This document shows positions 1 through 64,000 of a stretch of DNA of 64,000 bases, one piece after another (the stretch's first letter is position 1; every line of letters begins with the position of its first letter). Both the position numbers and the translations under genes were made by a program. The notes under the pieces were generated by a model. The model did no database searches and was not told the origin of the DNA. It saw only the letters and a list, made by a program, of their open reading frames with translations. Origin of the DNA: Streptomyces jeddahensis (GTDB lineage Bacteria > Actinomycetota > Actinomycetes > Streptomycetales > Streptomycetaceae); the NCBI RefSeq assembly GCF_001642995.1, contig NZ_LOHS01000093.1, positions 1-64,000 on the forward strand, given 5' to 3'.

Positions 1-17
1 CGCCGGGGCCGGGTGTG

Positions 18-983
18 TCACAGCCGCGCCGGCAGCCACCGCAGCTGTTCCGCCTGCTGGAACGGGCCGCCCCCTTCATGGTCGTTGAAGTCGTACACCG
101 CTATCTCCTTGTCGGAGTGGTCCCAGGCGTTGAAGGCCGCGAACACGGTGGACGGCGGGCAGGTCTGGTCCTCCAGGGCGACTGAGAACAGGGCCGGGCA
201 GCGGCCGCGCGCCGCGAAGTGCGCGCCGTCGAAGTAGGAGAGCGTACGCATCACCTGCTCGGTGCGGCCGCGGTGGGCCTTGAGGTACCTGCCCACCTCC
301 CGGTACGGATCGCGGTCGGTCATCGTCGTCGCGCGCGGGAAGTCGCACAGGAATGGCACGTCCGGAGCGATCGCCGCGAGGTCCGGCACCAGCCCGCCGA
401 CGGCCAGGGTGATGCCGCCGCCCTGGCTGCCGCCCACGGCCGCGGTACGGGAGGCGTCGACCAGCGGATGGGAACGCGCGGCCTCGACCGCCCGTACGGC
501 GTCCGTGAAAACCCGCCGGTAGTAGTAGCTCTCGGGGTCCTCGATGCCCCGGGTCATGAAGCCCGGGTGAGCGGGGCCGCTGCCCACCGGGTCCGGTGTT
601 GCGCCGTCCGACCAGCCGCTGCCCTGGCCCCGGGTGTCCATCACGAGGTGCGCGAAGCCGGCCGAGGCCCACAGCAGGTGCGTGTGGGGCAGCCCGCGGC
701 CGCCGCCGTAGCCGACGAACTCGACGACCGCCGGCAGCGGCTCCGTCGTCCCGGTCGGCAGCGTGAGCCAGCCCTTGACGGGATGCCCGCCGAAACCGGC
801 GAACGTCACATCGAACACCTCGACGTTCTTGAGACCGGTCTCGACCGGCTCGAAACGGGCGTCCAGATCGTGGACACGCGCCTCTTCCAGGGTCTTCGCC
901 CAGAACGCGTCGAAGTCGTCGGGTGCGACCGACGCGGTGCGGTAGGTGCGCAGCTCGTGGAGAGGCAGGTCGAACAGGGCCAT
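18..983 (-). CDS. Acetyl xylan esterase / cephalosporin-C deacetylase family (CE7) hydrolase
   Basis: A 321-aa alpha/beta-hydrolase of the AXE1 (carbohydrate esterase 7) family, which removes acetyl groups from xylo-oligosaccharides and other small acetyl esters. Visible are the nucleophile elbow GGSQGGG, a later Asp in LEDQTCPP and the His in NDHEGGG near the C-terminus, forming the Ser-Asp-His triad. There is no signal peptide, so it should act in the cytoplasm on imported acetylated sugars, as CE7 enzymes usually do. The ATG at 983 is preferred because the protein then begins MALFDLPL, as in the family; the in-frame extension further upstream looks non-coding. It is transcribed alone, and a perfect LacI-type palindrome lies 75 bp upstream, suggesting sugar-responsive repression. 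The exact substrate is inferred. Confidence 0.9.
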   Translation of the reverse strand: MALFDLPLHELRTYRTASVAPDDFDAFWAKTLEEARVHDLDARFEPVETGLKNVEVFDVTFAGFGGHPVKGWLTLPTGTTEPLPAVVEFVGYGGGRGLPHTHLLWASAGFAHLVMDTRGQGSGWSDGATPDPVGSGPAHPGFMTRGIEDPESYYYRRVFTDAVRAVEAARSHPLVDASRTAAVGGSQGGGITLAVGGLVPDLAAIAPDVPFLCDFPRATTMTDRDPYREVGRYLKAHRGRTEQVMRTLSYFDGAHFAARGRCPALFSVALEDQTCPPSTVFAAFNAWDHSDKEIAVYDFNDHEGGGPFQQAEQLRWLPARL

Positions 984-1057
984 GCGGGCCGCCTTTGCTA
1001 TTCGAGAAGCGGGATGATCACACGGTACGAGGTGCGGCCCGGCTGGAGAAGAGGTGC

Positions 1058-1069
1058 GAAAGCGCTTTC
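1058..1069. promoter_or_regulatory. LacI-family-type operator GAAAGCGCTTTC
   Basis: Perfect 12-bp palindrome with the central CG typical of LacI/GalR-family operators and of cre-type sites. It lies 75 bp upstream of the acetyl xylan esterase start, in a suitable place to repress it. Which LacI-type repressor binds is not deducible here; the one LacI gene in the window (48.6 kb) sits near a different candidate site. Confidence 0.6.
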
Positions 1070-1199
1070 TCCGGCACGGACGCATGGATCGTCGTCAACG
1101 GCGCACCCTACGACGTCCCGTACGAACATCCGTGTAGCCCAATGGGCCGGACAGTACGCGCCGTTGCGTACCGCCCGGCCCGGTGGCCCGAGTCGTGCG

Positions 1200-2762
1200 T
1201 CAGCCCGGTGACGTGACCTTCACCGGCTCCGTGCCGGCTCCGCTGTGCCGTTCGGCCCAGTTCTCCAGGGCCGTGCGGCAGGCGTGGTCGAGGTGGTGCA
1301 GCCCGGTCAGGTGCAGCTCGACCGGGCGGTCCTGCGGCAGCGACTCCAGGGTGTCCAGGATCCTCGGCAGCCGCAGGAACGTGGCGTTGCCCGTCAGGTA
1401 CGCCTGGATGGGCCCTGCGCCCTTGTCGACGACCTCGAGACGGACGTGAGAGGCCTCCCAGGCCGTCTTGACGACTGCCAGGGCGAGACCGATGAGCACA
1501 CCCTCGAACATGCTGACCGAGACGATCGACAGGGCCGTGACGATCAGGATCAGCGCCTCGCCGCGGTGCTCGCGCCACAGACCGGCCAGTTCACGGGCCG
1601 GAATCAGCTTGAAGCCCGCGTGGACGAGGACGGCGGCGAGTGCCGCGACGGGGATGACGCCGAGCGCGGCAGGCAGCAGCGCGGCGAACAGCAGCAGCCA
1701 TACGCCGTGCAGCACGCGCGACGCCTTCGTCCGTGCGCCCGCCTGGACGTTGGCCGCGCTGCGCACGATGACCGCCGTCATCGGCAGCGCGCCGAGCAGC
1801 CCGCACACGGCGTTGCCCGCGCCCTGCGCCATCAGCTCCTTGTCGTACTGGGTGCGCGGACCGTCGTGCAGGCGGTCCACGGCGGCGGCGCTGAACAGGC
1901 TCTCAGCGGAGGCGATCAGAGTGAACGCGAGCACCGTGCCGATCACTCCGATGCTCGCCAGCTCCCCGAACTCGCCGAGGCCGGGCGGCTGAATGGACTC
2001 GATCAGACCCTGCACCTCGACCTTGGCAACGGGCAGGCCGAGCAGCGCCGAAGCGAGCGTGGCAAGACCGACGGCGGCCAGCTGTGCCGGGACGACCTGC
2101 ACCGGCTTCGGCAGCCTCTTCCACAGCACCAGCACCGCGATGGTGCCGACGCCGAGGCACAGCGCGGTCCGCGCCTGCGGCGACGCGACCGCGTCGGCGA
2201 ACATCCCCGGCAGCCCGGCGATCTTCGCCAGGCCCGACGACGGGGCCTCGGTGTCCGCCAGCGAGTACAGCTGTCCCGCGATCAGGACGAGCCCGATGCC
2301 CGCCAGCATGCCCTCGACGACGGAGACGGAGATGGCCCGGAACCAGCGGCCCAGCCGCAGCCCGCCCATGAGCAGCTGGAGCAGGCCCGCGATCAGGACG
2401 ATGACGCCGAGTACGGGCACCCCGTACGCCCGCACCGCCTCGTAGACGAGCACGGTGAGCCCGGCGGCCGGGCCGCTGACCTGCAGGCTGCTGCCGGGCA
2501 GCATGCCGGTGACGATGCCGCCCACGATGCCGGTGACGAGGCCGAGTTCGGCCGGTACACCGGAGGCGACGGCCACGCCCACGCACAGCGGCAGCGCGAC
2601 GAGGAACACGACGAGCGAGGCGGTGAAGTCCTGCCGCCAGGAGGAGCCGGGCGCGGTGAGGCGGCTGCGCGGGCGGCCGGTCGATGCAGTAGGGGAGGTG
2701 TCCATGTGGGGGGTGTTCTTGTGGGGGGTGTTCATGTGCGAGGAATCCATGGGCGCGCTCAC
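1200..2762 (-). CDS. SulP-family inorganic anion transporter with STAS tail
   Basis: A 520-aa polytopic membrane protein of the SulP (SLC26) family. After a hydrophilic start, hydrophobic segments run from about residue 46 (SLVVFLVALPLCVGVAVASG) to about 430, and residues of roughly 455-515 resemble a STAS domain. SulP proteins move sulfate, bicarbonate or other anions. Its GTG start overlaps the stop of the carbonic anhydrase gene by 4 bp (GTGA), so the two are probably translationally coupled. That pairing favours bicarbonate as substrate, as in other SulP-carbonic anhydrase pairs and fusions, but sulfate cannot be excluded. An ATG four codons further in is an alternative start. Confidence 0.88.
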   Translation of the reverse strand: MSAPMDSSHMNTPHKNTPHMDTSPTASTGRPRSRLTAPGSSWRQDFTASLVVFLVALPLCVGVAVASGVPAELGLVTGIVGGIVTGMLPGSSLQVSGPAAGLTVLVYEAVRAYGVPVLGVIVLIAGLLQLLMGGLRLGRWFRAISVSVVEGMLAGIGLVLIAGQLYSLADTEAPSSGLAKIAGLPGMFADAVASPQARTALCLGVGTIAVLVLWKRLPKPVQVVPAQLAAVGLATLASALLGLPVAKVEVQGLIESIQPPGLGEFGELASIGVIGTVLAFTLIASAESLFSAAAVDRLHDGPRTQYDKELMAQGAGNAVCGLLGALPMTAVIVRSAANVQAGARTKASRVLHGVWLLLFAALLPAALGVIPVAALAAVLVHAGFKLIPARELAGLWREHRGEALILIVTALSIVSVSMFEGVLIGLALAVVKTAWEASHVRLEVVDKGAGPIQAYLTGNATFLRLPRILDTLESLPQDRPVELHLTGLHHLDHACRTALENWAERHSGAGTEPVKVTSPG

Positions 2763-3349
2763 AGGGCAGTGAAGGCGTCGGTGTCGGGATCGTGTGCGAG
2801 CACGGTTCCGGTGTGGACTTCGTAGAACCAGGCGTGCAGCCGCAGTCGGCCGCTGTCCAGGCGCCGGGCGATGCCCGGGTAGGACCGCAGTCGCAGGATC
2901 TGTGCCAGCACGTGGTGCTGCACCGCCTCGGCCACGGCGGGGTCGTCCTGGGTGCCGTCCGGGCGCGGTGTGGCCCGGGTGAGCCAGTCGTGTACCGCGG
3001 GCACGGACGTCAGGTCGTCGCCGCGCACCAGGGCGCCGACGGCGCCGCAGTGCGAGTGGCCGCAGACGACCACGTCCGAGACGCCGAGCACCTCCACGGC
3101 GTACTCGATGGTGGCGGCCTCGCCGGTCGGGTGTTCGGATGCGTAGGGGGGAACGATGTTGCCCGCGGTGCGCAGCTCGAAGAGCTCGCCGGGCCGGGCC
3201 CCGGTGATCAGTGCCGGGACGACTCGGGAGTCGGAGCAGGTGATGAACAGGGCCTGCGGCGACTGGCCTTGCGCCAGGCGCGCGAACTCCTCCGAGCGGG
3301 CAGCGGACTGCTGCCGGAAGGAGCGTGCGTGATCGATGAGGGGCTGCAT
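2759..3349 (-). CDS. Beta-carbonic anhydrase
   Basis: A 196-aa beta-class carbonic anhydrase that interconverts CO2 and bicarbonate in the cytoplasm. The zinc ligands are clear: Cys38 and Asp40 in the CSDSR motif, His98 and Cys101 in GHSHCG; Arg42 completes the Asp-Arg dyad. Length is normal for the class. It is the first gene of a two-gene leftward operon with the SulP transporter, overlapping it by 4 bp, which suggests a coupled bicarbonate supply or export unit. Confidence 0.95.
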   Translation of the reverse strand: MQPLIDHARSFRQQSAARSEEFARLAQGQSPQALFITCSDSRVVPALITGARPGELFELRTAGNIVPPYASEHPTGEAATIEYAVEVLGVSDVVVCGHSHCGAVGALVRGDDLTSVPAVHDWLTRATPRPDGTQDDPAVAEAVQHHVLAQILRLRSYPGIARRLDSGRLRLHAWFYEVHTGTVLAHDPDTDAFTAL

Positions 3350-3529
3350 GGGGAATGCCTCCAGCGCGCCGGAAGGCGCGTCGTCGTACGAGTACGGGGT
3401 GTCACTGGCGACGGGCAGGAGGGAGCGACCCCGTGCGGCGCACGTGGGCGCACGGGGGTGAGAGCGGCATGGTGTGTGCCGGATGTGGCGACGGGAACCG
3501 TCCCGGGCTCGCTCCTGACCGCGGTCCTG

Positions 3530-3904
3530 TCAGCAGCGGAAGACCTGGAGTACCGCGGGAGTTCTGCCCGTCGCCGGTCTTGGCAGACGGTGGGAGGTGC
3601 CAGCGGGGACGCGTGACGCCGGCACCGCCGAGGCGGCGGGATCACGCGACTCCACGCCGTGCGGAGGGCCCTGCGTCGAGAACTGCGCGGCGCGCTGCCG
3701 GTCACGGGCGTACACGGGGTGCGCGACGGTCTCGACGGGGTGGGCGTCACCGCAGTTGGCGGCCCTGACCAGCTCGGCGTCGGTCGAGGCGATGTGCCTT
3801 TCGTGACCGGTGGCCGCCGGAGTGGAGGGACTGAACAGCTGGAGTGCGAACAGGACGCCGGCGAGCACGCTGAACAGGGCACGGAACGCCGTACCTTGTG
3901 ACAT
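3530..3904 (-). CDS. Small secreted protein, unknown function
   Basis: A 124-aa protein with an N-terminal signal-like segment (AFRALFSVLAGVLFALQLF, ending near PAATG), followed by a hydrophilic, low-complexity body and a C-terminus reading LQVFRC. A similar layout is familiar from Streptomyces proteins, but no function is known to me. The ATG at 3904 is chosen because it starts directly before the signal-like stretch and follows GGGAG; the in-frame sequence upstream is not protein-like. A striking stem-loop or operator-like repeat lies 60-100 bp upstream. Confidence 0.7.
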   Translation of the reverse strand: MSQGTAFRALFSVLAGVLFALQLFSPSTPAATGHERHIASTDAELVRAANCGDAHPVETVAHPVYARDRQRAAQFSTQGPPHGVESRDPAASAVPASRVPAGTSHRLPRPATGRTPAVLQVFRC

Positions 3905-3966
3905 CAGCTCAGCTCCCGGTCGGGTCTGCGACTGCACCGGCCGCAACGGCGATGTTGGCGTGCGCG

Positions 3967-3997
3967 AGTGCTGTAACTCCTTTGGAGGATTAGCACT
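3967..3997. promoter_or_regulatory. Nested inverted repeat upstream of the 3904 gene
   Basis: Outer arms AGTGCT (3967-3972) and AGCACT (3992-3997) enclose inner arms CTCC (3977-3980) and GGAG (3984-3987), giving a 31-bp nearly symmetric element. The word CTGTAAC also occurs as a direct repeat at 3971 and 3996, 25 bp apart. It sits in the 325-bp space between two divergent genes (3904 leftward, 4230 rightward), so it could be an operator for either. The rest of that space shows nothing else I can name. Confidence 0.4.
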
Positions 3998-4229
3998 GTA
4001 ACCCGGCATCACGCCCGAATGGTTACCGAAAGGTTTCCCTCCCGTGAGGGCCTGGCGAGGGGATGCGTGCGATCTGTGGGTCGATTCTCTTAAGTCGGGC
4101 ATTGATCGGACGAAACGTCTATTGGGACGTTCGGGTGACTTGGGCGCCAATTGGGCAACCGGGACATTTACTGTGGCACTCCTCCCCGGCACAGTCCGAT
4201 GCAGTCCTTCCTCCCCCTCTGGAGGCGTC

Positions 4230-4616
4230 ATGTCTCTTGGTCAGCTGGCCGATTCGCGCTCGACGACGCTGCCGGCGTGCGCGGGCGACGCCGATTCCCA
4301 GCCCGCCCCCGCCGAGGGCGCGGGCGCGGACGCGGCGAGCGGCTATCTGCTCGCCGCACCCGATCCGTGCAGCTGCACGGCGGCCCCTCCGCTCGACCCG
4401 GACTCGCCCCTCGAGACGGACGACCAGCGACTGGCGGCCAGGGATCAGCGTCTCGCGGCCCCGGACCAGCGCGTGGTGGACCTCCACACGGCCCTCACCG
4501 CGGCCGGCGTTCCGCCCGAGGCGGGCGACACCGCCGCGATCCATGTGCTGGCGGCCCTGGACGACGAGACGGTGCACGCGGTCATCCGCTGGGTGAGGGG
4601 CCGCTTCGCGGTGTGA
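4230..4616 (+). CDS. Conserved hypothetical protein with DQRL/V repeats
   Basis: A 128-aa protein of unknown function. The start is fixed by GGAGG about 8 bases before ATG 4230. The N-terminal half is Ala/Pro/Asp-rich and contains four near-copies of a seven-residue unit based on DQRLAA (about residues 68-92). The C-terminal 40 residues look folded and amphipathic, with DTAAIHVLAALDDETVHAVIRWV. No signal peptide or membrane segment. It stands alone and is divergent from the small secreted protein. Confidence 0.65.
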   Translation: MSLGQLADSRSTTLPACAGDADSQPAPAEGAGADAASGYLLAAPDPCSCTAAPPLDPDSPLETDDQRLAARDQRLAAPDQRVVDLHTALTAAGVPPEAGDTAAIHVLAALDDETVHAVIRWVRGRFAV

Positions 4617-4847
4617 GGGCGGGCGTTCGTCGCCCGTCGCCCGGACCGGATGGCTCGGGCACGGTCGAGGGTGGGCCGGTCGGCACGCGGACGTGCGTGT
4701 GCGATCGGCCTGTCTCCCGGTAGACCCGCTCCGGAAGCGGCAGACGTCGGCCGCGGCCGTGTCGAAGGGGAGCCCTGCGGGCTGCAGCCTCGTGCTCGGT
4801 GACACCGTCGTGGTCGCCTGGGGGGAGGGGCGTTGCCCTAGGCAGAG

Positions 4848-4892
4848 GGGTGCCGCTGTGCCCACCCGTGCCGCCCAGCGGCACGATTGCCC
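4848..4892 (-). repeat. Dispersed 45-bp intergenic repeat, inverted copy of 19836-19881
   Basis: The reverse complement of this stretch matches 19836-19881 with one inserted G and one substitution. The element itself is palindromic at its centre (GTGCCGCTGGGCGGCAC core followed by GGGTGGGCACAGCGGCAC). Both copies lie in gene-free DNA. Confidence 0.8.
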
Positions 4893-4897
4893 ACGGC

Positions 4898-4989
4898 GGC
4901 GCGGTTGCGCGGTTGCCCGCGGCGCGCGGTTGCGCGGTTGCCCGCGGTGGCGCGGTTGCCCGCGGTGGCGCGGTTGCGCGCGGCGGCAG
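4898..4989. repeat. Imperfect 18-bp GC-rich tandem repeat
   Basis: Four to five imperfect copies based on GCGCGGTTGCCCGCGGTG, directly following the dispersed 45-bp element. Two central copies are identical. Confidence 0.75.
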
Positions 4990-5239
4990 GCGCGTCGACT
5001 GTGCTCTGTGAGACGGCGATCATGCTCGGCGGCACGACGACGGCGCGTGGCCCGGCTGCGAGCTCGTACCTGCGGCCGCGACCGATGGCGTACGACGTGA
5101 TCGTCGGGCTCTCCCCGCGCTCCTCCGGCCGATTCGCGGCGGCCGGCCTCGGGCCGCCGCCTACCACCGCAGACGTGCGAACGCCGCTACCACCGCAGAT
5201 CTGGCCACCACCCCCACCCGCCCGTCTCCCTGGAGCGTC

Positions 5240-5881
5240 ATGGACACCGCCCGTCTCCGCTCGGTCCTGCGCGCCGAACGTCTTGTCGCGATCGTGCACG
5301 GCAGGGACGCCGAGGCGTCGCTGAACACTGTGCTGGCCCTCGCCGACGAGGGCGTGGCGCTCATCGAGATCTCGCTCCACACTGCGGACGCCCTGGCCGT
5401 CATCGCGCGCGCCGCGGCCCGCCTCGGTCCCGACATCGTGATCGGCGCGGGCGCGGTGCTCACGGCCGACGACATGCGCCGTGCCCGGAACGCCGGAGCC
5501 GGCTGGGTCGTCACCCCGGCCGTCACCGAGGCGGTCGCGGCCTCGGCGCTGGCCGGAGTGCCGGTCCTCGCGGGCGCGCTGACCCCTACAGAGGCCGTCC
5601 ACGCGATCAGGCTGGGCGCCGGCGCCGTACAGCTGTTCCCCGCATCCCTCGGCGGCCCGCACTACCTCGCCGCCGTGCGCGAGCTGCTGCCGGACGTGCC
5701 GTTCGTACCCGCAGGCGGAGTCGACGTCGGTGCCGCCGAGGAGTACTTCACTGCCGGAGCCGTCGCCGTGGGCGTGGGCCCGCCCCTCGTCGGCGACGCC
5801 GCTCACGGCGGCGACCTCGAGGCCCTGCGCCACCGTGCGCGCCGCTATGTGCGGGCCTGCCGCTCCGGCAGCACGGCATGA
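5240..5881 (+). CDS. KDPG/KHG aldolase-like protein lacking the Schiff-base lysine
   Basis: A 213-aa TIM-barrel protein resembling 2-dehydro-3-deoxy-phosphogluconate aldolase (Eda/DgoA). Matching landmarks are IEISLHT (Glu43), IGAGAVL, VTPAV and LFPASLGGP. In active enzymes the Schiff-base Lys directly precedes this (K-x-FPA); here the residue is Gln131 (codon CAG 5630-5632). The Arg of the E-x3-R motif is His47 and the GAGT threonine is Ala. So the fold is kept while key catalytic positions have changed. It lies 454 bp upstream of zwf-opcA in the same direction, a place where an Entner-Doudoroff gene would make sense, but no edd dehydratase is present. It may be inactive or have another role. 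Confidence 0.75.
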   Translation: MDTARLRSVLRAERLVAIVHGRDAEASLNTVLALADEGVALIEISLHTADALAVIARAAARLGPDIVIGAGAVLTADDMRRARNAGAGWVVTPAVTEAVAASALAGVPVLAGALTPTEAVHAIRLGAGAVQLFPASLGGPHYLAAVRELLPDVPFVPAGGVDVGAAEEYFTAGAVAVGVGPPLVGDAAHGGDLEALRHRARRYVRACRSGSTA

Positions 5882-5899
5882 CACCGGCGCCGTCCCGAG

Positions 5900-6035
5900 C
5901 ACGGAGAATCCACTGACATGGGGAATCCGCTGACACGGGGAGTCCGCTGACACGGGGAGTCCGCTGACACGGAGCATCCGCTGACACGGAGCATCCGCTG
6001 ACACGGAGAGTCGGCTGACACGGAGAATCCGCAGG
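5900..6035. repeat. 17-bp minisatellite, eight copies
   Basis: Eight head-to-tail copies of a 17-bp unit, consensus CACGGGGAGTCCGCTGA, at 5900, 5917, 5934, 5951, 5968, 5985, 6002 and 6019. Two pairs of neighbours are identical and outer copies diverge at 2-4 positions. A 17-bp period cannot keep a reading frame, so the array is not coding. It starts 19 bp after the aldolase-like gene. The remaining 300 bp before zwf shows no gene I can support. Confidence 0.9.
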
Positions 6036-6335
6036 CCGGAGAGCGCGTGATGCACCTCGTCTCACCGGGAACAGTCACATGGAGCAGGGACCCGGCAGAG
6101 CAGGGACCCGGCACCCCACCAGAGCGGTCCCGCAGGCGATCCCCGAGACGATCGGCGAGGGTAATCAGGGTGAACGTGACGCCGATCCGTGCGCGGGGGC
6201 GCAACCTGGACGTAAGGAACGCACGTCTCGGCGGCGGACGCCGGCCACGGCGGCCCGCCCGGCCGTGACCGGCAGCAGCCCGCGGCAGCGGCAGCCACGG
6301 CACTCGAACATCTCGCCCCAAGGAGGCCTGACCTC

Positions 6336-7871
6336 ATGTCAGAGACCAGCGGCTGGGAGAACCCTCTGCGCGATCCGCTGGACCGGCGGCTCCCGCGCAT
6401 CGCGGGACCGTCCGGCCTCGTGATCTTCGGTGTCACGGGCGATCTGTCCCGCAAGAAACTGATGCCTGCCGTCTACGACCTGGCCAACCGGGGTCTGCTG
6501 CCCCCGGGCTTCTCCCTCGTCGGCTTCGCCCGCCGGGACTGGGCCGACGAGGACTTCGCCCAGATCGTGCACGACGCGGTCGAACACCACTCCCGCACCC
6601 CGTTCCGCGAGGAGGTGTGGCAGCAGCTGGCCGAAGGGATGCGCTTCATCCCTGGCGACTTCTCCGACGACACGGCGTTCGAACGGCTGCGCGCCACGAT
6701 CGAGGACCTCGACAAGGCGCAGGGGACGGGCGGCAACTTCGCCTTCTACCTCTCCGTACCACCGAAGTTCTTCCCCACGGTCGTCGAGCAGCTGAAGCAG
6801 CACGGGCTGTCGGACGCTCCCGCGGGGTCCTGGCGCCGCGCGGTGATCGAGAAGCCGTTCGGGCATGATCTGGCGTCCGCCAAGGAGCTCAACGCGATCG
6901 TGCACGAGGTGTTCGCGCCCGACGAGGTGTTCCGGATCGACCACTACCTGGGCAAGGAGACCGTCCAGAACATCCTGGCGCTGCGCTTCGCCAACACGAT
7001 GTTCGAGCCGATCTGGAACCGCTCGTTCGTCGACCATGTGCAGATCACGATGGCCGAGGACATCGGCATCGGCGGCCGGGCCGGCTACTACGACGGCATC
7101 GGCGCCGCCCGCGACGTCATCCAGAACCACCTGCTCCAGCTCATGGCGCTGACCGCGATGGAGGAGCCGTCGGGCTTCGACGCCCCCTCGCTCGTCACCG
7201 AGAAGCTGAAGGTCTTCAAGGCCGTGGAGCTGCCGGTGAACCTGGGCGCGTACACCGTGCGAGGACAGTACGCGGCCGGCTGGCAGGGCGGCGAGAAGGT
7301 CATCGGCTATCTGCAGGAGGACGGCATCGACACGCAGTCGAAGACCGACACCTACGCGGCGATCAAGCTCGAGGTCAACAACCGCCGCTGGGCCGGGGTG
7401 CCGTTCTACCTGCGCACCGGCAAGCGCCTCGGCCGCCGCGTCACCGAGATCGCCGTCGTCTTCCAGCGCGCCCCGCACTCGCCGTTCGACACCACCGCCA
7501 CCGCGGAACTCGGACAGAACGCGCTGGTCATCCGGGTGCAGCCGGACGAGGGCGTCACCGTGCGGTTCGGCTCCAAGGTGCCCGGCACGTCGATGGAGCT
7601 GCGCGACGTGACGATGGACTTCGCCTACGGCGAGTCCTTCACGGAGTCCAGCCCGGAGGCGTACGAGCGATTGATCCTGGATCTTCTCCTCGGTGACGCC
7701 AACCTGTTCCCGCGCACCGAGGAGGTCGAGGAATCCTGGCGGATCCTCGACCCGATCGAGGAGTACTGGGCCGCACACGGCAAGCCCGCACAGTATCCGG
7801 CGGGCACCTGGGGCCCCAGGGAGGCGGACGAGATGCTCGCACGAGACGGACGGAGCTGGCGCAGGCCATGA
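6336..7871 (+). CDS. zwf: Glucose-6-phosphate 1-dehydrogenase
   Basis: A 511-aa enzyme oxidising glucose 6-phosphate to 6-phosphogluconolactone with NAD(P)+, the entry step of the oxidative pentose phosphate pathway. The N-terminal dinucleotide motif GVTGDLSRKKL (about residues 33-43) and the substrate-site signature RIDHYLGKE are intact, and length is normal. AAGGAGG precedes ATG 6336. The stop overlaps the opcA start by 4 bp. Pairing with OpcA is the usual actinobacterial arrangement; tkt and tal are not adjacent here. Confidence 0.97.
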   Translation: MSETSGWENPLRDPLDRRLPRIAGPSGLVIFGVTGDLSRKKLMPAVYDLANRGLLPPGFSLVGFARRDWADEDFAQIVHDAVEHHSRTPFREEVWQQLAEGMRFIPGDFSDDTAFERLRATIEDLDKAQGTGGNFAFYLSVPPKFFPTVVEQLKQHGLSDAPAGSWRRAVIEKPFGHDLASAKELNAIVHEVFAPDEVFRIDHYLGKETVQNILALRFANTMFEPIWNRSFVDHVQITMAEDIGIGGRAGYYDGIGAARDVIQNHLLQLMALTAMEEPSGFDAPSLVTEKLKVFKAVELPVNLGAYTVRGQYAAGWQGGEKVIGYLQEDGIDTQSKTDTYAAIKLEVNNRRWAGVPFYLRTGKRLGRRVTEIAVVFQRAPHSPFDTTATAELGQNALVIRVQPDEGVTVRFGSKVPGTSMELRDVTMDFAYGESFTESSPEAYERLILDLLLGDANLFPRTEEVEESWRILDPIEEYWAAHGKPAQYPAGTWGPREADEMLARDGRSWRRP

Positions 7872-8827
7872 AGATCGACCTCACCGACACCAACGCCAGC
7901 AAGATCAACAAGGCGCTCATCGAGGGCCGCCGCGCCATCGGCACCCCGGCCGTGGGCATGGTGCTCACGCTCGTCATCGTCACGGACGAGGAGAACGCGT
8001 ACGACGCCCTGAAGGCGGCCACGGACGCGTCCCGCGAGCATCCCTCGCGCACCCTCGTCGTCATCAAGCGCCACGCCCGCTCCCCACGCGACCGCCACGG
8101 CACGCGCCTGGACGCCGACGTGCGGGTGGGCACCGACGCGGGCGCCGGCGAAACGGTGCTGCTCCGCCTGCACGGCGAGCTGACCGACCGCGCGGACTCA
8201 GTGGTGCTGCCCCTGCTGCTGCCCGACGCGCCCGTGGTCGTGTGGTGGCCCGTGGACGCCCCGGCCGTGCCCGCCAAGGATCCCCTGGGCGCGCTCGCGC
8301 AGCGGCGCATCACCGACGCGTACGCGGTCGAGCGGCCGCTGCAGGAGCTCGAAGCGCGCTCCGCCGGGTACGCGCCCGGGGACACCGACCTGGCGTGGAC
8401 CAGGCTCACCCCGTGGCGTTCCATGCTCGCCGCCGCCCTCGACCAGTCACGTGCGGCGGTCACCTCCGCCGTGGTGGAGAGCGAGGCGGAGAACCCGAGC
8501 GCCGAACTGCTGGCCCGCTGGTTCGTGAACCGGCTCGGCGTACCGGTCGAGAAGGTCGTCACCGACGGCCCCGTCATCACCGCGGTCCGGCTGCGGACCG
8601 CCGACGGCGAGATCCACATCGACCGCCCGGCAGGCCCGGTGGCCCGGCTGTCCATTCCCGGTCAGCCGAGCCGCGTCCTCGCGCTGAAGGTGCGTACGAC
8701 CGCAGAACTGATCGCGGAGGAGCTGCGCCGGCTCGACCCGGACGAGGCGTACTGCGCCGCGCTGCACACCACGGTGACGGAGCTCGGTCCGCCGGGCGGC
8801 ACAGCCGGGGCGGCCGCCGCGTCGTGA
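7868..8827 (+). CDS. opcA: Glucose-6-phosphate dehydrogenase assembly protein OpcA
   Basis: A 319-aa OpcA protein, the partner needed for full activity of actinobacterial G6PDH. It begins MKIDLTDTNASKINKALIEGR and contains the family-typical VVVWWPVDAP segment in the first third. Its ATG overlaps the zwf stop (ATGA), so the subunits should be made together. There is no signal peptide or membrane segment. No gene follows in the operon. Confidence 0.95.
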   Translation: MKIDLTDTNASKINKALIEGRRAIGTPAVGMVLTLVIVTDEENAYDALKAATDASREHPSRTLVVIKRHARSPRDRHGTRLDADVRVGTDAGAGETVLLRLHGELTDRADSVVLPLLLPDAPVVVWWPVDAPAVPAKDPLGALAQRRITDAYAVERPLQELEARSAGYAPGDTDLAWTRLTPWRSMLAAALDQSRAAVTSAVVESEAENPSAELLARWFVNRLGVPVEKVVTDGPVITAVRLRTADGEIHIDRPAGPVARLSIPGQPSRVLALKVRTTAELIAEELRRLDPDEAYCAALHTTVTELGPPGGTAGAAAAS

Positions 8828-9554
8828 CCGGGGCGGCGCGCGCTGTGCCGAAGGTTCCGGCCCGGGTGGTCGCCGCGGCGGCGTGCGTGCGGCTCCGGCC
8901 GACCGTCGGCGCGGCAGCGGCAGCAGCGGTAGGGGCAGCGGCCGCTTTCCGCGAACCCGGCCGCACGACTCGGCTCCCTCCGGGCTACTCGATGTTCTCG
9001 GTGTCGATGCGGGCGTCTATCTGCTTGTACGCGGCGGGGGTCCGGGTCAGCACGGGCCTGAAACGCCGCCCGGGGGGAAGTCCTCAGGGAGTACGAGGCC
9101 CGGCCCATGGGCGCCGCCCCTCACCCACGCCCCAGGCGCCCATGGATCCCGGGGACGCAGGGCACCTCCGCCACTCGCGTCCCCGCACCCCTATACGCTC
9201 ACGCAGTCGGCCGCCGACCCGCTGTCGCTGTCGCCGTCAGCCCGCACGGCCCGCATCACTCCGTGCGGGGCTGCCGGGGCCGCGGCTGTCGCCCAAGGGT
9301 GTGTGGATGCGTCCGTTGAGCGAGCGGAGTGGGGTCACTCGGCTCTTCGCGGTCTGCTCGTGTTGTGTGTCCTTCGTCCTGTTGGTCTCGAGTGGGGCTT
9401 GGTTGCTCATGATGCGATGATCAGCCAGGAATCGTGCCGCAACCACTCCCTGCTTTTCCTGGTGTTGCGCATCCTGGTGCTGCGACTCCCAGGCAGAGCG
9501 ACGGGACGGCCGGCCTGGTGTTTGCTTGACGATCACATTGCAGGGGAGGCCGTG
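8828..9554. other. 727-bp gene-free stretch
   Basis: Nothing here convinces me as a gene. It contains a perfect 11-bp inverted repeat (CCATGGGCGCC at 9105-9115, GGCGCCCATGG at 9135-9145; 19-base loop) that could end opcA transcription or form a cruciform. From about 9300 to 9540 composition is less GC-rich than the neighbours, suggesting regulatory or acquired DNA upstream of the deaminase. A 37-codon frame at 9307-9420 (ending CCVSFVLLVSSGAWLLMMR) has no clear ribosome-binding site. Confidence 0.5.
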
Positions 9555-10046
9555 ATGGTGACGGATGGCGACGTGCGGTACCTGCGCCGCTGTGGGGAGC
9601 TGGCGGCCGAAGCACTCGAGGAGGGCGACGAACCCTTCGGTTCCGTGCTGGTCGGCGGGGACGGGACCGTGCTGGGTGAGGACCACAACCGGGTGGCGTC
9701 CGGCGACCGTACGCGGCATCCGGAGTTCGCGCTCGCCCGGTGGGCGGCGGCGCACATGACGCCGGAGGAACGGGCGGCCGCCACCGTCTACACCTCCGGC
9801 GAGCACTGCCCGATGTGCGCGGCCGCGCACGCCTGGGTGGGTCTTGGCCGCATCGTGTACGCGAGTTCCTCAGAGCAACTTGCCTCGTGGAGCGCCGAAT
9901 TGGGGGTGCCCGAGCCTCCCGTGCGGACGTTGCCGATCCAGGACATCGCCCCTGGTGTGATGGTGGAGGGCCCGGTTCCGGAGCTCGCGGAGGAGGTGCG
10001 GGCACTGCACCGCCGCTTCCACGCCCGTTTTCGCGGCGCCTTGTGA
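9555..10046 (+). CDS. Nucleoside deaminase (CDA/guanine deaminase superfamily)
   Basis: A 163-aa zinc-dependent deaminase of the cytidine/guanine/tRNA-adenosine deaminase superfamily. The zinc and proton-shuttle motif H-P-E (RHPEFA) and the distal cysteine motif EHCPMC are present, in the usual order. ATG 9555 is chosen because GGGGAGG lies about 6 bases upstream; a GTG one codon earlier is an alternative. Substrate cannot be told from sequence: guanine, cytosine or a modified nucleobase are all possible. It converges on the MocR gene with a bidirectional terminator between. Confidence 0.85.
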   Translation: MVTDGDVRYLRRCGELAAEALEEGDEPFGSVLVGGDGTVLGEDHNRVASGDRTRHPEFALARWAAAHMTPEERAAATVYTSGEHCPMCAAAHAWVGLGRIVYASSSEQLASWSAELGVPEPPVRTLPIQDIAPGVMVEGPVPELAEEVRALHRRFHARFRGAL

Positions 10047-10079
10047 GGGCGTCTGTCGTCGTGACCGAGGCGGAAGAAT

Positions 10080-10110
10080 GCCCCGCCGCGAGGGGGAGAC
10101 GCGGCGGGGC
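10080..10110. terminator. Bidirectional terminator between deaminase and MocR genes
   Basis: Perfect 11-bp stem GCCCCGCCGCG / CGCGGCGGGGC with a 9-base loop, centred between two convergent genes (ends at 10046 and 10140). No U-run, as is common in Streptomyces. Confidence 0.75.
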
Positions 10111-10139
10111 TGATGGTCGGGTGCCCGCTAGCCGGCCGA

Positions 10140-11654
10140 TCATGCCTGCGTACGAGGAACGGGTCCGGACAGGCTGCGCAGCCCGTCTCCGATGGCCGCC
10201 ACACCCTCACCGATGAGGGTCGTCGTGGTCGCGGCATAACCGAGAACGAGTCCGGGCCGATGGGGGAGTCGGGTGTGCCATGAGAGTGGTTGCACCTTCA
10301 CGCCGCGCGTGAGGGACGCGGCGGCGAGGTCGGTGTCGTCGAACTCGTCGTCGAACGTGACCGTCAGGTGCAGGCCCGCCGCGGCGCCGTGCACGACCGC
10401 CTGCGGGAGGTGCCGTCCGATCGCCTCGATCATCGCGTCGCGGCGTCGGCGGTGGCGCTTGCGGAGCAGCCGGAGATGGCTCTCCAGCTCGCCCGACTCC
10501 ATCAGCCGCGCCAGGACCAGCTGCGGCAGTGCGGCGTTGCCGAGGTCCGTGAAGCGCTTGGCGGTCACCAGGGCCTCGCGGTACCGGGCCGGCGCGACCA
10601 CCCATCCCGTACGCAGGGCCGGCGCGAGGAGCTTGGAAACGCTCCCGGCGTAGCAGACGTGCTCGGGGAGCATGGGCTGCAGCGCGGGGACCGGAGGGCG
10701 GTCGTAGCGGTGCTCGGAGTCGTAGTCGTCCTCGAGGACGAGCCCGCCCGAACGGGCCCAGTCCATCAGTTCGCGCCGTCGTTCGCCGGTGAGTACGACC
10801 CCGGTCGGGAACTGGTGGGCCGGGGTCAACAGAACGGCGCGTACGCCCGTGGCGCGGAGTTCGTCGACGCGGACGCCCGCGGAGTCCACCCGTACCGGTG
10901 GAGTGCGCAGCCCCTCGCTGCCCAGCTGCTGGCGGGCGCCGAGCGAACCCGGGTCCTCCACCGCCACAGCCTCGATGCCGTCGCGCCGGAGCACCCGCGC
11001 GACCAGCCCGAACGCCTGGGCCGTGCCGGCGACGATCAGCACATCGCCGGGGTCGGCCTTGATGCCGCGGTTGCGGGCGAGCCAGTTGGCGACGGCGAGC
11101 CGCAGCGCCGGAGTGCCGCGAGGGTCGCCGTATCCGAAGTCGGACGCCGAGAGGTCCCTCAGGACGGCGCGTTCGGCCCGCAGCCACGCCGCCCGCGGGA
11201 ACGCGGTGAGGTCCGGGACACCCGGCGACAGATCGATCCTCGCAGGCGTCGCCCGCAATGTCTCGAACACCTCGGGGCCGGGCGCGCCGGAGAACGGGGC
11301 GCCGGGCGCCGGGGGAGCAGCGGGCGGCGGGGAGAGCGTGGCGGTCGTCGTCCCGACAGGGGCGGCCACCACGACCGTTCCGTTGCGGCCGCGCCCGGCG
11401 ATGTGCCCGTCCTCGATCAGCCGCTGGTAGGCCTCCGTGACCACACCCCGCGAGACACGCAGTTCGCCGGCGAGGACCCGGGTCGCGGGCAGCCTGCTGC
11501 CCACGGGCAGACGGCCGTCCGCGATCGCGCGCCGCAGCCGCCCGGCCAGCCACTCGGCGCGCCCGCCCGCCGGAGCGTCGCCGATGTTCAGCTGCAGGAA
11601 GTCGGACCCAGGGGTTTTGGTCCTGTTGAGAGCGTCATCTTTGGACCTGTCCAC
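10140..11654 (-). CDS. MocR/PdxR-type transcriptional regulator (GntR HTH + aminotransferase domain)
   Basis: A 504-aa regulator with an N-terminal GntR-type winged helix (about residues 20-90, including ELRVSRGVVTEAYQRLIEDGHI) fused to a class I aminotransferase-like domain. The PLP-lysine region reads SVSKLLAPALRTGW. Such proteins use PLP to sense vitamin B6 or amino compounds and usually control a divergent gene. No ribosome-binding site is seen; GTG 11654 lies 6 bases after a CACAAT -10-like hexamer, so the mRNA may be leaderless. A palindrome overlaps this start (autoregulation). The divergent neighbour, 29 bp away, is a methyltransferase. Confidence 0.88.
   Translation of the reverse strand: MDRSKDDALNRTKTPGSDFLQLNIGDAPAGGRAEWLAGRLRRAIADGRLPVGSRLPATRVLAGELRVSRGVVTEAYQRLIEDGHIAGRGRNGTVVVAAPVGTTTATLSPPPAAPPAPGAPFSGAPGPEVFETLRATPARIDLSPGVPDLTAFPRAAWLRAERAVLRDLSASDFGYGDPRGTPALRLAVANWLARNRGIKADPGDVLIVAGTAQAFGLVARVLRRDGIEAVAVEDPGSLGARQQLGSEGLRTPPVRVDSAGVRVDELRATGVRAVLLTPAHQFPTGVVLTGERRRELMDWARSGGLVLEDDYDSEHRYDRPPVPALQPMLPEHVCYAGSVSKLLAPALRTGWVVAPARYREALVTAKRFTDLGNAALPQLVLARLMESGELESHLRLLRKRHRRRRDAMIEAIGRHLPQAVVHGAAAGLHLTVTFDDEFDDTDLAAASLTRGVKVQPLSWHTRLPHRPGLVLGYAATTTTLIGEGVAAIGDGLRSLSGPVPRTQA
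11642..11653. promoter_or_regulatory. Palindrome TGGACCTGTCCA overlapping the MocR start
   Basis: Inverted repeat TGGAC-CT-GTCCA directly at the regulator's 5' end, with a related TTTTGGTCCTGTTGA word 20 bp inside the gene (about 11614). Paired repeats of this kind at a MocR-family divergent promoter are consistent with autoregulation and control of the methyltransferase gene at 11683. Confidence 0.5.
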
Positions 11655-11682
11655 CGAGCCATTGTGGCAGCAGGGTGGGGGC

Positions 11683-12612
11683 ATGAACACAACGGCGGAG
11701 CACTCCGCGGCAGGTGGACGTCCTCGCACGTCACGGGCTGCCGACGGCGGCGATGACGAAGGCGGGGTGCGGACGGTGACCACAGTCGGTTACGTGCACG
11801 GTTACACGGCACGCGAGACGCGCCGTCTGGGCGATCAGGCGGACACGCTGGCGCAGTTGCTGCACGCGGGCACCGCGTATCCGGCGGGCAGCCGGGTACT
11901 GGAGGCCGGCTGCGGCACGGGCGCCCAGACGGTGCACCTGGCGGCGGGCAGCCCCGGCGCGCACTTCGTCGCGCTCGACGTCTCCGGGGCGTCACTGGCG
12001 CAGGCCCGCGCCCGTTTGGCGGCCCGGGCCCCGTGGGCGCGGGTGGACTGGGTCCGCGCGGACCTGTGCGACCTGCCGTTCGCCGACGCCGAGTTCGACC
12101 ACGTCTTCGTGTGCTTCGTCCTGGAACACCTGCCGGACCCGGAGCGGGCACTGGCCGGGCTACGGCGCGTGCTGCGCCCCGGCGGCACCGTCACCGCGAT
12201 CGAGGGCGACCACGGCTCGGTCCTCTTCCACCCCGACAGCTCCTACGCCCGCGCCGCAGTCGGCCACCAGGTGCGGCTGCAGTCCGCCGCCGGCGGCGAC
12301 GCGCTGCTGGGGCGGCGACTGCAGCCGCTGCTGACCGGCGCCGGATACGCGGACGTGGTCGTCAGCCCCCGGACGATGTACGCCGACGGGACCAGGCCCG
12401 CGCTGGTCGAGGGCTTCACCCGGAACACCTTCATCGCCATGATCGAATCCGTTCGGGACGAGGCGCTCGCCGCGGGGCTCACCACGCGGGGCGACTGGGA
12501 CCGTGGCATCGCCGACCTGCACCGGGCCGCCGACGGCGGCACCTTTCAGTACTCGTTCTTCAAGGCCGTCGGGTTGAACCCGGGAACTCCGGGAAGGGGG
12601 CGCGCGTCATGA
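11683..12612 (+). CDS. Class I SAM-dependent methyltransferase
   Basis: A 309-aa methyltransferase of the UbiE/Methyltransf_11 type. The SAM-binding motif I is VLEAGCGTGAQTV, followed by an acidic motif II (VALDVS) and the post-motif block FVLEHLPDPERALAGLRRVLRPGG. The first ~30 residues are low-complexity. ATG 11683 follows GGGTGGGGGC; a GTG about 29 codons on (RTVTTVGYVHGY) is a possible alternative. It is divergent from the MocR regulator and 4-bp coupled to a tiny downstream membrane protein. Substrate unknown. Confidence 0.85.
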   Translation: MNTTAEHSAAGGRPRTSRAADGGDDEGGVRTVTTVGYVHGYTARETRRLGDQADTLAQLLHAGTAYPAGSRVLEAGCGTGAQTVHLAAGSPGAHFVALDVSGASLAQARARLAARAPWARVDWVRADLCDLPFADAEFDHVFVCFVLEHLPDPERALAGLRRVLRPGGTVTAIEGDHGSVLFHPDSSYARAAVGHQVRLQSAAGGDALLGRRLQPLLTGAGYADVVVSPRTMYADGTRPALVEGFTRNTFIAMIESVRDEALAAGLTTRGDWDRGIADLHRAADGGTFQYSFFKAVGLNPGTPGRGRAS

Positions 12613-12812
12613 CCGCCGTACTCGTCGCCCTGGGCCTGCTGGTGCTCCTCGCCTGCGGTCTGGAGCCCAGCCATCGCCGCCGGCCGCACCCGAGGCGTCG
12701 GCTGTACGGAAGCGCGGACGTCGAGGACCGGGACCTCGTGCGCGTTCGCGACGAAATCAAGGCCGCGGCCGACCGCGACGTACCTATTCCCCCACCCCGC
12801 CCCTTCCCGTAA
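12609..12812 (+). CDS. Small membrane-anchored protein
   Basis: A 67-aa protein starting in the stop codon of the methyltransferase gene (ATGA overlap). One N-terminal hydrophobic segment (TAVLVALGLLVLLACGL) is followed by an Arg-rich stretch and a Pro-rich tail. This suggests a single-pass protein with its tail in the cytoplasm. I do not recognise a family; coupling suggests it accompanies the methyltransferase. Confidence 0.6.
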   Translation: MTAVLVALGLLVLLACGLEPSHRRRPHPRRRLYGSADVEDRDLVRVRDEIKAAADRDVPIPPPRPFP

Positions 12813-12837
12813 CCGGGGGCGCTGCCCCTGGACCCCG

Positions 12838-12858
12838 CTGGGGGGCTTCGCCCCCCAG
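12838..12858. terminator. Hairpin terminator after the methyltransferase operon
   Basis: Perfect 8-bp stem CTGGGGGG / CCCCCCAG around a CTTCG loop, 26 bp after the stop of the small membrane protein. Confidence 0.7.
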
Positions 12859-12879
12859 ACCCCCTGTCGCCCTAACGGG

Positions 12880-13003
12880 CTCGTCCTCAAACGCCGGACG
12901 GGCTGGATGGTGAAGCGTCCGGACGGGCTGAATTAAGGGCCGCGATGCTGGCTCGTCCTCAAACTCCCCCAGCTAACGCTGGGAGGTGCCCCCAGACGGG
13001 CTG
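12880..13003. repeat. Nested Streptomyces-type intergenic repeats
   Basis: Unit 1, CTCGTCCTCAAAC-GCCGG-ACGGGCTG, is intact at 12880-12905. A second copy at 12952-13003 has the same flanks, CTCGTCCTCAAAC and ACGGGCTG, but GCCGG is replaced by a ~31-bp palindromic element (12965-12995: arms CCCCCAGC / GCTGGG, then AGGTGCCCCCAG). This looks like one repeat inserted into another. The second element also supplies the stop codon and last residues of the leftward gene at 12973-13761. Confidence 0.8.
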
Positions 13004-13761
13004 AGTTTGGCCGCCAGCCACGTCGGCACGCCGCCGAGCAGCCGGAAGAGGCGCTTCGCCTCCGCGCGTAGTCGGGACGCCTCCGGTTCGGACTCCGCGT
13101 CGGCCAGGGACGCCAGCGCGGGAGCCGTGCCGACCAGGTAGCCGAGCTCCTCGCGGATGCGGAGGGACTCGGCGAAGCCGTGGCGGGCCTCGGCCAGTTC
13201 GCCTTCGCGTAGGGCCAGTCCGGCCAGATGGCGCCAGGTGAAGGACAGCAGCAGCGTGTCGCCGTGCGCGGTGGCCCCCGCGTGGGCGCGGCGGTAGGCG
13301 GCGCGGGCGGCCTGCGGGGAACCCGCGAGGTTCTCGGCGATCAGCCCCCGCCGGAAGTCGAGCAGAGCCCGTGTCGGCGCGCCGGGGGCGATGAGCGCCG
13401 CGGCCCGCCCCAGCGCGGCCCGCGCCTCGTCGGCCCGGTCGCGCACCCCGAGCAGCGTCGCGGCGTAGGCGAGGTGCCCGCGCTCGCACGCGGCCGCCCC
13501 CCGCTCGTCGTCGTCGCGGGCCAGCGCCTCGGCCGTACGCAGTGCGTCCTCGGCCTCGGCCCATCCCTGCTCGGTGTACAGGCACTGCTCCACCAGGAGC
13601 GCGACCCGCTGCAACGCGACGTGGGCGTCGTCGGCGGCGTGTGGTTCGAGCAGGGCGGCCGCATCGGTCCAGCAGGCGCGCGAGCGCAGCCGCCATACCG
13701 CGGTCTGGAGTGGATCGTCCCCTGCAGTCGTTCCGATACCAGACATGGCGGTATGCGCCAC
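12973..13761 (-). CDS. TPR-like helical repeat protein, unknown function
   Basis: About 262 aa, almost entirely alpha-helical, with repeated Ala/Leu/Arg-rich helix pairs (AEDALRTAEALARDDDERGAAAC; AYRRAHAGATAHGDTLL; LAGLALREGELAEARHGFAESL) typical of tetratricopeptide-like repeats. No DNA-binding or enzymatic motif. GTG 13761 is chosen because GGGGAGG sits 5-6 bases upstream; ATG 13746 is a close alternative. The final residues LSPSGGTSQR and the TAG stop (12973-12975) are encoded by an intergenic repeat, so the natural C-terminus has been replaced or extended. Confidence 0.7.
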   Translation of the reverse strand: MAHTAMSGIGTTAGDDPLQTAVWRLRSRACWTDAAALLEPHAADDAHVALQRVALLVEQCLYTEQGWAEAEDALRTAEALARDDDERGAAACERGHLAYAATLLGVRDRADEARAALGRAAALIAPGAPTRALLDFRRGLIAENLAGSPQAARAAYRRAHAGATAHGDTLLLSFTWRHLAGLALREGELAEARHGFAESLRIREELGYLVGTAPALASLADAESEPEASRLRAEAKRLFRLLGGVPTWLAAKLSPSGGTSQR

Positions 13762-13901
13762 GTTGCCCTCCCCGAGCACACCATTGAGCTGTTGAGTCGT
13801 GGCGGAATCTCAGCATGAATCCGAGTGCCCGGCCAAGGGGGTGGGTGAAGGATTTCACAAAGTGCGGGGGCGGTTGGGGGATCCCGCTGCCGCCCGTCGC
13901 C

Positions 13902-15632
13902 TCAGCTCATGCGTAGCGCTAGGAAGAAGTCCAGCTTGTCCTCGAGGCGCGACAGGTCACGGCCCGTCAACTGCTCGATTCGCCCGATCCGATAACGCAG
14001 CGTGTTGACGTGCAGGTGCAGGCGCGTGGCGCACCGGGTCCAGGAGCCATCGCAGTCGAGGAACGCCTCCAGCGTGGGGATGAGCTCCGCGCGGTGGCGC
14101 CGGTCGTAGTCGCGCAGCGGATCCAGCAGGCGGGCCGTGAACGCGCGGCGCACGTCGTCCGGCACGAACGGCAGCAGCAGGACGTGCGACGCCAGCTCCT
14201 GGTGGCCGGCGGCGCACACCCGGCCGGGCCGGGCGGCCGCGACGCGGCGGGCGTGCCGGGCCTCCTCCAGGGCGCCGCGCAGTCCCTCCGCCGAGTGCAC
14301 GGCGGCGCTGACGCCGACCGTGAGCCGCCCGTCGTCGGCCAGGCCCGCCGACAGCGGCTCCCGTACGGCCTCCAGCAGGCTCTCCGCGGCCAGCCCCGCC
14401 TCGTCCCCCATTGCCTTAAGGGCATGGGAGGTACCCCCATCGTCGTGCTGGGTGGCCACCGAGGGCAGCGGCACCAGCGCGATCGCCTCCGTACCCGTGT
14501 GCGCGACGGCGATACGGTCGGACGGCTCGGGCCCGGCCGACAGGGGGTCGACGAGGATCTCCTCGAGGAGCGCCTGGGCGACAGGGCCGCCCTCGACGTC
14601 ACCGCCCTCCCACTCGACGCCCGCCACGACCACCTGCCAGTGCGGCGCCACGCCGAGCCCGGGCAGCAGCACGGGCGCGGCCACCCGCAGCCGCGCCGCG
14701 ATCTCGGCCGGAGCCGCCCCGGCCTGCACTAGCTCGAGGACCTCCTGCGCGAGCCGGCGCCGCACCGTGCGCGCCGCATCCCGCCGGTCCCGCTCCACCG
14801 CGATCAGCTGGGTGACGCCGTGCAGCAGGTCGAGGCGCTCGTCGGGCCAGTCCCCGGCGTCGGCCTCGACGGCGAGCAGCCAGTCGGACAGCACGGTCTC
14901 GCGCACGTCGCGCGAGCCCGCCGCGCCCGGACCGGTGGCCGTCGTGGGACGGTGCCCCGAGCTGCGGACGGGGAACAACGAGTACGTCGTGGTGCCCACC
15001 GTCACCCGGTACGGGCCGCGCCGCCCGGTACGGACGGCCGCCAGATGCTCGGCCGCAAGCCTGGCGCGTACGTCGGGTGCAGACGCGGGCCCGCCGTTGT
15101 TCGAGCCCGCGATGGCCCGACCGGTCGGGGACAGGACCCAGGCGCGCAGGTCCAGGTCGGAGCGGAGCAGATCGAGCACCGCGTCCGGGCCGCCGCCTCC
15201 GGGGCCGGGTGTCATCAGCCGCCGGTGCCGGTCCACCACGGCCGCCAGGTCGCCCGCGCGCTCGCCGGAGACCTGGCGTACGACATGCTCCGTGATCGTG
15301 GCGAAGGCCACGGACTCGTTGACCGAGAACAGCGGCAGGCGGTGGCGCGCACAGGCCTCGACCAGATCGTCGGGGACGGCGCCGAGCTCGGCCTCGCCGG
15401 CCGCCAGCGCCGCGACCCCGGCGCCGGTGAGGATCCGTACGAACGGCTCGGAGTCCTCGGCGCCGCGCCGCCAGGCCAGGCCGGTGAGCACCAGCTCACC
15501 GCCGGAGAGATAGCGGCTGGGGTCCCGCAGGTCCGTCGTCATCACGCCGCGTACGGTGCGGTCCAGCTCGCTCTCGCCGCCGAGTAGCCGCAGCCCCAGC
15601 GCGTCGGTGTCCAGCAGTGCGCGCAGGCGCAT
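13902..15632 (-). CDS. PucR-family transcriptional regulator of purine catabolism
   Basis: A 576-aa regulator with an N-terminal PucR domain (about residues 1-125; starts MRLRALLDTDALGLRLLGGES), a middle GGDEF-like region and a C-terminal HTH_30 helix-turn-helix (GSWTRCATRLHLHVNTLRYR, then IGRIEQLTGRDLS). It is divergent from the xanthine dehydrogenase genes starting 281 bp away, which it most likely controls in response to a purine or its degradation product. A ~36-bp palindromic repeat (14405-14440) is inserted in frame and adds about 12 residues (GGTSHALKAMG) to the region before the last third. Confidence 0.88.
   Translation of the reverse strand: MRLRALLDTDALGLRLLGGESELDRTVRGVMTTDLRDPSRYLSGGELVLTGLAWRRGAEDSEPFVRILTGAGVAALAAGEAELGAVPDDLVEACARHRLPLFSVNESVAFATITEHVVRQVSGERAGDLAAVVDRHRRLMTPGPGGGGPDAVLDLLRSDLDLRAWVLSPTGRAIAGSNNGGPASAPDVRARLAAEHLAAVRTGRRGPYRVTVGTTTYSLFPVRSSGHRPTTATGPGAAGSRDVRETVLSDWLLAVEADAGDWPDERLDLLHGVTQLIAVERDRRDAARTVRRRLAQEVLELVQAGAAPAEIAARLRVAAPVLLPGLGVAPHWQVVVAGVEWEGGDVEGGPVAQALLEEILVDPLSAGPEPSDRIAVAHTGTEAIALVPLPSVATQHDDGGTSHALKAMGDEAGLAAESLLEAVREPLSAGLADDGRLTVGVSAAVHSAEGLRGALEEARHARRVAAARPGRVCAAGHQELASHVLLLPFVPDDVRRAFTARLLDPLRDYDRRHRAELIPTLEAFLDCDGSWTRCATRLHLHVNTLRYRIGRIEQLTGRDLSRLEDKLDFFLALRMS
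14405..14440. repeat. Palindromic repeat inserted in frame in the pucR-type gene
   Basis: Arms CCCCCATTGCCTTAA / TTAAGGGCATGGG followed by AGGTACCCCCAT. The pattern CCCCA-n-TGGGAGGT(A/G)CCCCCA is shared with the intergenic copy at 12965-12995. Read on the coding strand both give GGTS followed by a variable tail. Confidence 0.75.
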
Positions 15633-15734
15633 GTCTCTCGTCGCCGCCGATCTTTCTCGATGGTGCTCGTGGTGCGTGCCGGTCGGTCGTCGTTTCCGGA
15701 CGAAGACGACGGTGTTACCGGGGATCGCCGTTCA

Positions 15735-15900
15735 TACGAATCTACAAGAACGATGCTCCGGCCAGCCAACTCCTTCATGGTTTCCGTGACTGACCCCGGC
15801 GGAGTACAGCGCTGTGTACTGACCTCGATCCGCGTGAACACCACATGCACGAGCCGAATTCGTAGAGATCCGTAGACCCGTAGATTCGTAGGTTTCGTAG
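15735..15900. promoter_or_regulatory. Candidate PucR operator region: 11-bp inverted repeat and CGTAG array
   Basis: TACGAATCTAC (15735-15745) is exactly complementary to GTAGATTCGTA (15880-15890). Around the second arm the word CGTAG repeats five times at 15861, 15871, 15879, 15887 and 15896, roughly every 8-10 bp, ending just before the xdh start at 15913. This lies in the divergent pucR-xdh space and is the likely binding region of the regulator. Confidence 0.6.
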
Positions 15901-15912
15901 AAGAGAGCCACC

Positions 15913-16812
15913 ATGGACTTCCTTCGCCCCGCACGCTGGGAGGAGGCGCTCGCCGCCAAGGCGGAGCACCTCACGGCCGTGCCGATCGCGGGTGGCACCG
16001 ATGTGATGGTCGAGATCAACTTCGACCACCGGCGGCCCGAGTACCTGCTGGACCTGAACCGCATCGGTGAGCTGGGCGAGTGGGAGGTCGGCGAGGACAC
16101 CGTCCGGCTGGGCGCCTCCGTCCCGTACACGCGGATCATGGAGCACCTGCGGGCCGAGCTGCCGGGCCTGGCGCTCGCCTCGCACACCGTGGCGTCCCCG
16201 CAGATCCGCAACCGCGGCGGCGTCGGCGGCAACCTCGGCACCGCGTCTCCGGCTGGCGACGCCCATCCGGCGCTGCTGGCCGCGGGCGCCGAGGTCGAAG
16301 TCGAGTCGGTACGCGGCTCCCGGCGCATCCCGATCGACGAGTTCTACACCGGCGTGAAGCGCAACGCGCTCGCCCCCGACGAGCTCATCCGGGCCATCCA
16401 CATCAAGAAGGCCGACGGGCCGCAGCAGTACTCGAAGGTCGGCACCCGCAACGCCATGGTCATCGCCGTGTGCGCCTTCGGGCTCGCGCTGCACCCGGAA
16501 ACGCGGACCATCCGTACCGGGATCGGTTCGGCGGCGCCCACCCCCATCCGCGCCCAGGCCGCCGAGGAGTTCCTGAACGCGGCGCTCGACGAGGGCGGCT
16601 TCTGGGACAACGGCAAGATCATCACCCCGTCGGTCGCGAAGCAGTTCGCCGACCTGTGCGCGGCCGCCTGCAATCCGATCGACGACGTGCGCGGCACCGC
16701 GAGCTACCGCCGCCACGCGGTCGGCGTCATGGCTCGCCGCACCCTGACCTGGACCTGGGAGTCGTACCGCGGTACTGAACCCACCGCCTTTCGGAAGGGG
16801 AGCGCTGCGTAA
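15913..16812 (+). CDS. Xanthine dehydrogenase FAD-binding subunit
   Basis: A 299-aa FAD subunit of a molybdenum hydroxylase. The FAD-binding motifs AGGTDVMVEIN (about residue 27) and IRNRGGVGGNLGTASPAGD (about 97-115) are intact; the C-terminal CO_dehydrogenase flavoprotein domain follows. It passes electrons from the Fe-S subunit to NAD+. First gene of the xdh operon; its TAA overlaps the next ATG by 1 bp (TAATG). Gene order FAD, 2Fe-2S, Mo matches bacterial xanthine dehydrogenases; the nearby PucR supports a purine substrate. Confidence 0.93.
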   Translation: MDFLRPARWEEALAAKAEHLTAVPIAGGTDVMVEINFDHRRPEYLLDLNRIGELGEWEVGEDTVRLGASVPYTRIMEHLRAELPGLALASHTVASPQIRNRGGVGGNLGTASPAGDAHPALLAAGAEVEVESVRGSRRIPIDEFYTGVKRNALAPDELIRAIHIKKADGPQQYSKVGTRNAMVIAVCAFGLALHPETRTIRTGIGSAAPTPIRAQAAEEFLNAALDEGGFWDNGKIITPSVAKQFADLCAAACNPIDDVRGTASYRRHAVGVMARRTLTWTWESYRGTEPTAFRKGSAA

Positions 16813-17411
16813 TGCGTGTGACGTTTCGCGTGAACGGCCGCCGGCAGGAGGCCGACGACGTGTGGGAGGGCGAGAGCCTGCTCTACGTGCTGCGGGAGCG
16901 CCTCGGCCTGCCCGGCTCCAAGAACGCCTGCGAGCAGGGCGAATGCGGTTCGTGCACGGTCCGCCTGGACGGGGTGCCGGTGTGCGCGTGCCTGGTCGCG
17001 GCGGGGCAGGTGGAGGGCCGGGACGTCGTGACGGTGGAAGGGCTCGCCGACTACGCCAAGGAGCGCGCGGCGGGGGGCGGTTGCGCCACACATCCTGGTT
17101 CCTGCGGTACGGCCGGTACGTCGCTGGACGCGGCCCGGCGGTGGGAGGCGCGGCCGACGGACTCGGCGACCGGCGAGGGTGCGCAACTCGCCCCCATCCA
17201 GCAGGCGTTCATCGACGCCGGTGCCGTGCAGTGCGGCTTCTGCACGCCCGGTCTCCTTGTCGCCGCCGACGAGATGCTGGAGCGCAACCCGAACCCGTCC
17301 GACGCGGACATCCGCGAGGCGCTGTCCGGCAACCTCTGCCGCTGCACCGGCTACGAGAAGATCCTGGACGCGGTCCGCCTCGCGGCCGCCCGGCAGTCCG
17401 AGGGGGCCTGA
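16812..17411 (+). CDS. Xanthine dehydrogenase 2Fe-2S subunit
   Basis: A 199-aa iron-sulfur subunit with the plant-type cluster motif CEQGECGSC near residue 40 and the second cluster motifs CGFCTPG and CRCTG in the C-terminal half. Between the halves is a 50-residue insertion rich in Gly/Ala (about residues 85-130), longer than in many homologues (typical size 150-170 aa). It transfers electrons from the Mo centre to FAD. Two bases separate its stop from the Mo-subunit start. Confidence 0.93.
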   Translation: MRVTFRVNGRRQEADDVWEGESLLYVLRERLGLPGSKNACEQGECGSCTVRLDGVPVCACLVAAGQVEGRDVVTVEGLADYAKERAAGGGCATHPGSCGTAGTSLDAARRWEARPTDSATGEGAQLAPIQQAFIDAGAVQCGFCTPGLLVAADEMLERNPNPSDADIREALSGNLCRCTGYEKILDAVRLAAARQSEGA

Positions 17412-17413
17412 CC

Positions 17414-19798
17414 ATGGGGACCACCGGCACGCCCACGAACCTCACGCAGGGCTCACGGACCAGCGGCGGCATCGGCGAGTCCACGCTCCGCCCGGACGGC
17501 ACCCTCAAGGTCACCGGGGATTTCGCCTACTCGTCCGATATGTGGCACGAGGACATGTTGTGGGGCCACATTCTGCGCTCGCCGGTCGCGCACGCGGAGA
17601 TCGTGTCGATCGACACGAGCGAGGCGCTCGCCCAGCCCGGTGTGTACGCCGTCATGACGTACGACGACCTGCCCACGGACGTGCGGAACTACGGCCTGGA
17701 GATCCAGGACACTCCCGTGCTCGCCAACGGCCGCGTACGCCACCACGGCGAGCCGGTCGCGATCGTCGCCGCCGACCATCCGGAGACCGCGCGCCGCGCC
17801 GCCGCCAAGATCAGGGTCGAGTACCGCGAGCTGCCCGTCGTCACCGACGAGGCGTCGGCCACCGCGCCGGACGCGCCCGTGCTCCACCCGGGCCGCGCCG
17901 ACCACCACGCCCCCCACGTCCCGCACCCGAACATCGTCCACCGCCAGCCCATCCTGCGCGGCGACGTGGCGGAGGCCCGACGGCGGGCCGACGTGATCGT
18001 CGAGGGCGAGTACGTCTTCGGCATGCAGGACCAGGCGTTTCTCGGCCCGGAGTCGGGTCTTGCCGTGCCCGCCGAGGACGGCGGCGTCGACCTCTACATC
18101 GCCACCCAGTGGCTGCACGCCGACCTCCGCCAGATCGCGCCCGTCCTCGGCCTGCCCGAGGACAAGGTCCGTATGACGCTGGCCGGCGTCGGCGGCGCGT
18201 TCGGCGGTCGCGAGGACCTGTCGATGCAGATCCACGCGTGCCTGCTGGCGCTGCGCACGGGCAAGCCGGTGAAGATCGTCTACAACCGTTTCGAGTCCTT
18301 CTTCGGCCACGTCCACCGCCACCCGGCAAGGCTGTACTACGAGCACGGGGCCACGCGCGACGGCAAGCTGACCCACCTGAAGGCGCGTATCGTCCTGGAC
18401 GGCGGCGCCTACGCCTCCTCGTCCCCGGCGGTCGTCGGCAACGCCGCCTCGCTGGGCGCCGGACCGTACGTCGTCGACAACGTCGACATCGAGGCCGTTG
18501 CCCTCTACACCAACAACCCGCCCTGCGGCGCCATGCGCGGCTTCGGCGCGGTCCAGGCGTGCTTCGCGTACGAGGCGCAGATGGACAAGCTCGCCGCGAA
18601 GCTGGGCATGGACCCGGTGGAGTTCCGGCAGCTGAACGCCATGGAGCAGGGGTCCCTCATGCCGACCGGGCAGGTCGTCGACTCCCCGGCGCCCGTCGCC
18701 GAACTCCTGCGCCGCGTCAAGGCGATGCCGATGCCGCCCGAGCGCCAGTGGGTGACCACCGAGGGCGCCGACGTCCGGCAGCTTCCCGGCGGCCTGTCCA
18801 ACACCACCCACGGCGAAGGCGTCGTACGGGGCGTCGGCTACGCGGTCGGCATCAAGAACGTCGGCTTCTCCGAGGGGTTCGACGACTACTCCACCGCGCG
18901 GGTGCGCATGGAGGTGGTGGGCGGCGAGCCCGTCGCCACCGTGCACACCGCGATGGCGGAGGTCGGCCAGGGCGGTGTCACCGTCCACGCGCAGATCGCC
19001 CGCACCGAGCTGGGGGTCACACAGGTGACGATCCAGCCTGCGGACACGCAGGTGGGCAGCGCCGGTTCGACGTCCGCGTCCCGTCAGACATACGTCACGG
19101 GCGGTGCGGTCAAGAACGCCTGCGAACTCGTCCGCGAGAAGGTCCTGGAGATCGGACGGCGCAAGTTCGGGTCGTCCCACCCGGCGTGGGCCACCGCCGA
19201 ACTCCTCCTTGAGGGCGGCAAGGTCGTCACCGACGGAGGCGAGGCGCTCGCCGATCTGGCGGACGTCCTGGAGGGCGAGGCCGTCGAGGTCGAGGAGGTG
19301 TGGCGGCATCGGCCGACGGAGCCGTTCGACCTGCGCACCGGGCAGGGCTTCGGGCACGTCCAGTACTCGTTCGCTGCTCACCGGGCCGTCGTCGAGGTCG
19401 ATACGGAACTGGGGCTGGTCAAGGTCATCGAACTGGCCTGCGCCCAGGACGTCGGCAAGGCGCTGAACCCGCTGTCCGTCGTCGGTCAGATCCAGGGCGG
19501 TACGACGCAGGGGCTGGGCATGGCGGTCATGGAGGAGATCGTCGTCGACCCGAAGACGGCGAAGGTCAGGAACCCGTCCTTCACGGACTACCTGATCCCC
19601 ACGATCCTCGACACGCCGACCATCCCCGTCGACGTGCTCGAACTCGCCGACGAGCATGCGCCGTACGGGTTGCGGGGGGTCGGCGAGGCGCCGACGCTCT
19701 CCTCGACGCCGGCGGTCCTCGCGGCGATCCGCGCCGCGACGGGGCTGGCGCTCGACCGGACGCCGGTGCGGCCGGAGCACCTGACGGGCACGGCGTAG
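17414..19798 (+). CDS. Xanthine dehydrogenase molybdopterin-binding subunit
   Basis: A 794-aa catalytic subunit that hydroxylates hypoxanthine/xanthine-type substrates at a Mo-cofactor. Landmarks include GVGGAFGGREDLS, CGAMRGFGAVQA, the cofactor segment VGQGGVTVHAQ and the C-terminal GLRGVGEAP containing the catalytic Glu. Length is normal. It is third in the operon. The next gene, xdhC-like, follows after 290 bp that are filled with repeats. Other aldehyde-oxidase-type substrates are possible, but the PucR/XdhC context favours purines. Confidence 0.93.
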   Translation: MGTTGTPTNLTQGSRTSGGIGESTLRPDGTLKVTGDFAYSSDMWHEDMLWGHILRSPVAHAEIVSIDTSEALAQPGVYAVMTYDDLPTDVRNYGLEIQDTPVLANGRVRHHGEPVAIVAADHPETARRAAAKIRVEYRELPVVTDEASATAPDAPVLHPGRADHHAPHVPHPNIVHRQPILRGDVAEARRRADVIVEGEYVFGMQDQAFLGPESGLAVPAEDGGVDLYIATQWLHADLRQIAPVLGLPEDKVRMTLAGVGGAFGGREDLSMQIHACLLALRTGKPVKIVYNRFESFFGHVHRHPARLYYEHGATRDGKLTHLKARIVLDGGAYASSSPAVVGNAASLGAGPYVVDNVDIEAVALYTNNPPCGAMRGFGAVQACFAYEAQMDKLAAKLGMDPVEFRQLNAMEQGSLMPTGQVVDSPAPVAELLRRVKAMPMPPERQWVTTEGADVRQLPGGLSNTTHGEGVVRGVGYAVGIKNVGFSEGFDDYSTARVRMEVVGGEPVATVHTAMAEVGQGGVTVHAQIARTELGVTQVTIQPADTQVGSAGSTSASRQTYVTGGAVKNACELVREKVLEIGRRKFGSSHPAWATAELLLEGGKVVTDGGEALADLADVLEGEAVEVEEVWRHRPTEPFDLRTGQGFGHVQYSFAAHRAVVEVDTELGLVKVIELACAQDVGKALNPLSVVGQIQGGTTQGLGMAVMEEIVVDPKTAKVRNPSFTDYLIPTILDTPTIPVDVLELADEHAPYGLRGVGEAPTLSSTPAVLAAIRAATGLALDRTPVRPEHLTGTA

Positions 19799-19835
19799 CC
19801 GCGCCACGGCGCCGCCGCGCGCCGCCTCCCGCTGC

Positions 19836-19881
19836 GGGCAATCGTGCCGCTGGGGCGGCACGGGTGGGCGCAGCGGCACCC
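19836..19881 (+). repeat. Dispersed intergenic repeat, partner of 4848-4892
   Basis: Matches the reverse complement of 4848-4892 over 45 bp with one substitution and one inserted G. A relative with core GCGGAACG replaces GCGGCACG further on at about 19960-19990. Confidence 0.8.
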
Positions 19882-19983
19882 CGACGGCGGGTAATGCCTC
19901 CCCGCTTGGGTAACCCCGACGGAGGTACCGCCAGCCCCAGGGGCACCCTCCGTCGTGGGTTGTGCCCACCCGTTCCGCCCTGC

Positions 19984-20074
19984 GGAACGCCTGCCCACAA
20001 CGGTGGGGAACGCCTGCCCACAACGGTGGGGGAGCGCCTGCCCACAACGGTGGGGAACGCCTGCCCACAACGGG
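19984..20074. repeat. 23-bp tandem repeat, four copies
   Basis: Copies begin at 19984, 20007, 20031 and 20054. Each starts GGAACGCCTGCCCACAACGG (third copy GGAGCG) and ends TGG except the last. The array lies immediately upstream of the xdhC-like start at 20089, replacing the short spacer expected in an xdh operon. Confidence 0.9.
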
Positions 20075-20088
20075 AACAGGAGACCCGA

Positions 20089-21240
20089 ATGCTGGACATC
20101 GCTGACGAGTTGAGCCGATGGGTTGCCCAGGGGCGCGACTTCGCCGTCGCCACCGTCGTGGCCGTCGGCGGCAGCGCCCCCCGCCAGCCCGGCGCCGCGC
20201 TCGCCGTCGACGCCGACGGCACCGCGATCGGCTCGGTCTCCGGCGGCTGCGTGGAGGGCGCCGTCTACGAGCTGTGCCGCCAGGCGCTCGAGGACGGCGA
20301 GACCGTCCTCGAGCGCTTCGGCTACAGCGACGACGACGCCTTCGCCATCGGCCTGACCTGCGGCGGCGTCATCGACATCCTCGTCACCCCGGTACGTGCG
20401 GACGCTCCCGCCCGGGAGGTGTTCGCGTCCGCGCTGTCCGCCGCCGCGGCAGGAGAGGCGGCGGCGGTCGCCCGGATCGTCTCGGGTCCGGCCGAACTCC
20501 GGGGGCGCCCCCTGCTCGTACGCGGCGACGGCTCGTACCAGGGCGGGCTCGGCGGGCACCCCGGACTGGACCGCACCGCGGCCGACGAGGCCCGTGCCTT
20601 CCTCGACGCGGGCCGTACCGGCACGCTGGAGATCGGAGAGCAGGGCTCTCGGTGCGGAGCACCGATCACGCTGCTCGTCGAGTCGTCCGTTCCACCGCCC
20701 CGCATGATCGTGTTCGGCGCCATCGACTTCGCGTCGGCCCTGGTCCGTATCGGCAGGTTCCTGGGCTACCGGATGACCGTGTGCGACGCCCGGCCGGTCT
20801 TCGCCACCCCGGCGCGCTTCCCGGAGGCCGACGAGGTCGTCGTCGAATGGCCCCACACCTACCTGGAGTCGACGCAGGTCGACGGCCGTACGGTGCTGTG
20901 CGTACTGACCCATGACGCGAAGTTCGACATCCCGCTGCTGCAACTGGCCCTGCGCCTCCCGGTCGCGTACGTCGGGGCGATGGGCTCGCGGCGTACGCAC
21001 CTCGACCGCAACGAGCGTCTGCGGGAGGCCGGCGTCACCGAACTCGAGCTCGCCCGCCTGCGCTCGCCCATAGGGCTGGATCTCGGTGCGCGTACGCCGG
21101 AGGAGACCGCCCTGTCCATCGCCGCGGAGATCGTCGCCAACCGGCGTGGCGGCAGCGGCGTTTCGCTGACCGGGGCGCACACGCCGATTCACCATGACGG
21201 GCCAAAGGCGACGGCGCGGCGGATCGGATCCGTCGCCTGA
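20089..21240 (+). CDS. XdhC/CoxI-family molybdenum cofactor insertion protein
   Basis: A 383-aa XdhC-type protein that binds and delivers sulfurated Mo-cofactor to xanthine dehydrogenase. The N-terminal XdhC_CoxI domain contains GSAPRQPGAALAV and SGGCVEGAV; the C-terminal Rossmann-like domain has VFGAIDFASALVRIGRFLGYR and YVGAMGSRRTH. The start is supported by AGGAGA 10 bases upstream. It follows the Mo subunit in the same direction, but 290 bp of repetitive DNA intervenes, so it may have acquired its own promoter or variable coupling. Confidence 0.92.
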   Translation: MLDIADELSRWVAQGRDFAVATVVAVGGSAPRQPGAALAVDADGTAIGSVSGGCVEGAVYELCRQALEDGETVLERFGYSDDDAFAIGLTCGGVIDILVTPVRADAPAREVFASALSAAAAGEAAAVARIVSGPAELRGRPLLVRGDGSYQGGLGGHPGLDRTAADEARAFLDAGRTGTLEIGEQGSRCGAPITLLVESSVPPPRMIVFGAIDFASALVRIGRFLGYRMTVCDARPVFATPARFPEADEVVVEWPHTYLESTQVDGRTVLCVLTHDAKFDIPLLQLALRLPVAYVGAMGSRRTHLDRNERLREAGVTELELARLRSPIGLDLGARTPEETALSIAAEIVANRRGGSGVSLTGAHTPIHHDGPKATARRIGSVA

Positions 21241-21364
21241 GGCGTCGGTAGGGTCCGTTCGCGGAGGCGGCGGACCCCTTCTCCCTCACCTGTGGCGGTG
21301 CACCTCGTGCACCTCAGTTGATGCACCCGTATTGACGTGCGCATGCCGCTCGACCAGTCTCGTG

Positions 21365-21378
21365 TGGGAGCGCTCCCG
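21365..21378. promoter_or_regulatory. CebR-type box TGGGAGCGCTCCCG
   Basis: Matches 13 of 14 positions of the established CebR operator TGGGAGCGCTCCCA, the LacI-family cellobiose-responsive repressor of Streptomyces. It lies 43 bp upstream of the GH6 cellulase start, the usual place for CebR control of cellulase genes. Confidence 0.8.
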
Positions 21379-21420
21379 CAAGTCCCTCGTGACCGTTGCG
21401 CACCAGGAGTTAACCCCACC

Positions 21421-22638
21421 ATGAGACCCATCAGACGTACGAGATGCGTCCCGGCCGCACTGGCCGCCCTGTCGGTCGTTCTGGCCTCCTTGCTGACCGG
21501 ACCGGTAGCCACCGCAGCCGAACCGGCCCCCGCCGCGGCCGAATCGGCAGCCGGCTCCAGGGGCCCCCGCCTCTACGTACCGGACGCCAACCCCGACGCC
21601 TACCTCCAGGCCCTGGACCTCGTCCGCGCCGGCCGGGACCGCGAGGCGGCCGGCATCGTGGCGATGGCCAACACCCCGCAGGCGGTCTGGTTCGGAGACC
21701 AGAGCCCGGCCGAGGTGGAGCGGCTCGCCCGCGGCGTCGTGCGCGACGCCGGACGCGACGACGCGACGCCCGTGTTCGCGCTCTACAACGTCCCCGGCCG
21801 CGACTGCTCCAACTACTCGGCGGGCGGGGCCGCGAACACCGCCGAGTACAAGGCGTGGATCGACGCGGTCGCCCGCGGTATCGGCGGCCACCGGGCCATC
21901 GTGGTCCTCGAACCGGACTCGCTGGCGCTCCTGCCCGCCGACTGCGGCCAGGACGACGCGGAGGGCACCCTGACCGCCGCCCGGTACACAGAGGTCAACT
22001 ACGCCGTCGACAAGCTCGAGCCGCTGTCCGGCACCCGGGTGTACCTGGACACGGGGCATCCCGGCTGGCACTCGGTGAACTCCATCGTGCCGCGCCTGGT
22101 CGAGGGCGGTGTCACGCGTGCCACCGGCTTCTTCACCAACGTCTCCAACTACACCACCGACGCCGCCACCTCCTGGTACGGCAAGCTGATCTCGTCCTGC
22201 CTCGCCCATGTCGCGGAAGGCGGCGACAGCGCCGAGTGCCCCGACCAGTGGTGGCCGCGCGCCGAGGCCGAGGCGTGGCTCGACGAGAACGTGGACACGC
22301 CCGCATCCCGTATGAAGCACTTTGTCACGGACTCCAGCCGCAACGGCCAGGGCCCGTGGACACCGCCCGCCGGCAAGTACACGGACCCTCAGGAGTGGTG
22401 CAACCCGCCCGACCGGGGCCTCGGCGCCCGCCCGACCCTGCGCACCGGCGATCCGCTGCAGGACGCGAGGCTGTGGATCAAGATCCCCGGTGAGTCGGAC
22501 GGCCTGTGTCTGCGCGGGACGGCGGGTCCGGAGGACCCGGAGCGCGGGATGGTGGCCCCGCGCGCGGGGGACTGGTTCCCCGAACAGGCCCTGGAACTGG
22601 TGCGGCTCGCGACCCCGCCGCTGCTGCCGGAGGACTGA
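21421..22638 (+). CDS. Secreted glycoside hydrolase family 6 endoglucanase
   Basis: A 405-aa GH6 cellulase cleaving beta-1,4-glucan with inversion. A signal peptide (to about residue 37, AATAAEP) directs export. Conserved acidic residues are visible: Asp128 in GRDC, Asp166 (general acid) in EPDSL, and Asp360 in GESDG. The substrate segment DTGHPGWH is present. There is no carbohydrate-binding module or linker, so it is a catalytic domain only. AGGAG precedes ATG 21421. A CebR-type box upstream predicts induction by cellobiose/cellotriose. Confidence 0.94.
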   Translation: MRPIRRTRCVPAALAALSVVLASLLTGPVATAAEPAPAAAESAAGSRGPRLYVPDANPDAYLQALDLVRAGRDREAAGIVAMANTPQAVWFGDQSPAEVERLARGVVRDAGRDDATPVFALYNVPGRDCSNYSAGGAANTAEYKAWIDAVARGIGGHRAIVVLEPDSLALLPADCGQDDAEGTLTAARYTEVNYAVDKLEPLSGTRVYLDTGHPGWHSVNSIVPRLVEGGVTRATGFFTNVSNYTTDAATSWYGKLISSCLAHVAEGGDSAECPDQWWPRAEAEAWLDENVDTPASRMKHFVTDSSRNGQGPWTPPAGKYTDPQEWCNPPDRGLGARPTLRTGDPLQDARLWIKIPGESDGLCLRGTAGPEDPERGMVAPRAGDWFPEQALELVRLATPPLLPED

Positions 22639-22693
22639 TCCCGGTCCCCAGTGGTCGTCACCGCCACAGAGCCCCTTCGTCCGTCCTCCGTGA

Positions 22694-23140
22694 TCAGGGG
22701 CGCCGCAGCAGGCCGTCCGCCGCCCGGCCGAACAGCAGGCGCGCGGACGCGGCCAGCGGCGGGTCGAGGAACGGCGGTAGCGGGCGTACCCGCAGTTCCT
22801 CGACCCAGACGACCCGGGAACCCGCCCCGCTCGGGTGGACCTCGATCTCGGCCCAGCCCGTGACGAACGAGCCGCGCTTCTCCAGGCGGCAGCGGGCTGG
22901 GCCGCCGGGCTCGGCGGGGTCCGGAGGCTGCCAGACCGTCACCTCCATCGGGTCGTCGAACGCGGCCGGTCCGACGCCGGTGCGGGCCACGAAACGGGTG
23001 CCCGCGCGGGTGGGCGGCGGTGTGGTGACGGTGACGCGGGTCAGCGGGACCACGTCCGCATGGTGTTTCCAGTCGGTGAGGCGGTGCCATGCCTCGGCGG
23101 GGGAAAGGGGCGTAACCCGTTCGATGCGGAAGAGGGCCAT
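22694..23140 (-). CDS. SRPBCC (polyketide cyclase/START-like) family protein
   Basis: A 148-aa protein of the SRPBCC superfamily, a hydrophobic-ligand-binding helix-grip fold. The N-terminus (ERVTPLSPAEAWHRLTDW) and the C-terminal long helix (LDPPLAASARLLFGRAADGLL) are typical. Specific ligand unknown. It is divergent from the sigma factor gene at 23267 (126-bp shared upstream region) and convergent with the cellulase gene. Confidence 0.8.
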   Translation of the reverse strand: MALFRIERVTPLSPAEAWHRLTDWKHHADVVPLTRVTVTTPPPTRAGTRFVARTGVGPAAFDDPMEVTVWQPPDPAEPGGPARCRLEKRGSFVTGWAEIEVHPSGAGSRVVWVEELRVRPLPPFLDPPLAASARLLFGRAADGLLRRP

Positions 23141-23266
23141 TGCGTGATGGTAGGCGCGGGGCGCGTGCCGCCTGTCGGATGGCGTGCCCTGGGGGACCGC
23201 CGCCGGACGGTCTCGGGTTACATTGCCGCCCGAGCTGATCCAGGTCGAAGGGGCGAGGGTGTACAG

Positions 23267-24334
23267 ATGTGTCAGATTCCGGATTCCGGGCGGTCCGGGG
23301 TGCCTGCCGACCGGTGGCAGCAGATCTGGAGCCATCGCGAGCAGTTGCTGACGGTGGCGCGGCGGCGGTCGACCAGCCCGCAGGACGCCGAGGACGCGGT
23401 GCACGAGGCCATGGCGAGGGCTGCGGAGCGCCCGTACCTGGACGGCGCTCGGCTCGGGGCGTGGCTGACCGCCGTCACCGTACGCCTGTGCATCGATCAG
23501 CACCGGCAGCTCAACCGGGACACGGGCATACGCCGACGGGTCGGCTCGGTGCTGGCAGCCCCCAGCGCCGTACCGCACGAGGAAGCCGTGTGCGATCGCG
23601 CGGAGGCGAGGTGGCTCGCCTGCCAGGGGAGCGGGCTGCCGGAGAAACAGCTGGAGGCGCTGCGGCTGAAGGCGCAGGACCTGGATGTGGCGCAGGTCGC
23701 GCAGCGGATGGGGCTGACCTACAAGGCCGCCGAATCCCTGCTGGGCCGCGCGCGGCGGACGCTGCGAGAGGCTCTGGCGGCGACGCTGGCCGTTGTCACC
23801 GTCTGGGTGTGGCGGGGGCGCCCGCGCCTGGACGGGGGCACGCCGGCGGCCGTGCCGACCGCTGTGCTGGCGTCCGCGGGGACACTCGTGATCGCGGGGC
23901 TCGTCCTGGTGTCGCCTCCAGGGACGGACGAGGGGTTCCTTCCCCGCCCCGACCGCGAGCGGCGGTCAGATGCCGTGTTCGTGTCGTCCCCCGAGGAGCC
24001 GAGCGCGCGGCCCTCGACCACCTCGGCCGCCGACTCTGTTGCGGAGCTCGTGGGCGTGCCCGCCCTTCCGGAGCCGGCGAGCAAGCCGGTCGGCGCACCG
24101 GGGCGGGGGGACGGTCCGGTGGAAGGGGACGGGTCCGTGCCGGAACAGCCGGTGCCCGGCGTGCCCGCCGCAGAGCTGCCGTCGCTGCCGAACGTGCCCG
24201 CTGTGCCGTCCGTGCCTTCCGTGCCCCCGCTTCCCGTACCGGTCGAGCCGGGTGATGCTTTGCCGAGCGTCGCCGTACCCGGTGTGCCCGGCGTCGTGTC
24301 CCCGGCGAGTCCGACGCCCCTGCCGCTGGACTGA
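23267..24334 (+). CDS. Sigma-70-family factor with membrane segments and Pro-rich tail
   Basis: A 355-aa protein. Residues ~15-165 are an ECF-like sigma factor: sigma-2 region (SPQDAEDAVHEAMARAAERPYLD...WLTAVTVRLCIDQHRQ) and sigma-4 HTH (LDVAQVAQRMGLTYKAAESLLGRARRTLRE). Then follow a hydrophobic segment at about 170-182 (ATLAVVTVWVW), a stronger one at about 200-217 (VLASAGTLVIAGLVLVS), and a ~135-residue tail rich in Pro, Val and Ser (PSVPSVPPLPVPVEP). No separate anti-sigma gene is nearby, so the tail may place or restrain the factor at the membrane. Secreted-protein genes follow in the same direction. Confidence 0.85.
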   Translation: MCQIPDSGRSGVPADRWQQIWSHREQLLTVARRRSTSPQDAEDAVHEAMARAAERPYLDGARLGAWLTAVTVRLCIDQHRQLNRDTGIRRRVGSVLAAPSAVPHEEAVCDRAEARWLACQGSGLPEKQLEALRLKAQDLDVAQVAQRMGLTYKAAESLLGRARRTLREALAATLAVVTVWVWRGRPRLDGGTPAAVPTAVLASAGTLVIAGLVLVSPPGTDEGFLPRPDRERRSDAVFVSSPEEPSARPSTTSAADSVAELVGVPALPEPASKPVGAPGRGDGPVEGDGSVPEQPVPGVPAAELPSLPNVPAVPSVPSVPPLPVPVEPGDALPSVAVPGVPGVVSPASPTPLPLD

Positions 24335-24350
24335 CCTGGTCCGGCCCCCC

Positions 24351-24385
24351 CGTACGCGGGTCCCCTTTCCCCGTCCTCGCGTACG
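24351..24385. promoter_or_regulatory. Inverted repeat CGTACGCG / CGCGTACG before the caspase-like gene
   Basis: Perfect 8-bp arms (24351-24358, 24378-24385) separated by 19 bp, followed by TGAAAAAAC. It lies between the sigma factor gene and the secreted protein gene; it could be an operator for the latter or a processing/termination hairpin for the former. Confidence 0.4.
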
Positions 24386-24489
24386 TGAAAAAACTTGCGC
24401 TTCTTCGCGAGGGAGCTGCCACCCGACTCCGTAGAGCAGGTGACAGCACCCGGTTCACCGCCTGGTGCGGCACAAGAAGCGGAGAGTTG

Positions 24490-25977
24490 ATGGGACACAC
24501 AAGCCACGGCAGGCGCCTTCGTCGCCGTGCACTGCTCGCGATACCGATCGCGTTGGCCTGCGCCCTGAGTGCCGGCACGGTCGGCAGCCTGCCCGCTCAT
24601 GCGGCGGTGGTCGAGGAGACGAGCCTCGGCAGGCGGTTCAACGACGGCCTGGACACCCGGCTCAGCGCCACGGCGTTCCGCGACGCGGCACGCTCGGCCG
24701 GCTACGCGGGCACCAGCCACACCGCAGGGCGCAGCGCGGACGACGCGTGGACGGACGGGCTGGACTCGGGCGTCTTCGCCCTGTTCGGACACTCGAACGG
24801 CGGCGTCTTCCAGACGGACGAGGGGCCTTCGGACGACCAGGACGCGATCCTCGCGGCCGGCCGGACGCAGGACGTGCTGCCGATCTACGCGAACCTGCGG
24901 TTCTTCACCGAGTACCTGCCGTACGCCGATGTCGACGACATGCGGCTGCTGATCCTCGCGGGCTGCTACACCTCCCAGTCCGGGCAGCTCGGGAACTTCA
25001 ACGAGGTCGCGGTCTCCCGCGGGATCGACTCGGCCATCAGCTTCTCGGGTCTGGTCATGTATCCGGCGACGGCGTACGGCACCTCGCCCGGTACGACGAA
25101 CTACTCCGGCAACTACTTCTGGAGCCGTTTCTCCTACCACGCCACCACCGGTGTGAGCGTGTCGACCGCGCTCGCCCGGGCCCGTACCGACCTGGTGACC
25201 AAGGAAGGCTCTGCGGGCGGCTGGGACCGCTACGTGATCCGGGGCGCCGTGGCCAGTCCCGGCTCGGTCAAGCTCAAGCCGGCGGGCGAGGGCGAGGCCT
25301 TGAACAGCCGGCCCCTCGCCACGCCGCAGTTCACCACCACCGCTGCCCTGACCCCGGTCGGCACGAGCACCACGCAGGGCCCGGCGGGCGAGCCGCTCAC
25401 GACCGTCGAGACCGCCGAGGGGGTCGAGTACCGGCAGGCCGCCGACGGATCGCTGGTCGACCTCGTGGGCACCCCGACGACCAGCGGGGACGTACGGCTC
25501 GGCCCGGACGAGACCCGTGCCGCCGCGCAGGAGTTCGTCCAGCGCAATGTCGCCGTGTGGGATGCGAGTTGGGAGCTGGTGGCCGAGGAGCCGGTCAGCC
25601 ACCTGGAGGGTGACGCCCTGACGCTCCTGACGTGGCGCCCGGTCGGCGAGGACGGTCACGCCGGTGCGCACCGGGTGACGGTCGAGATCGACCGCCGTAC
25701 CGGAGCGGTGACGTACCTGTCGGCCGCCCAGGGCGCGGCGGCCGAGAGGGCTTCCGCCTTCGGCGTCGGTCGCGACGAGGCGGTCCGTGCGGCCCGCGCC
25801 GCGATCGGCGACGACCGGGGCACCGCCACCGCCGTGGCCGACACCTGGAACGGTGACCGCTGGACGGTCACCGTCGACCGCGGTCTCACCGGCCGCCCCG
25901 GGGCCGAGATGCCGGACGTGGAGCGCGTCGAGATCGACGCCCGCACCGGCGATGTCCTGTCCCGTGCCAAGAGCTGA
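24490..25977 (+). CDS. Secreted caspase/CHAT-like (clan CD) protein with C-terminal PepSY-like region
   Basis: A 495-aa exported protein; signal peptide to about residue 38 (LPAHA-AV). Residues ~45-260 have the look of a clan CD peptidase: a strand ending in His101 (FALFGHSNGG) and a second ending in Cys159 (LLILAGCYTS), then a Gly-rich strand (GIDSAISFSGLV) and a CHAT-like end (YFWSRFSYHATTGVSVSTAL). Residues ~320-495 resemble one or two PepSY units (HRVTVEIDRRTGAVTYLSA; RVEIDARTGDVLS), domains often associated with protease inhibition. I recall similar proteins as a domain of unknown function (possibly DUF6345). Peptidase activity is inference. Confidence 0.75.
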   Translation: MGHTSHGRRLRRRALLAIPIALACALSAGTVGSLPAHAAVVEETSLGRRFNDGLDTRLSATAFRDAARSAGYAGTSHTAGRSADDAWTDGLDSGVFALFGHSNGGVFQTDEGPSDDQDAILAAGRTQDVLPIYANLRFFTEYLPYADVDDMRLLILAGCYTSQSGQLGNFNEVAVSRGIDSAISFSGLVMYPATAYGTSPGTTNYSGNYFWSRFSYHATTGVSVSTALARARTDLVTKEGSAGGWDRYVIRGAVASPGSVKLKPAGEGEALNSRPLATPQFTTTAALTPVGTSTTQGPAGEPLTTVETAEGVEYRQAADGSLVDLVGTPTTSGDVRLGPDETRAAAQEFVQRNVAVWDASWELVAEEPVSHLEGDALTLLTWRPVGEDGHAGAHRVTVEIDRRTGAVTYLSAAQGAAAERASAFGVGRDEAVRAARAAIGDDRGTATAVADTWNGDRWTVTVDRGLTGRPGAEMPDVERVEIDARTGDVLSRAKS

Positions 25978-26007
25978 CTACGCCAACCAACCGGAGCAGA
26001 AACACAC

Positions 26008-27291
26008 ATGGAAACCCGTTCTCTGACGATGTGGGCTGCGGCCATGGCCGGCTGCCTGTCCCTCACGCTGCTGCCCGCCGCCGCGGCGACCGCACAGACC
26101 GACGAGCCGTCCCCAACGGCCACCACGCTGACGACCCCGCAGGTCCAGCCGAAGGTGACGCGGCTGCTGTTCGCCGTACCGCAGACACTCGACGAGCTGA
26201 AGGTCGCTCTCACCGGGCTCCAGCCGCTGCTGCTGCGCTACACCGGCGAGATCGGCGGTGGCGACCAGCCAGGTCCCGGTGTCCCCGCCGACCAGGCCAT
26301 AGAAAGCATGCGCAAGAGTGTGATCGGCGAGTTCGGCGTGGAGCCGCTGGTCTTCCTCGTCGTCGTGGACGGCGAGGTGCCCGCGGCCCGGCTCGCGGCA
26401 CTCGACCCGCTGCTCGCCGAGGCCAAGGTCTTCGACTCGGACGCCGCAACCGTGGACAGCCTGCCCGCAGGCACCCTGGAAGAGGCCGCCCAAGCCACCC
26501 TTGACCGGGAGACGCTGCTGGGCCGCCGGGCGGCGATGGAGGCCGCCGTCGAGGAGAGCCGGAAGGAACCTGCCGCCGAACAGGGCGAGAGCCAGGACCA
26601 GGCGACCGCCCCGGCGAGCATCGGTAAACCATGGTCACCCTGGTACGGGAAGATGCAGGCCTACAACAATCCGTACGAGTCACCGACAGACATGCCGCGC
26701 CATTTCCGGCACTACCTTCGCTGGTACTCCTCCAGCGACCTCGCCGCGTTCGGTGACGACTTCGGCTACGAGCACAACCTTTCGCTGTACAACTACGATC
26801 TGGTGGACGTCTTTCCCCGCCCGTACTGCGCGGACAGCGCCTACACGCAGTTCTGGGCCGGATGGTCGACCGGGTTCAAGTGGAACGCGGTGAAGTACGG
26901 CTGGACGTTCCCGAGCGGCTCCGTCCCGTACTGGGACTGGGACGACACCACCGACTCCTGCCAGAAGCTCGACTTCTCCGTCGGTGTCGGCTACCCCAAG
27001 AAGCTCAGTGCCGGCGTGCAGTACTACTTCTGGATCGCCGCGGAGAAGGGAGCAAAATCCAGTTCTCCGTATGGCATGGACGCCCAGAAGCTCAGCAACG
27101 ACTGCAACGACGTCGGAATGGACCCCGGCAGCTCCTGCATGGGCCTGAACTACGATCGGTACGGCTCCGACACCCAGCGCTTGGTGAACAAGGACCGCGG
27201 CTGGCGCGTGCCGAGCTGCGCGGACTGGGTACGGGGCGGCGAGCCCACGTACAAGTCCAACGGCACGTACGACTGCCCCGCCAACCGTTGA
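26008..27291 (+). CDS. Secreted protein of unknown function
   Basis: A 427-aa exported protein with a signal peptide (to about residue 30, AATAQ). Residues ~50-190 are a mixed alpha/beta region with the hydrophobic strand EPLVFLVVVDGEVPAARL and coiled-coil-like helices (RRAAMEAAVEESRKEP). Residues ~215-427 are rich in Tyr, Trp and Asp with six or more cysteines (CADSAYTQF, DSCQKLDF, NDCNDVG, SSCMGL, PSCADWV, DCPAN), suggesting a disulfide-stabilised extracellular domain. It begins 30 bp after the caspase-like gene, so they probably share a transcript. I recognise no family. Confidence 0.7.
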   Translation: METRSLTMWAAAMAGCLSLTLLPAAAATAQTDEPSPTATTLTTPQVQPKVTRLLFAVPQTLDELKVALTGLQPLLLRYTGEIGGGDQPGPGVPADQAIESMRKSVIGEFGVEPLVFLVVVDGEVPAARLAALDPLLAEAKVFDSDAATVDSLPAGTLEEAAQATLDRETLLGRRAAMEAAVEESRKEPAAEQGESQDQATAPASIGKPWSPWYGKMQAYNNPYESPTDMPRHFRHYLRWYSSSDLAAFGDDFGYEHNLSLYNYDLVDVFPRPYCADSAYTQFWAGWSTGFKWNAVKYGWTFPSGSVPYWDWDDTTDSCQKLDFSVGVGYPKKLSAGVQYYFWIAAEKGAKSSSPYGMDAQKLSNDCNDVGMDPGSSCMGLNYDRYGSDTQRLVNKDRGWRVPSCADWVRGGEPTYKSNGTYDCPANR

Positions 27292-27318
27292 CGTCCTGAT
27301 TCTAGGAGGATGACCCGC

Positions 27319-27654
27319 ATGGCCAGAGGTGACAACCAGGCCCAGAAACTCCGGATCATCGGACTGACCGGGGCGCTCCTCTGCGCGGTGCTGTCCGCCC
27401 TGCTCTGGCTGGGAGCCGATGTCCTCGGGACCAAGGAATGCATGGAAAACGGCTACGGGCTGGGTGTCGAGGGCGGGGGCTCCCTCATGACCGAGCAGGG
27501 TTGCGAGCTCACTGTGCCGACCACCATGGGAGTGGTGAGCGGAGTGCTGCCCACCATCAGTGAGCCGGTGGCGACCGCGGCCCTCATCGCGGGCCTGGGC
27601 GGTGCCCTGCCACCCGGCATCTGCCTCTGGCTGGCGACCAGGCGTCCGCGCTGA
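27319..27654 (+). CDS. Small two-span membrane protein
   Basis: A 111-aa protein with two hydrophobic segments (LRIIGLTGALLCAVLSALLWLGA; VATAALIAGLGGALPPGICLWLA) and an intervening loop of about 45 residues with two Cys. ATG 27319 is preferred to the ATG at 27310 because AGGAGG (27304-27309) is 9 bases before it and directly abuts the other. It follows the secreted protein by 27 bp and precedes a strong terminator, so it closes this operon. Confidence 0.65.
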   Translation: MARGDNQAQKLRIIGLTGALLCAVLSALLWLGADVLGTKECMENGYGLGVEGGGSLMTEQGCELTVPTTMGVVSGVLPTISEPVATAALIAGLGGALPPGICLWLATRRPR

Positions 27655-27660
27655 CGCCCC

Positions 27661-27696
27661 GCCCTGTCCTGCCGGCTGCGTCCGGCAGGACAGGGC
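27661..27696. terminator. Strong hairpin terminator after the secreted-protein operon
   Basis: Perfect 15-bp stem GCCCTGTCCTGCCGG / CCGGCAGGACAGGGC with a 6-base loop, starting 7 bp after the stop of the small membrane protein. Confidence 0.9.
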
Positions 27697-27821
27697 TCCG
27701 TCCCTCTCCCGTCTCGGCAAGACGCCGGTTCCCGTCTCCGTAAGACGCCGGACACGCCGTGGTCTCCGGGGCGAGAGGTGCGCGCCGCCTCGTCGTCACC
27801 CGCCGTTGCCAGGCTGCCCGG

Positions 27822-29276
27822 GTGCCGCTCGTACCCTCCTCCGTCGACTTCCGCCGTTGCCGGTTGCTGGGACTGATCGGTTCCACGGTCCTCGCGGCCG
27901 GCGGCAAGACGGCCGGGGCGCTGCCGGTGGGCGATGCGCTGTCGCCGTCGGCGGCCGGCGCCGCGCTGGGGCTGGTCGGCGTGTACTTCGGCGTCGTCCT
28001 GCTGATCGCCGCATGGGTCCTGATGGGCCGTGAGATACGCGGTCCCGAGCCGCCGACGCCCCGCTCGCTGCTGCTGGTGCTCGCCCTGTGGGCCGCCCCG
28101 CTCGTCCTGGCGCCGCCCCTGTTCAGCCGCGACGTGTACAGCTATCTCGCGCAGGGCGCGATGGTGGACGCGCACATCGACGTGTACGCGTACGGGCCCG
28201 CCCGGCTCGGCGGACCGCTGGTGTCGGAGGTGGCGCCCATCTGGCGGCACACCGGGGCCCCCTACGGCCCGGTCTTCCTCGGCCTGGCCGAGGTCACCGC
28301 CGATCTCACCCGCGCCCAGGTGCCCGCCGGAGTGATGGGCATGCGGTTCGTCGCGCTGCTGGGCGTGGCGCTGATGGCGGCGGCGCTGCCCAGGCTGGCC
28401 CGGCACTGCGGCACCGACCCGGCCGCCGCGCTCTGGCTCGGCGCGCTCAACCCGCTGGTGCTGCTGCATCTGGTGGCCGGGGCGCACAACGACGCGGTCA
28501 TGCTGGGGCTGCTGGGTGTCGGGCTCGTCGCCGCCAGCGGGCGGTGGTTCATCCTGGGCGCCGTACTCGTGACGCTCGCCGCCCTGGTCAAGGCACCCGC
28601 GGCGCTCGGCCTGCTGGCCGTCGTCGCCCTGCGGGTGCGCGGCCGCACCGAACGGAGACGGGTGCTGCGGGCCGCGCTGACGACCGCGGCGGCCGCACTC
28701 GCGACCACGGTCGCCGCAACAGCCGTCGCCGGTACGGGATACGGCTGGATCGGGGCTCTGAAAACCCCCGTCTCGCCGCAGAACTGGGCGCTGACCAGCG
28801 TCCTGGGCCGCGTCACCGGTGATCTCCTGCACCACGCCGGCAGCGACCTCGCCCGCTTCGCCGCGCCGGCCTGGCACGGGATCGGCATGGTCGCGACGCT
28901 GATCGCCCTGCTCGTCATATGGCTGCGCCGCCCACGGCCCGCCCCGGTCTACGCCGTCGGGCTCAGCCTGGCCGCCATCGCCGTCCTCGGTCCCGCGATC
29001 CGCCCCTGGTACGTCCTGTGGGGTCTGTTCCTCATCGCCGCGGCGGCGCCCAGCAGTTCCGTACGGCGCAGGGTGGCCGCCCTCAGCGGAGTCCTGGCTC
29101 TGGCGGCCCTGCCGAGCGGCGGCCCCATCGACACCCAGCAGCTGGCGCTCGCCGTGTCCGGGGGCGCGCTCGCGGTGGTCGTCCTCTGGCAGGTCCACCA
29201 GGCCGGGCGCCGGCACCAGTCCACGGGGCAGCCGACGGGACTGCCCGGGCGCCGCGAGCCGGAACCGTCCGTATGA
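27822..29276 (+). CDS. Polyprenol-phosphomannose-dependent mannosyltransferase-like protein (MptA/MptB type)
   Basis: About 484 aa, a GT-C fold integral membrane glycosyltransferase with around a dozen hydrophobic segments. The first loop carries the catalytic-type acidic motif SRDVYSYLAQGAMV with the following YGP motif (DVYAYGPARLGG); later GALNPLVLLHLVAGAHNDAVM is typical of mycobacterial MptA/MptB relatives that extend lipid-linked mannan. GTG 27822 is chosen because VPLVPSSVDFRRCRLLGLIGS leads straight into the first membrane helix; an earlier GTG at 27759 is possible. It overlaps the next mannosyltransferase gene by 4 bp. Confidence 0.8.
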   Translation: MPLVPSSVDFRRCRLLGLIGSTVLAAGGKTAGALPVGDALSPSAAGAALGLVGVYFGVVLLIAAWVLMGREIRGPEPPTPRSLLLVLALWAAPLVLAPPLFSRDVYSYLAQGAMVDAHIDVYAYGPARLGGPLVSEVAPIWRHTGAPYGPVFLGLAEVTADLTRAQVPAGVMGMRFVALLGVALMAAALPRLARHCGTDPAAALWLGALNPLVLLHLVAGAHNDAVMLGLLGVGLVAASGRWFILGAVLVTLAALVKAPAALGLLAVVALRVRGRTERRRVLRAALTTAAAALATTVAATAVAGTGYGWIGALKTPVSPQNWALTSVLGRVTGDLLHHAGSDLARFAAPAWHGIGMVATLIALLVIWLRRPRPAPVYAVGLSLAAIAVLGPAIRPWYVLWGLFLIAAAAPSSSVRRRVAALSGVLALAALPSGGPIDTQQLALAVSGGALAVVVLWQVHQAGRRHQSTGQPTGLPGRREPEPSV

Positions 29277-30664
29277 GCACGCGCGGACAGGACACCACCG
29301 GGCCGGCACGCATACGGGGCGCTCTCAGCCTGCGTGCGCCGCGCACGGAGAGCGGCCGCCGCCTGCTGGTTCTGGTACTCGCCACCGCCGTCGGCGTCTT
29401 CCTCGCCACCGTGCCCCTGCACCGCGACTGGTTCGATCTGCGCGTCTACTACGGCACGGTCAGCGACTGGGTCCACCACGGCGGCGGCATCTACGACTAC
29501 CGGCTCCCGGGCAGCACGTACGGCTTCACCTATCCGCCGTTCGCGGCGGTCACCATGCTGCCCATGGCGCTGCTCGGCCTGCATGCCGCCATCGCCGTCG
29601 GACTGCTGCTGAACATCGCTGCGGCCCTGGCCGTGCTGTACGTGCTGGCGGGGCCCGTCCTGCGGCGGCACGGCGGGCACGGGTGGTTCGGGTTCGCGGT
29701 GCTGGCGTGTCTGCTGGCCCTCTTCGAGCCGGTGCGGGACACGTTCAGCTTCGGGCAGGTCAATCTGCTGCTGCTGGCCCTCGTGCTGGGCGACGCCTGG
29801 CTGCTGACGAGCGGACGCACCCGATGGGCCCGGTGGGCGGGCGTCGGCATCGGTCTCGCGGCGGCCGTCAAGCTCACGCCCGCACTCTTCATCGGCCTGC
29901 TGGTGCTTGCGCGGCGGCCCCGCGCTGCCGCCGTCGCCACGACCGTCGCCGCCGGTGCGACGGCGCTCGCCGCCTGGGCCGCGCCCGACGCCTCCCGTTT
30001 CTACTGGACCGAGGCGGTACGCGACACCGACCGCATCGGGCAGCTCGCCTATGTGTCCAACCAGTCGCTGCAGGGCGTCCTCGCCCGGCTCGCCGAGCCC
30101 GCCGAACCGGAGCGCGTCGTCTGGGCGTTGGCCGCGGTCGGGGTCCTGTGCGTCTGGGCCCGGCGTGCGTCCCGCGCGGCCGCCGCCGGCGACACCATGG
30201 CCGCCTTCGCCCTCACCGGCCTCGCCGCCTGCCTGATCAGCCCCATCACCTGGGTGCACCACCTGGTCTGGCTGCTGCCGTCCCTCGCGGTCCTCGCCGA
30301 CGCGGCACTGCGGCACGCGCCCGGCACCCGCGCCCGCCGACGGCTCCTCGCCACGGCGGGCACGGTGTACGTCGTGCTGTGCAGCAGCGTGGTGTGGCTC
30401 TGGTACGACGACGCGTCCGGCATCGACGGCTTCCTCGGCAGCAACACGTATGTGTGGATCACGCTGGGGCTGCTGATCGGGCTTCCGGTGCGCGCGGGGG
30501 CCGACGGCCGGGACCGCCAGGACGGCAGGACCGAACGCGACTCATCCCGGCACCGCCAAGCGGCCCCGGACGGCGTCGAGTTCACCGCTGCGGAAGGAAC
30601 ACCGCCCGCAGGCAGCCGTCCGTCTTCTCCTCGAACATCTGGTAGCCGCGCGGCCCCTCCGTGA
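29273..30664 (+). CDS. GT87/DUF2029-family mannosyltransferase-like membrane protein
   Basis: A 463-aa polytopic protein resembling PimE-type alpha-1,2-mannosyltransferases (GT87). The first periplasmic loop has the conserved Asp (HRDWFDLRVYYG), then YDYRLPGSTYGFTYPPFAA and later FGQVNLLLLALVLGD and LISPITWVHHLVWLLPSL. Its ATG overlaps the previous gene's stop, so the pair likely acts together in envelope lipid mannosylation. The last ~27 residues are encoded opposite the 3' end of the convergent dehydrogenase gene and look unlike protein, so the natural stop may have been lost. Confidence 0.85.
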   Translation: MSTRGQDTTGPARIRGALSLRAPRTESGRRLLVLVLATAVGVFLATVPLHRDWFDLRVYYGTVSDWVHHGGGIYDYRLPGSTYGFTYPPFAAVTMLPMALLGLHAAIAVGLLLNIAAALAVLYVLAGPVLRRHGGHGWFGFAVLACLLALFEPVRDTFSFGQVNLLLLALVLGDAWLLTSGRTRWARWAGVGIGLAAAVKLTPALFIGLLVLARRPRAAAVATTVAAGATALAAWAAPDASRFYWTEAVRDTDRIGQLAYVSNQSLQGVLARLAEPAEPERVVWALAAVGVLCVWARRASRAAAAGDTMAAFALTGLAACLISPITWVHHLVWLLPSLAVLADAALRHAPGTRARRRLLATAGTVYVVLCSSVVWLWYDDASGIDGFLGSNTYVWITLGLLIGLPVRAGADGRDRQDGRTERDSSRHRQAAPDGVEFTAAEGTPPAGSRPSSPRTSGSRAAPP

Positions 30665-31757
30665 GCGGCATCGGGTGCGTGGCCAGGTAGCCAGTCTCGA
30701 TCTCGTTGGCGGCCATGCGTTCGAGGAGCATCGGGATGTAGCGCTGGCCGTGCTGCTGGCCCATGCGCAGGGTCAGGCCCTTGTTCATCGCGGCACCGAG
30801 CGGGAACTTGTCGAGCACGCCGCCGAAGACGCCGAGGATCGAGACGGTTCCGCCCTTGCGGCAGGCGTGGATGGCCTCGCGCAGCGCGACCGAGCGGTCC
30901 GTCTGCATCCGCAGCGCCTGCTTCGCGCGGTCGTACGCGTACTGCGGGCCCGTGCCGTGGGCCTCCATCCCCACGGCCTCGATGCACACGTCAGGGCCGC
31001 GGCCGCCGGTGAACTCGCGCAGCGCGGCGTCCACATCGGTCTGGGAGTAGTCGATCGTCGCCGCGCCGCAGTGGCTCGCCGCCAGCTTCAGCCGCTCGGG
31101 CACCTGGTCGATGACCGCCACGCGTTCGGCACCCAGGAGATACGAGGCGCGCGCCGCCATCTGCCCCACGCCGCCGGCGCCCCACACCGCCACGACGTCG
31201 CCCTCCTTGACGCCGCCCTGGTCCGCGCCCATCCAGCCCGTGGGCACCGCGTCCGACGCGAACACCGCCTCCTCGTCGGAGAGCCGGTTGGGCACCGGGA
31301 AGGCACCGTGGTCGGCGAACGGCACGCGCACGTACTCGGCGTGGCTGCCGGCGAAGCCGCCCATGGCGTGCGAGTAGCCGAGGATCCCGGCGGTCGGGTG
31401 GCCGTACAGCGTTTCGGTGTACGCGGGGTTGGGGTTGGAGTTCTCGCAGAGCGACCAGTTGTCGCCCCGGCACTGCCAGCAGCGGCCGCAGCCGACGATG
31501 GAGCAGACGACGACCCGGTCGCCCGGCCTGTGCCTGCGCACCGCGGCTCCCACCTCGACGATCTCGCCGACGAACTCGTGCCCGATGATGTCGCCTGCGC
31601 GCATCGCCGGAACATAACCATTGATCAGGTGCAGATCGGACCCGCAGACCGAGCTTGCGGTGACGCGCACGATCGCGTCCTGGTCGTTGAGCAGCGCCGG
31701 GTCGGGCACGGTCTCCACCGCCAGTTCCCCGACGCCGGTCCAGCAGAGCGCCTTCAC
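30582..31757 (-). CDS. Zinc-dependent alcohol dehydrogenase (formaldehyde/threonine dehydrogenase-like)
   Basis: A 391-aa medium-chain dehydrogenase. Catalytic zinc motifs are SVCGSDLH and GHEFVGE; the structural zinc site is GCGRCWQCRGDNWSLC; the cofactor loop is VWGAGGVGQMAA. Length and the long C-terminal part resemble glutathione-independent formaldehyde dehydrogenases. The GTG at 31757 follows GGAGGG and overlaps the upstream gene's stop by 4 bp. It overlaps the convergent mannosyltransferase gene by 83 bp. Substrate is not deducible. Confidence 0.88.
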   Translation of the reverse strand: MKALCWTGVGELAVETVPDPALLNDQDAIVRVTASSVCGSDLHLINGYVPAMRAGDIIGHEFVGEIVEVGAAVRRHRPGDRVVVCSIVGCGRCWQCRGDNWSLCENSNPNPAYTETLYGHPTAGILGYSHAMGGFAGSHAEYVRVPFADHGAFPVPNRLSDEEAVFASDAVPTGWMGADQGGVKEGDVVAVWGAGGVGQMAARASYLLGAERVAVIDQVPERLKLAASHCGAATIDYSQTDVDAALREFTGGRGPDVCIEAVGMEAHGTGPQYAYDRAKQALRMQTDRSVALREAIHACRKGGTVSILGVFGGVLDKFPLGAAMNKGLTLRMGQQHGQRYIPMLLERMAANEIETGYLATHPMPLTEGPRGYQMFEEKTDGCLRAVFLPQR

Positions 31758-32239
31758 AGCAAGCCCTCCTTCGTGGCGCGCCGGTCGCCGACGGCCACCA
31801 GCAGGCCGCCCGGCTTGTGGTGCCCCTCCGGCTGGCCCGCCATATGCAGCACCTCTCCCGTCTCGGTGAGCTGCTTGAACTGCCGCAGGGTCCGGCGTAT
31901 GCGCTGGTCCGTGGAGGTGCCCAGGATGCGCCGCAGACTCTGGCCCGCTCCCGGCAGAGCCAGGCCGCGGACCGCGATCTCGGTCCCGCGCCCGCCCGGT
32001 GCGTCGGCGGTCCGGATCTCCACGCCGTCTCCGAGGCGGTCGAGGGGCGGCGGGAGCACGCCGCCGGGCAGCAGCTCGCTGCGGGGCATGCCGACGGTGA
32101 TGACATGCCACCGGCCGTGTTCGGCACCGCCGTCGCCGGTGCCACGGGCCCGGTGGTCGCCCCGGTTGCATAGGACGGCGGCGGTGCCGGCGACCGCTCC
32201 GGCGGCCGCGGCGCCCCACGCCGCTGTGCGTATGCGCAT
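31754..32239 (-). CDS. SRPBCC/cyclase-like protein coupled to the alcohol dehydrogenase
   Basis: A 161-aa protein. An N-terminal hydrophobic segment (AAWGAAAAGAVAGTAAVL) suggests a membrane anchor or signal; the body (RWHVITV...LDRLGDGVEIRTADAPGGRGTEIAVRG...RRTLRQFKQLTETGEV) resembles the small SRPBCC-type proteins common beside actinobacterial Zn dehydrogenases. ATG 32239 is chosen because AGGAGGA lies 6-7 bases upstream. Its stop overlaps the dehydrogenase start, implying coupled translation. Confidence 0.75.
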   Translation of the reverse strand: MRIRTAAWGAAAAGAVAGTAAVLCNRGDHRARGTGDGGAEHGRWHVITVGMPRSELLPGGVLPPPLDRLGDGVEIRTADAPGGRGTEIAVRGLALPGAGQSLRRILGTSTDQRIRRTLRQFKQLTETGEVLHMAGQPEGHHKPGGLLVAVGDRRATKEGLL

Positions 32240-32260
32240 GTCCGTCCTCCTCATACGTTG

Positions 32261-32315
32261 CGCTTGCCGAGCTCAGTCGCGCTTGCCGAGCTCATACGTC
32301 GCGCTTGCCGAGCGG
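32261..32315. repeat. Tandem 3'-end duplication after the FAD/Rieske gene
   Basis: The word CGCTTGCCGAGC occurs three times, at 32261, 32280 and 32302; the first two copies share the longer CGCTTGCCGAGCTCA. On the coding strand of the FAD/Rieske gene this word encodes its C-terminal LGKRDV, and past the stop another frame reads ELGKRNV, so the end of the gene appears to have been duplicated. Confidence 0.6.
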
Positions 32316-33824
32316 CCGGTTCGCGGGTCCTTCGAGCACCTCGCCGTCGACACTGAAGCGGGATCCGTGGCAGGGGCAGTCCCAGGACCGTTCCGCCGAG
32401 TTGAAACCGACGATGCAGCCGAGGTGCGTGCACCGCGCGGAGACGGCGTGCAGCGCCCCGTCCTCGTCGCGGTACACCGCGCTGCGCCGCCCGCCGTGCT
32501 GCACCACGGCGCCGCTGCCCGGAGCGATGTCGTCGACGGACTGGACGGAGACCGCCCGCAGCCGGTCGCCGATGAAGTGGCGGCCGGTCTCCAGCTGGTG
32601 CCGGACGAAGGCCGGGGCCTCGCGCAGCAGGCTCAGCATCCGGCGCGGGTCGTACAGGCCCGCCCACGGCGGCCGTTCGCCGGTGACGAGGTCCGCGAGG
32701 AGCCGGCCGGCCATGATGCCGCCGCTCATGCCCCACCCGCCGAACCCGGTCGCCACGTACACGTGCGCGGCGCCGGGGTGCAGGGGGCCGACCAGCGCCA
32801 CGGTGTCCGTGGGATCGCTGTCCTGCGCCGCCCAGCGGTGGGTGATCTCCACACCCGGGAAACGCTCCTGCGTCCAGTCGGCCAGGCTCCGGAAGCGCTG
32901 GTCCGTGTCGCCCGTCCCTGGCCGGGCGAGCTCGCCGGTGACGATCAGCAGCCGCTGCCCGTCCCCATACGGGGCGGTGCGTACTGAACGCGTGTTCTCC
33001 TCCTGGGTGATGTACATGCCGCCGGGATCCCGCTCGGGCGCCAGCGGCCCGGCGACGACGAGGTCGCGATGCGCCGAGAGACGGCCGAAGAGCAACGCCC
33101 GGTCGAAGACGGGATAGTGGGTGGCGACGACGACGTCCCAGGCGGTGACCTTGGCCCCCGACTCGGTCCCGAGCACGCACGGCGCGCCCTCGTCGAGGCT
33201 GAGGACGCGGGTGCCTTCGTAGATCCTCCCGCCGTGCGCCTCGAGATCCCTCTCCAGCGCGAGCAGGTACTTACGGGGATGGAACTGCGCCTGGTTCTCG
33301 ACCCTGACCGCGCCCGCGACCGGATACGGCAGGCCCGTCTCGGTGACGAAGGACGCCTCGAGGCCGGCCTTGTGGGCGGCGTCCGCCTCGGCCCGTATCG
33401 CGTCCAGCTGCTTCGGGTCCTGGCAGTACGTGAACGCGGGGACCCGTTCCAGATCGCAGTCGGCGCCGAGTTCGTCCGCGACCGCCACGGCGTGCTCGAT
33501 CGCGTCGGACTGCGAACGCGCGTACAGCCGAGCGGCGTCCGGGCCGCGGGTATGGCGCAGGCGGTCGTACATCAGGGTGTGCAGCGCCGTCAGTTTCGCC
33601 GTGGTGTGCCCGGTGACGCCCGCGGCGACGCGGGACGCCTCCAGGACCACCACGCTCCGCCCCTTGCGGGCGAGTTCCCAGGCCGTGCAGAGCCCGGCGA
33701 TACCGGCCCCGACCACGGCCACGTCCGCCTCCGTGTCCTGGTCGAGCGGAGGACGGGACGGGTACGCGGCCGAGGCCATCCAGTACGACTCGTACACACC
33801 GGGAAGGGCGGCAGTCATAGCCAT
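32292..33824 (-). CDS. FAD-dependent oxidoreductase with C-terminal Rieske 2Fe-2S domain
   Basis: A 510-aa protein with a DAO-type FAD domain (VVGAGIAGLCTAWELARKGRSVVVLEA, about residues 38-64) and a Rieske iron-sulfur domain at the C-terminus (CTHLGC and CPCHGS cluster ligands, about residues 455-490). The GYSHTT-like segment VTGHTTAKLTALH is typical of this FAD/Rieske family. Such enzymes occur widely in stress-related gene sets, but the substrate is unknown. ATG 33824 follows GGCGGGCGG; a second ATG two codons later is equally possible. The gene for a 56-aa membrane protein ends 10 bp upstream. Confidence 0.88.
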   Translation of the reverse strand: MAMTAALPGVYESYWMASAAYPSRPPLDQDTEADVAVVGAGIAGLCTAWELARKGRSVVVLEASRVAAGVTGHTTAKLTALHTLMYDRLRHTRGPDAARLYARSQSDAIEHAVAVADELGADCDLERVPAFTYCQDPKQLDAIRAEADAAHKAGLEASFVTETGLPYPVAGAVRVENQAQFHPRKYLLALERDLEAHGGRIYEGTRVLSLDEGAPCVLGTESGAKVTAWDVVVATHYPVFDRALLFGRLSAHRDLVVAGPLAPERDPGGMYITQEENTRSVRTAPYGDGQRLLIVTGELARPGTGDTDQRFRSLADWTQERFPGVEITHRWAAQDSDPTDTVALVGPLHPGAAHVYVATGFGGWGMSGGIMAGRLLADLVTGERPPWAGLYDPRRMLSLLREAPAFVRHQLETGRHFIGDRLRAVSVQSVDDIAPGSGAVVQHGGRRSAVYRDEDGALHAVSARCTHLGCIVGFNSAERSWDCPCHGSRFSVDGEVLEGPANRPLGKRDV

Positions 33825-33834
33825 GGCCGCCCGC

Positions 33835-34005
33835 CTACCACCGGTACCAGCGCGTCCGTCCGCCTCCCGGGCCCGCACGGGTCGAGAAGAATCCGATGAT
33901 CCACACGATCAGCAGGGCCAGTGCGAGCCACCAGAGGACGTCCAAGGCGAATCCGGCCCCGAAGAGGATCAGGATCACCAGGAGCACCAAGAGCAGCGGG
34001 ATCAT
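33835..34005 (-). CDS. 56-aa hydrophobic membrane protein
   Basis: A very short gene with a strong AGGAGG 7 bases before ATG 34005. The protein starts MIPLLLVLLVILILFGAGFA and continues LDVLWWLALALLIVWIIGFF, giving two adjacent membrane segments, then a basic tail ending RTRWYRW. Such hydrophobic peptides are common in Streptomyces near stress genes. It is transcribed with the FAD/Rieske gene 10 bp downstream. Confidence 0.8.
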   Translation of the reverse strand: MIPLLLVLLVILILFGAGFALDVLWWLALALLIVWIIGFFSTRAGPGGGRTRWYRW

Positions 34006-34246
34006 GTCAGCACCTCCTCACCTCCGGTTGCCCGAAAAATCCCGCTTTACTGCTGGCGGCGCTGTCTTGATGGGCCTGCCGCGCCGCATGCCCAAGCGTT
34101 CCGCCATGCTCATACTGGCGTTCTGGTCCGGGTGTCCGTCCTGACGGGAAGGCGACAGAAGCCGTGAGACAGGGTCCTTCACTCATCTCCGACAAAACGA
34201 GGAGAGGCTGCATGATGCCGGGGTTGACGGGAAGCCGGAGGGTGGA

Positions 34247-34606
34247 GTGACCGGCGGCGCACGCTTCACCGTCGATGTCAGGGTCAAGGGAGACACCCTG
34301 GTCCTGGCTCTCGGCGGTGAGCTCGACCACGACTCGGCCGGCGCACTGCGCGACGCTCTGACCGAGGGCCTGAGCACGGCCGCCACGCGCATCGTGGTGG
34401 ACTGCAAGGACCTGACGTTCTGCGACTCCACAGGGTTGAACGTCTTGCTGCGCGGGCGGCTCGCCGCGCAGGACGCCGGCGTCGGACTGGAGCTCGCAGC
34501 TCTTCGGCCGCCGGTGGCCCGCATGTTCGACATCACCGGAGCCGACGCTGTCTTCCGGTTGTACGGCAGCCTCGACGAGGCACTGATCGGCCGGCCGCAG
34601 GAGTGA
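34247..34606 (+). CDS. STAS-domain anti-sigma factor antagonist
   Basis: A 119-aa RsbV/SpoIIAA-like protein. The phosphorylatable serine is Ser61 in the canonical CDSTGLN motif; the preceding strand (RIVVDCKDLTF) and the helix after it fit the STAS fold. In its unphosphorylated form it should bind the anti-sigma kinase and free the sigma factor. The GTG start follows GGAGG. The HATPase anti-sigma gene begins 107 bp downstream and the sigma gene is convergent beyond, so a complete partner-switching set is present. Confidence 0.92.
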   Translation: MTGGARFTVDVRVKGDTLVLALGGELDHDSAGALRDALTEGLSTAATRIVVDCKDLTFCDSTGLNVLLRGRLAAQDAGVGLELAALRPPVARMFDITGADAVFRLYGSLDEALIGRPQE

Positions 34607-34727
34607 CGGAGCGCGGCGGGCGATGGAGCCCGGCGAGTGACGGAGCGCGGTGGGCCGGTGAATGACGGAGTCCGCGTGTGACCAGCGCAGGCAGGAGTGA
34701 CGGAGCGCAGCTATGACGGAGCGCGCC
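34603..34727. repeat. Degenerate repeats of a start-codon module (R)TGACGGAGCGC
   Basis: GTGACGGAGCGC or ATGACGGAG(C/T)(G/C)C occurs at 34603, 34637, 34662, 34697 and 34713, several copies preceded by GAG or AGGAG. Only the last is the start of the anti-sigma kinase gene; the earlier ones look like duplicated copies of the ribosome-binding site and first codons. Confidence 0.75.
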
Positions 34728-35201
34728 ATGATCGACGGACTCCCCACTCAGGGGCAGACCCGCCGGCTCGCCCTGTACGGAACCAAGGGCGTGGTGGGCC
34801 GGTGCCGCGACTTCTGCCGCGAGTGCCTCCTGGACTGGCGGTGGCTGCCCGCCGGTGACGAGGACGGCCAGGCCGTGGTCGACGATGTCCTGCTCCTCGT
34901 GTCCGAGCTGGTCACCAACGCCTGCCTGCACGCCGGAGGCCCTCAAGAGCTGATGCTGAACTGCACCCCGGAACGGCTGCGCATCGAGGTCACCGACCCC
35001 AGTCCCGTCCCGCCGCGCCGGCGTCCGCGGGGGCCCGCGGGTCAGCCCGGCGGCAACGGACTCGTCGTGGTGGAGCGGCTTGCGCGCACGTGGGGGTCCA
35101 CGCGACGGGGGGCCGGCAAGGCCGTGTGGATCGAGGTGGCGCCGCCGCTCAGTGTCGCGCGGACGCGGACTCCGTCGCGGGTGCCGGGGGCGCGCGGGTG
35201 A
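34713..35201 (+). CDS. HATPase_c anti-sigma factor kinase (RsbW-like)
   Basis: A 162-aa ATP-binding protein of the RsbW/SpoIIAB type. The N-box is LLLVSELVTNACLHAGG and the G-region RRPRGPAGQPGGNGLVVVERLARTWG. It should bind and inhibit a SigB-type sigma factor and phosphorylate the STAS antagonist encoded upstream. Its last 53 bases overlap the 3' end of the convergent sigma gene, whose product is its most likely partner. The start ATG is the last of five repeated start modules. Confidence 0.9.
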   Translation: MTERAMIDGLPTQGQTRRLALYGTKGVVGRCRDFCRECLLDWRWLPAGDEDGQAVVDDVLLLVSELVTNACLHAGGPQELMLNCTPERLRIEVTDPSPVPPRRRPRGPAGQPGGNGLVVVERLARTWGSTRRGAGKAVWIEVAPPLSVARTRTPSRVPGARG

Positions 35202-36210
35202 CCACCGCCTCGCGGGTGTCTCCGCCCGAGCCCGGCCCATCCCCGTCGGGACCCGGCTCGGGACCCGCCTCCGGGTAGTCCGGTTCCGGGTCCTCCAGCA
35301 GGCCCGTCCGCAGGACGTCCAGCGTGCGGGCCAGCAGCCGCGAGACGTGCATCTGGGAGATGCCGAGCCGGGCGCCGATCTCGGACTGGGTGAGCTCGTC
35401 GCAGAACCGCAGCGACAGGATGAGGCGCTCGCGCTCGGGCAGCGTGGCGATCAGCGGCTTCAGCGACTCCAGACATTCGACGACGTCGAGCGCCGGGTCC
35501 TCCTCGCCGAGCTGGTGGGTGGTCCTGCTGCGCGGCTCGTCGTTCTCCACCGGGGCGTCGAGCGAGCGCGCCGCGTAGACGTTCGCGGCCTGGCGGCCCT
35601 CCTCCAGCTCGTCCTCGCTGATGCCCAGGCCCTCGGCCAGCTCCGCCGTCGTCGGGGCGCGCCCGAGCTGCTGCTCCAGGGTGTCGACCGCCTTGGCGAT
35701 GTCGATCCTCAGCTCCTGCAGCCGGCGCGGCACCCGGACCGCCCAGCTGGTGTCCCGGAAGAAACGCTTGATCTCGCCGACGATCGTGGGCAGTGCGAAC
35801 GACCGGAACTCGACCTCGCGCTGCACGTCGAAGCGGTCTATGGCCTTGATCAGGCCGATCGTCCCGACCTGGACGATGTCCTCCATGGACTCCCGCCGGT
35901 TGCGGAACCTCGTCGCCGCGTACTTCACCAGGCTGAGGTTCAGCTCGACGAGGGTGTTGCGCACGTACGAGTACTCGGGTGTGCCCTCCTCCAGCGTCCG
36001 TAGCCGCTTGAAGAGCGAGGCCGACAGTGCCCGCGCGTCCATCGCGCCGATGGTCCTCAGGTCAGGGATCTCCGGCAGGCCGGACAGGGCGGCGCGCGCG
36101 ACCGGTGACGGCGCCGCCGACGGCGCCGCGGGCGGGGTCTCGGCCGGGGGTTCTCTGTCGCGGGTGTCGCGAGTGTCGCGGGTACGGACGGGGCGAGTGA
36201 GCGAGGACAT
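35149..36210 (-). CDS. SigB/SigF-family RNA polymerase sigma factor
   Basis: A 353-aa group 3 sigma factor. After a Pro/Ala-rich N-terminal ~55 residues come region 2 (LVKYAATRFRNRRESMEDIVQVGTIGLIKAIDRFD), region 3 (RRLQELRIDIAKAVDTLEQQLGRAPTTAELAEGLG) and region 4 (LPERERLILSLRFCDELTQSEIGARLGISQMHVSRLL). The C-terminus has a further acidic/Gly extension of about 45 residues. GGAGC precedes ATG 36210. The neighbouring STAS and HATPase genes and divergent hybrid kinase indicate a general or osmotic stress sigma factor held in check by partner switching. Confidence 0.94.
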   Translation of the reverse strand: MSSLTRPVRTRDTRDTRDREPPAETPPAAPSAAPSPVARAALSGLPEIPDLRTIGAMDARALSASLFKRLRTLEEGTPEYSYVRNTLVELNLSLVKYAATRFRNRRESMEDIVQVGTIGLIKAIDRFDVQREVEFRSFALPTIVGEIKRFFRDTSWAVRVPRRLQELRIDIAKAVDTLEQQLGRAPTTAELAEGLGISEDELEEGRQAANVYAARSLDAPVENDEPRSRTTHQLGEEDPALDVVECLESLKPLIATLPERERLILSLRFCDELTQSEIGARLGISQMHVSRLLARTLDVLRTGLLEDPEPDYPEAGPEPGPDGDGPGSGGDTREAVVTRAPPAPATESASARH

Positions 36211-36300
36211 GGGCGCTCCTTCGACGGATGGCGGGCGCTGCCCGCTGAGGCGGACCGTCGGGCTCCCCGCACGGCACTTTACCGCTTGGTGCGATTTAAC

Positions 36301-36326
36301 GCATTTGTTCCATTTCGTGCCATTTC
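36301..36326. promoter_or_regulatory. Helically phased CATTT array upstream of the sigma gene
   Basis: GCATTTG (36301-36307), CCATTTC (36310-36316) and CCATTTC (36320-36326) are spaced 9-10 bp, about one DNA turn, in an unusually AT-rich spot 91-116 bp upstream of the sigma start. A candidate activator or repressor array. Confidence 0.45.
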
Positions 36327-36372
36327 CAGTCTGGCGGATCACCGGCGGCACCGCTCGTCGTGGGCGGCGCTT

Positions 36373-36533
36373 CAGCGGACCGACGGGCGTCCCGCAGCGG
36401 ACCGACGGGCGCGCCCGTAGCCGACCGGGAGGCGCCCCGCGGGCCTGTGCGCGATAGGTCCCGCAGCCGTCTGGCAGGCGTCCCGCGGGCCGGTGCACGA
36501 TGCGTCCCGCAGCGCCGTCCCGCAGCGCCGTCC
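36373..36533. repeat. Intergenic direct repeats between sigma and hybrid-kinase genes
   Basis: CAGCGGACCGACGGGCG is repeated exactly at 36373 and 36395. CGCGGGCC(T/G)GTGC(G/A)CGAT recurs at about 36438 and 36484, and CCCGCAGCGCCGT is doubled near 36507-36532. The 446-bp divergent space is mostly repeats and contains no gene I can support. Confidence 0.75.
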
Positions 36534-36656
36534 GGCACCGCACCGGGCGCCACGCCACGTACGACGGTCACGTGCGACAGTGGGGACATGGCCGCCCCTC
36601 GCCCGCCCGGCGAGAGGTCCCTCTGGCCCGGACGCCAGTAGAGCGCGAGGTCAGCC

Positions 36657-39587
36657 ATGAAAGAGTCACCTTCGGCCCGCACCCTCGAAGACACCAGGCG
36701 CGCTGACCGCCCGCCGGTGCAGCTCAGCGAAGAGGGGCTCCGGAAACTGCTCGCCGGGCTCACCGCAGTACGGGACGGCGACTTCTCCACGCGCCTGCCC
36801 GACGACGCCGAAGGGCTCCTCGGGGAGATCGCGGGCGTCTACAACGGCATGATCGACCAGCTGGCCCAGGTCACGTCCGAGGTCACCCGCGTGGCCAACG
36901 AGGTCGGCGGACAGGGCCTGCTCGGCGGCCATGCCCGGGTACGGAGGGCCGACGGCGTCTGGCAGGAGCTCACCACCGGCGTCAACACCATGGCCGACAA
37001 CCTGACGTCGCAGGTGCGCTCGATCGCCAAGGTCGCCACGGCCGTCGCCCGCGGCGACCTGACCCAGAAGATCCGCGTGGACGCCCGCGGCGAGATCCTG
37101 GAGCTCAAGGAGACCATCAACACGATGGTCGACCAGCTGTCGTCGTTCGCGGAGGAGGTCACGCGGGTCGCCCGCGACGTCGGCACCGAGGGCAACCTCG
37201 GCGGACAGGCCACCGTACGAGGCGTGTCGGGCACCTGGCAGGACCTGACCGACAATGTCAATTCCATGGCGGACAACCTCACCAACCAGGTCCGCAACAT
37301 CGCGCAGGTCACCACCGCCGTCGCCCAGGGCGATCTCAGCCGCAAGATCGACGTCGACGCCCGCGGCGAGATCCTCGAGCTCAAGACCACCATCAACACG
37401 ATGGTCGACCAGCTGTCGTCGTTCGCCGCCGAGGTGACGCGAGTCGCCCGCGAGGTCGGCCGCGAGGGCAGGCTCGGCGGCCAGGCCGAGGTGGAGGGCG
37501 TCTCCGGCACCTGGCGGCGGCTCACCCAGAACGTCAACGAGCTCGCCGGGAACCTCACCCGCCAGGTGCGCGCCATCGCCGAGGTCACCAGCGCGGTCGC
37601 CCAGGGTGATCTGACGCGCTCGATCACGGTCGAGGCACCCGGCGAGGTCGGCGACCTCAAGGACAACATCAACTCCATGGTCGAGTCCCTGCGCGCCACC
37701 ACCCGCGCCAACGAGGAGCAGGACTGGCTCAAGACCAACCTCGCCCGCATCTCCGGGCTCCTCCAGGGCACCCGCGACGTCACCGCCGCCGCCCGGCTGA
37801 TCATGGACGAGGTGCCGCCGCTGGTCTCCGCCCAGTACGGCGCCGTCTTCCTGGCCCGTACGGACGCCGAAGGCACCCGGCTCGACATGATCGCCTCATA
37901 CGGCGCGCCCGACACCGCCCCGCGCAGCTTCCGCCTCGGCCAGTCCCTCGTCGGCCAGGCCGCGCTGAGCCGCCGCACCATCGCGATCGAGGACGTGCCG
38001 CCCGGCTACGCCACCATCTCCTCCGGCGTGGGCGACGCCGACCCCACCGCGCTGCTCGTGCAGCCCGTCGTCGTCGAGGACCAGGTGATCGGCGCCCTGG
38101 AGCTGGCGTCGCTGCACCCCTTCACGGCCATCCACCGGGATTTCCTCGACCAGTTCATCGAGACCCTCGGCGTCAACATCAGCTCGCTCATCGCGCACGC
38201 CCGTACCGACGAACTCCTCGAGCAGTCCCAGCTGCTCACCGCCGAACTCAGCGTGCGGCAGGAGGAGCTCCAGCGCTCCAACGCCGAACTGGAGGAGAAG
38301 GCGGCGCTGCTCGCGGAGCGCAACCGCGACATCGAGGCCAAGAACCTCGAGATCGAACGCGCCCGCCAGGAACTCGAGACCCGCGCCCAGCAGCTCTCCC
38401 GCACCTCGATGTACAAGTCGGAGTTCCTGGCCAACATGAGCCACGAGCTGCGCACACCGCTCAACAGCCTGCTGATCCTCGCTCAGTTGCTCGCCCAGAA
38501 CCCCGAGGGCAACCTCACCGAGAAACAGGTCGACTACGCCGAAGTGATCCACTCCGCGGGTTCCGACCTGCTGCAGCTGATCAACGACATCCTCGATCTG
38601 TCGAAGGTCGAGGCCGGCAAGATGGCCGTCCACCCGGCGACCTTCCCCCTGCACCAGCTGCTCGACTACGTCGACGCGGCCTTCCAGCCCGTCGCGAGCG
38701 AACGCGGCCTGGAGCTGCGGGTCGTCACGGCGCCGGACCTGCCCGACGAGCTCACCACCGACGAGTCGCGGCTGCGCCAGGTGCTGCGCAATCTGCTTTC
38801 CAACGCGCTGAAGTTCACCGAGCAGGGCTGGGTCGAGCTGTGCGTCGACAAGGCCGCGGACGACGAGCTGCCGCCCGCCCTGCGCGGCCGTCCCTCGATC
38901 GCGTTCCGGGTCACCGACACCGGCATCGGCATCGCCGACGAACATCTGGAGATCATCTTCGGCGCGTTCCAGCAGGGAGAGGGCCCTACGGCCCGCCGCT
39001 ACGGCGGCACCGGCCTCGGCCTGTCCATCAGCCGCGAGGTCGCCCAGCTCCTCGGCGGCGCGATCACCGCGCGCAGCACGCTCGGCGAGGGCAGCTGCTT
39101 CACGCTCTTCCTGCCGGTGAGCAGCGGCCCCGTCGCCGTACCGGACACCGGCACCGAAGGAGGACGGGAGCGCGCGGACGGCCGCCGGCCCGGCGACGAC
39201 GTGCTGGCCGGACGCCTGGTCCTCGTCGTGGACGACGATCCCCGCAACGTGTTCGCGCTCACCGAGATCCTCGAAGGCGCGGGCATGCGTGTGCTCCGGG
39301 CCGAGGACGGCCGGCGCGGCATCGAGCTGCTGACCGAGCACGACGACGTCGAGCTGATCATCATGGACGTGATGATGCCCGGCATGGACGGCTACTCGGC
39401 CACCGCCGCGATCCGGCAGATGCCCGGGTTCGCCGACGTGCCGATCATCGCGGTCACGGCCAAGGCCATGCCAGGCGACCGGGCCAAGACGCTGGCCGCG
39501 GGCGCCGACGACCATGTGACGAAACCGGTGGACGCGGGGGACCTGCTGGCGAGGATCCGGAGCCGGCTGAGCCGGCTGAGGCGGTGA
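36657..39587 (+). CDS. Soluble multi-HAMP hybrid histidine kinase
   Basis: A 976-aa cytosolic hybrid kinase without membrane segments. Residues ~20-365 are a chain of HAMP units in three long, near-identical repeats ([14 protein letters not shown]...[10 protein letters not shown]...GGQA...VSGTW). Then come a GAF domain (~365-515), coiled coil (~525-590), HisKA with phospho-acceptor His596 ([12 protein letters not shown]), HATPase_c ([28 protein letters not shown]) and a C-terminal receiver with phospho-acceptor Asp904 ([12 protein letters not shown]). The layout matches fungal group III (Nik1-like) osmosensing kinases and Streptomyces OsaA-type kinases. Divergent from the sigma gene; no separate response regulator is adjacent. 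Confidence 0.95.
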
Positions 39588-39657
39588 GAGAGCCGGGCGC
39601 TGTCACAGCCCCCACCCGGACCGGAGTCCGATGAGCCGGTGCGAGGTCCCGACGCCG

Positions 39658-42159
39658 TCACAGCACCCGGACCACCACAAGGCTGGTGTCGTCGTCCGTG
39701 TCGCCGGTCACGGCGCCGAGCAGACGGTCGGCCTGCTCGTCGACCTCGCCCGGACCCAGCCGCTCCGCCTCCCGGCGCAGCAGTGCCAGGCTCTGGTCCA
39801 GCCCCATGTGGTGCGACTCGATGAACCCGTCCGTGTAGAGCACCAGAGTGTCCTCGGGGAGCAATCGCGTCACCGTCTCCGCGTATTCGGCGCCGGGCAC
39901 GGCGCCCAGCAGGATGTTCCGCGGCGGATCCAGCAGGTCCGCATGCCCCTCGCGCAGCAGGAGCAGCGGCAGATGGCCCGCGCTCGCCCAGCGCAGCGAC
40001 CGCGTGTCCGGGTCGTACAGCGCGCACACCGCCGTGGCGGTGGGCTGACCGTCGGCGTGCAGCGTCACCTGGTTCAGCCACGCCATCAGCCGGCCGGGGG
40101 AGTGGCCGGTCACGGCCAGTCCGCGCAGTGCGTTGCGCAGCGCGACCATGCCGGTGGCGGCGTCGATGCCGTGCCCCGCGATGTCCCCGACCGCCATCAG
40201 GACCCCGCCGCCCGCCAACGGCATCACGTCGTACCAGTCACCGCCCACCTGGTACTCCTCCGCCGCCGGCCGGTACCGCGCGGCGACCTGCAGGCCCGGC
40301 AGCTTCTCGAAGGTCGGGACCTCCGGCACGATGGCCTGCTGCAGCTCCACCACCAGCCGGCGGCGGATCGCGGCCTGCGCCTGCACGGTCGTCAGCTGGT
40401 CGAAGGTGGCGTTCAGCGCGACCTCGGTGTGGTGCTGCGCGGAGACGTCCTGGTAGATGCCGGTGATGCCGGTGAGGACACCGCACGTCAGGAGGGGTTC
40501 GGCGGCGATCCGCACATGCCTGAGCGCGCCGTCGTCACGGAGCACCCGTACGACGGTGTGCGCCCCCTCCAGACGCCTGGTCAGCGCTGTCAGCAACTCC
40601 TCGAGATGGACGGCGTCCGCGGGATGCAGCCGTCCGCCCAGCTGCCGCAGCGGAAGCGGGGGACCGTCCCGCGGCACCCCGAAGATCGTGTACGCCTGGT
40701 CGCTCCACCGGGACTCATCGGTGGTGAGGTCGTCCTCGAACGTCGCGACGTTCTCCAGCCGCCGCGCGACCCGTACGACCGCCGGACCCGGGTCCGTGCT
40801 GACATGCCAGAGCACGAGCGAGCGCTCGGCGGACAGCGGCAGGACCCGTACGTCGAGCAGGGGTGCCGGACGGCCGGGCCGGTGCCCGGGCGGCAGCTGG
40901 ACCGCGCGCTGCGGGGCCGCGTGCTCGCGCGCGTCCGCGACCAGCCGCACCAGTTCGGCGTGGACGGACGGGAAGACCTGGGCCAACGGGCGCCCGGCCG
41001 GGTCCGGCACCATGTCGGTGCTGCACAGCGCCGCCTCGTTGAGATGCTCGACGACCAGTTCCGACGGGGCGGGCCGGGTAGCGGGCCGGGTACGCAGCAC
41101 CATCGCCGGATGGGCCAGCAGATCGAGGAGTCCGGCAAGCCCCGGCGGGTCGTCGGGGTCGGGGCCGGCCAGATCGAGCAGCCGCGACGCGGGCTCCAGC
41201 AGGCCCGGCAGCGCCCGGCGCACCGTCTCGTCCAGCTCGGCGGGCCCTGGCCAGACCGCCAGCGCCAGGCCGGCGATCAGTCCGGCGCGCCGCAGCGGTA
41301 CGACGGCCCGGGCCGCGTTCCGGTGGGGCCCCGGAAGGCGCTCGCCGTCCGGTGGCCCGGCGGGCAGCCAGGCGGGTGCGGCCGCGGTCAGCGCCCGGTG
41401 CAGCGGCCCCGCCGCCTCCGGCGTGAGCCACCGCCAGTGCGAGGCCTCCAGCGGGCTGACCCCTGCATGCCCCACCAGCTGCAGGCAGTTGCTCGCGGTA
41501 CGGCGCCACAGCCACACGGCCTGCACGCCCAGCGGCCGCAACCCACCCTCGAGCAGGGAGTCGGCCACGGCGCCGATGCGGCCCTGCGTCTCCGCCACGG
41601 CAACCGCCTGCCGCGCCCGGCGCACGTGGTCGGGGCCCGGACCTCGACTGGCCGAGGCGACGGCGGTGTCGCGGGCGCTGTCTGTGGGACGTGGGCCGCT
41701 GGTGGCTGGTGGTGTGCTTGGTGCTTTCGGACCGCCTTCGGCCGGACCCGGTGGGCGAGCGGTCTGTGCCGCGCCGGCGGACGGCATGTCCGCGCGGTCG
41801 CGCGCCGCACCGCCGTCCGTCGGCTCGCCCCTGTGGCCGTCCGCAGCACCGGCAGGTGCGGCGGACAGCTTCCCGGCGACGACCGTGCCCGCTGCCGCGT
41901 TGACGACGTCGGCCGCCAGATCCTCCAGGCTCAGACCAGCCGACCCGGCGAGCCGCGCCAGATGGTCGGTGGCGTCCGACGGGGACAGCGACAGCTGCGC
42001 CATGAGGACGCCGGCCGCCAGGTCGAGCAGATGACGGCGGGCCAGCTCGGTACGGAGGGCGGCCACCTCGGCGGTGAGGGCGGTGACGGCCGCGGCGAGA
42101 TCGTCCCGTCCCGCATCAGGCCCTCGGGACGGCCCCTGCTCGCGGACGGGGCGGTTCAT
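39658..42159 (-). CDS. SpoIIE/PP2C phosphatase with ANTAR-like, GAF and PAS regions
   Basis: An 833-aa multidomain protein. An N-terminal ANTAR-like helical segment (about 18-85: LAAGVLMAQLSLSPSDATDHLARLA) is followed by a Pro/Ala-rich linker, a GAF-like region (~175-330), PAS-like regions (~345-560; one contains IFGVPRDGPPLPLRQLGGRLHPAD) and a C-terminal SpoIIE phosphatase (GGDWYDVM, GDIAGHGIDAATGM, TDGFIE, DTDDDTSLVVV). It should dephosphorylate a STAS antagonist such as the 34247 product and so activate the sigma factor. ANTAR joined to SpoIIE is an uncommon combination. It converges on the hybrid kinase gene. Confidence 0.93.
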   Translation of the reverse strand: MNRPVREQGPSRGPDAGRDDLAAAVTALTAEVAALRTELARRHLLDLAAGVLMAQLSLSPSDATDHLARLAGSAGLSLEDLAADVVNAAAGTVVAGKLSAAPAGAADGHRGEPTDGGAARDRADMPSAGAAQTARPPGPAEGGPKAPSTPPATSGPRPTDSARDTAVASASRGPGPDHVRRARQAVAVAETQGRIGAVADSLLEGGLRPLGVQAVWLWRRTASNCLQLVGHAGVSPLEASHWRWLTPEAAGPLHRALTAAAPAWLPAGPPDGERLPGPHRNAARAVVPLRRAGLIAGLALAVWPGPAELDETVRRALPGLLEPASRLLDLAGPDPDDPPGLAGLLDLLAHPAMVLRTRPATRPAPSELVVEHLNEAALCSTDMVPDPAGRPLAQVFPSVHAELVRLVADAREHAAPQRAVQLPPGHRPGRPAPLLDVRVLPLSAERSLVLWHVSTDPGPAVVRVARRLENVATFEDDLTTDESRWSDQAYTIFGVPRDGPPLPLRQLGGRLHPADAVHLEELLTALTRRLEGAHTVVRVLRDDGALRHVRIAAEPLLTCGVLTGITGIYQDVSAQHHTEVALNATFDQLTTVQAQAAIRRRLVVELQQAIVPEVPTFEKLPGLQVAARYRPAAEEYQVGGDWYDVMPLAGGGVLMAVGDIAGHGIDAATGMVALRNALRGLAVTGHSPGRLMAWLNQVTLHADGQPTATAVCALYDPDTRSLRWASAGHLPLLLLREGHADLLDPPRNILLGAVPGAEYAETVTRLLPEDTLVLYTDGFIESHHMGLDQSLALLRREAERLGPGEVDEQADRLLGAVTGDTDDDTSLVVVRVL

Positions 42160-42509
42160 GACGTCTCCGGCTCTTCAGGAGGTCCATGGGCACCTCGGTC
42201 GCCACAGCCGGACGCCTCGGATTCTACTCGGACCCCGTTCGCACAGCAGTTCCCGGCGACGCGCGGTACGCGCCCGATGATTGAGCGGCGCCTGCCGGGG
42301 CAGCGGCAGGGACGAAGGGGCCGCAGCAGCCCGGTACGCCCGCGGTCCAGCACACCGGCACACTGGCCGCACGCAGCCGGCAGCACGCGGCCTGTGCAGC
42401 ACGCGGCCCCTGCCCAGGTGGCCCGGAGCAGGCGTGGCTGGCCCGTTACGTGCCGGGGCCACCGCCGCGTACTCCAGGCGCACCTCGGTGCGGAGGGAGG
42501 CAGCACCCC
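42160..42509. other. 350-bp gene-free stretch
   Basis: I see no gene or clear repeat here. It is the upstream region of the SpoIIE phosphatase gene (leftward) and of the small Pro-rich gene (rightward), so promoters for both should lie in it; I could not pick out convincing -35/-10 pairs. Confidence 0.5.
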
Positions 42510-42686
42510 ATGACCGGCCCAGTCTCGCCGGATCCCGACATCTCGCCCGTCCCGCGGCCGGGGCCCCGGCCCGACGAGCCGGGCCCGAGGCCGGGTCCGG
42601 GCCCTCGGCCCGACCCGAGGCCCGATCCGGGTCCCGAGCCCAGGCCCCGTCCCGGACCACCACGGCCACCGGACGCGTTCGCGTAA
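42510..42686 (+). CDS. Small Pro/Arg/Asp-rich disordered protein
   Basis: A 58-aa protein, about 45% proline, built from repeats of the type PxPGPRP(D/G) (GPRPDEPGPRPGPGPRPDPR). GGAGGGAGG lies about 10 bases before ATG 42510. No signal peptide or membrane segment; predicted disordered. It resembles in style the Pro/Glu-rich protein at 43823, 1.3 kb away. Low complexity makes a false call possible. Confidence 0.45.
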   Translation: MTGPVSPDPDISPVPRPGPRPDEPGPRPGPGPRPDPRPDPGPEPRPRPGPPRPPDAFA

Positions 42687-42812
42687 GGCCACGGACGGTG
42701 CGGGCGGGCCCCCGGACCAAGCCGCACGGCCCGCGCCGCCTGCCCCCGACGCGCCCCCGCGCCGCCCGGCTTCCTCCTCTTCACTCGCGACTCCCCGGAA
42801 CCTGTTCCGGAC

Positions 42813-43025
42813 CTACTCCGGGTACTCCTCGCGGAGGTCACCCACTTCCGGCCCCGGCTCGTGCCGCAGGGTGGGTTCGGTCTGGTCCTGCAGCTTCTTC
42901 GCCTCGTGGCGCAGGCGCTCGGCCTCCGCGGGGTCGGTCGAGCGCTGCGCCCGCTGCAGCAGCTGCTCGGCCTTGTCACGCAGATGCTCTGCGCGGACGC
43001 GTGCGGATTCTGACTGGCCGTTCAT
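42813..43025 (-). CDS. Small coiled-coil protein (DUF6381-like)
   Basis: A 70-aa charged, helical protein: residues ~5-50 form an amphipathic coiled coil (RVRAEHLRDKAEQLLQRA, then DPAEAERLRHEAKKLQDQ). I recognise the layout as the small Streptomyces DUF6381 group; function unknown. It is divergent from the DJ-1 gene and sits within the stress island. Confidence 0.75.
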   Translation of the reverse strand: MNGQSESARVRAEHLRDKAEQLLQRAQRSTDPAEAERLRHEAKKLQDQTEPTLRHEPGPEVGDLREEYPE

Positions 43026-43206
43026 GACGGGTCCTTCGACGTGGTGCGGTCAGTGGGCGGCTGCCCCCGCGCCCCGCCCGCAAACGCCCGGGCGACCCGT
43101 GTGAAAGGCCTGCCCAGGGGAAACCGGTCCGTGCACCCGGACGTACAGGTCCCTACCGGTGCGCAACAGACAAGTGAGGGACACGCGAGAGGCACGCGAA
43201 GGTGGG

Positions 43207-43746
43207 ATGACCGTGAAGGTCGCATTTCTCATGGCCCCGGAGGGGGTCGAGCAGATCGAGCTGACGGAGCCGTGGCAGGCCGTCATCGACGCCGGTGGCA
43301 CCCCGAAGCTGATATCGACCAGGTCCGGAAAGATCCAGGCCTTCCACCACCTGGACAAGGGCGACACGTTCCCGGTGGACCAGACGGTCGCCGACAGCGA
43401 CGTGGAGGACTTCGATGGACTCGTACTGCCGGGCGGCGTCGCCAACCCCGACTTCCTGCGGATGGACCCGAAGGCCGTGGCGTTCGTGAAGGGCTTCGTG
43501 GAGGCGGGCAAGCCCGTCGCGGCGATCTGCCACGCGCCCTGGACCCTGGTGGAGGCGGACGTCCTGCGCGGCAGGACGGTGACGTCGTGGCCCAGTCTGC
43601 GGACCGACATCCGCAACGCCGGTGCCACCTGGGTCGACGAAGAGGTCAACGTCTGCGACGCCGGGCCCGCCAAGCTGATCACCAGCCGCAAGCCGGACGA
43701 TCTCAAGGCGTTCTGCACGACGTTCATACAGGAGTTCGGCGCCTGA
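43207..43746 (+). CDS. DJ-1/PfpI-family protein (general stress protein type)
   Basis: A 179-aa member of the DJ-1/PfpI superfamily. The nucleophile Cys108 is in the elbow AAICHAPW and the partner acid in the N-terminal PEGVEQIELTEPW; LPGGVANPDFLR is typical. Members act as glyoxalase III/deglycase-type or protein-repair enzymes in stress. ATG 43207 is preferred to the upstream ATG at 43159 because the conserved N-terminus (MTVKVAFLMAPEGVEQ) starts there. Confidence 0.9.
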   Translation: MTVKVAFLMAPEGVEQIELTEPWQAVIDAGGTPKLISTRSGKIQAFHHLDKGDTFPVDQTVADSDVEDFDGLVLPGGVANPDFLRMDPKAVAFVKGFVEAGKPVAAICHAPWTLVEADVLRGRTVTSWPSLRTDIRNAGATWVDEEVNVCDAGPAKLITSRKPDDLKAFCTTFIQEFGA

Positions 43747-43822
43747 CCAGCCGAAACGCCGCACTCGACTGCCACGCCGGCTCGACTGACACGCCGGAGG
43801 AGGGCAGGAAGGAGCACCAGTC

Positions 43823-44011
43823 ATGGGACGTCCCCGCCGCGAGGGTCCCGGCCCCGTTCCCACGCAGCCGGAACCGGTCCCGCACGACCCGGAACCGCCC
43901 GGCCCGGAACTTCCTGAGCGCGAGCCCCCGGAGGAGCACCCGCAGCCCGATCCGGGCCCCGGCCCGCACACAGGACCGAACGAGGAACCGATCCCCGAAC
44001 CGCCCGACTGA
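43823..44011 (+). CDS. Small Pro/Glu-rich disordered protein
   Basis: A 62-aa acidic, proline-rich protein with PEPVPHDPEPPGPELPER-type repeats, predicted disordered. A good AAGGAGC lies 9-10 bases before ATG 43823. It is in line with the DJ-1 gene (76 bp upstream) and the LigD-phosphoesterase gene (52 bp downstream), so it may be part of that transcript. No known family. Confidence 0.6.
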   Translation: MGRPRREGPGPVPTQPEPVPHDPEPPGPELPEREPPEEHPQPDPGPGPHTGPNEEPIPEPPD

Positions 44012-44063
44012 CCACACGTACGGACAGCCGTACGCATAGCGCGGGCGTCCGAAAGGAGCAGGC

Positions 44064-44828
44064 GTGGGCGACAACGACGCGCACGACGCACTGAAGACCT
44101 ACCGCGCCAAGCGCCGCTTCGACCGGACCAAGGAGCCGCGCGGACACGATGGCCCATCCGGTGAGGCGCCCGCTGACGAGCCCCGCTTCGTGGCGCAGAT
44201 CCACGACGCCAGACGCATGCACTTCGACTTCCGGCTCGAGGTGGACGGTGTCCTCAAGTCGTGGTCCGTGCCGAAAGGACCCTCCAACGACCCGCAGGAC
44301 AAACGGCTCGCCGTCCCGACCGAGGATCATCCGCTGGAGTACCTCGACTTCGAGGGCGTGATCGCGCAGGGCGAGTACGGCGGCGGCACGGTCATCGTGT
44401 GGGACCGGGGCACGTACCGGCCGGTCAACCGCGACCGCCGCGGGAGGCCCGTCCCGTTCGACGAGGCCCTGCGGCGCGGCCACGTCCGCTTCACACTGAA
44501 CGGCGAGAAGCTGCACGGCGGATACGCGCTCACCCGCTTCCGCGGCGGCGAGGGCGACCCGGAGGACGAGGCGTGGCTGCTGGTGAAGACCGACGACGAG
44601 CGCGCCCACCACGGAGACCACGGGCCATCGGCGCCGCGCCGCGCCCGCTCGGTGCTCACCGGTCGTACGCTGCGCCAGGTCGCAGAGTCGGACGAGCCTG
44701 AGGGGTCCAGTGGGGCCCAAACGCCGCAGGAGGCCGACGAGCCCGGCACCGTACGCACCCGCAGCCGCGGCACCGTAGGGACCCGCGCCCGCAGCACAGC
44801 CAACCCCCGCCGAAGCCGCCGCACATGA
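44064..44828 (+). CDS. LigD-type 3'-phosphoesterase protein
   Basis: A 254-aa stand-alone DNA ligase D phosphoesterase (PE) domain, which trims 3'-phosphates or ribonucleotides at DNA ends. The active-site segment FVAQIHDARRMHFDFRLEVDGVLKSW holds the conserved His, Asp and Arg; DHPLEYLDFEGVIAQGEYGGGTV follows. The last ~55 residues are an Arg/Thr-rich basic tail probably contacting DNA. GTG 44064 has AAAGGAG 8 bases upstream. It overlaps the ligase gene by 4 bp. Confidence 0.92.
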   Translation: MGDNDAHDALKTYRAKRRFDRTKEPRGHDGPSGEAPADEPRFVAQIHDARRMHFDFRLEVDGVLKSWSVPKGPSNDPQDKRLAVPTEDHPLEYLDFEGVIAQGEYGGGTVIVWDRGTYRPVNRDRRGRPVPFDEALRRGHVRFTLNGEKLHGGYALTRFRGGEGDPEDEAWLLVKTDDERAHHGDHGPSAPRRARSVLTGRTLRQVAESDEPEGSSGAQTPQEADEPGTVRTRSRGTVGTRARSTANPRRSRRT

Positions 44829-45859
44829 CGACCACGACCAGCCTCCTGGACACGGTGCCCGCCGACCAGCGCCGACGGCTGGCCGAGGCAGGTCCCGGTG
44901 CCGAACTGGCCGCCCGCCCCATGCTGGCCACGCTCAGCGACCGGAGGCACTTTCCGGGCGGCGGCTGGATCTTCGAGCGGAAACTGGACGGCGTGCGCCT
45001 GCTGGCCGTACGCGAGGAGGGTCGCGTCACCCTCCTCTCCCGGACCGGCAGGCGGCTCAACGCCACGTACCCCGAGATCGCCGACGCGCTCGCCGCGCAG
45101 GAGTGCACGGACTTCACCGTCGACGGCGAAGTCGTGGCGTTCTCCCACGGCCGCACGGACTTCGCGCGCCTCCAGAAGCGGATGCAGCTCACCAACCGCC
45201 GCCAGATCGAGGCCACCCAGGTCACCGTGACCTACTTCGTCTTCGACCTGCTGCGGCTCGACGGCACCGACACCCGGCGCCTGCCCCTGCGCACCCGGAA
45301 GTCCCTGCTCCGGCGGGCCCTGACCTTCCGGCCCCCACTGCGGTTCACCCCGCACCGCAACCAGAACGGCGCCGACGGCGCCGAGCTGCTGGCCGACGCC
45401 TGCGGCCGCGGCTGGGAGGGCCTGATCGCCAAACGCGCCGAGGGCCCCTATGTGCCGAGCCGCTCCACGGACTGGCTCAAGCTCAAGTGTTCCCAGGGCC
45501 AGGAGTTCGTCATCGGCGGATTCACGGAACCGGGAGGCACCCGCGTCGGTTTCGGGGCCCTGCTGATCGGCTACTACGACGAGCGGCGGCGCCTGCGCTA
45601 CGCGGGCAAGGTCGGCACCGGCTACGACCGCAGAACGCTCCTCGACGTACGCGCGCGTCTCGACGAACTGGCCACGTCCCGTTCGCCGTTCGGCGATCCG
45701 GTGCGCGAGCGTGCCGCGCGCTGGGTCGAGCCGAGGCTGGTCGCGCAGATCGCGTTCACGGAGTGGACCCGCGACGGCATGCTGCGGCACCCGCGCTTCC
45801 TCGGCCTGCGCACCGACAAGTCGCCCGCCGAGGTCGTCAGGGAGCGGCCCGCCGCGTAG
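44825..45859 (+). CDS. ATP-dependent DNA ligase (LigD ligase-domain type)
   Basis: A 344-aa ATP-dependent ligase. The adenylated lysine is Lys53 in ERKLDGVRLLA; DFTVDGEVVAF, EGLIAKR and DWLKLKC (motifs III, IV-like and V) follow, and the OB-fold ends the protein (GYDRRTLLDVRARL). It is the ligase half of a split LigD; translation is coupled to the phosphoesterase by ATGA. No Ku or polymerase domain lies in the window, so these may serve end joining with partners elsewhere or stationary-phase repair. Placement in the stress island suggests stress-regulated DNA repair. Confidence 0.94.
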   Translation: MTTTTSLLDTVPADQRRRLAEAGPGAELAARPMLATLSDRRHFPGGGWIFERKLDGVRLLAVREEGRVTLLSRTGRRLNATYPEIADALAAQECTDFTVDGEVVAFSHGRTDFARLQKRMQLTNRRQIEATQVTVTYFVFDLLRLDGTDTRRLPLRTRKSLLRRALTFRPPLRFTPHRNQNGADGAELLADACGRGWEGLIAKRAEGPYVPSRSTDWLKLKCSQGQEFVIGGFTEPGGTRVGFGALLIGYYDERRRLRYAGKVGTGYDRRTLLDVRARLDELATSRSPFGDPVRERAARWVEPRLVAQIAFTEWTRDGMLRHPRFLGLRTDKSPAEVVRERPAA

Positions 45860-46219
45860 GGGGCCCGGACCCGCTCCTGTGGGACCCGCTCCTTCGGGAT
45901 CCCTCCCTTGCTTGGGACTCGCGCCCGTGCGGCCGACCCACGACTCGCCCCGTGCGGCCGGCCCGCGCCGGGAGATTGCGCTTTGGTCGCCGTGGGCACT
46001 TGTTTTCAGTACGAGGCCAGGATCCACCGGTACCCCCGGGGGCATGCCGCCCCAGGCGGCACGGCATTCCGCGAGATAGTAAAAGCCCAGGTCAAAAGCC
46101 CAGGTCAGACACGCCTCGGAGCGCCGGTCCGGAGTCGGCTGGCGCACTTCAGTGACAGGCTGCACCATCTTGGGAGCGGGTGCCGATCCCAACCGGCACC
46201 GGCGAGAAAGGGGCGTCTC
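45860..46219. other. 360-bp gene-free stretch
   Basis: Intergenic. I see short GGGACTCGC/GGGATCCC-type repeats near 45880-45920 and small palindromes (GCCGCCCCAGGCGGC near 46047), but no gene or promoter I can defend. Confidence 0.4.
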
Positions 46220-46438
46220 ATGCCTCTCATCGACTTCCACGTCCTGCGTGAACTCGTCGCCGAGCACGACAGGCTCACCGACGGACTGTTGCTGGCCTCC
46301 GGGACACCGGAATGGCGCCGTCGGCTGGAGGACCTGCAGTACACGGTCTGCGTGTACACCGGCGTCCGCGACCCCCAGCAGGCCCTCAGCCACGCACGCA
46401 GACTCCTGGCCGACCGGGCGCGGCGCGCGGAGGCATAG
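46220..46438 (+). CDS. Small protein, DUF5133-like
   Basis: A 72-aa helical protein: LRELVAEHDRLTDGLLLASG, then RRRLEDLQYTVCVYTGVRDPQQALSHARRLL. I recognise the Streptomyces DUF5133 pattern (conserved YTxCVxTGxRD), function unknown. Start supported by AAAGGGGC about 6 bases upstream. It precedes an F420-type oxidoreductase gene in the same direction. Confidence 0.8.
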   Translation: MPLIDFHVLRELVAEHDRLTDGLLLASGTPEWRRRLEDLQYTVCVYTGVRDPQQALSHARRLLADRARRAEA

Positions 46439-46564
46439 GCGCGACGCGGGGCAGGCCCTCGGCGGGCGCGACACGGCCGGCGGGCGTGGACATGGCCCGG
46501 CCCGGGCGGGCCGCCCGGGCCGGCCAGGCCGTTTCCCGGGACGTCCGCCGGGAACCCGCCCGAC

Positions 46565-47530
46565 ATGGTGCATTTCGGATACACGATGATGACCGAGCAG
46601 GCAGGCCCCCGTGAGCTCGTGGAGCACGTGGTACGGGCCGAGGAGGCGGGTTTTGACTTCTCCGTCACCTCGGACCACTACTTTCCGTGGCTCGACGCGC
46701 AGGGGCACTCCCCGTACGCCTGGAGCGTGCTCGGGGCGGCTGCTCAGGCGACCTCGCGGATTCCGCTGATGACCTACGTGACCTGCCCGACGATGCGCTA
46801 CCACCCCGCCGTGGTCGCGCAGAAGGCCGCCACGATGCAGCTGCTGTCCGGCGGCCGATTCCGGCTCGGCCTCGGCTCCGGTGAGAACCTCAACGAGCAT
46901 GTCGTCGGAGGGGGCTGGCCGGCCGCCGACGTCCGGCAGGAGATGCTCGCCGAGGCTGTCGGGATCATCCGGGACCTCTTCTCCGGCGGCTACGTCAACC
47001 ACCACGGCGAGCACTTCGACGTCGAGTCCGCCAAGCTCTGGGACCTTCCCGACGAGCCTGTCGAGATCGGCATCGCGGTGTCCGGCGAGCAGTCCTGCCG
47101 ACTGGCCGGATCGCTTGCCGACCTGGTGATCGCCGTCGAGCCGAAAGCCGAGCTGCTGGCCGCGTTCGACCGCTACGGCGGCGCCGGCAAGCCGCGCATC
47201 GGCCAGCTGCCGGTCTGCTACGACCACGATCGCGACGCGGCCATCGAGCGGGCCCACCAGCAGTTCCGCTGGTTCGGCGGCGGCTGGAAGGTGAACGCGG
47301 AACTTCCGGGCCCCGAGTCCTTCGACTCCGCGACGACCTACGTACGGCCCGAGGACGTCGCGGAATCCATCCCGTGCGGGGACGAGGTGGACGCGTTCGT
47401 CGAGGCCGTACGGCCCTACAGCGATGCGGGCTTCACCGATGTCGCCCTGGTGCAGATCGGCGGCGCGTCCCAGCTGCCGTATCTGGACTGGGCGCAGAAG
47501 GAACTGCTGCCCGCACTCCGCGAACTGTGA
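46565..47530 (+). CDS. LLM-class F420-dependent oxidoreductase
   Basis: A 321-aa luciferase-like TIM-barrel protein of the F420-dependent LLM class (G6PDH-related, TIGR03557-like). Typical segments are MVHFGYTMMTEQ, FSVTSDHYFPWL, MTYVTCPTMRYHPAVVAQKAATM and GGRFRLGLGSGENLNEHVVG. It reduces or oxidises an unknown substrate with the deazaflavin F420. No clear ribosome-binding site precedes ATG 46565; the family N-terminus decides the start. Confidence 0.9.
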   Translation: MVHFGYTMMTEQAGPRELVEHVVRAEEAGFDFSVTSDHYFPWLDAQGHSPYAWSVLGAAAQATSRIPLMTYVTCPTMRYHPAVVAQKAATMQLLSGGRFRLGLGSGENLNEHVVGGGWPAADVRQEMLAEAVGIIRDLFSGGYVNHHGEHFDVESAKLWDLPDEPVEIGIAVSGEQSCRLAGSLADLVIAVEPKAELLAAFDRYGGAGKPRIGQLPVCYDHDRDAAIERAHQQFRWFGGGWKVNAELPGPESFDSATTYVRPEDVAESIPCGDEVDAFVEAVRPYSDAGFTDVALVQIGGASQLPYLDWAQKELLPALREL

Positions 47531-47583
47531 CGCCCCGCGAGGCGCCGCATGGTGTGGAACACGGTGTGAAAGGAGCACCGGAG

Positions 47584-47811
47584 ATGACGACGTCGAACCA
47601 CGAACCGCACCTCACGCCCGGACAGCGGGGCGGCGGAGGTGTGCCGCCCGAGGAGACCCCACCCGGCGAGGAGAGCATCCACGGCATCGCCTACCCGGAA
47701 CCGGTCGGGCTGCGCAAGGCTTGGGGCGCCGCTCCGGCGGTACTGATCATCGCCGTCGCCGTGCTGATCGCCATCGGCCTGATCGGCATGGTGGTGTCGC
47801 TGTCGCTGTAG
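47584..47811 (+). CDS. Small single-span membrane protein (DUF6480-like)
   Basis: A 75-aa protein with a disordered N-terminus (TPGQRGGGGVPPEETPPGEES) and one C-terminal membrane segment (AAPAVLIIAVAVLIAIGLIGMVVSLSL). This matches my memory of the Streptomyces DUF6480 group; function unknown. AAAGGAGC lies 10 bases before ATG 47584. It ends in front of a repeat/terminator block. Confidence 0.75.
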   Translation: MTTSNHEPHLTPGQRGGGGVPPEETPPGEESIHGIAYPEPVGLRKAWGAAPAVLIIAVAVLIAIGLIGMVVSLSL

Positions 47812-47870
47812 TCCACGGCGGCGGACTTCAAGCCCCGCCTTGGGCTGGCGGTAGCCTCGGCGCCAGGCCC

Positions 47871-47955
47871 CGGGCCTGGCGCCGGGCCTGGCGCCGGGCT
47901 ACGCGCCCCGGAAGGGGCGCGGGGAACTGCGCGACCAGCCCCCACCGGGCCCGCG
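47871..47955. repeat. 12-bp tandem repeat plus hairpin between convergent genes
   Basis: CGGGCCTGGCGC is repeated at 47871 and 47883, with a degenerate third copy at 47895. A hairpin CGCCCC-GGAA-GGGGCG follows (47904-47919), and then CGGGGAACTGCGCGACC, a block I recognise from many Streptomyces intergenic regions. It may terminate both convergent genes (ends 47811 and 47983). Confidence 0.75.
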
Positions 47956-47982
47956 GTTTCATCACCATGCCTAGCGGAGCGC

Positions 47983-48462
47983 TCACCGCCGCATGGGCCC
48001 CCACTGCCCGTCATGCCCCGCTGCCTTCGCCACCTCGTCCTCCGCCTCGTCGATCACGTGCAGGGCGATCCAGCCCACCGGCCGGGCGTTGCGGACGAGC
48101 GGCTCGTTGTCGGGGCCGCGGGCCACCTCGTCGCCGGTCAGCACCCACGGCCGGACCTCGCCCTCCTTGTCCCGGCGCAGATGGGAGTAGTCGTACAGGC
48201 GCCTGGCCACCCACAGGCGCAGCGGCCGGCCGTTCCACCAGTCCTCCGCGACCAGGCAGTTCGCGGACAGCCCCGGCATGGGGACCCCGGTCAGCTCGTC
48301 GATGCTGTTCTCCCGCTGGAGGTCGTGCGCCGGACCGGTGGACCACCGGACGTACACATGCCGGGAGCTCACCAGATCGCACAGTTCGTCCAGGGACCGC
48401 ACCGTCGGCATGTCGTCGAGGGCCGGTGTCCCGGGCGGATCGTGGCCGGTGTTGCCGGTCAT
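47983..48462 (-). CDS. DUF6098-like protein
   Basis: A 159-aa protein. Segments SLDELCDLVSSRHVYVRWSTGPAHDL, LTGVPMPGLSANCL and WVARRLYDYSHLRRDK match my memory of the Streptomyces DUF6098 family, function unknown. ATG 48462 is preferred to GTG 48471 because AGGAGG is 8 bases upstream of the ATG. It is divergent from the LacI gene, whose upstream palindrome lies between them. Confidence 0.8.
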   Translation of the reverse strand: MTGNTGHDPPGTPALDDMPTVRSLDELCDLVSSRHVYVRWSTGPAHDLQRENSIDELTGVPMPGLSANCLVAEDWWNGRPLRLWVARRLYDYSHLRRDKEGEVRPWVLTGDEVARGPDNEPLVRNARPVGWIALHVIDEAEDEVAKAAGHDGQWGPMRR

Positions 48463-48525
48463 ATGGCGCACCTCCTCCGTCAGCCCCTCACCACCAGCCC
48501 ATCACCAGTCCCCTCGGACTGCACT

Positions 48526-48551
48526 CCGTACCGACCGTACGGCCGGTACGG
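48526..48551. promoter_or_regulatory. 26-bp imperfect palindrome upstream of the LacI gene
   Basis: Arms CCGTACCG (48526-48533) and CGGTACGG (48544-48551) enclose ACCGTACGGC; 24 of 26 positions are symmetric. It lies 28 bp upstream of the LacI GTG, just before a TACTCT -10-like hexamer (48567-48572), a good position for autoregulation. Confidence 0.5.
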
Positions 48552-48578
48552 AGAGGTGACGTCTCGTACTCTTGCGGC

Positions 48579-49652
48579 GTGTCTACCCATGAAGATCACC
48601 GGCCGAGGGCGAAGAGGCCCAGTCAGGGCGATGTCGCGCGACTGGCGGGGGTGTCGCCGACGACCGTTTCCTTCGTGCTCAACCGGACGGCCGGGCAGAC
48701 GATCAGCGACGAGACCCGGCAGCGGGTCCTGCAGGCGGTCGCCGAACTCGACTACCGCCCGAACCGGGCCGCGCAGGGCCTGCGTCAGGGGCGCAGCGCG
48801 ACCATCGGCTTCGTCAGCCACGACGTGGACTTCGGCGTGTTCGCGGCCTCCGCGATCAAGGGGGCACATGAGGTGTCCGTACGCCACGGCAACCTGCTGC
48901 TCCTGGTCAACACCGGCGCCTCGAAGCGCCAGGCGGCACAACTCGTCGGCGATCTGCTCGACCGGCAGGTCGACGCACTGATCTTCGCCGCGTCCGGCAC
49001 CAAGTCGGTGGTGCTCCCGGAAGGCGCCGGGCGGGTCCCGACGATCCTCCTGAACTGCTTCGCCCCGGACGACTCCACCCCGTCGATCCTGCCCGACGAG
49101 GTACGCGGCGGCCGTGAGGCGACCCAGGCGCTGCTCGACCTCGGGCACCGGGACATCGCCTACCTCACCGGCACCGTCAGCAGCTGGGCCACCAAAGCCC
49201 GGCTGCGCGGCTTCCGTCAGGCGCTGCGCGGCGCGGGGCTCGATCCGCGGGGTCACACCGTGCTCCCCGGCAACTACCACGCCGACTCCGGTTACGCGCT
49301 GGCACGGAAGCTGCTGCGACGCGGCTCCCTGCCGACCGCGATCATGTGCGGCAACGACCGGATGGCCGTCGGCGCGATCCTGGCGCTCCTTGAGGCGGGG
49401 GTCCGCGTACCCGAAGACGTGTCGGTCATGGGGTACGACGACCAGTTCCAGCTCGCGGCCGAGATCCACCCGGCGCTGAGCACCGTACGGCTGCCGTACG
49501 ACGCCATGGGCCGCCTGGCCGCCGAGCAACTGGCCGCAGGCGGGCCCGCCGTGCAGACCGGGCGCACCCTGGTGCACTGCCCGCTCGTGATGCGTGACTC
49601 CACGGCGGCCCCGGCCCGGTCGGCCCGGTCGGCCCGGTCCGCCCGGGGCTGA
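48579..49652 (+). CDS. LacI-family transcriptional regulator of the sugar uptake cluster
   Basis: A 357-aa LacI/GalR repressor. The N-terminal HTH and hinge are QGDVARLAGVSPTTVSFVLN and YRPNRAAQGLRQGRSATIGFV; the periplasmic-binding-type effector domain follows (MCGNDRMAVGAILALLEAG, VMGYDDQFQLA). GTG 48579 starts 6 bases after a TACTCT -10-like hexamer without a ribosome-binding site, so the transcript may be leaderless. It precedes an ABC importer and alpha-glucosidase in the same direction and probably represses them through the palindrome at 49762. The C-terminus ends in (ARS)-type repeats. Confidence 0.92.
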   Translation: MSTHEDHRPRAKRPSQGDVARLAGVSPTTVSFVLNRTAGQTISDETRQRVLQAVAELDYRPNRAAQGLRQGRSATIGFVSHDVDFGVFAASAIKGAHEVSVRHGNLLLLVNTGASKRQAAQLVGDLLDRQVDALIFAASGTKSVVLPEGAGRVPTILLNCFAPDDSTPSILPDEVRGGREATQALLDLGHRDIAYLTGTVSSWATKARLRGFRQALRGAGLDPRGHTVLPGNYHADSGYALARKLLRRGSLPTAIMCGNDRMAVGAILALLEAGVRVPEDVSVMGYDDQFQLAAEIHPALSTVRLPYDAMGRLAAEQLAAGGPAVQTGRTLVHCPLVMRDSTAAPARSARSARSARG

Positions 49653-49725
49653 GTCGGGCCGGTCCCGCAGAAGCGCGAGCACATCCTGCGCGTACATCCA
49701 CGGATAACTCCCCTGTAACAACTCC

Positions 49726-49777
49726 TTGACGCGAGAAATGGGGGACCGCTAGCTTTTCGCCACTAATTCGTATTAGT
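49726..49777 (+). promoter_or_regulatory. Promoter with LacI-type operator for the sugar ABC cluster
   Basis: TTGACG (49726-49731) and TAGCTT (49750-49755) form a -35/-10 pair with an 18-bp spacer. Immediately downstream, ACTAAT-TCGT-ATTAGT (49762-49777) is a palindrome with a central CG, placed over the expected transcription start. The gene for the binding protein begins at 49887, leaving a ~125-nt leader. Confidence 0.7.
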
Positions 49778-49886
49778 AACCCGCTGCGGTGCCCTGGCCT
49801 CAAGGCCCCGCCGCCGGCAGACGGGTTCGCCTCAGGTGCGAGACGTCGGCTCCCGTGCCGCCAGCTCACCGCTCAAGGAGGAACAC

Positions 49887-51182
49887 ATGCCCACACGGAA
49901 GCTGGTTCTCGCCGTGAGTGCGTTCAGCGCACTCACGCTGCTCGCCACTGGTTGCTCGTCCGGCTCCGACAGTAGCGCGAGCGACAAGAAGACCATCACG
50001 ATCTGGTCGAGCATGGACCAGCCGATCATCGACGGCCTCAAGGCGAAGGTGAATCCCGAGGCCAAGGCACAGGGCATAACCGTCCAGTGGCGCAAGGTCG
50101 ACAACATCAACCAGATCATCGTGCAGAAGGTGCAGGCCAACGACGCACCCGACATCGCGCTCCTGCCGCAGCCGGGCATCATCAAGGACTTCGCGACCAA
50201 GGGCAAGGTCACCCCGCTGGACGACGTCCTCGACATCCCGGCACTGCAGAAGAGCATGACGCCGGGCACGTTGGACGTCGCCAAGGTCAACGGCAAGACG
50301 TACGGCCTGATGGTCAGCATGAACGTCAAGGGCCTGGTCTTCTACCCGAAGAAGGCGTTCGAGGCCGCCGGTTACACCGCCCCGAAGACCCTCGACGAGC
50401 TCAACGCCCTCACCGAGAAGATCAAGGCCGACGGGAAGACGCCCTGGTGTCTGGGCATCGAGGCCGCGACGGCGACCGGATGGCCCGCCACCGACTGGTT
50501 CGAGAACCTGGTCCTGAAGTACGGCGGCGTCGACAAGTACAACGAATGGATCTCGCACAAGATCAAGTTCGACTCGCCGCTGGTCCGCCAGGCCGCCGCC
50601 CAGTTCGAGAAGATCGCCTTCACCGACGGCAACGTGCTCGGCGGCCGCAAGTCGATCGCCAGCAACAACTTCGGCACCGCCGGCAACCCCATGTTCCAGA
50701 GCAAGCCCGGCTGCTACATGTACCAGCAGGGCAGCTTCATCACCGGCTTCTTCCCCAAGGCCGTGCAGAAGAACCTGGACTCCGAGGTCGGCGTCTTCGG
50801 CCTGCCCCCGGTCACGGCGGGCGGCGACAACCCCGTCGAGGGCGGCGGCGACACCGCCTCCATCTACCAGGACAGCCCGGCCGCCCGGAAGGTCATGAAG
50901 CTGCTCGCGGCCACCGACGTCGGCACCACCGCGGCGAAGAACGGCTCCTCCTTCATCTCGCCGCACAAGGACTTCCCGCTCAGCAACTACCCGCTGAAGA
51001 CCACCCAGTCGATAGCCAAGGTCGCCTACGACTCCACCGGCTTCGCCTTCGACGGCTCCGACGCGATGCCGACCGCCGTCGGTACCGGCAGCTTCTGGAA
51101 GGAAATGACGGCCTGGATCTCCGGCCAGGAGTCGCTGGACGCCGCCCTGAAGAACATCGACGCCAGCTGGCCCGTGAGCTGA
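49887..51182 (+). CDS. Sugar ABC transporter substrate-binding lipoprotein
   Basis: A 431-aa extracellular solute-binding protein (family 1, CUT1 type). The signal peptide ends in the lipobox LATGC, so it is a lipoprotein on the outer face of the membrane. Later PGCYMYQQGSFI and GSFWKEMTAWISGQESLDAAL are typical of alpha-glucoside/maltose binders. GGAGG lies about 7 bases before ATG 49887. The alpha-glucosidase downstream points to alpha-glucosides. A strong hairpin follows the gene and may raise its level relative to the permeases. Confidence 0.94.
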   Translation: MPTRKLVLAVSAFSALTLLATGCSSGSDSSASDKKTITIWSSMDQPIIDGLKAKVNPEAKAQGITVQWRKVDNINQIIVQKVQANDAPDIALLPQPGIIKDFATKGKVTPLDDVLDIPALQKSMTPGTLDVAKVNGKTYGLMVSMNVKGLVFYPKKAFEAAGYTAPKTLDELNALTEKIKADGKTPWCLGIEAATATGWPATDWFENLVLKYGGVDKYNEWISHKIKFDSPLVRQAAAQFEKIAFTDGNVLGGRKSIASNNFGTAGNPMFQSKPGCYMYQQGSFITGFFPKAVQKNLDSEVGVFGLPPVTAGGDNPVEGGGDTASIYQDSPAARKVMKLLAATDVGTTAAKNGSSFISPHKDFPLSNYPLKTTQSIAKVAYDSTGFAFDGSDAMPTAVGTGSFWKEMTAWISGQESLDAALKNIDASWPVS

Positions 51183-51198
51183 CCACCACGCGGTAGCG

Positions 51199-51240
51199 CC
51201 GCGGAGGGCGGGCGGCCACAGTCCTGCCCGCCCTCCGCGG
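51199..51240. terminator. Intercistronic hairpin between binding-protein and permease genes
   Basis: Perfect 15-bp stem CCGCGGAGGGCGGGC / GCCCGCCCTCCGCGG with a 12-base loop. Such hairpins after binding-protein genes cause partial termination or mRNA protection. Confidence 0.85.
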
Positions 51241-51288
51241 CCGCCGAACCGACCCGACAACGACTCACGTTCGAGGAAAGGAACCGCC

Positions 51289-52269
51289 GTGGTCAGCCAA
51301 GTACTCTCGACGGTGCTCACCGTGCTGGCGGGCGTCGCCGCCGCCCTGGTCGTCTACTGGGTACTCAACAAGCTCGCCGAGGCCCTGCCGGGCCCCTGGG
51401 AGAACCGGATCAAGCCCTATTTCTACGTCGCGCCGGCGGTCGCGGCGATCGGGGTCTACCTGGTGTACCCGACGATCATCACCGTCATCAACAGCTTCAA
51501 GAACAGCGACGGTTCGCGCTTCGTCGGCGTGGAGAACTTCGTCAAGCTGCTTCAGACACCGGCCTTCCGGCAGACCCTGCTCAACACACTGCTGTGGATC
51601 GCCATCGTCCCCGCAGCCTGCATCGTCGTGGGTTTGTTCGTCGCCACGCTGGCCGACCGCCTGTCCTTCAGGGCGGAGAAGGCGGCCAAGACTATCATCT
51701 TCATGCCCATGGCCATCAGCGCCGTGGGCTCGGCCACGGTATGGCGCTTCATGTACGCCGCCCAGCCCGCAGGCCAGCCGCAGACCGGCCTGCTCAACGG
51801 CATCGTCACCGCCTTCGGCCACGACCCGGTTCCCTGGCTCCAGCAGAGCACCCTGCACAGCAACAGCCTGCTGCTCATGGTCATGCTGCTGTGGGGACAG
51901 GCGGGCTTCGCCATGGTGCTGCTGTCCGCGGCCATCAAGGGGGTGCCCGCGGAGACCCTCGAAGCGGCCCGGCTGGACGGGGCGGGCGAGATGCGGATCT
52001 TCTGGCGCGTCATCCTCCCGCAGATCCGCGGGACGGTCATCACGGTCTTCGTCACCGTCCTCATCACCGTCATGAAGGTCTTCGACGTGATCTACGTGAC
52101 GACCAACGGGGCCTTCAACACCAACGTCGTCGGCCTGGAGTTCTTCAACCAGCTCTACACGAACTACAACTACGGCTACGCGTCGGCGATCGTCGTCATG
52201 CTGCTCATCGCCATCGTGCCGATCATGATCTACCAGATTCGCCACTTCAGGGCGGAGGAGCCGGCATGA
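51289..52269 (+). CDS. Sugar ABC transporter permease (MalF type)
   Basis: A 326-aa inner-membrane permease of the CUT1 family with six or more membrane segments (first at ~10-28; PYFYVAPAVAAIGVYLVYPTIITV next). The EAA loop is EAARLDGAGEMRIFWRVILPQI (about residues 226-246), the contact for the ATPase. GTG 51289 follows GGAAAGG. It overlaps the next permease gene by 4 bp. No ATPase is encoded here, so a shared MsiK-type ATPase is expected. Confidence 0.94.
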   Translation: MVSQVLSTVLTVLAGVAAALVVYWVLNKLAEALPGPWENRIKPYFYVAPAVAAIGVYLVYPTIITVINSFKNSDGSRFVGVENFVKLLQTPAFRQTLLNTLLWIAIVPAACIVVGLFVATLADRLSFRAEKAAKTIIFMPMAISAVGSATVWRFMYAAQPAGQPQTGLLNGIVTAFGHDPVPWLQQSTLHSNSLLLMVMLLWGQAGFAMVLLSAAIKGVPAETLEAARLDGAGEMRIFWRVILPQIRGTVITVFVTVLITVMKVFDVIYVTTNGAFNTNVVGLEFFNQLYTNYNYGYASAIVVMLLIAIVPIMIYQIRHFRAEEPA

Positions 52270-53198
52270 CCACCCAGACGACCGGAACGATCACCCCGGC
52301 GGCATCGCGCCGCTTCCGCCCGGCCCGGCGAGGCGCCCAGGCGTCGCCCGGCAGGAGCGGCAGGCGCAGCCCGCTCCCGGTCAAGCTGAGCGTGCTGTTC
52401 GTCTGCGCCCTGTGGATCGTGCCCACCCTCGGGGTGGTCATCACGTCCTTCCGGACCGTGGACGCCGCGAACTCCAGCGGCTGGTGGTCCCTGCTGGCCC
52501 ACCCCGGCGGACTGGCAGACCTGACCACCGGCAACTACTCGAAGGCCATCGAGCAGGCGGACCTCGGCTCGGCCTTCTTCAACAGCGTGGCCATCACGCT
52601 CCCGGCGGTCTTCGTGCCGCTCCTCATCGCCGCGTTCGCCGCGTACGCCTTCACCTTCATGAGGTTCAAGGGACGTGACGCCCTCTTCATCGTCATCGTG
52701 AGCCTGCTCGTCGTACCGAACTACGTCGCGTTCGTCCCCATCATCAAGCTCTACTCCGACGTGAACCTGAACGGCACCTTTCCGGCCGCCTGGCTCGCCC
52801 ACATCGGCTTCGGCATGTCGCTCGCCGTCTACATCCTGCGCAACTACATGGCGACCCTGCCCAAGGACGTCGTCGAGTCCGCCAAGATCGACGGCGCCAG
52901 CCACTTCCAGACCTTCTACCGGCTGATCCTGCCGATGTCGGCTCCCGCACTGGCGTCCTTCGCGATCTTCCAGTTCCTCTGGGTCTGGAACGACCTGCTC
53001 GTCGCCCTGGTCTTCGTGGGCCCCGGCGACAAGCAGCCGATCACCATCGCGACCAACAACCTGTTCGGCCAGCAGGGCACGGGCTGGGAGCTCGTGACGG
53101 CAGGCGGCCTGTTCTCCATGCTCGTCCCGATCCTGGTCTTCCTGACCCTGCAGCGGTACTTCGTCCGCGGCCTGACCAGCGGAGCCGTCAAGGGCTGA
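52266..53198 (+). CDS. Sugar ABC transporter permease (MalG type)
   Basis: A 310-aa CUT1 permease, partner of the MalF-type protein. A basic N-terminal tail of about 38 residues precedes the first helix (LSVLFVCALWIVPTLGVVITSF); the EAA loop is ESAKIDGASHFQTFYRLILPM; it ends VFLTLQRYFVRGLTSGAVKG as is usual. ATG 52266 overlaps the previous stop (ATGA), so the two permeases are made together. Confidence 0.95.
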   Translation: MTTQTTGTITPAASRRFRPARRGAQASPGRSGRRSPLPVKLSVLFVCALWIVPTLGVVITSFRTVDAANSSGWWSLLAHPGGLADLTTGNYSKAIEQADLGSAFFNSVAITLPAVFVPLLIAAFAAYAFTFMRFKGRDALFIVIVSLLVVPNYVAFVPIIKLYSDVNLNGTFPAAWLAHIGFGMSLAVYILRNYMATLPKDVVESAKIDGASHFQTFYRLILPMSAPALASFAIFQFLWVWNDLLVALVFVGPGDKQPITIATNNLFGQQGTGWELVTAGGLFSMLVPILVFLTLQRYFVRGLTSGAVKG

Positions 53199-53349
53199 GA
53201 CGGGCCGTGGCTCCCGCCCCCGGCGCCGAACGGAAAGCGCTGGCCAAGAGGCCGTCGCCCGGGCTCGTCGCCGGGTGGCCACGCACGACGCCGTACCGCA
53301 GAACCCCTTCGTCGCCCCACGCCCAACGAACAGGCAGGAACCCAGCCAC

Positions 53350-54990
53350 GTGAGCAAGCCGAACGATTCCTGGTGGCGCAACGCCGTCATCTACCAGGTC
53401 TACATCCGCAGCTTCGCCGACGCCGACGGCGACGGAACCGGCGACATCGCCGGCCTGCGCTCCCGCCTGCCCTACCTGGCCCGCCTCGGTGTCGACGCGA
53501 TCTGGATCAACCCCTGGTACCCATCGCCGCTGGCCGACGGCGGCTACGACGTCTCCGACTACCGCGACATCCACCCCGCCTACGGCACCCTCGACGAAGC
53601 CGCGCAGATGATCGCCGAGGCACACGGACTCGGCCTGCGCGTACTCCTGGACATCGTCCCCAACCACACCTCCGACCAGCACCCCTGGTTCCAGGAGGCC
53701 CTCGCCGCCCCGCCCGGTTCGCCGGAGCGTGACCGGTACCTCTTCCGCGACGGCAGGGGCGACGACGGCTCCCTGCCGCCCAACGACTGGCACGCCGCCT
53801 TCGGCGGGCCGGCCTGGACGCGTACCGCCGACGGCCAGTGGTATCTGCACCTCTTCGCCCCCGAACAGCCCGACCTCAACTGGGAGAACCCCGAGGTGCG
53901 CGCCGAGTTCGATTCGATCCTGCGCTTCTGGTTCGACCTCGGCGTCGACGGCTTCCGTATCGACGTCGCCCACGGCATGGACAAGGACCCCGCCCTCCCG
54001 GACCTCGGGCTGCCGGAGTTCTCCGTCCTCACGGCGGAGGGCCAGGACGACCACCCGCACTGGGACCGCGACGGCGTCCACGACATCTTCCGCGGCTGGC
54101 GAGCCATCGCCGACAGCTACCCCGACCGCCGCGTCTTCGTCGCCGAGGCCCACGTACGCCCCGGCCGCCTGGCCGACTACCTCCGCGACGACGAACTACA
54201 CACCGCCTTCAACTTCGACTTCCTCAAGTGCCCCCTGGAGGCAGACCGGTTGCGGGAGGTCATCGACCGCAGCATCACCGACCTCGCCACCGTCGGCGCC
54301 CCCGCCACCTGGGTACTGTCCAACCACGACGAGACCCGCCACGTCACCCGCTACGGCCGCGCCCACACCGGCGTGACGACCCCGCTGCGTCACCAGCGCC
54401 ACCCCTCCGACCTGGCCCTCGGCACCCGCCGCGCCCGCGCAGCCGCCCTGCTGATGCTGGCCCTGCCCGGAGGCGCCTACATCTACCAGGGCGAGGAACT
54501 GGGCCTGTACGAAGTCGAGGACCTCCCCGAAGAGGCCCTCCAGGATCCTGCCTGGGAACGCTCCGGCCACACCGTCCGAGGCCGCGACGGCTGCCGCGTC
54601 CCCCTCCCCTGGACCGGCGACACCCCGCCCTTCGGCTTCGGCCCGCCCGGATCCGTACCCTGGCTCCCCCAGCCCGCGGACTGGAGGTCCTACACCGCCG
54701 AAGCCAACGAGGCCGACCCCGCCTCCATGCTCCGGCTCTACCGCTCCGCGCTGCGCCTGCGGCGGACCACCCCGGGCCTGAACGGCGAGGATTTCCGCTG
54801 GCTGGACAGCCCAGAAGGCACCCTCCTCTTCGCACGCGGCCAGGACCTGCTGTGCGCCGTCAACCTCTCCGACGAGCCAGTCCCTCTCCCCGAGGACTGC
54901 GGCCTTCTCCTCACCTCAGGCCCGCTGGACGACGACGGGCTGCTGCCCCCGGACACCACGGTCTGGCTGCAGCGCGACCAGATCATGTAA
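53350..54990 (+). CDS. GH13 alpha-glucosidase (oligo-1,6-glucosidase/AglA-like)
   Basis: A 546-aa glycoside hydrolase family 13 enzyme. The nucleophile is Asp205 (GFRIDVAH), the acid/base Glu266 (AEAHV), and the third carboxylate Asp327 (SNHDET); DIVPNHTSDQHPWF is the first conserved block. There is no signal peptide, so it hydrolyses imported alpha-glucosides in the cytoplasm. The GTG 53350 start (SKPNDSWWRNAVIYQVY) is chosen from the family N-terminus with an AGGAA upstream; an in-frame GTG at 53275 is possible. Last gene of the LacI/ABC cluster. Confidence 0.93.
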   Translation: MSKPNDSWWRNAVIYQVYIRSFADADGDGTGDIAGLRSRLPYLARLGVDAIWINPWYPSPLADGGYDVSDYRDIHPAYGTLDEAAQMIAEAHGLGLRVLLDIVPNHTSDQHPWFQEALAAPPGSPERDRYLFRDGRGDDGSLPPNDWHAAFGGPAWTRTADGQWYLHLFAPEQPDLNWENPEVRAEFDSILRFWFDLGVDGFRIDVAHGMDKDPALPDLGLPEFSVLTAEGQDDHPHWDRDGVHDIFRGWRAIADSYPDRRVFVAEAHVRPGRLADYLRDDELHTAFNFDFLKCPLEADRLREVIDRSITDLATVGAPATWVLSNHDETRHVTRYGRAHTGVTTPLRHQRHPSDLALGTRRARAAALLMLALPGGAYIYQGEELGLYEVEDLPEEALQDPAWERSGHTVRGRDGCRVPLPWTGDTPPFGFGPPGSVPWLPQPADWRSYTAEANEADPASMLRLYRSALRLRRTTPGLNGEDFRWLDSPEGTLLFARGQDLLCAVNLSDEPVPLPEDCGLLLTSGPLDDDGLLPPDTTVWLQRDQIM

Positions 54991-55100
54991 CGGGCGGGGG
55001 CCCGTACTTCGCCACGGAGCAGCTGCAGCAGGCGACGAGAACGGCTCCCGGTTCGGCTGACGTACCGGCTCCGGCTCCGGCGCAGAGCCCGTCGGAGGCG

Positions 55101-55145
55101 ATGTTCGCCGCCGACGAGGCGTCCCGCGGCCTCGGCCGGCTCTGA
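55101..55145 (+). pseudogene. Possible remnant of a PaaI-type thioesterase N-terminus
   Basis: In the 376-bp space after the alpha-glucosidase, ATG 55101 with GGAGGC in front encodes MFAADEASRGLGRL and then a stop. The pattern F-x-x-D-x-A-S-x-x-L-G resembles the start of PaaI/hotdog thioesterases (phenylacetate or acyl-CoA catabolism), cut after the first helix. The same frame is open upstream. The rest of 54991-55366 shows no gene. Confidence 0.3.
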
Positions 55146-55366
55146 TGCTCCGTCATCCAGCCTGGCGACGCGTCACGCCCGCGACAGCTGGTCCCTCGGC
55201 AGTGGCGCTACCACCTCTGACCTCAGCGAATGGAACGCATTCCGCGCACAAAGATGCGTCAGCTGGTCGTTGACCGGCGATCCGCGGTAAGGCCAGGGTG
55301 GTGGAGCCATATCGGATTCCGGTCGCCCGTTTCCGGTCACCGAACCGAGTGCAGAGAGGAGGGCGC

Positions 55367-56608
55367 GTGGGCACCCAGTACAACGCGCCGGGCGGATGGG
55401 GCGGCGCAGTCGACGGAGGAAGGCGGGGTGCGCTGGACGGTCTGCGCATCGCCGACTTCTCCCGGGTTCTCGCGGGGCCCTATGCCACCATGCTGCTCGC
55501 CGACCTCGGCGCGGACGTGGTGAAGGTGGAGCGGCCGGAGACAGGGGACGACACCCGGGCCTGGCACCCGCCGGCGGACCACGACGGCACATCGACCTAT
55601 TTCCTGAGCGTCAACCGGAACAAGAGGTCCGTCGTCCTGGATCTGACGACCGAGGCGGGGCTCGAACAGGCCCGCGCCCTGATCGCCGAGTCCGACGTAC
55701 TCGTGGAGAACTTCCGTCCCGGCACGATGGAGCGGCTGGGGCTCGGCCACGAGGAGCTCCGTGCCCGGCACCCGGAGCTGATCTACTGCTCGATCAGTGG
55801 TTTCGGCAGCGGCGCGGGCGCCGCGATCCCCGGATACGACCTGCTCGTGCAGGCCGTCGGCGGCCTGATGAGCGTCACCGGGGACGTGCACGGGGAGCCG
55901 GTGAAGGCAGGCGTGGCCCTGGTCGATGTGATCACCGGACTGCACGCCTCGCTCGGCATCCTGGCGGCCCTCCGGCACCGGGACGCCACCGGCGAGGGAC
56001 AGCTCGTGGAGGTGAACCTGCTCGGCTCGCTGCTGTCGGCCATGGTCAACCAGGCGTCGGCATTCGCCGTCGCCGGTGTCGTCCCGGGACGCATGGGCAA
56101 CGCGCACCCGAGCATTGCCCCGTACGAGACCCTCCCGACCGCCGACCGTCCGCTCGCCCTCGCGGTCGGCAACGACCGGCAGTTCGCGGCGCTCGCCGAG
56201 GTCGTCGGGGATCCCGGCCTCGCTCTCGACGACCGCTTCCGCACCAACTCCGACCGGGTCGCCCACCGCGCCGAGCTGTGGGACATCCTGACCGAGCGGC
56301 TGAGCGCCGCAGGTGCCGACCACTGGGCGGCCGTCCTGCTGGCCGCCGGGGTGCCCGCGGGACCGGTCAACACCCTCGACGAGGCGTTCGCCTTCGCCCA
56401 GAAGCTCGGCCTTCCCGGGATCGTCGACATCCCCGCGGCGGCCGACGGAGAAGGCGGCAGGCCGTCCCGCCAGGTCGCGCACCCCATCACGCTGAGCGGG
56501 ACACCCGCGCAGTACCGCCTGCCCCCGCCCGGCCTGGGCCAGCACACCGCGCAGATCCTGCATGGCCCGTCCGACCTGTCCGAACCGTCCGACCACGCCT
56601 CCGCGTGA
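55367..56608 (+). CDS. CaiB/BaiF class III CoA-transferase
   Basis: A 413-aa family III CoA-transferase. The N-terminal CoA-binding segment is FSRVLAGPYATMLLADLGADVVKVE; the catalytic Asp lies in PGYDLLVQAVGG. GTG 55367 has AGGAGG 5 bases upstream; N-terminal residues 2-25 are Gly-rich and unconserved. The acyl-CoA dehydrogenase 110 bp downstream looks like glutaryl-CoA dehydrogenase, so this enzyme may move CoA from succinyl-CoA to glutarate. The spacer includes repeated GTCGTCAGC words. Confidence 0.88.
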   Translation: MGTQYNAPGGWGGAVDGGRRGALDGLRIADFSRVLAGPYATMLLADLGADVVKVERPETGDDTRAWHPPADHDGTSTYFLSVNRNKRSVVLDLTTEAGLEQARALIAESDVLVENFRPGTMERLGLGHEELRARHPELIYCSISGFGSGAGAAIPGYDLLVQAVGGLMSVTGDVHGEPVKAGVALVDVITGLHASLGILAALRHRDATGEGQLVEVNLLGSLLSAMVNQASAFAVAGVVPGRMGNAHPSIAPYETLPTADRPLALAVGNDRQFAALAEVVGDPGLALDDRFRTNSDRVAHRAELWDILTERLSAAGADHWAAVLLAAGVPAGPVNTLDEAFAFAQKLGLPGIVDIPAAADGEGGRPSRQVAHPITLSGTPAQYRLPPPGLGQHTAQILHGPSDLSEPSDHASA

Positions 56609-56718
56609 CACGGAGCGGTCACCTGACCGTTCGAAGCGTCGTCAGCGTCGTCAGCGTTGGCGCGCCACGACCGAACCAACCCACCCGATCTCCCAACCCT
56701 GATCACTAGGAGCCCACC

Positions 56719-57894
56719 ATGAGCGGCAAGCCGCTGCAGGACCCCCTCGAGCTGCTCGACATCGCCTCCGTCCTCTCCGACGAGGAGCGCGAGATCCAGG
56801 CCACCGTCGCCAAGTTCCTCGCCGACCGGGTGCGCCCGCACATCGGCGAGTGGTTCGAGAACGCGCACTTCGCCCGCGAACTCGCCCCGGAACTCGGCAA
56901 GCTGGGCGTCCTCGGCATGCACCTGGAAGGCTATGGCTGCGCCGGGACGAACGCGGTCAGCTACGGTCTGGCCTGCCTGGAGCTGGAGGCGGCGGACTCC
57001 GGCTTCCGCAGCTTCGTCTCGGTACAGGGCTCCCTGTCGATGTACTCCATCTGGAAGTGGGGCTCGGAGGAGCAGAAGCAGGAGTGGCTGAGCCGACTGG
57101 CCGCCGGCGAGGCGATCGGCTGCTTCGGCCTGACCGAGCCCGACTTCGGCAGCAACCCCGCCGGGATGCGCACCAGGGCCGTCCGCGACGGCGACGCATG
57201 GATCCTCAACGGCTCCAAGATGTGGATCACCAACGGCGGCATCGCCGATGTGGCCACCGTCTGGGCGCAGACCGAGGACGGCGTCCGCGGCTTCCTCGTG
57301 CCGCGCGGCACGCCCGGCTTCACCACGCAGGACATCAAGCAGAAGATGTCGCTGCGTGCGTCCATCACGTCGGAGCTGTACTTCGACAACGTCCGGCTGC
57401 CCGACGCGGCGCGGCTGCCGCACGCACGGGGCCTGCGCGGACCGCTGTCCTGCCTGAACGAGGCCCGCTTCGGCATCTTGTTCGGCGCGGTCGGCGCGGC
57501 CCGCGACTCGCTCCAGGCGGCCATCGAGTACGCCGACTCGCGGGTGCAGTTCGACAAGCCGATCAGCGCCTTCCAGCTCACCCAGAAGAAGCTCGCCGAC
57601 ATGACCGTGTCGCTGGGCAGCGCCGCGCTGCTTGCCATCCACCTGGGCCGGCTCAAGGACCAGCACCGCATCAAGCCGGAGCAGATCAGCGTCGGCAAGC
57701 TCAACAACGTCCGGGAAGCGATCGCGATCGCGCGGGAGTGCCGCTCCATCCTGGGCGCCAACGGCATCTCCCTGGAGTACTCGCCGCTGCGCCACGCCAA
57801 CAACCTGGAGTCCGTCCTGACCTACGAAGGCACCAACGAGATGCACACGCTGGTCGTCGGTCAGGCGATCACCGGCTACCCGGCGTTCCGCTGA
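56719..57894 (+). CDS. Acyl-CoA dehydrogenase, glutaryl-CoA dehydrogenase-like
   Basis: A 391-aa FAD-dependent acyl-CoA dehydrogenase. SVQGSLSMYSIWKWGSEEQKQ and CFGLTEPDFGSNPAGM are close to the glutaryl-CoA dehydrogenase pattern, as is the C-terminal TYEGTNEMHTLVVG, whose Glu is the catalytic base, then ITGYPAFR. Glutaryl-CoA dehydrogenase makes crotonyl-CoA and CO2 in lysine/glutarate degradation. The pairing with a CaiB-type transferase supports this. Other short-chain substrates remain possible. Confidence 0.88.
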   Translation: MSGKPLQDPLELLDIASVLSDEEREIQATVAKFLADRVRPHIGEWFENAHFARELAPELGKLGVLGMHLEGYGCAGTNAVSYGLACLELEAADSGFRSFVSVQGSLSMYSIWKWGSEEQKQEWLSRLAAGEAIGCFGLTEPDFGSNPAGMRTRAVRDGDAWILNGSKMWITNGGIADVATVWAQTEDGVRGFLVPRGTPGFTTQDIKQKMSLRASITSELYFDNVRLPDAARLPHARGLRGPLSCLNEARFGILFGAVGAARDSLQAAIEYADSRVQFDKPISAFQLTQKKLADMTVSLGSAALLAIHLGRLKDQHRIKPEQISVGKLNNVREAIAIARECRSILGANGISLEYSPLRHANNLESVLTYEGTNEMHTLVVGQAITGYPAFR

Positions 57895-58014
57895 CCCTGA
57901 CCGCTGGCCGCTGAAGGTGAAGGAAGGGGACGAGGACGGCACCCGGCGGACGGACGTGACGGCGCTGCGGGGAGCGGTCGAGGCACCCTGAACGCCCGCC
58001 GGGTTACAGACGCT

Positions 58015-58923
58015 TCAGCCGGCGGCGACCGTGGCGGCAGCCGCCTCCCGCAGGCGGCGGATCACGCCGCGCACCGCGGGTGACGTCTCGCCCCTGCGGT
58101 AGGCGCCGACCAGCCGGGTGGTCAGCGGTACGTCCGCCAGCGGGCGGTAGGCCACCCCCGGGATGTGCACGCGGCGCAGCGAATCGGGGACCAGAGCCAC
58201 CGCGAGACCACCGCCCACCAGGGTCAGAGCCGCGATGAAATCCCGTACCGGGGGAGCGCACCGCGCGCTGAACCCGCCCTGCTCCGCCACTTCGAGGATC
58301 TGGTCGCGGCAGCCGTACTCCTCGTCGAAGTGAGGGGCGACGAAGCACTCGTCGCGCAGCTCCGCCGCCGGTACCGCCTCGTACGCCGCCAGCGGTGCGC
58401 CGGCCGGCAGCGCCAGGACGACGTCTTCGGTGAGCAGGCAGGTCGCCGTCACTTCGGGCGGGTACTCAGGCCTCCAGCGCAGGAAGCCGACGTCGATGTC
58501 CCCGCAGGCCAGCGCCTCCAGTTGGGCCGGTGTCTCCATCTCGCACACCTGCACCGTCAGCTCGGTGCCGGGGGCCGCGCAGCGGGTGAGGACGTCGGTC
58601 AGCACGCCGGAGAACGCGGCCGAGGCGACGTACGCGATCTGGGCGTGCCCCAGCTCCCCGCGACCGGCTCGCCGGCCCACCGCCTCGGCCCGTGCGGCCT
58701 GCGCGAGGGTCAGCCGTGCCTCCTCCAGGAACAGCCGCCCGGCACTGGTCAGAGCCGGGCGGGTACGTCGTCCACGGTCGATCAGCCGCACGCCCAGATG
58801 CGACTCCAGCGCCCTGACCTGGGCGCTCAGCGCCGACGGAGCGAGATGCAGACGGTCTGCCGCCCTCGCGAAGTGCAGTTCCTCCGCGACGGTGACGAAC
58901 GATTCCAGCCAGCGCAGTTCCAC
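58015..58923 (-). CDS. LysR-family transcriptional regulator
   Basis: A 302-aa LysR protein: N-terminal winged helix (ELRWLESFVTVAEELHFARAADRLHLAPSALSAQVRALE) and periplasmic-binding-like effector domain with hydrophobic GDIDVGFLRW and LVGGGLAVALVP. GTG 58923 has GGAGGAG upstream. It lies between the rightward glutarate-type pair and the leftward aromatic operon and is in the same orientation as the latter, 143 bp after the SDR gene, so either set could be its target. Confidence 0.9.
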   Translation of the reverse strand: MELRWLESFVTVAEELHFARAADRLHLAPSALSAQVRALESHLGVRLIDRGRRTRPALTSAGRLFLEEARLTLAQAARAEAVGRRAGRGELGHAQIAYVASAAFSGVLTDVLTRCAAPGTELTVQVCEMETPAQLEALACGDIDVGFLRWRPEYPPEVTATCLLTEDVVLALPAGAPLAAYEAVPAAELRDECFVAPHFDEEYGCRDQILEVAEQGGFSARCAPPVRDFIAALTLVGGGLAVALVPDSLRRVHIPGVAYRPLADVPLTTRLVGAYRRGETSPAVRGVIRRLREAAAATVAAG

Positions 58924-59066
58924 CGGCTCCTCCGTCCTGCCGGGCCCGTGCCGACGATAGCACCGGCCTCGGGCGCGGTCGGTGGCGTCAAGAGCCTGGT
59001 GGTGCCCGGGCGCCGGGCCGAACTGCTGCGGTCCGCCCGGGTGTCCGGCCGCAGGGTGCCCGCGGT

Positions 59067-59816
59067 TCAGGCGTCCGGGCGCAGGGCGTCGGAGATCGGC
59101 TTGGCGCCGCCGTGCGTGGTGAGGCCGCCGTCGACCGGGATCTCGGCGCCCGTGATGAAGGAGGCCTCGTCGGACAGGAGGAACACCACGAGTGGGGCGA
59201 CCTCGGCCACGCTCCCGGTACGGCCCAGCGGTGTCCCGAGGATGTTCGCGTCGCGGAACGCGGGCGCGGCGGAGGCGGTCATGTCCGTCTCGATGAAGCC
59301 GGGGTGGATGGTGTTCACGCGGATGCCGCGCGGCCCCAGTTCCATGGCGGCGGTCTTCGACAGGCCGCGCAGCGCCCACTTGCTGGTGGTGTACGCGACG
59401 GGGTAGTGGGCGGTCAGTGCCGCCGACGAACCGACGTTCACGATCGACGCCCCCGGGCGCATCAGCGGCACCAGGTGCTGGATGCCGAGGAGCGGCCCGG
59501 TGACGTTGACCGCGTGGACGTGGGCCATGTCCTCGGGTCGTACGTCGTCGATGCGGGCCCGCCAGGTGATGCCCGCGTTGTTGACGAGGCCGTGCACCTG
59601 CCCGTACGCCTCGCGCAGTTCGGCGGCGAGCTCCGCCCAGTCCGGCTCGCTGGTGACGTCGAGGCGGCGGCAGCCGGGTGCCTGCGTCACGTCGGTGGCG
59701 ATCACGCGGGCGCCCTCGCGGGCCAGCGCCTCGGCCTCCGCGGCGCCCTGGCCGCCGGCTGCGCCCGTGACCACGACGACCTTGCCGAGGAGCCTCTTGG
59801 GGTGGAGGTCGGTCAC
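59067..59816 (-). CDS. Short-chain dehydrogenase/reductase
   Basis: A 249-aa classical SDR. The NAD(P) motif is VTGAAGGQGAAEA, then NNAG, and the catalytic Ser (VNVGSSAAL), Tyr and Lys (YTTSKWALRG, Y-x3-K). An Asp at the end of the second strand (VIATDVT) suggests NAD(H). GTG 59816 overlaps the FAH gene stop (GTGA), so it belongs to the aromatic operon as its last member in the window, perhaps oxidising an alcohol or diol intermediate. Confidence 0.92.
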   Translation of the reverse strand: MTDLHPKRLLGKVVVVTGAAGGQGAAEAEALAREGARVIATDVTQAPGCRRLDVTSEPDWAELAAELREAYGQVHGLVNNAGITWRARIDDVRPEDMAHVHAVNVTGPLLGIQHLVPLMRPGASIVNVGSSAALTAHYPVAYTTSKWALRGLSKTAAMELGPRGIRVNTIHPGFIETDMTASAAPAFRDANILGTPLGRTGSVAEVAPLVVFLLSDEASFITGAEIPVDGGLTTHGGAKPISDALRPDA

Positions 59817-60739
59817 GGCCGCTCCCGGGGACGGCGCCGCGCGCTCGGGACCGGCACGGGATCGGGGCCGGTCACCACGGTGTTGGAGACGCTGCCGATG
59901 CCCTCGACGGTGAGCGTCACCGTGTCGCCGGGCTTCAGCGGCGCCGGTTCCTGCCTGCCGCGTACGCCCCACAGCTCGGCGAGGCAGCCGCCGTTGCCGC
60001 ACGTGCCGGAACCGAGCACGTCACCGGGACGCACCCACGTTCCGCGCGAGGCGTAGGAGACCATCTCCTCGAACGTCCAGCTCATGTTGGACAGCAGGTC
60101 CTCGCCGACCACCTCGCCGTTGACCTCGGCGGTCAGCGCCAGGCGCAGGAAGCCGTCCGCGTCGCGGTACCTCTCCAGCTCGTCGGCGGTGACCAGGTAC
60201 GGGCCCAGCGTGGTGGCGGTGTCCTTGCCCTTGCAGGGGCCGAGGCCGACCTTCATCTCGGCGGACTGCAGGTCGCGGGCGGACCAGTCGTTGAAGACGG
60301 TGTAGCCGACGATGTGGTCGCGGGCCTGCTCGGGGGTGAGGTCGCGGCCCTCCTTGCCGATCACGGCGGCGACCTCCAGCTCGAAGTCGAGCACGCTCGA
60401 CCCCGGCGGCATGGGGATGTCGTCGTGCGGGCCGTACACCGCGTAGGGGTTGGTGAAGTAGAAGGTCGGAGCCGCGTACCACCGCTCGGGCACACCGGCG
60501 GTCCCGTCCACGGAGCGTCGTACGCCTTCGACGTGTTCCTCGAAGGTGACGAAGTCCCGCACAGTGGGCGGCTGGAGCGGTGGCAGCAGGTGTACGTCCG
60601 ACAGCGGGACGGCGTCACCCACAGGGCGGGCGCCGAGGGCGTCGAGGGGTGAGGTGCCGTCCGGCAGGGCCCGTACGACGGTGCCGTCCACGACGCCGCA
60701 GTGACGCCGCCCCTCGTAGAGGTAAGTGGCGATGCGCAA
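59813..60739 (-). CDS. Fumarylacetoacetate hydrolase-family protein
   Basis: A 308-aa FAH-family enzyme. Metal-binding acids are in VLDFELEVAAVIGKEG and the conserved FNDWSARDLQ; the lysine segment is GPCKGKDTATTLGPYLVT, and GSGTCGNGG follows. These hydrolyse or decarboxylate ring-cleavage products (fumarylacetoacetate, fumarylpyruvate or oxohexenedioate types). Here it would act after the extradiol dioxygenase encoded 13 bp upstream. Which C-C bond is cut is not deducible. Confidence 0.9.
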   Translation of the reverse strand: MRIATYLYEGRRHCGVVDGTVVRALPDGTSPLDALGARPVGDAVPLSDVHLLPPLQPPTVRDFVTFEEHVEGVRRSVDGTAGVPERWYAAPTFYFTNPYAVYGPHDDIPMPPGSSVLDFELEVAAVIGKEGRDLTPEQARDHIVGYTVFNDWSARDLQSAEMKVGLGPCKGKDTATTLGPYLVTADELERYRDADGFLRLALTAEVNGEVVGEDLLSNMSWTFEEMVSYASRGTWVRPGDVLGSGTCGNGGCLAELWGVRGRQEPAPLKPGDTVTLTVEGIGSVSNTVVTGPDPVPVPSARRRPRERP

Positions 60740-60752
60740 TGGTCGGCGCCCC

Positions 60753-61691
60753 TTACACCGGCGGGGCGACGAACACGCCGCGGTCGACGTCGTTGAAGGA
60801 CTCCTTGGCGACCAGTTCGTTCATCGGGTTCGCCGTGCCCCACTGGTCGGTGACCTCGGGCTTCGAGAAGTCGTAGACATGGGGGTGCCAGGTGTCCTCG
60901 TCCAGTTCCTCCAGCTCGGTGGTGTACTCGACCGTGTTGCCGTGCGGGTCCAGGAAGTACGTGAAGGTGTTGTCGCCCGCCATGTGCCTGCCAGGGCCCC
61001 AGATCTTGCGGAAACCGGCCCGCATGACGCGGCCGGAGCCGCGCATGTACTCGTCCAGGCCGCGCATCTCGAAGGAGATGTGGTGCAGGGAGGTGTGCGG
61101 GCACTGGGCGATGGCCATCGAGTGGTGCTGGTTGCTGATCCGCATGAAGTGCATGACCTCGCCCATGTGCGGCGAGCTGAGGGTGTCGGAGAGGCGGAAG
61201 CCGAGGTGGGTCTCGTACCACTCGCGGGTCTTGTTCAGGTCGGGGGAGTTGAGCACCACGTGCGACAGTCGGACGGGGATGGCCTCCTTCTCCTCGATAC
61301 GGCGGTGCTGCCGTGCTTCCACGTCGGCGGAGACCTCGATGGTGCGGCCGTCGACGTCGAAGAAGCGGAAGCCGTACCCGCCGCCCGGGGTGTCGAGCTT
61401 CCCCGGCTGGGACACCAACTGCACGCCCTGCGAGAGGAGTTGCTCGGCGAGGGTGTCCACGTCGGCCGGGCTGCCCGCCCCGTAGGAGACCAGGTCGAGA
61501 CGCTTTTCGTCGGCCTTGCGCAGGCGGACGACGTACTGTTCGGGGCTGCCCTCGGCGGCGAGGAAGGAGATGCCGGAGTCCTCGGCGACCTCGGTCAGGC
61601 CCCAGACGCCGGCGTAGAAGTCGAGCTGCTTGTCGTAGTCGGGCACGGCGAGGTCGACGTGCCGGAGATGGGTGAGCAGGCGGTTGCTCAT
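60753..61691 (-). CDS. Two-domain VOC extradiol dioxygenase
   Basis: A 312-aa type I extradiol (catechol 2,3-dioxygenase-like) protein with two vicinal-oxygen-chelate modules (about 5-125 and 140-290). The iron ligands are His in LSHVVLNS (start of domain 2), His in SLHHISFEM and Glu in GNTVEYTTE. It should cleave a catechol-type ring next to the hydroxyls. The gene is tightly packed with hydrolase genes on both sides (11-13 bp gaps). Confidence 0.92.
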   Translation of the reverse strand: MSNRLLTHLRHVDLAVPDYDKQLDFYAGVWGLTEVAEDSGISFLAAEGSPEQYVVRLRKADEKRLDLVSYGAGSPADVDTLAEQLLSQGVQLVSQPGKLDTPGGGYGFRFFDVDGRTIEVSADVEARQHRRIEEKEAIPVRLSHVVLNSPDLNKTREWYETHLGFRLSDTLSSPHMGEVMHFMRISNQHHSMAIAQCPHTSLHHISFEMRGLDEYMRGSGRVMRAGFRKIWGPGRHMAGDNTFTYFLDPHGNTVEYTTELEELDEDTWHPHVYDFSKPEVTDQWGTANPMNELVAKESFNDVDRGVFVAPPV

Positions 61692-61702
61692 GGGGTTCCT
61701 CC

Positions 61703-62737
61703 TCAGACGAGGGTGAGGTTGAGCAGGGCGGCGGCGTTTCCGCCGCGCACGGCGTGGAAGTCGGTGTCGGGCAGGTCCGCGGCGCGCAGCGCGCCCAGCG
61801 GGTCGTCGGTGCCCATGTCGAAGGGGAAGTCGGACCCGAGCAGGACCCGGTCCGCGCCCGCGGCGCGCACCAACTCCCGCAGTACGTACGGGTCGTGGAC
61901 CAGAGAGTCGAAGTACAGCCGCTTCAGGTAGCTGCTCGGCTCCCGTGAGCAGCCCTGGGCGTCGGGGCGGGCCCGCCAGGCGTGGTCGGAGCGGCCGATG
62001 TGCGTGGGGAGGTAGCCGCCGCCGTGCGCCGCGATCAGCTTCAGGCCCGGATGGCGGTCCAGGGCGCCGGAGAAGATCAGGTGGGAGAGGGCGACGGCGT
62101 TCTCGGTGGGCTGGCCGACCGTGTTGGACAGGTACCACTGGTCCAGGCGCTCGTCGAGCGTGCAGCCGAACGGGTGCAGGAAGACCAGGGCGCCGGTCTC
62201 CTCCGCGCGCGCCCAGAAGGGTGCGAGCTGCGGGTCGGAGAGCTCCAGGTCTCGTGTCCCGCCCGGCCCTGGGGCGTGCGAGGAGATCTCCACGCCCTTC
62301 AGCCCCTGGTCCAGTGCGTGGTCGAGCAGGGCCACTGCGAGGCCGGGGTGCTGGAGCGGGACCAGGCCGAGGCCGTGCAGCCGGTCGGGGGCCTTCGCGC
62401 AGTGCGCGGCGGTGCCCTCGTTGGCCAGCCGGCAGACGCGCTCGGCAAGTTGGGGCTCGGCCCAGTAGTGGTAGTGGTTCGGCGAGGGGCTCACCAGTTG
62501 CACGTCCACGCCGGCCGCGTCCATGGCCGCCAGGCGGGCGCCGACATCCGTCAGCCGTGGGACCCGCTCGCCGACCATCGGACCGTTGACGGCCAGGGCC
62601 GCCGACCCGTTGCGGCGGGCATCGAGGTTACGGGCCTCGGCGAGCCCGGGCTGACCGGCGACGGCCTCCTCGATCTCCGGCAGCAGGAGGTGGGCGTGGA
62701 CGTCGATGGTCGGCGCGGACGATGCGGTGGCGGTCAC
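61703..62737 (-). CDS. ACMSD-type amidohydrolase/decarboxylase
   Basis: A 344-aa amidohydrolase_2 protein like 2-amino-3-carboxymuconate-semialdehyde decarboxylase or gamma-resorcylate decarboxylase. Metal ligands: IDVHAHLLLPE near the start, His in VFLHPFG, His in IAAHGGGYLP, and Asp in LLGSDFPFDMG. It could decarboxylate a carboxylated ring or its cleavage product. GTG 62737 overlaps the stop of the monooxygenase gene by 4 bp (GTGA). Confidence 0.9.
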   Translation of the reverse strand: MTATASSAPTIDVHAHLLLPEIEEAVAGQPGLAEARNLDARRNGSAALAVNGPMVGERVPRLTDVGARLAAMDAAGVDVQLVSPSPNHYHYWAEPQLAERVCRLANEGTAAHCAKAPDRLHGLGLVPLQHPGLAVALLDHALDQGLKGVEISSHAPGPGGTRDLELSDPQLAPFWARAEETGALVFLHPFGCTLDERLDQWYLSNTVGQPTENAVALSHLIFSGALDRHPGLKLIAAHGGGYLPTHIGRSDHAWRARPDAQGCSREPSSYLKRLYFDSLVHDPYVLRELVRAAGADRVLLGSDFPFDMGTDDPLGALRAADLPDTDFHAVRGGNAAALLNLTLV

Positions 62738-63864
62738 GGGCGCTCCTTGAGGAGGTTCATGGTGCGGCCGATCAGCCCGGCCACGTCGGCGTCGCGCACG
62801 CCGTCCAGCTGCCACTGGCCGATCTGCACGGACGCCTCGACGACGGTGCGCACCCGGGGGATGCGGCGGTCGTGGTACGCCTGCAGCAGCTCGTCGTCCC
62901 AGTCCCGTCCACTGGTGAGCAGCTCGGCGAGCACGGAGGCGTCCTCCAGGGACATCGCCGCGCCCTGGGCGAGGGTGGGCGGGCAGCAGTGGGCGGCGTC
63001 GCCGATGAGCACGACCCGGCCCCGGTGCCAGGAGCCCTCGACGAGCAGGCGGTCGAACCAGGTGTAGTTGACCTTCTTCGGGTCGGTGATGTGCTCGATG
63101 ATCTGCGGCCAGACCCCGCCGTAGGCCCGCGCCAGGCGGCGCATCTCGTCGGCGTAGGCGGCCGGGTCGATGGAGGCGCGGTCGCGGCAGGCTTCGACGA
63201 CGTAGGCGTAGATGGTGTGCTCGCTGGTGGGGCAGTAGCCGGCGATGTAGGCGGGGCCGCCGTAGGCGAGGTCGGTGCGCGTCACGCTCTCGGGCCGTGG
63301 GGCGGCGATGCGCCAGATCGCCATGCCGGTGGGTTCGGGTTTGTCGGTGATACCGATCGCGGCGCGGCTGGCGGAGTTGAGACCGTCGGCGGCGATCACC
63401 AGGTCGTAACGGCCCTCGCTGCCGTCGCTGAAACGCACCGAGACGCCGTCGGCGTCCTGCTCCAGCGCCTCGGCGGTGGTGCCCAGGCGTATGGAGGCAG
63501 CGGACGCGCGGACCGCGTCGATGAGGATCTGCTGCAGCTGGGGGCGCTGCATGCCGAGGGTGGCGGGCAGGTCGTCGCCGCCGGTCTGGATGTCCTCGGC
63601 GACGAACAGAACGGTGCCGTCGGGAGCGGTCACGCCCAGCGAGCCGAAGGCGTATCCGGAGGCGCTCACCTGCTCCCACACACCCAGCTCGCGCAGCACG
63701 CGCAGGGCGTTGCCCTGGAGGGTGATGCCGGAGCCGGTGGTGGCGTTCCAGTCGGGCTTGGCCTCGATCAGGTCCACGGCCACACCGGCGCGCCGCAGCA
63801 GGATGGTGACGGCGCTGCCGGAGGCGCCCCCGCCGATGACGAGGACGGTACGGGGGTCGGTCAT
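62734..63864 (-). CDS. FAD-dependent aromatic monooxygenase
   Basis: A 376-aa class A flavoprotein hydroxylase. N-terminal FAD motif VLVIGGGASGSAVTILLRRAG, the DG-type motif YDLVIAADGLNSASR and the FAD motif VLIGDAAHCCPPTLAQGA are all present. It should hydroxylate an aromatic substrate (salicylate- or hydroxybenzoate-like) to a catechol for the dioxygenase two genes on. AGGGAG precedes ATG 63864. It follows the cyclase-family gene at the window edge. Confidence 0.92.
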   Translation of the reverse strand: MTDPRTVLVIGGGASGSAVTILLRRAGVAVDLIEAKPDWNATTGSGITLQGNALRVLRELGVWEQVSASGYAFGSLGVTAPDGTVLFVAEDIQTGGDDLPATLGMQRPQLQQILIDAVRASAASIRLGTTAEALEQDADGVSVRFSDGSEGRYDLVIAADGLNSASRAAIGITDKPEPTGMAIWRIAAPRPESVTRTDLAYGGPAYIAGYCPTSEHTIYAYVVEACRDRASIDPAAYADEMRRLARAYGGVWPQIIEHITDPKKVNYTWFDRLLVEGSWHRGRVVLIGDAAHCCPPTLAQGAAMSLEDASVLAELLTSGRDWDDELLQAYHDRRIPRVRTVVEASVQIGQWQLDGVRDADVAGLIGRTMNLLKERP

Positions 63865-63897
63865 GGGGAACTCCCTTGGTCCGCTCTGTTGCTTGAG

Positions 63898-64000
63898 TTA
63901 CTTGACGGCGATGGGGTTGACCGGTGAGCCGACGGCGCCGGTGATGGGCAGGGGTGCGGCGGTGAGCCAGAACGCGTACACGCCGTCGGCCGCGCAGTCC
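63898..64000 (-). CDS. Cyclase-family protein, C-terminal fragment (cut by window edge)
   Basis: The last 33 residues of a leftward gene: CAADGVYAFWLTAAPLPITGAVGSP, ending NPIAVK and TAA (63898-63900). This ending is typical of cyclase-family (kynurenine formamidase-like) metal-dependent hydrolases. The gene continues beyond the window. It lies 33 bp upstream of the monooxygenase gene and looks like an earlier member of the aromatic operon. Confidence 0.7.
   Translation of the reverse strand, partial: DCAADGVYAFWLTAAPLPITGAVGSPVNPIAVK

What the first reader, a model, noticed from the sequence alone, without database searches (positions are those of the whole stretch)
23267..27696. Membrane-tethered sigma factor next to a secreted caspase-like protein, a Cys-rich secreted protein and a small membrane protein
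Seen: a sigma factor with hydrophobic segments and a ~135-residue Pro-rich tail, followed in the same direction by three genes closed by a 15-bp terminator. The 24490 product has a signal peptide, His101 in FGHSNGG and Cys159 in LAGCYTS, with a CHAT/caspase-like order of strands, then PepSY-like repeats. The 26008 product is secreted and Cys/Trp/Tyr-rich; the 27319 product spans the membrane twice. Known: clan CD peptidases use a His/Cys dyad in this order. Inference: an envelope-signalling or secreted-protease unit in which the sigma factor is gated at the membrane and the PepSY part restrains the peptidase. This is my best candidate for an undescribed system.
Basis: partly seen in the sequence, partly recalled or inferred. 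Interest (0 to 1): 0.68.

Follow-up and report, generated by a model that had tools for sequence, protein, structure and literature searches.

The report
Sigma-controlled secreted caspase-like effector cassette
A small movable four-gene cassette in some soil Streptomyces pairs a membrane-anchored gene switch with a secreted caspase-like protein and what looks like a secreted toxin with its membrane-bound antidote, and the switch's likely on-button, a shared promoter, can be read directly from the DNA.

Summary
The four genes are real and mostly as described. Their linkage is conserved: the tailed sigma gene lies directly upstream of the caspase-like gene in 8 of 9 full-length loci, in few species (8 of 392 Streptomyces genomes hit). 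New here: the same sigma family also sits beside the mce lipid-uptake operon. A 38-bp promoter matrix trained only on mce promoters picks, as the sole strong site in 64 kb, the gap between sigma gene and caspase-like gene (24407-24444), and likewise in 7 of the 8 other full-length loci. So the sigma factor very probably drives the three-gene operon. Genes 3 and 4 come as two unrelated pairs behind the same sigma/caspase-like core. Relatives of both gene-3 types lie on plasmids of other Gram-positive bacteria, next to a small multi-span membrane protein in 12 of 12 distinct loci examined: a toxin/immunity layout. The C-terminal half models as YpeB-like PepSY repeats. The caspase core has the only mature cysteine (Cys159) and His101 invariant in 9 of 9 and weak profile similarity to CHAT, but AlphaFold failed on it. 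Toxicity, peptidase activity and sigma release are inferred.

The parts
23267..24334 (+). Sigma factor with a C-terminal membrane segment and Pro-rich tail (355 aa)
   Evidence: Pfam sigma-70 regions 2 and 4; directly upstream of the caspase-like gene in 8 of 9 full-length loci; paralogues at mce operons
23861..23911 (+). Codons of the conserved hydrophobic segment, residues 199-215
   Evidence: hydropathy 1.92-2.44 at this place in 9 of 9 homologues
23918..24331 (+). Codons of the Pro-rich tail, residues 218-355, probably outside the membrane
   Evidence: 24% Pro; 19-28% in 9 homologues; outward orientation inferred
24388..24393 (+). A-tract about 14 bp upstream of the promoter motif
   Evidence: A-rich run seen upstream of the caspase-like gene and of the mce ATPase gene in most of the 17 regions shown
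24407..24444 (+). Proposed sigma-dependent promoter, GCGAGGGA-N15-CGTAGAGCAGGTGAC (CGTAGAG at 24430)
   Evidence: best site in the 64-kb window (18.4 bits, next -5.9) for a matrix trained only on 9 mce promoters. Pattern search: the only match without mismatch; 7 matches at up to 3 mismatches, 4.81 expected, the other 6 with 3 mismatches (that pattern was written with the window site in view, the matrix was not)
24490..25977 (+). Secreted caspase/CHAT-like protein with C-terminal YpeB/PepSY-like part (495 aa)
24619..25293 (+). Codons of the caspase/CHAT-like domain, residues 44-268
   Evidence: hhalign against 24 CHAT sequences, score 33.3, P 2e-4; best of 12 other ORF families 17.9; 0 of 200 column shuffles reach it
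24790..24792 (+). His101 codon, proposed catalytic His
   Evidence: invariant in 9 of 9; aligns with the His of the CHAT 'HG' in the global comparison
24964..24966 (+). Cys159 codon, proposed catalytic Cys
   Evidence: invariant in 9 of 9 and the only Cys after the signal peptide in 9 of 9; aligns with the CHAT Cys
25336..25974 (+). Codons of the PepSY/YpeB-like part, residues 283-495
   Evidence: Pfam PepSY; YpeB 5boi Foldseek E 6.6e-5, Z 10.5 over 127 residues at 3.2 A
26008..27291 (+). Secreted Cys/Trp/Tyr-rich protein, proposed effector (427 aa)
   Evidence: 78% identical in S. spinoverrucosus; relatives on Cellulosimicrobium, Rhodococcus and Microbacterium plasmids
27319..27654 (+). Small two-span membrane protein, proposed immunity protein (111 aa)
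   Evidence: conserved with this effector type (L009, L020); small multi-span proteins adjoin effector relatives in 12 of 12 plasmid loci
27661..27696 (.). 15-bp inverted repeat closing the operon
   Evidence: exact arms 27661-27675 and 27682-27696, no T-run

Best explanation
A horizontally moving, sigma-switched secretion cassette. The sigma factor is held at the membrane by its C-terminal segment, with a Pro-rich tail outside. A signal at the envelope releases it, most likely by proteolysis as proposed for ECF52-type sigma factors. It then transcribes the operon just downstream from its own promoter class (GCGAsGgA-N15-CGTAGAGCrG). The operon makes a secreted caspase/CHAT-like cysteine peptidase carrying YpeB/PepSY-like repeats that keep it quiet or anchored, a secreted effector (gene 3), and a small membrane protein (gene 4) that protects the producer. 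Genes 3 and 4 are exchanged as a pair behind a constant sigma/caspase-like core. Shown here by sequence: gene order, patchy spread, promoter sharing with mce operons, pair exchange, conservation of His101/Cys159, YpeB-like model of the C-terminal half. Inferred: that the sigma factor reads this promoter, membrane release of sigma, peptidase activity, effector toxicity, immunity. The link between peptidase and effector (for example maturation) is a guess.
For: Order conserved: sigma directly upstream of the caspase-like gene in 8 of 9 full-length loci. A promoter matrix trained only on 9 mce promoters ranks the site upstream of the caspase-like gene first in 8 of 9 full-length loci and in remnant L021 (18.4 to 35.3 bits; next best in the same locus -10.7 to -0.8); no site in L014 or L020, the two without a sigma gene. 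Exact motif in 5 of 5 genomes that carry the tailed sigma and 0 of 32 in which one search found none. All three sites of the own genome at up to one mismatch lie at tailed-sigma loci. The window's flanking genes were not found in the held flanks of the other loci, and the GT87 neighbours occur without the cassette in 3 of 3 genomes looked at. The two gene-3 types show no similarity past the signal peptide. Plasmid relatives adjoin a small (62 to 151 aa), 2- to 4-span protein in 12 of 12 distinct loci, against 2 of 47 non-adjacent listed genes of the same stretches. One plasmid relative is the C-terminal domain of a 1175-aa protein followed by a 126-aa four-span protein, the layout of polymorphic toxins (layout recalled).
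Against: No expression, cleavage or killing data. AlphaFold gave no usable caspase core (pLDDT 36.5). CHAT similarity is below Pfam's cut-off and seen by hmmscan in 1 of 9 members. Nine close homologues make invariance of two residues weak evidence: 113 of 225 domain positions are invariant. L014 keeps the caspase-like gene without sigma, promoter, signal peptide or a recognised gene 4. Gene-3 relatives on plasmids were found without sigma or caspase genes in the listed neighbours, so no functional tie between peptidase and effector is shown. Cassette sigma factors do not form one supported clade. Three of the 12 small neighbours are ORFs that I found by six-frame reading in gaps of an incomplete gene table. 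One search scored only 32 candidates per genome, so 'carries none' is not proof.
Confidence: 0.5

Rival explanations
1. Self-contained envelope-signalling loop: the secreted caspase-like protein is the protease that trims the sigma factor's outer tail, or is held off it by PepSY; genes 3 and 4 are substrate or regulators, not a toxin and its antidote.
For: Constant pairing of sigma and caspase-like gene in 8 of 9 loci while genes 3/4 change; precedent of a CHAT protease controlling an ECF sigma factor by cleaving its inhibitor in type III-E CRISPR (PMC10028731, passages read).
Against: Paralogous tailed sigma factors sit at 9 mce loci where tblastn finds no caspase-like gene within the 12-kb stretches, so that protease need not be the partner of this sigma family; genes 3/4 relatives occur as pairs away from any sigma.
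Confidence: 0.2
2. Envelope-maintenance module: because the sister sigma sits with a lytic transglycosylase and the mce lipid importer, the cassette may remodel or coat the cell surface; gene 3 is a wall protein or adhesin.
For: Sister locus holds an SLT_2 transglycosylase plus MceG, two MlaE and Mce proteins, with the motif in front of both parts; one plasmid relative of gene 3 carries LGFP repeats, which I recall as cell-wall-binding.
Against: Patchy spread, different neighbours and pair-wise exchange of genes 3/4 are unlike a housekeeping module; plasmids of 3-8 kb carry gene-3 relatives with little else.
Confidence: 0.2
3. The N-terminal domain is not an active peptidase: either another fold or a dead caspase-like scaffold.
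For: No usable fold prediction; CHAT match subthreshold.
Against: Lone invariant Cys after a hydrophobic stretch and His in GH(A/S)N 58 residues before it; Cys159 aligns with the CHAT Cys (local, P 2e-4) and His101 with the CHAT His (global, P 9e-4), above controls run on the local score; dN/dS of this part 0.14, the lowest of those computed.
Confidence: 0.25
4. Chance neighbours: the sigma gene has nothing to do with the secreted genes.
For: L014 has the caspase-like gene without sigma.
Against: 8 of 9 linkage and the promoter test trained on other loci.
Confidence: 0.03

Closest known systems
ECF52 sigma factors (SCO4117 of S. coelicolor) and ECF48/ECF53
   Same: sigma domain fused to a membrane segment and a Pro-rich outer extension; activation by proteolysis proposed (PMC5826349 and PMC8999054, passages read)
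   Different: no zinc-finger or carbohydrate-binding domain found here; proposed target promoter of CGTAGAG type, not the CSGYN-17-SRHA motif reported for SCO4117; tied to a secreted caspase-like gene
Type III-E CRISPR Csx29 / Csx30 / CASP-sigma
   Same: caspase-like (CHAT) protein genetically linked to an ECF sigma factor that has binding motifs in its own locus (PMC10028731, passages read)
   Different: here the caspase-like protein has a signal peptide, the cassette holds no gene recognised as Cas7-11 or Csx30, and the sigma is membrane-fused
CHAT peptidases (Pfam PF12770, clan CD)
   Same: His then Cys in this order, with the stretch behind the Cys in register
   Different: below Pfam cut-off, secreted, fused to PepSY/YpeB-like repeats
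YpeB C-terminal domain and metallopeptidase propeptides (4k90, 3nqz)
   Same: PepSY repeats; best structural matches of the C-terminal half
   Different: here C-terminal to a caspase-like domain, not before a metallopeptidase
DUF3238 / UPF0715 gene pairs on Bacillus plasmids
   Same: relative of the other gene-3 type beside a small multi-span protein
   Different: no sigma factor or caspase-like gene listed beside them; function of these pairs not found in the searched library
mce6 operons of Streptomyces
   Same: same sigma family and promoter class directly upstream; operon named in PMC1810536 (passages read)
   Different: output is a lipid importer and a lytic transglycosylase instead of secreted caspase-like and effector proteins

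Membership tests
ECF52-type sigma factor | sigma-70 regions 2 and 4 | tested here: met
ECF52-type sigma factor | membrane segment followed by Pro-rich extension | tested here: met
ECF52-type sigma factor | zinc-finger (anti-sigma-like) domain | tested here: not met
   no zinc-finger hit at E up to 1 in Pfam; the hydrophobic region starts right after region 4
ECF52-type sigma factor | carbohydrate-binding module at the end | tested here: not met
   no Pfam hit in the tail at E up to 1
published ECF groups (e.g. ECF123) | score against the group's own model | not testable with these tools
   the ECF classification models are not held; ECF123 is a table entry in PMC8999054 and occurs once in PMC8249445, not opened
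clan CD / CHAT peptidase | His and Cys in this order, conserved | tested here: met
   9 of 9, but homologues are close
clan CD / CHAT peptidase | score above the Pfam CHAT cut-off | tested here: not met
   1 of 9 members listed, 12.0 bits against 24
clan CD / CHAT peptidase | caspase-like fold | tested here: inconclusive
   AlphaFold pLDDT 36.5 for the domain alone and under 50 for nearly all of it in the whole protein; profile comparison P 2e-4
clan CD / CHAT peptidase | peptidase activity | not testable with these tools
   needs protein
PepSY / YpeB-like | PepSY domain above cut-off and YpeB-like fold | tested here: met
   26.4 bits against 24; 5boi E 6.6e-5, Z 10.5
secreted toxin / immunity pair | secreted effector gene with a small membrane protein next to it, kept when both move | tested here: met
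   cassettes of both types and 12 of 12 plasmid loci, 3 of them by ORFs absent from the gene table; 2 of 47 non-adjacent genes; L014 is an exception
secreted toxin / immunity pair | killing and protection | not testable with these tools
   needs experiment
DUF3238 (Pfam PF11579) | Pfam match of gene 3 | tested here: not met
   no hit at E up to 1 for the window protein or for L010/L011 gene 3; the L011 protein finds 11 Bacillus/Priestia plasmid records at E 4e-5 to 3e-15 by tblastn, one annotated DUF3238, so a distant relation of the other type only

The most novel reading that the evidence does not exclude
A new kind of inducible weapon cassette: a membrane-tethered sigma factor senses the envelope (perhaps attack on its own Pro-rich tail), releases itself, and fires one dedicated promoter that launches a secreted, PepSY-restrained caspase together with an interchangeable secreted toxin and its membrane immunity protein. 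The caspase activates or delivers the toxin. The sigma switch was shared with, or recruited from, the control of mce lipid uptake.
Probability: 0.3. Interest if true: 0.88.

Novelty: new variant of a known kind. Interest (0 to 1): 0.68.

Why it matters
It gives a tailed, membrane-fused sigma family two natural target operons with one readable promoter code, so tether-and-release control of sigma factors can be tested with a simple reporter. If genes 3 and 4 are toxin and immunity, DUF3238 and the gene-3 family of the window become new secreted toxin families spread over Bacillus and actinobacterial plasmids. If the caspase-like domain is active, it is a secreted bacterial caspase under sigma control, a counterpart outside the cell of the CRISPR caspase/sigma link.

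Tried and rejected
Structure of the caspase part: two AlphaFold jobs, whole protein (mean pLDDT 50) and domain alone (36.5), both unusable there; no fold search was made with the second model. Sequence profile against PDB chains: only two antibody fragments at E 0.14-0.18, taken as noise. Whole protein against plasmids and phages: no match. Distant relatives of the domain in 345 genomes of the class: 16 matches in 15 genomes other than the own, E 0.0065 to 0.097, short or partial, taken as noise; viral contigs: none; a second draw of the genus gave only genomes already known (5 of 343). A1 over 396 genomes of the phylum gave one extra match in the PepSY part, E 7e-4, not followed. The NCBIfam scan gave only general sigma models for the sigma factor and nothing useful for the other three.

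Considered and dropped: that the sigma factor drives its own gene from the same promoter (its upstream region lacks the motif); that gene 3 of the window is a DUF3238 protein (no similarity to the other type); that cassette sigma factors are one clade apart from the mce ones (the relevant nodes have 50-69% support; the mce ones group at 88%); that all relatives of the tailed sigma use this promoter (none at L050 or L051).

Cautions: one search lists 30 sites at up to one mismatch in 37 genomes against 18 for the reversed pattern; only the exact matches, and those at tailed sigma genes, are used in the argument. The 12 other ORF families come from a simple gene caller of mine and may include false ORFs; the 47 control genes leave out the immediate neighbours and cut genes. 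Segment positions printed for some sigma factors were misplaced by my script; one search replaces them.
Full report
WHAT IS THERE. The window is Streptomyces-like DNA (the seven close relatives found are named Streptomyces records). Four genes on the + strand: a sigma factor (23267-24334), a 495-aa secreted protein (24490-25977), a 427-aa secreted Cys-rich protein (26008-27291) and a 111-aa two-span membrane protein (27319-27654), closed by an exact 15-bp inverted repeat without a T-run. Signal peptides are judged by eye. The start of the last gene at 27319 rather than 27310 is preferred because AGGAGG abuts the earlier ATG (sequence).

SPREAD AND LINKAGE. The 495-aa protein has matches in 8 of 392 Streptomyces genomes, of which 2 (G165, G242) match only the PepSY part, and at 7 loci of a collection of 84,980 species. 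The sigma gene is directly upstream in 8 of 9; L014 has transposase-like sequence there instead (label recalled, no family search). The two remnants are L020 (no sigma found; PepSY part, broken gene 3, gene 4) and L021 (intact sigma, broken caspase-like gene). The window's flanking genes (GH6, polyketide-cyclase-like, two GT87) were not found in the held flanks of the 8 other loci; these flanks differ in length, and on the right of L009 only about 0.2 kb is held. The GT87 pair occurs without the cassette in 3 of 3 genomes looked at. So the four genes most likely travel as a unit. Selection is purifying for all four between window and L009: dN/dS 0.36, 0.18 (caspase part 0.14), 0.34, 0.33; between L011 and L012 the caspase-like gene gives 0.53 on low divergence and gene 3 gives 0.25.

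THE SIGMA FACTOR AND ITS PROMOTER. A profile of 9 cassette sigma factors finds matches at E up to 1e-20 in 10 of 61 genomes, three of which hold cassettes (32 candidates scored per genome as a rule). I fetched 11 non-cassette matches: nine (L041-L049), including one in the own genome (G000:C199), lie directly upstream of a MceG-like ATPase gene and permease and Mce-like genes (Pfam run on L047 only: ABC_tran, MlaE twice, MlaD/Mce4_CUP1 twice). PMC1810536 calls the Streptomyces operon mce6 (passages read; none of those shown mentions a sigma gene there). In 8 of 9 a transglycosylase-like gene precedes the sigma gene, not in L042 (SLT_2 tested on L047). Upstream regions of the caspase-like gene (8) and of the ATPase gene (9) share a motif GCGACGGA-15 nt-CGTAGAGCAG, most with an A-rich run before it. 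I trained a 38-bp matrix on the 9 ATPase promoters only and scanned the 11 cassette-type loci on both strands. The top site is directly upstream of the caspase-like gene in 9 of 11: the 8 full-length loci with a sigma gene and remnant L021 (18.4 to 35.3 bits; next best in the same locus -10.7 to -0.8). It is absent from L014 and L020, the two without sigma. In the mce loci a second site precedes the transglycosylase gene in 8 of 9 (6.1 to 39.2 bits). In 37 genomes the exact pattern occurs in 5, which are exactly the 5 of these 37 in which one search found the tailed sigma; in the own genome the only three sites at up to one mismatch are the window site and two at the mce locus. More distant tailed sigma factors at L050 and L051 have no such site. 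The sigma genes' own upstream regions lack the motif. This is the strongest result: it makes the three downstream genes the likely target of the sigma factor. It is still inference from sequence; no transcript was measured.

HOW THE SIGMA FACTOR MAY BE HELD. A hydrophobic segment (199-215) is present in 9 of 9 homologues (1.92-2.44); a weaker one (165-181) reaches 1.4 in 3 of 9. The tail is Pro-rich (19-28% in 9 of 9) with more acidic than basic residues. Positive residues lie before the segment. An N-in, tail-out protein is inferred. The same layout plus zinc finger and carbohydrate-binding module describes ECF52, for which proteolytic release is proposed (PMC8999054, PMC5826349, passages read). 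Zinc finger and carbohydrate module were not found here, so it is not filed as ECF52; it may work like it.

THE CASPASE-LIKE PROTEIN. His101 and Cys159 are invariant in 9 of 9. Cys159 is the only cysteine past the signal peptide in every one. The test is limited because 113 of 225 domain positions are invariant, and two further histidines (217, 371) are too. Pfam at E up to 10 lists a single family for the domain, CHAT, in 1 of 9 members at E 0.14 (12.0 bits against a cut-off of 24). A first comparison with 12 CHAT sequences gave P 0.0021. With 24 CHAT sequences from related genomes the 9-row profile gives score 33.3, P 2e-4, probability 47%, with Cys159 on the CHAT Cys and the following stretch and ALxRAR helix in register; in the global alignment (P 9e-4, probability 9%) His101 falls on the His of the CHAT 'HG'. 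Controls on the local score: 12 other ORF families from the same loci reach at most 17.9, the reversed profile 9.0, and 0 of 200 column shuffles reach it, best 21.0. AlphaFold failed on this part. The C-terminal half was modelled at moderate confidence and matches the YpeB C-terminal domain best (E 6.6e-5; Z 10.5, 3.2 A over 127 residues), then other PepSY proteins and metallopeptidase propeptides. A restraining role for PepSY is thus by analogy only.

GENES 3 AND 4 AS AN EXCHANGED PAIR. Window, L009 and L020 carry one type of gene 3; L010-L013, L015, L017 (and broken L021) another of almost equal length; profile comparison of the two types (2 and 6 sequences) finds nothing in common past the signal peptide. 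Gene 4 changes with it: a two-span protein with two Cys between the spans in the first type, a two- to three-span one in the second (spans computed for window, L009, L010, L011). L014 has a third, 165-aa secreted product; I did not identify a gene 4 there. In 169 Streptomyces genomes the window's gene 3 has long matches only at cassettes (G000, G177, G165), plus short ones in G009 and G107; the other type matches in 51 of 169, 4 full-length at cassettes, two weaker long ones (G031, G163), the rest mostly short and in its N-terminal FN3-like part. On plasmids of other genera, the window type matches Cellulosimicrobium and Rhodococcus, and through the Cellulosimicrobium protein also Microbacterium; the other type matches 11 Bacillus and Priestia records, one annotated DUF3238. 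I examined 12 distinct plasmid loci: 9 standing for the 17 records (the rest being near-identical or equally similar copies), and the 3. A small protein (62 to 151 aa) with 2-4 hydrophobic spans is the immediate neighbour in 12 of 12; in 3 of these (P. megaterium, Cellulosimicrobium, Microbacterium) it is an ORF found by six-frame reading in a gap of an incomplete gene table, and in Metabacillus it is only 62 aa. Of 47 other, non-adjacent listed genes in these stretches, 2 are small multi-span proteins. One relative is the C-terminal domain of a 1175-aa protein, and one lies beside an annotated LXG polymorphic toxin. This is the layout of secreted toxins with immunity proteins. No activity is shown, and the paper library holds no paper with the words DUF3238 or UPF0715.

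COMPARISON AND NOVELTY. Papers were searched for ECF sigma factors with membrane extensions, mce and sigma factors, ECF reclassification and ECF123, and caspase-like/CHAT/PepSY with sigma factors. In the titles and abstract starts listed I saw no description of this cassette or of the mce/sigma promoter; most listed papers were not opened. The one paper found for SCO2423 lists it as a secreted protein near a GlnR site in S. venezuelae (PMC3087709, passage). The main ECF reclassification paper (cited as Casas-Pastor 2021 in PMC8999054) did not appear in the listing, so its group descriptions are unchecked. The nearest working analogy is type III-E CRISPR, where a CHAT protease frees an ECF sigma factor by cutting its inhibitor (PMC10028731, passages). 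The parts are of known kinds and the assembly is new to me: new variant of a known kind.

VERDICT. Observation confirmed; interpretation partly supported and extended. Confidence by step: conserved cassette 0.95; sigma drives the operon 0.85; caspase-like fold 0.65; active peptidase 0.5; membrane release of sigma 0.55; genes 3/4 toxin and immunity 0.5; peptidase acts on the effector 0.25. These figures are my judgement.

Noticed in passing
L041-L049, own genome copy L043 (G000:C199:58000-70000): Tailed sigma factor upstream of the mce6 operon, in 8 of 9 behind a lytic-transglycosylase-like gene, with the shared promoter in front of both; a testable regulator for Streptomyces mce operons.
   Followed up: yes
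window 24446-24468; corresponding leaders in L009-L013, L015: Just after the promoter the transcript leader carries a short inverted repeat whose sequence differs between loci (GCACC/GGTGC, TGCCAC/GTGGCA and others), possibly a 5' hairpin.
   Followed up: partly
L154, L155, L156, L157 (Bacillus plasmids): DUF3238-type secreted protein divergently paired with a UPF0715 membrane protein, one on a 2.9-kb, three-gene plasmid: candidate bacteriocin pair.
   Followed up: partly
L153:2730-6673: 1175-aa protein ending in a DUF3238 domain followed 35 bp later by a 126-aa four-span protein, like a polymorphic toxin.
   Followed up: partly
L050:9040-10338 (G029:C15): A further tailed sigma gene preceded by a 76-aa peptide with a double-glycine-like leader (motif recalled); no shared promoter there.
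   Followed up: partly
L051:7636-9153 (G000:C107): A more distant 505-aa sigma relative in the own genome, without the promoter motif.
   Followed up: no
L014:7655-9000: Transposase-like sequence (label recalled) where the sigma gene would be; the caspase-like gene there has lost its signal peptide.
   Followed up: partly
window 20008-20060: Two or three short direct repeats (CTGCCCACAACGG units, read as ERLPTTVG in one frame) just upstream of the gene starting near 20089.
   Followed up: no
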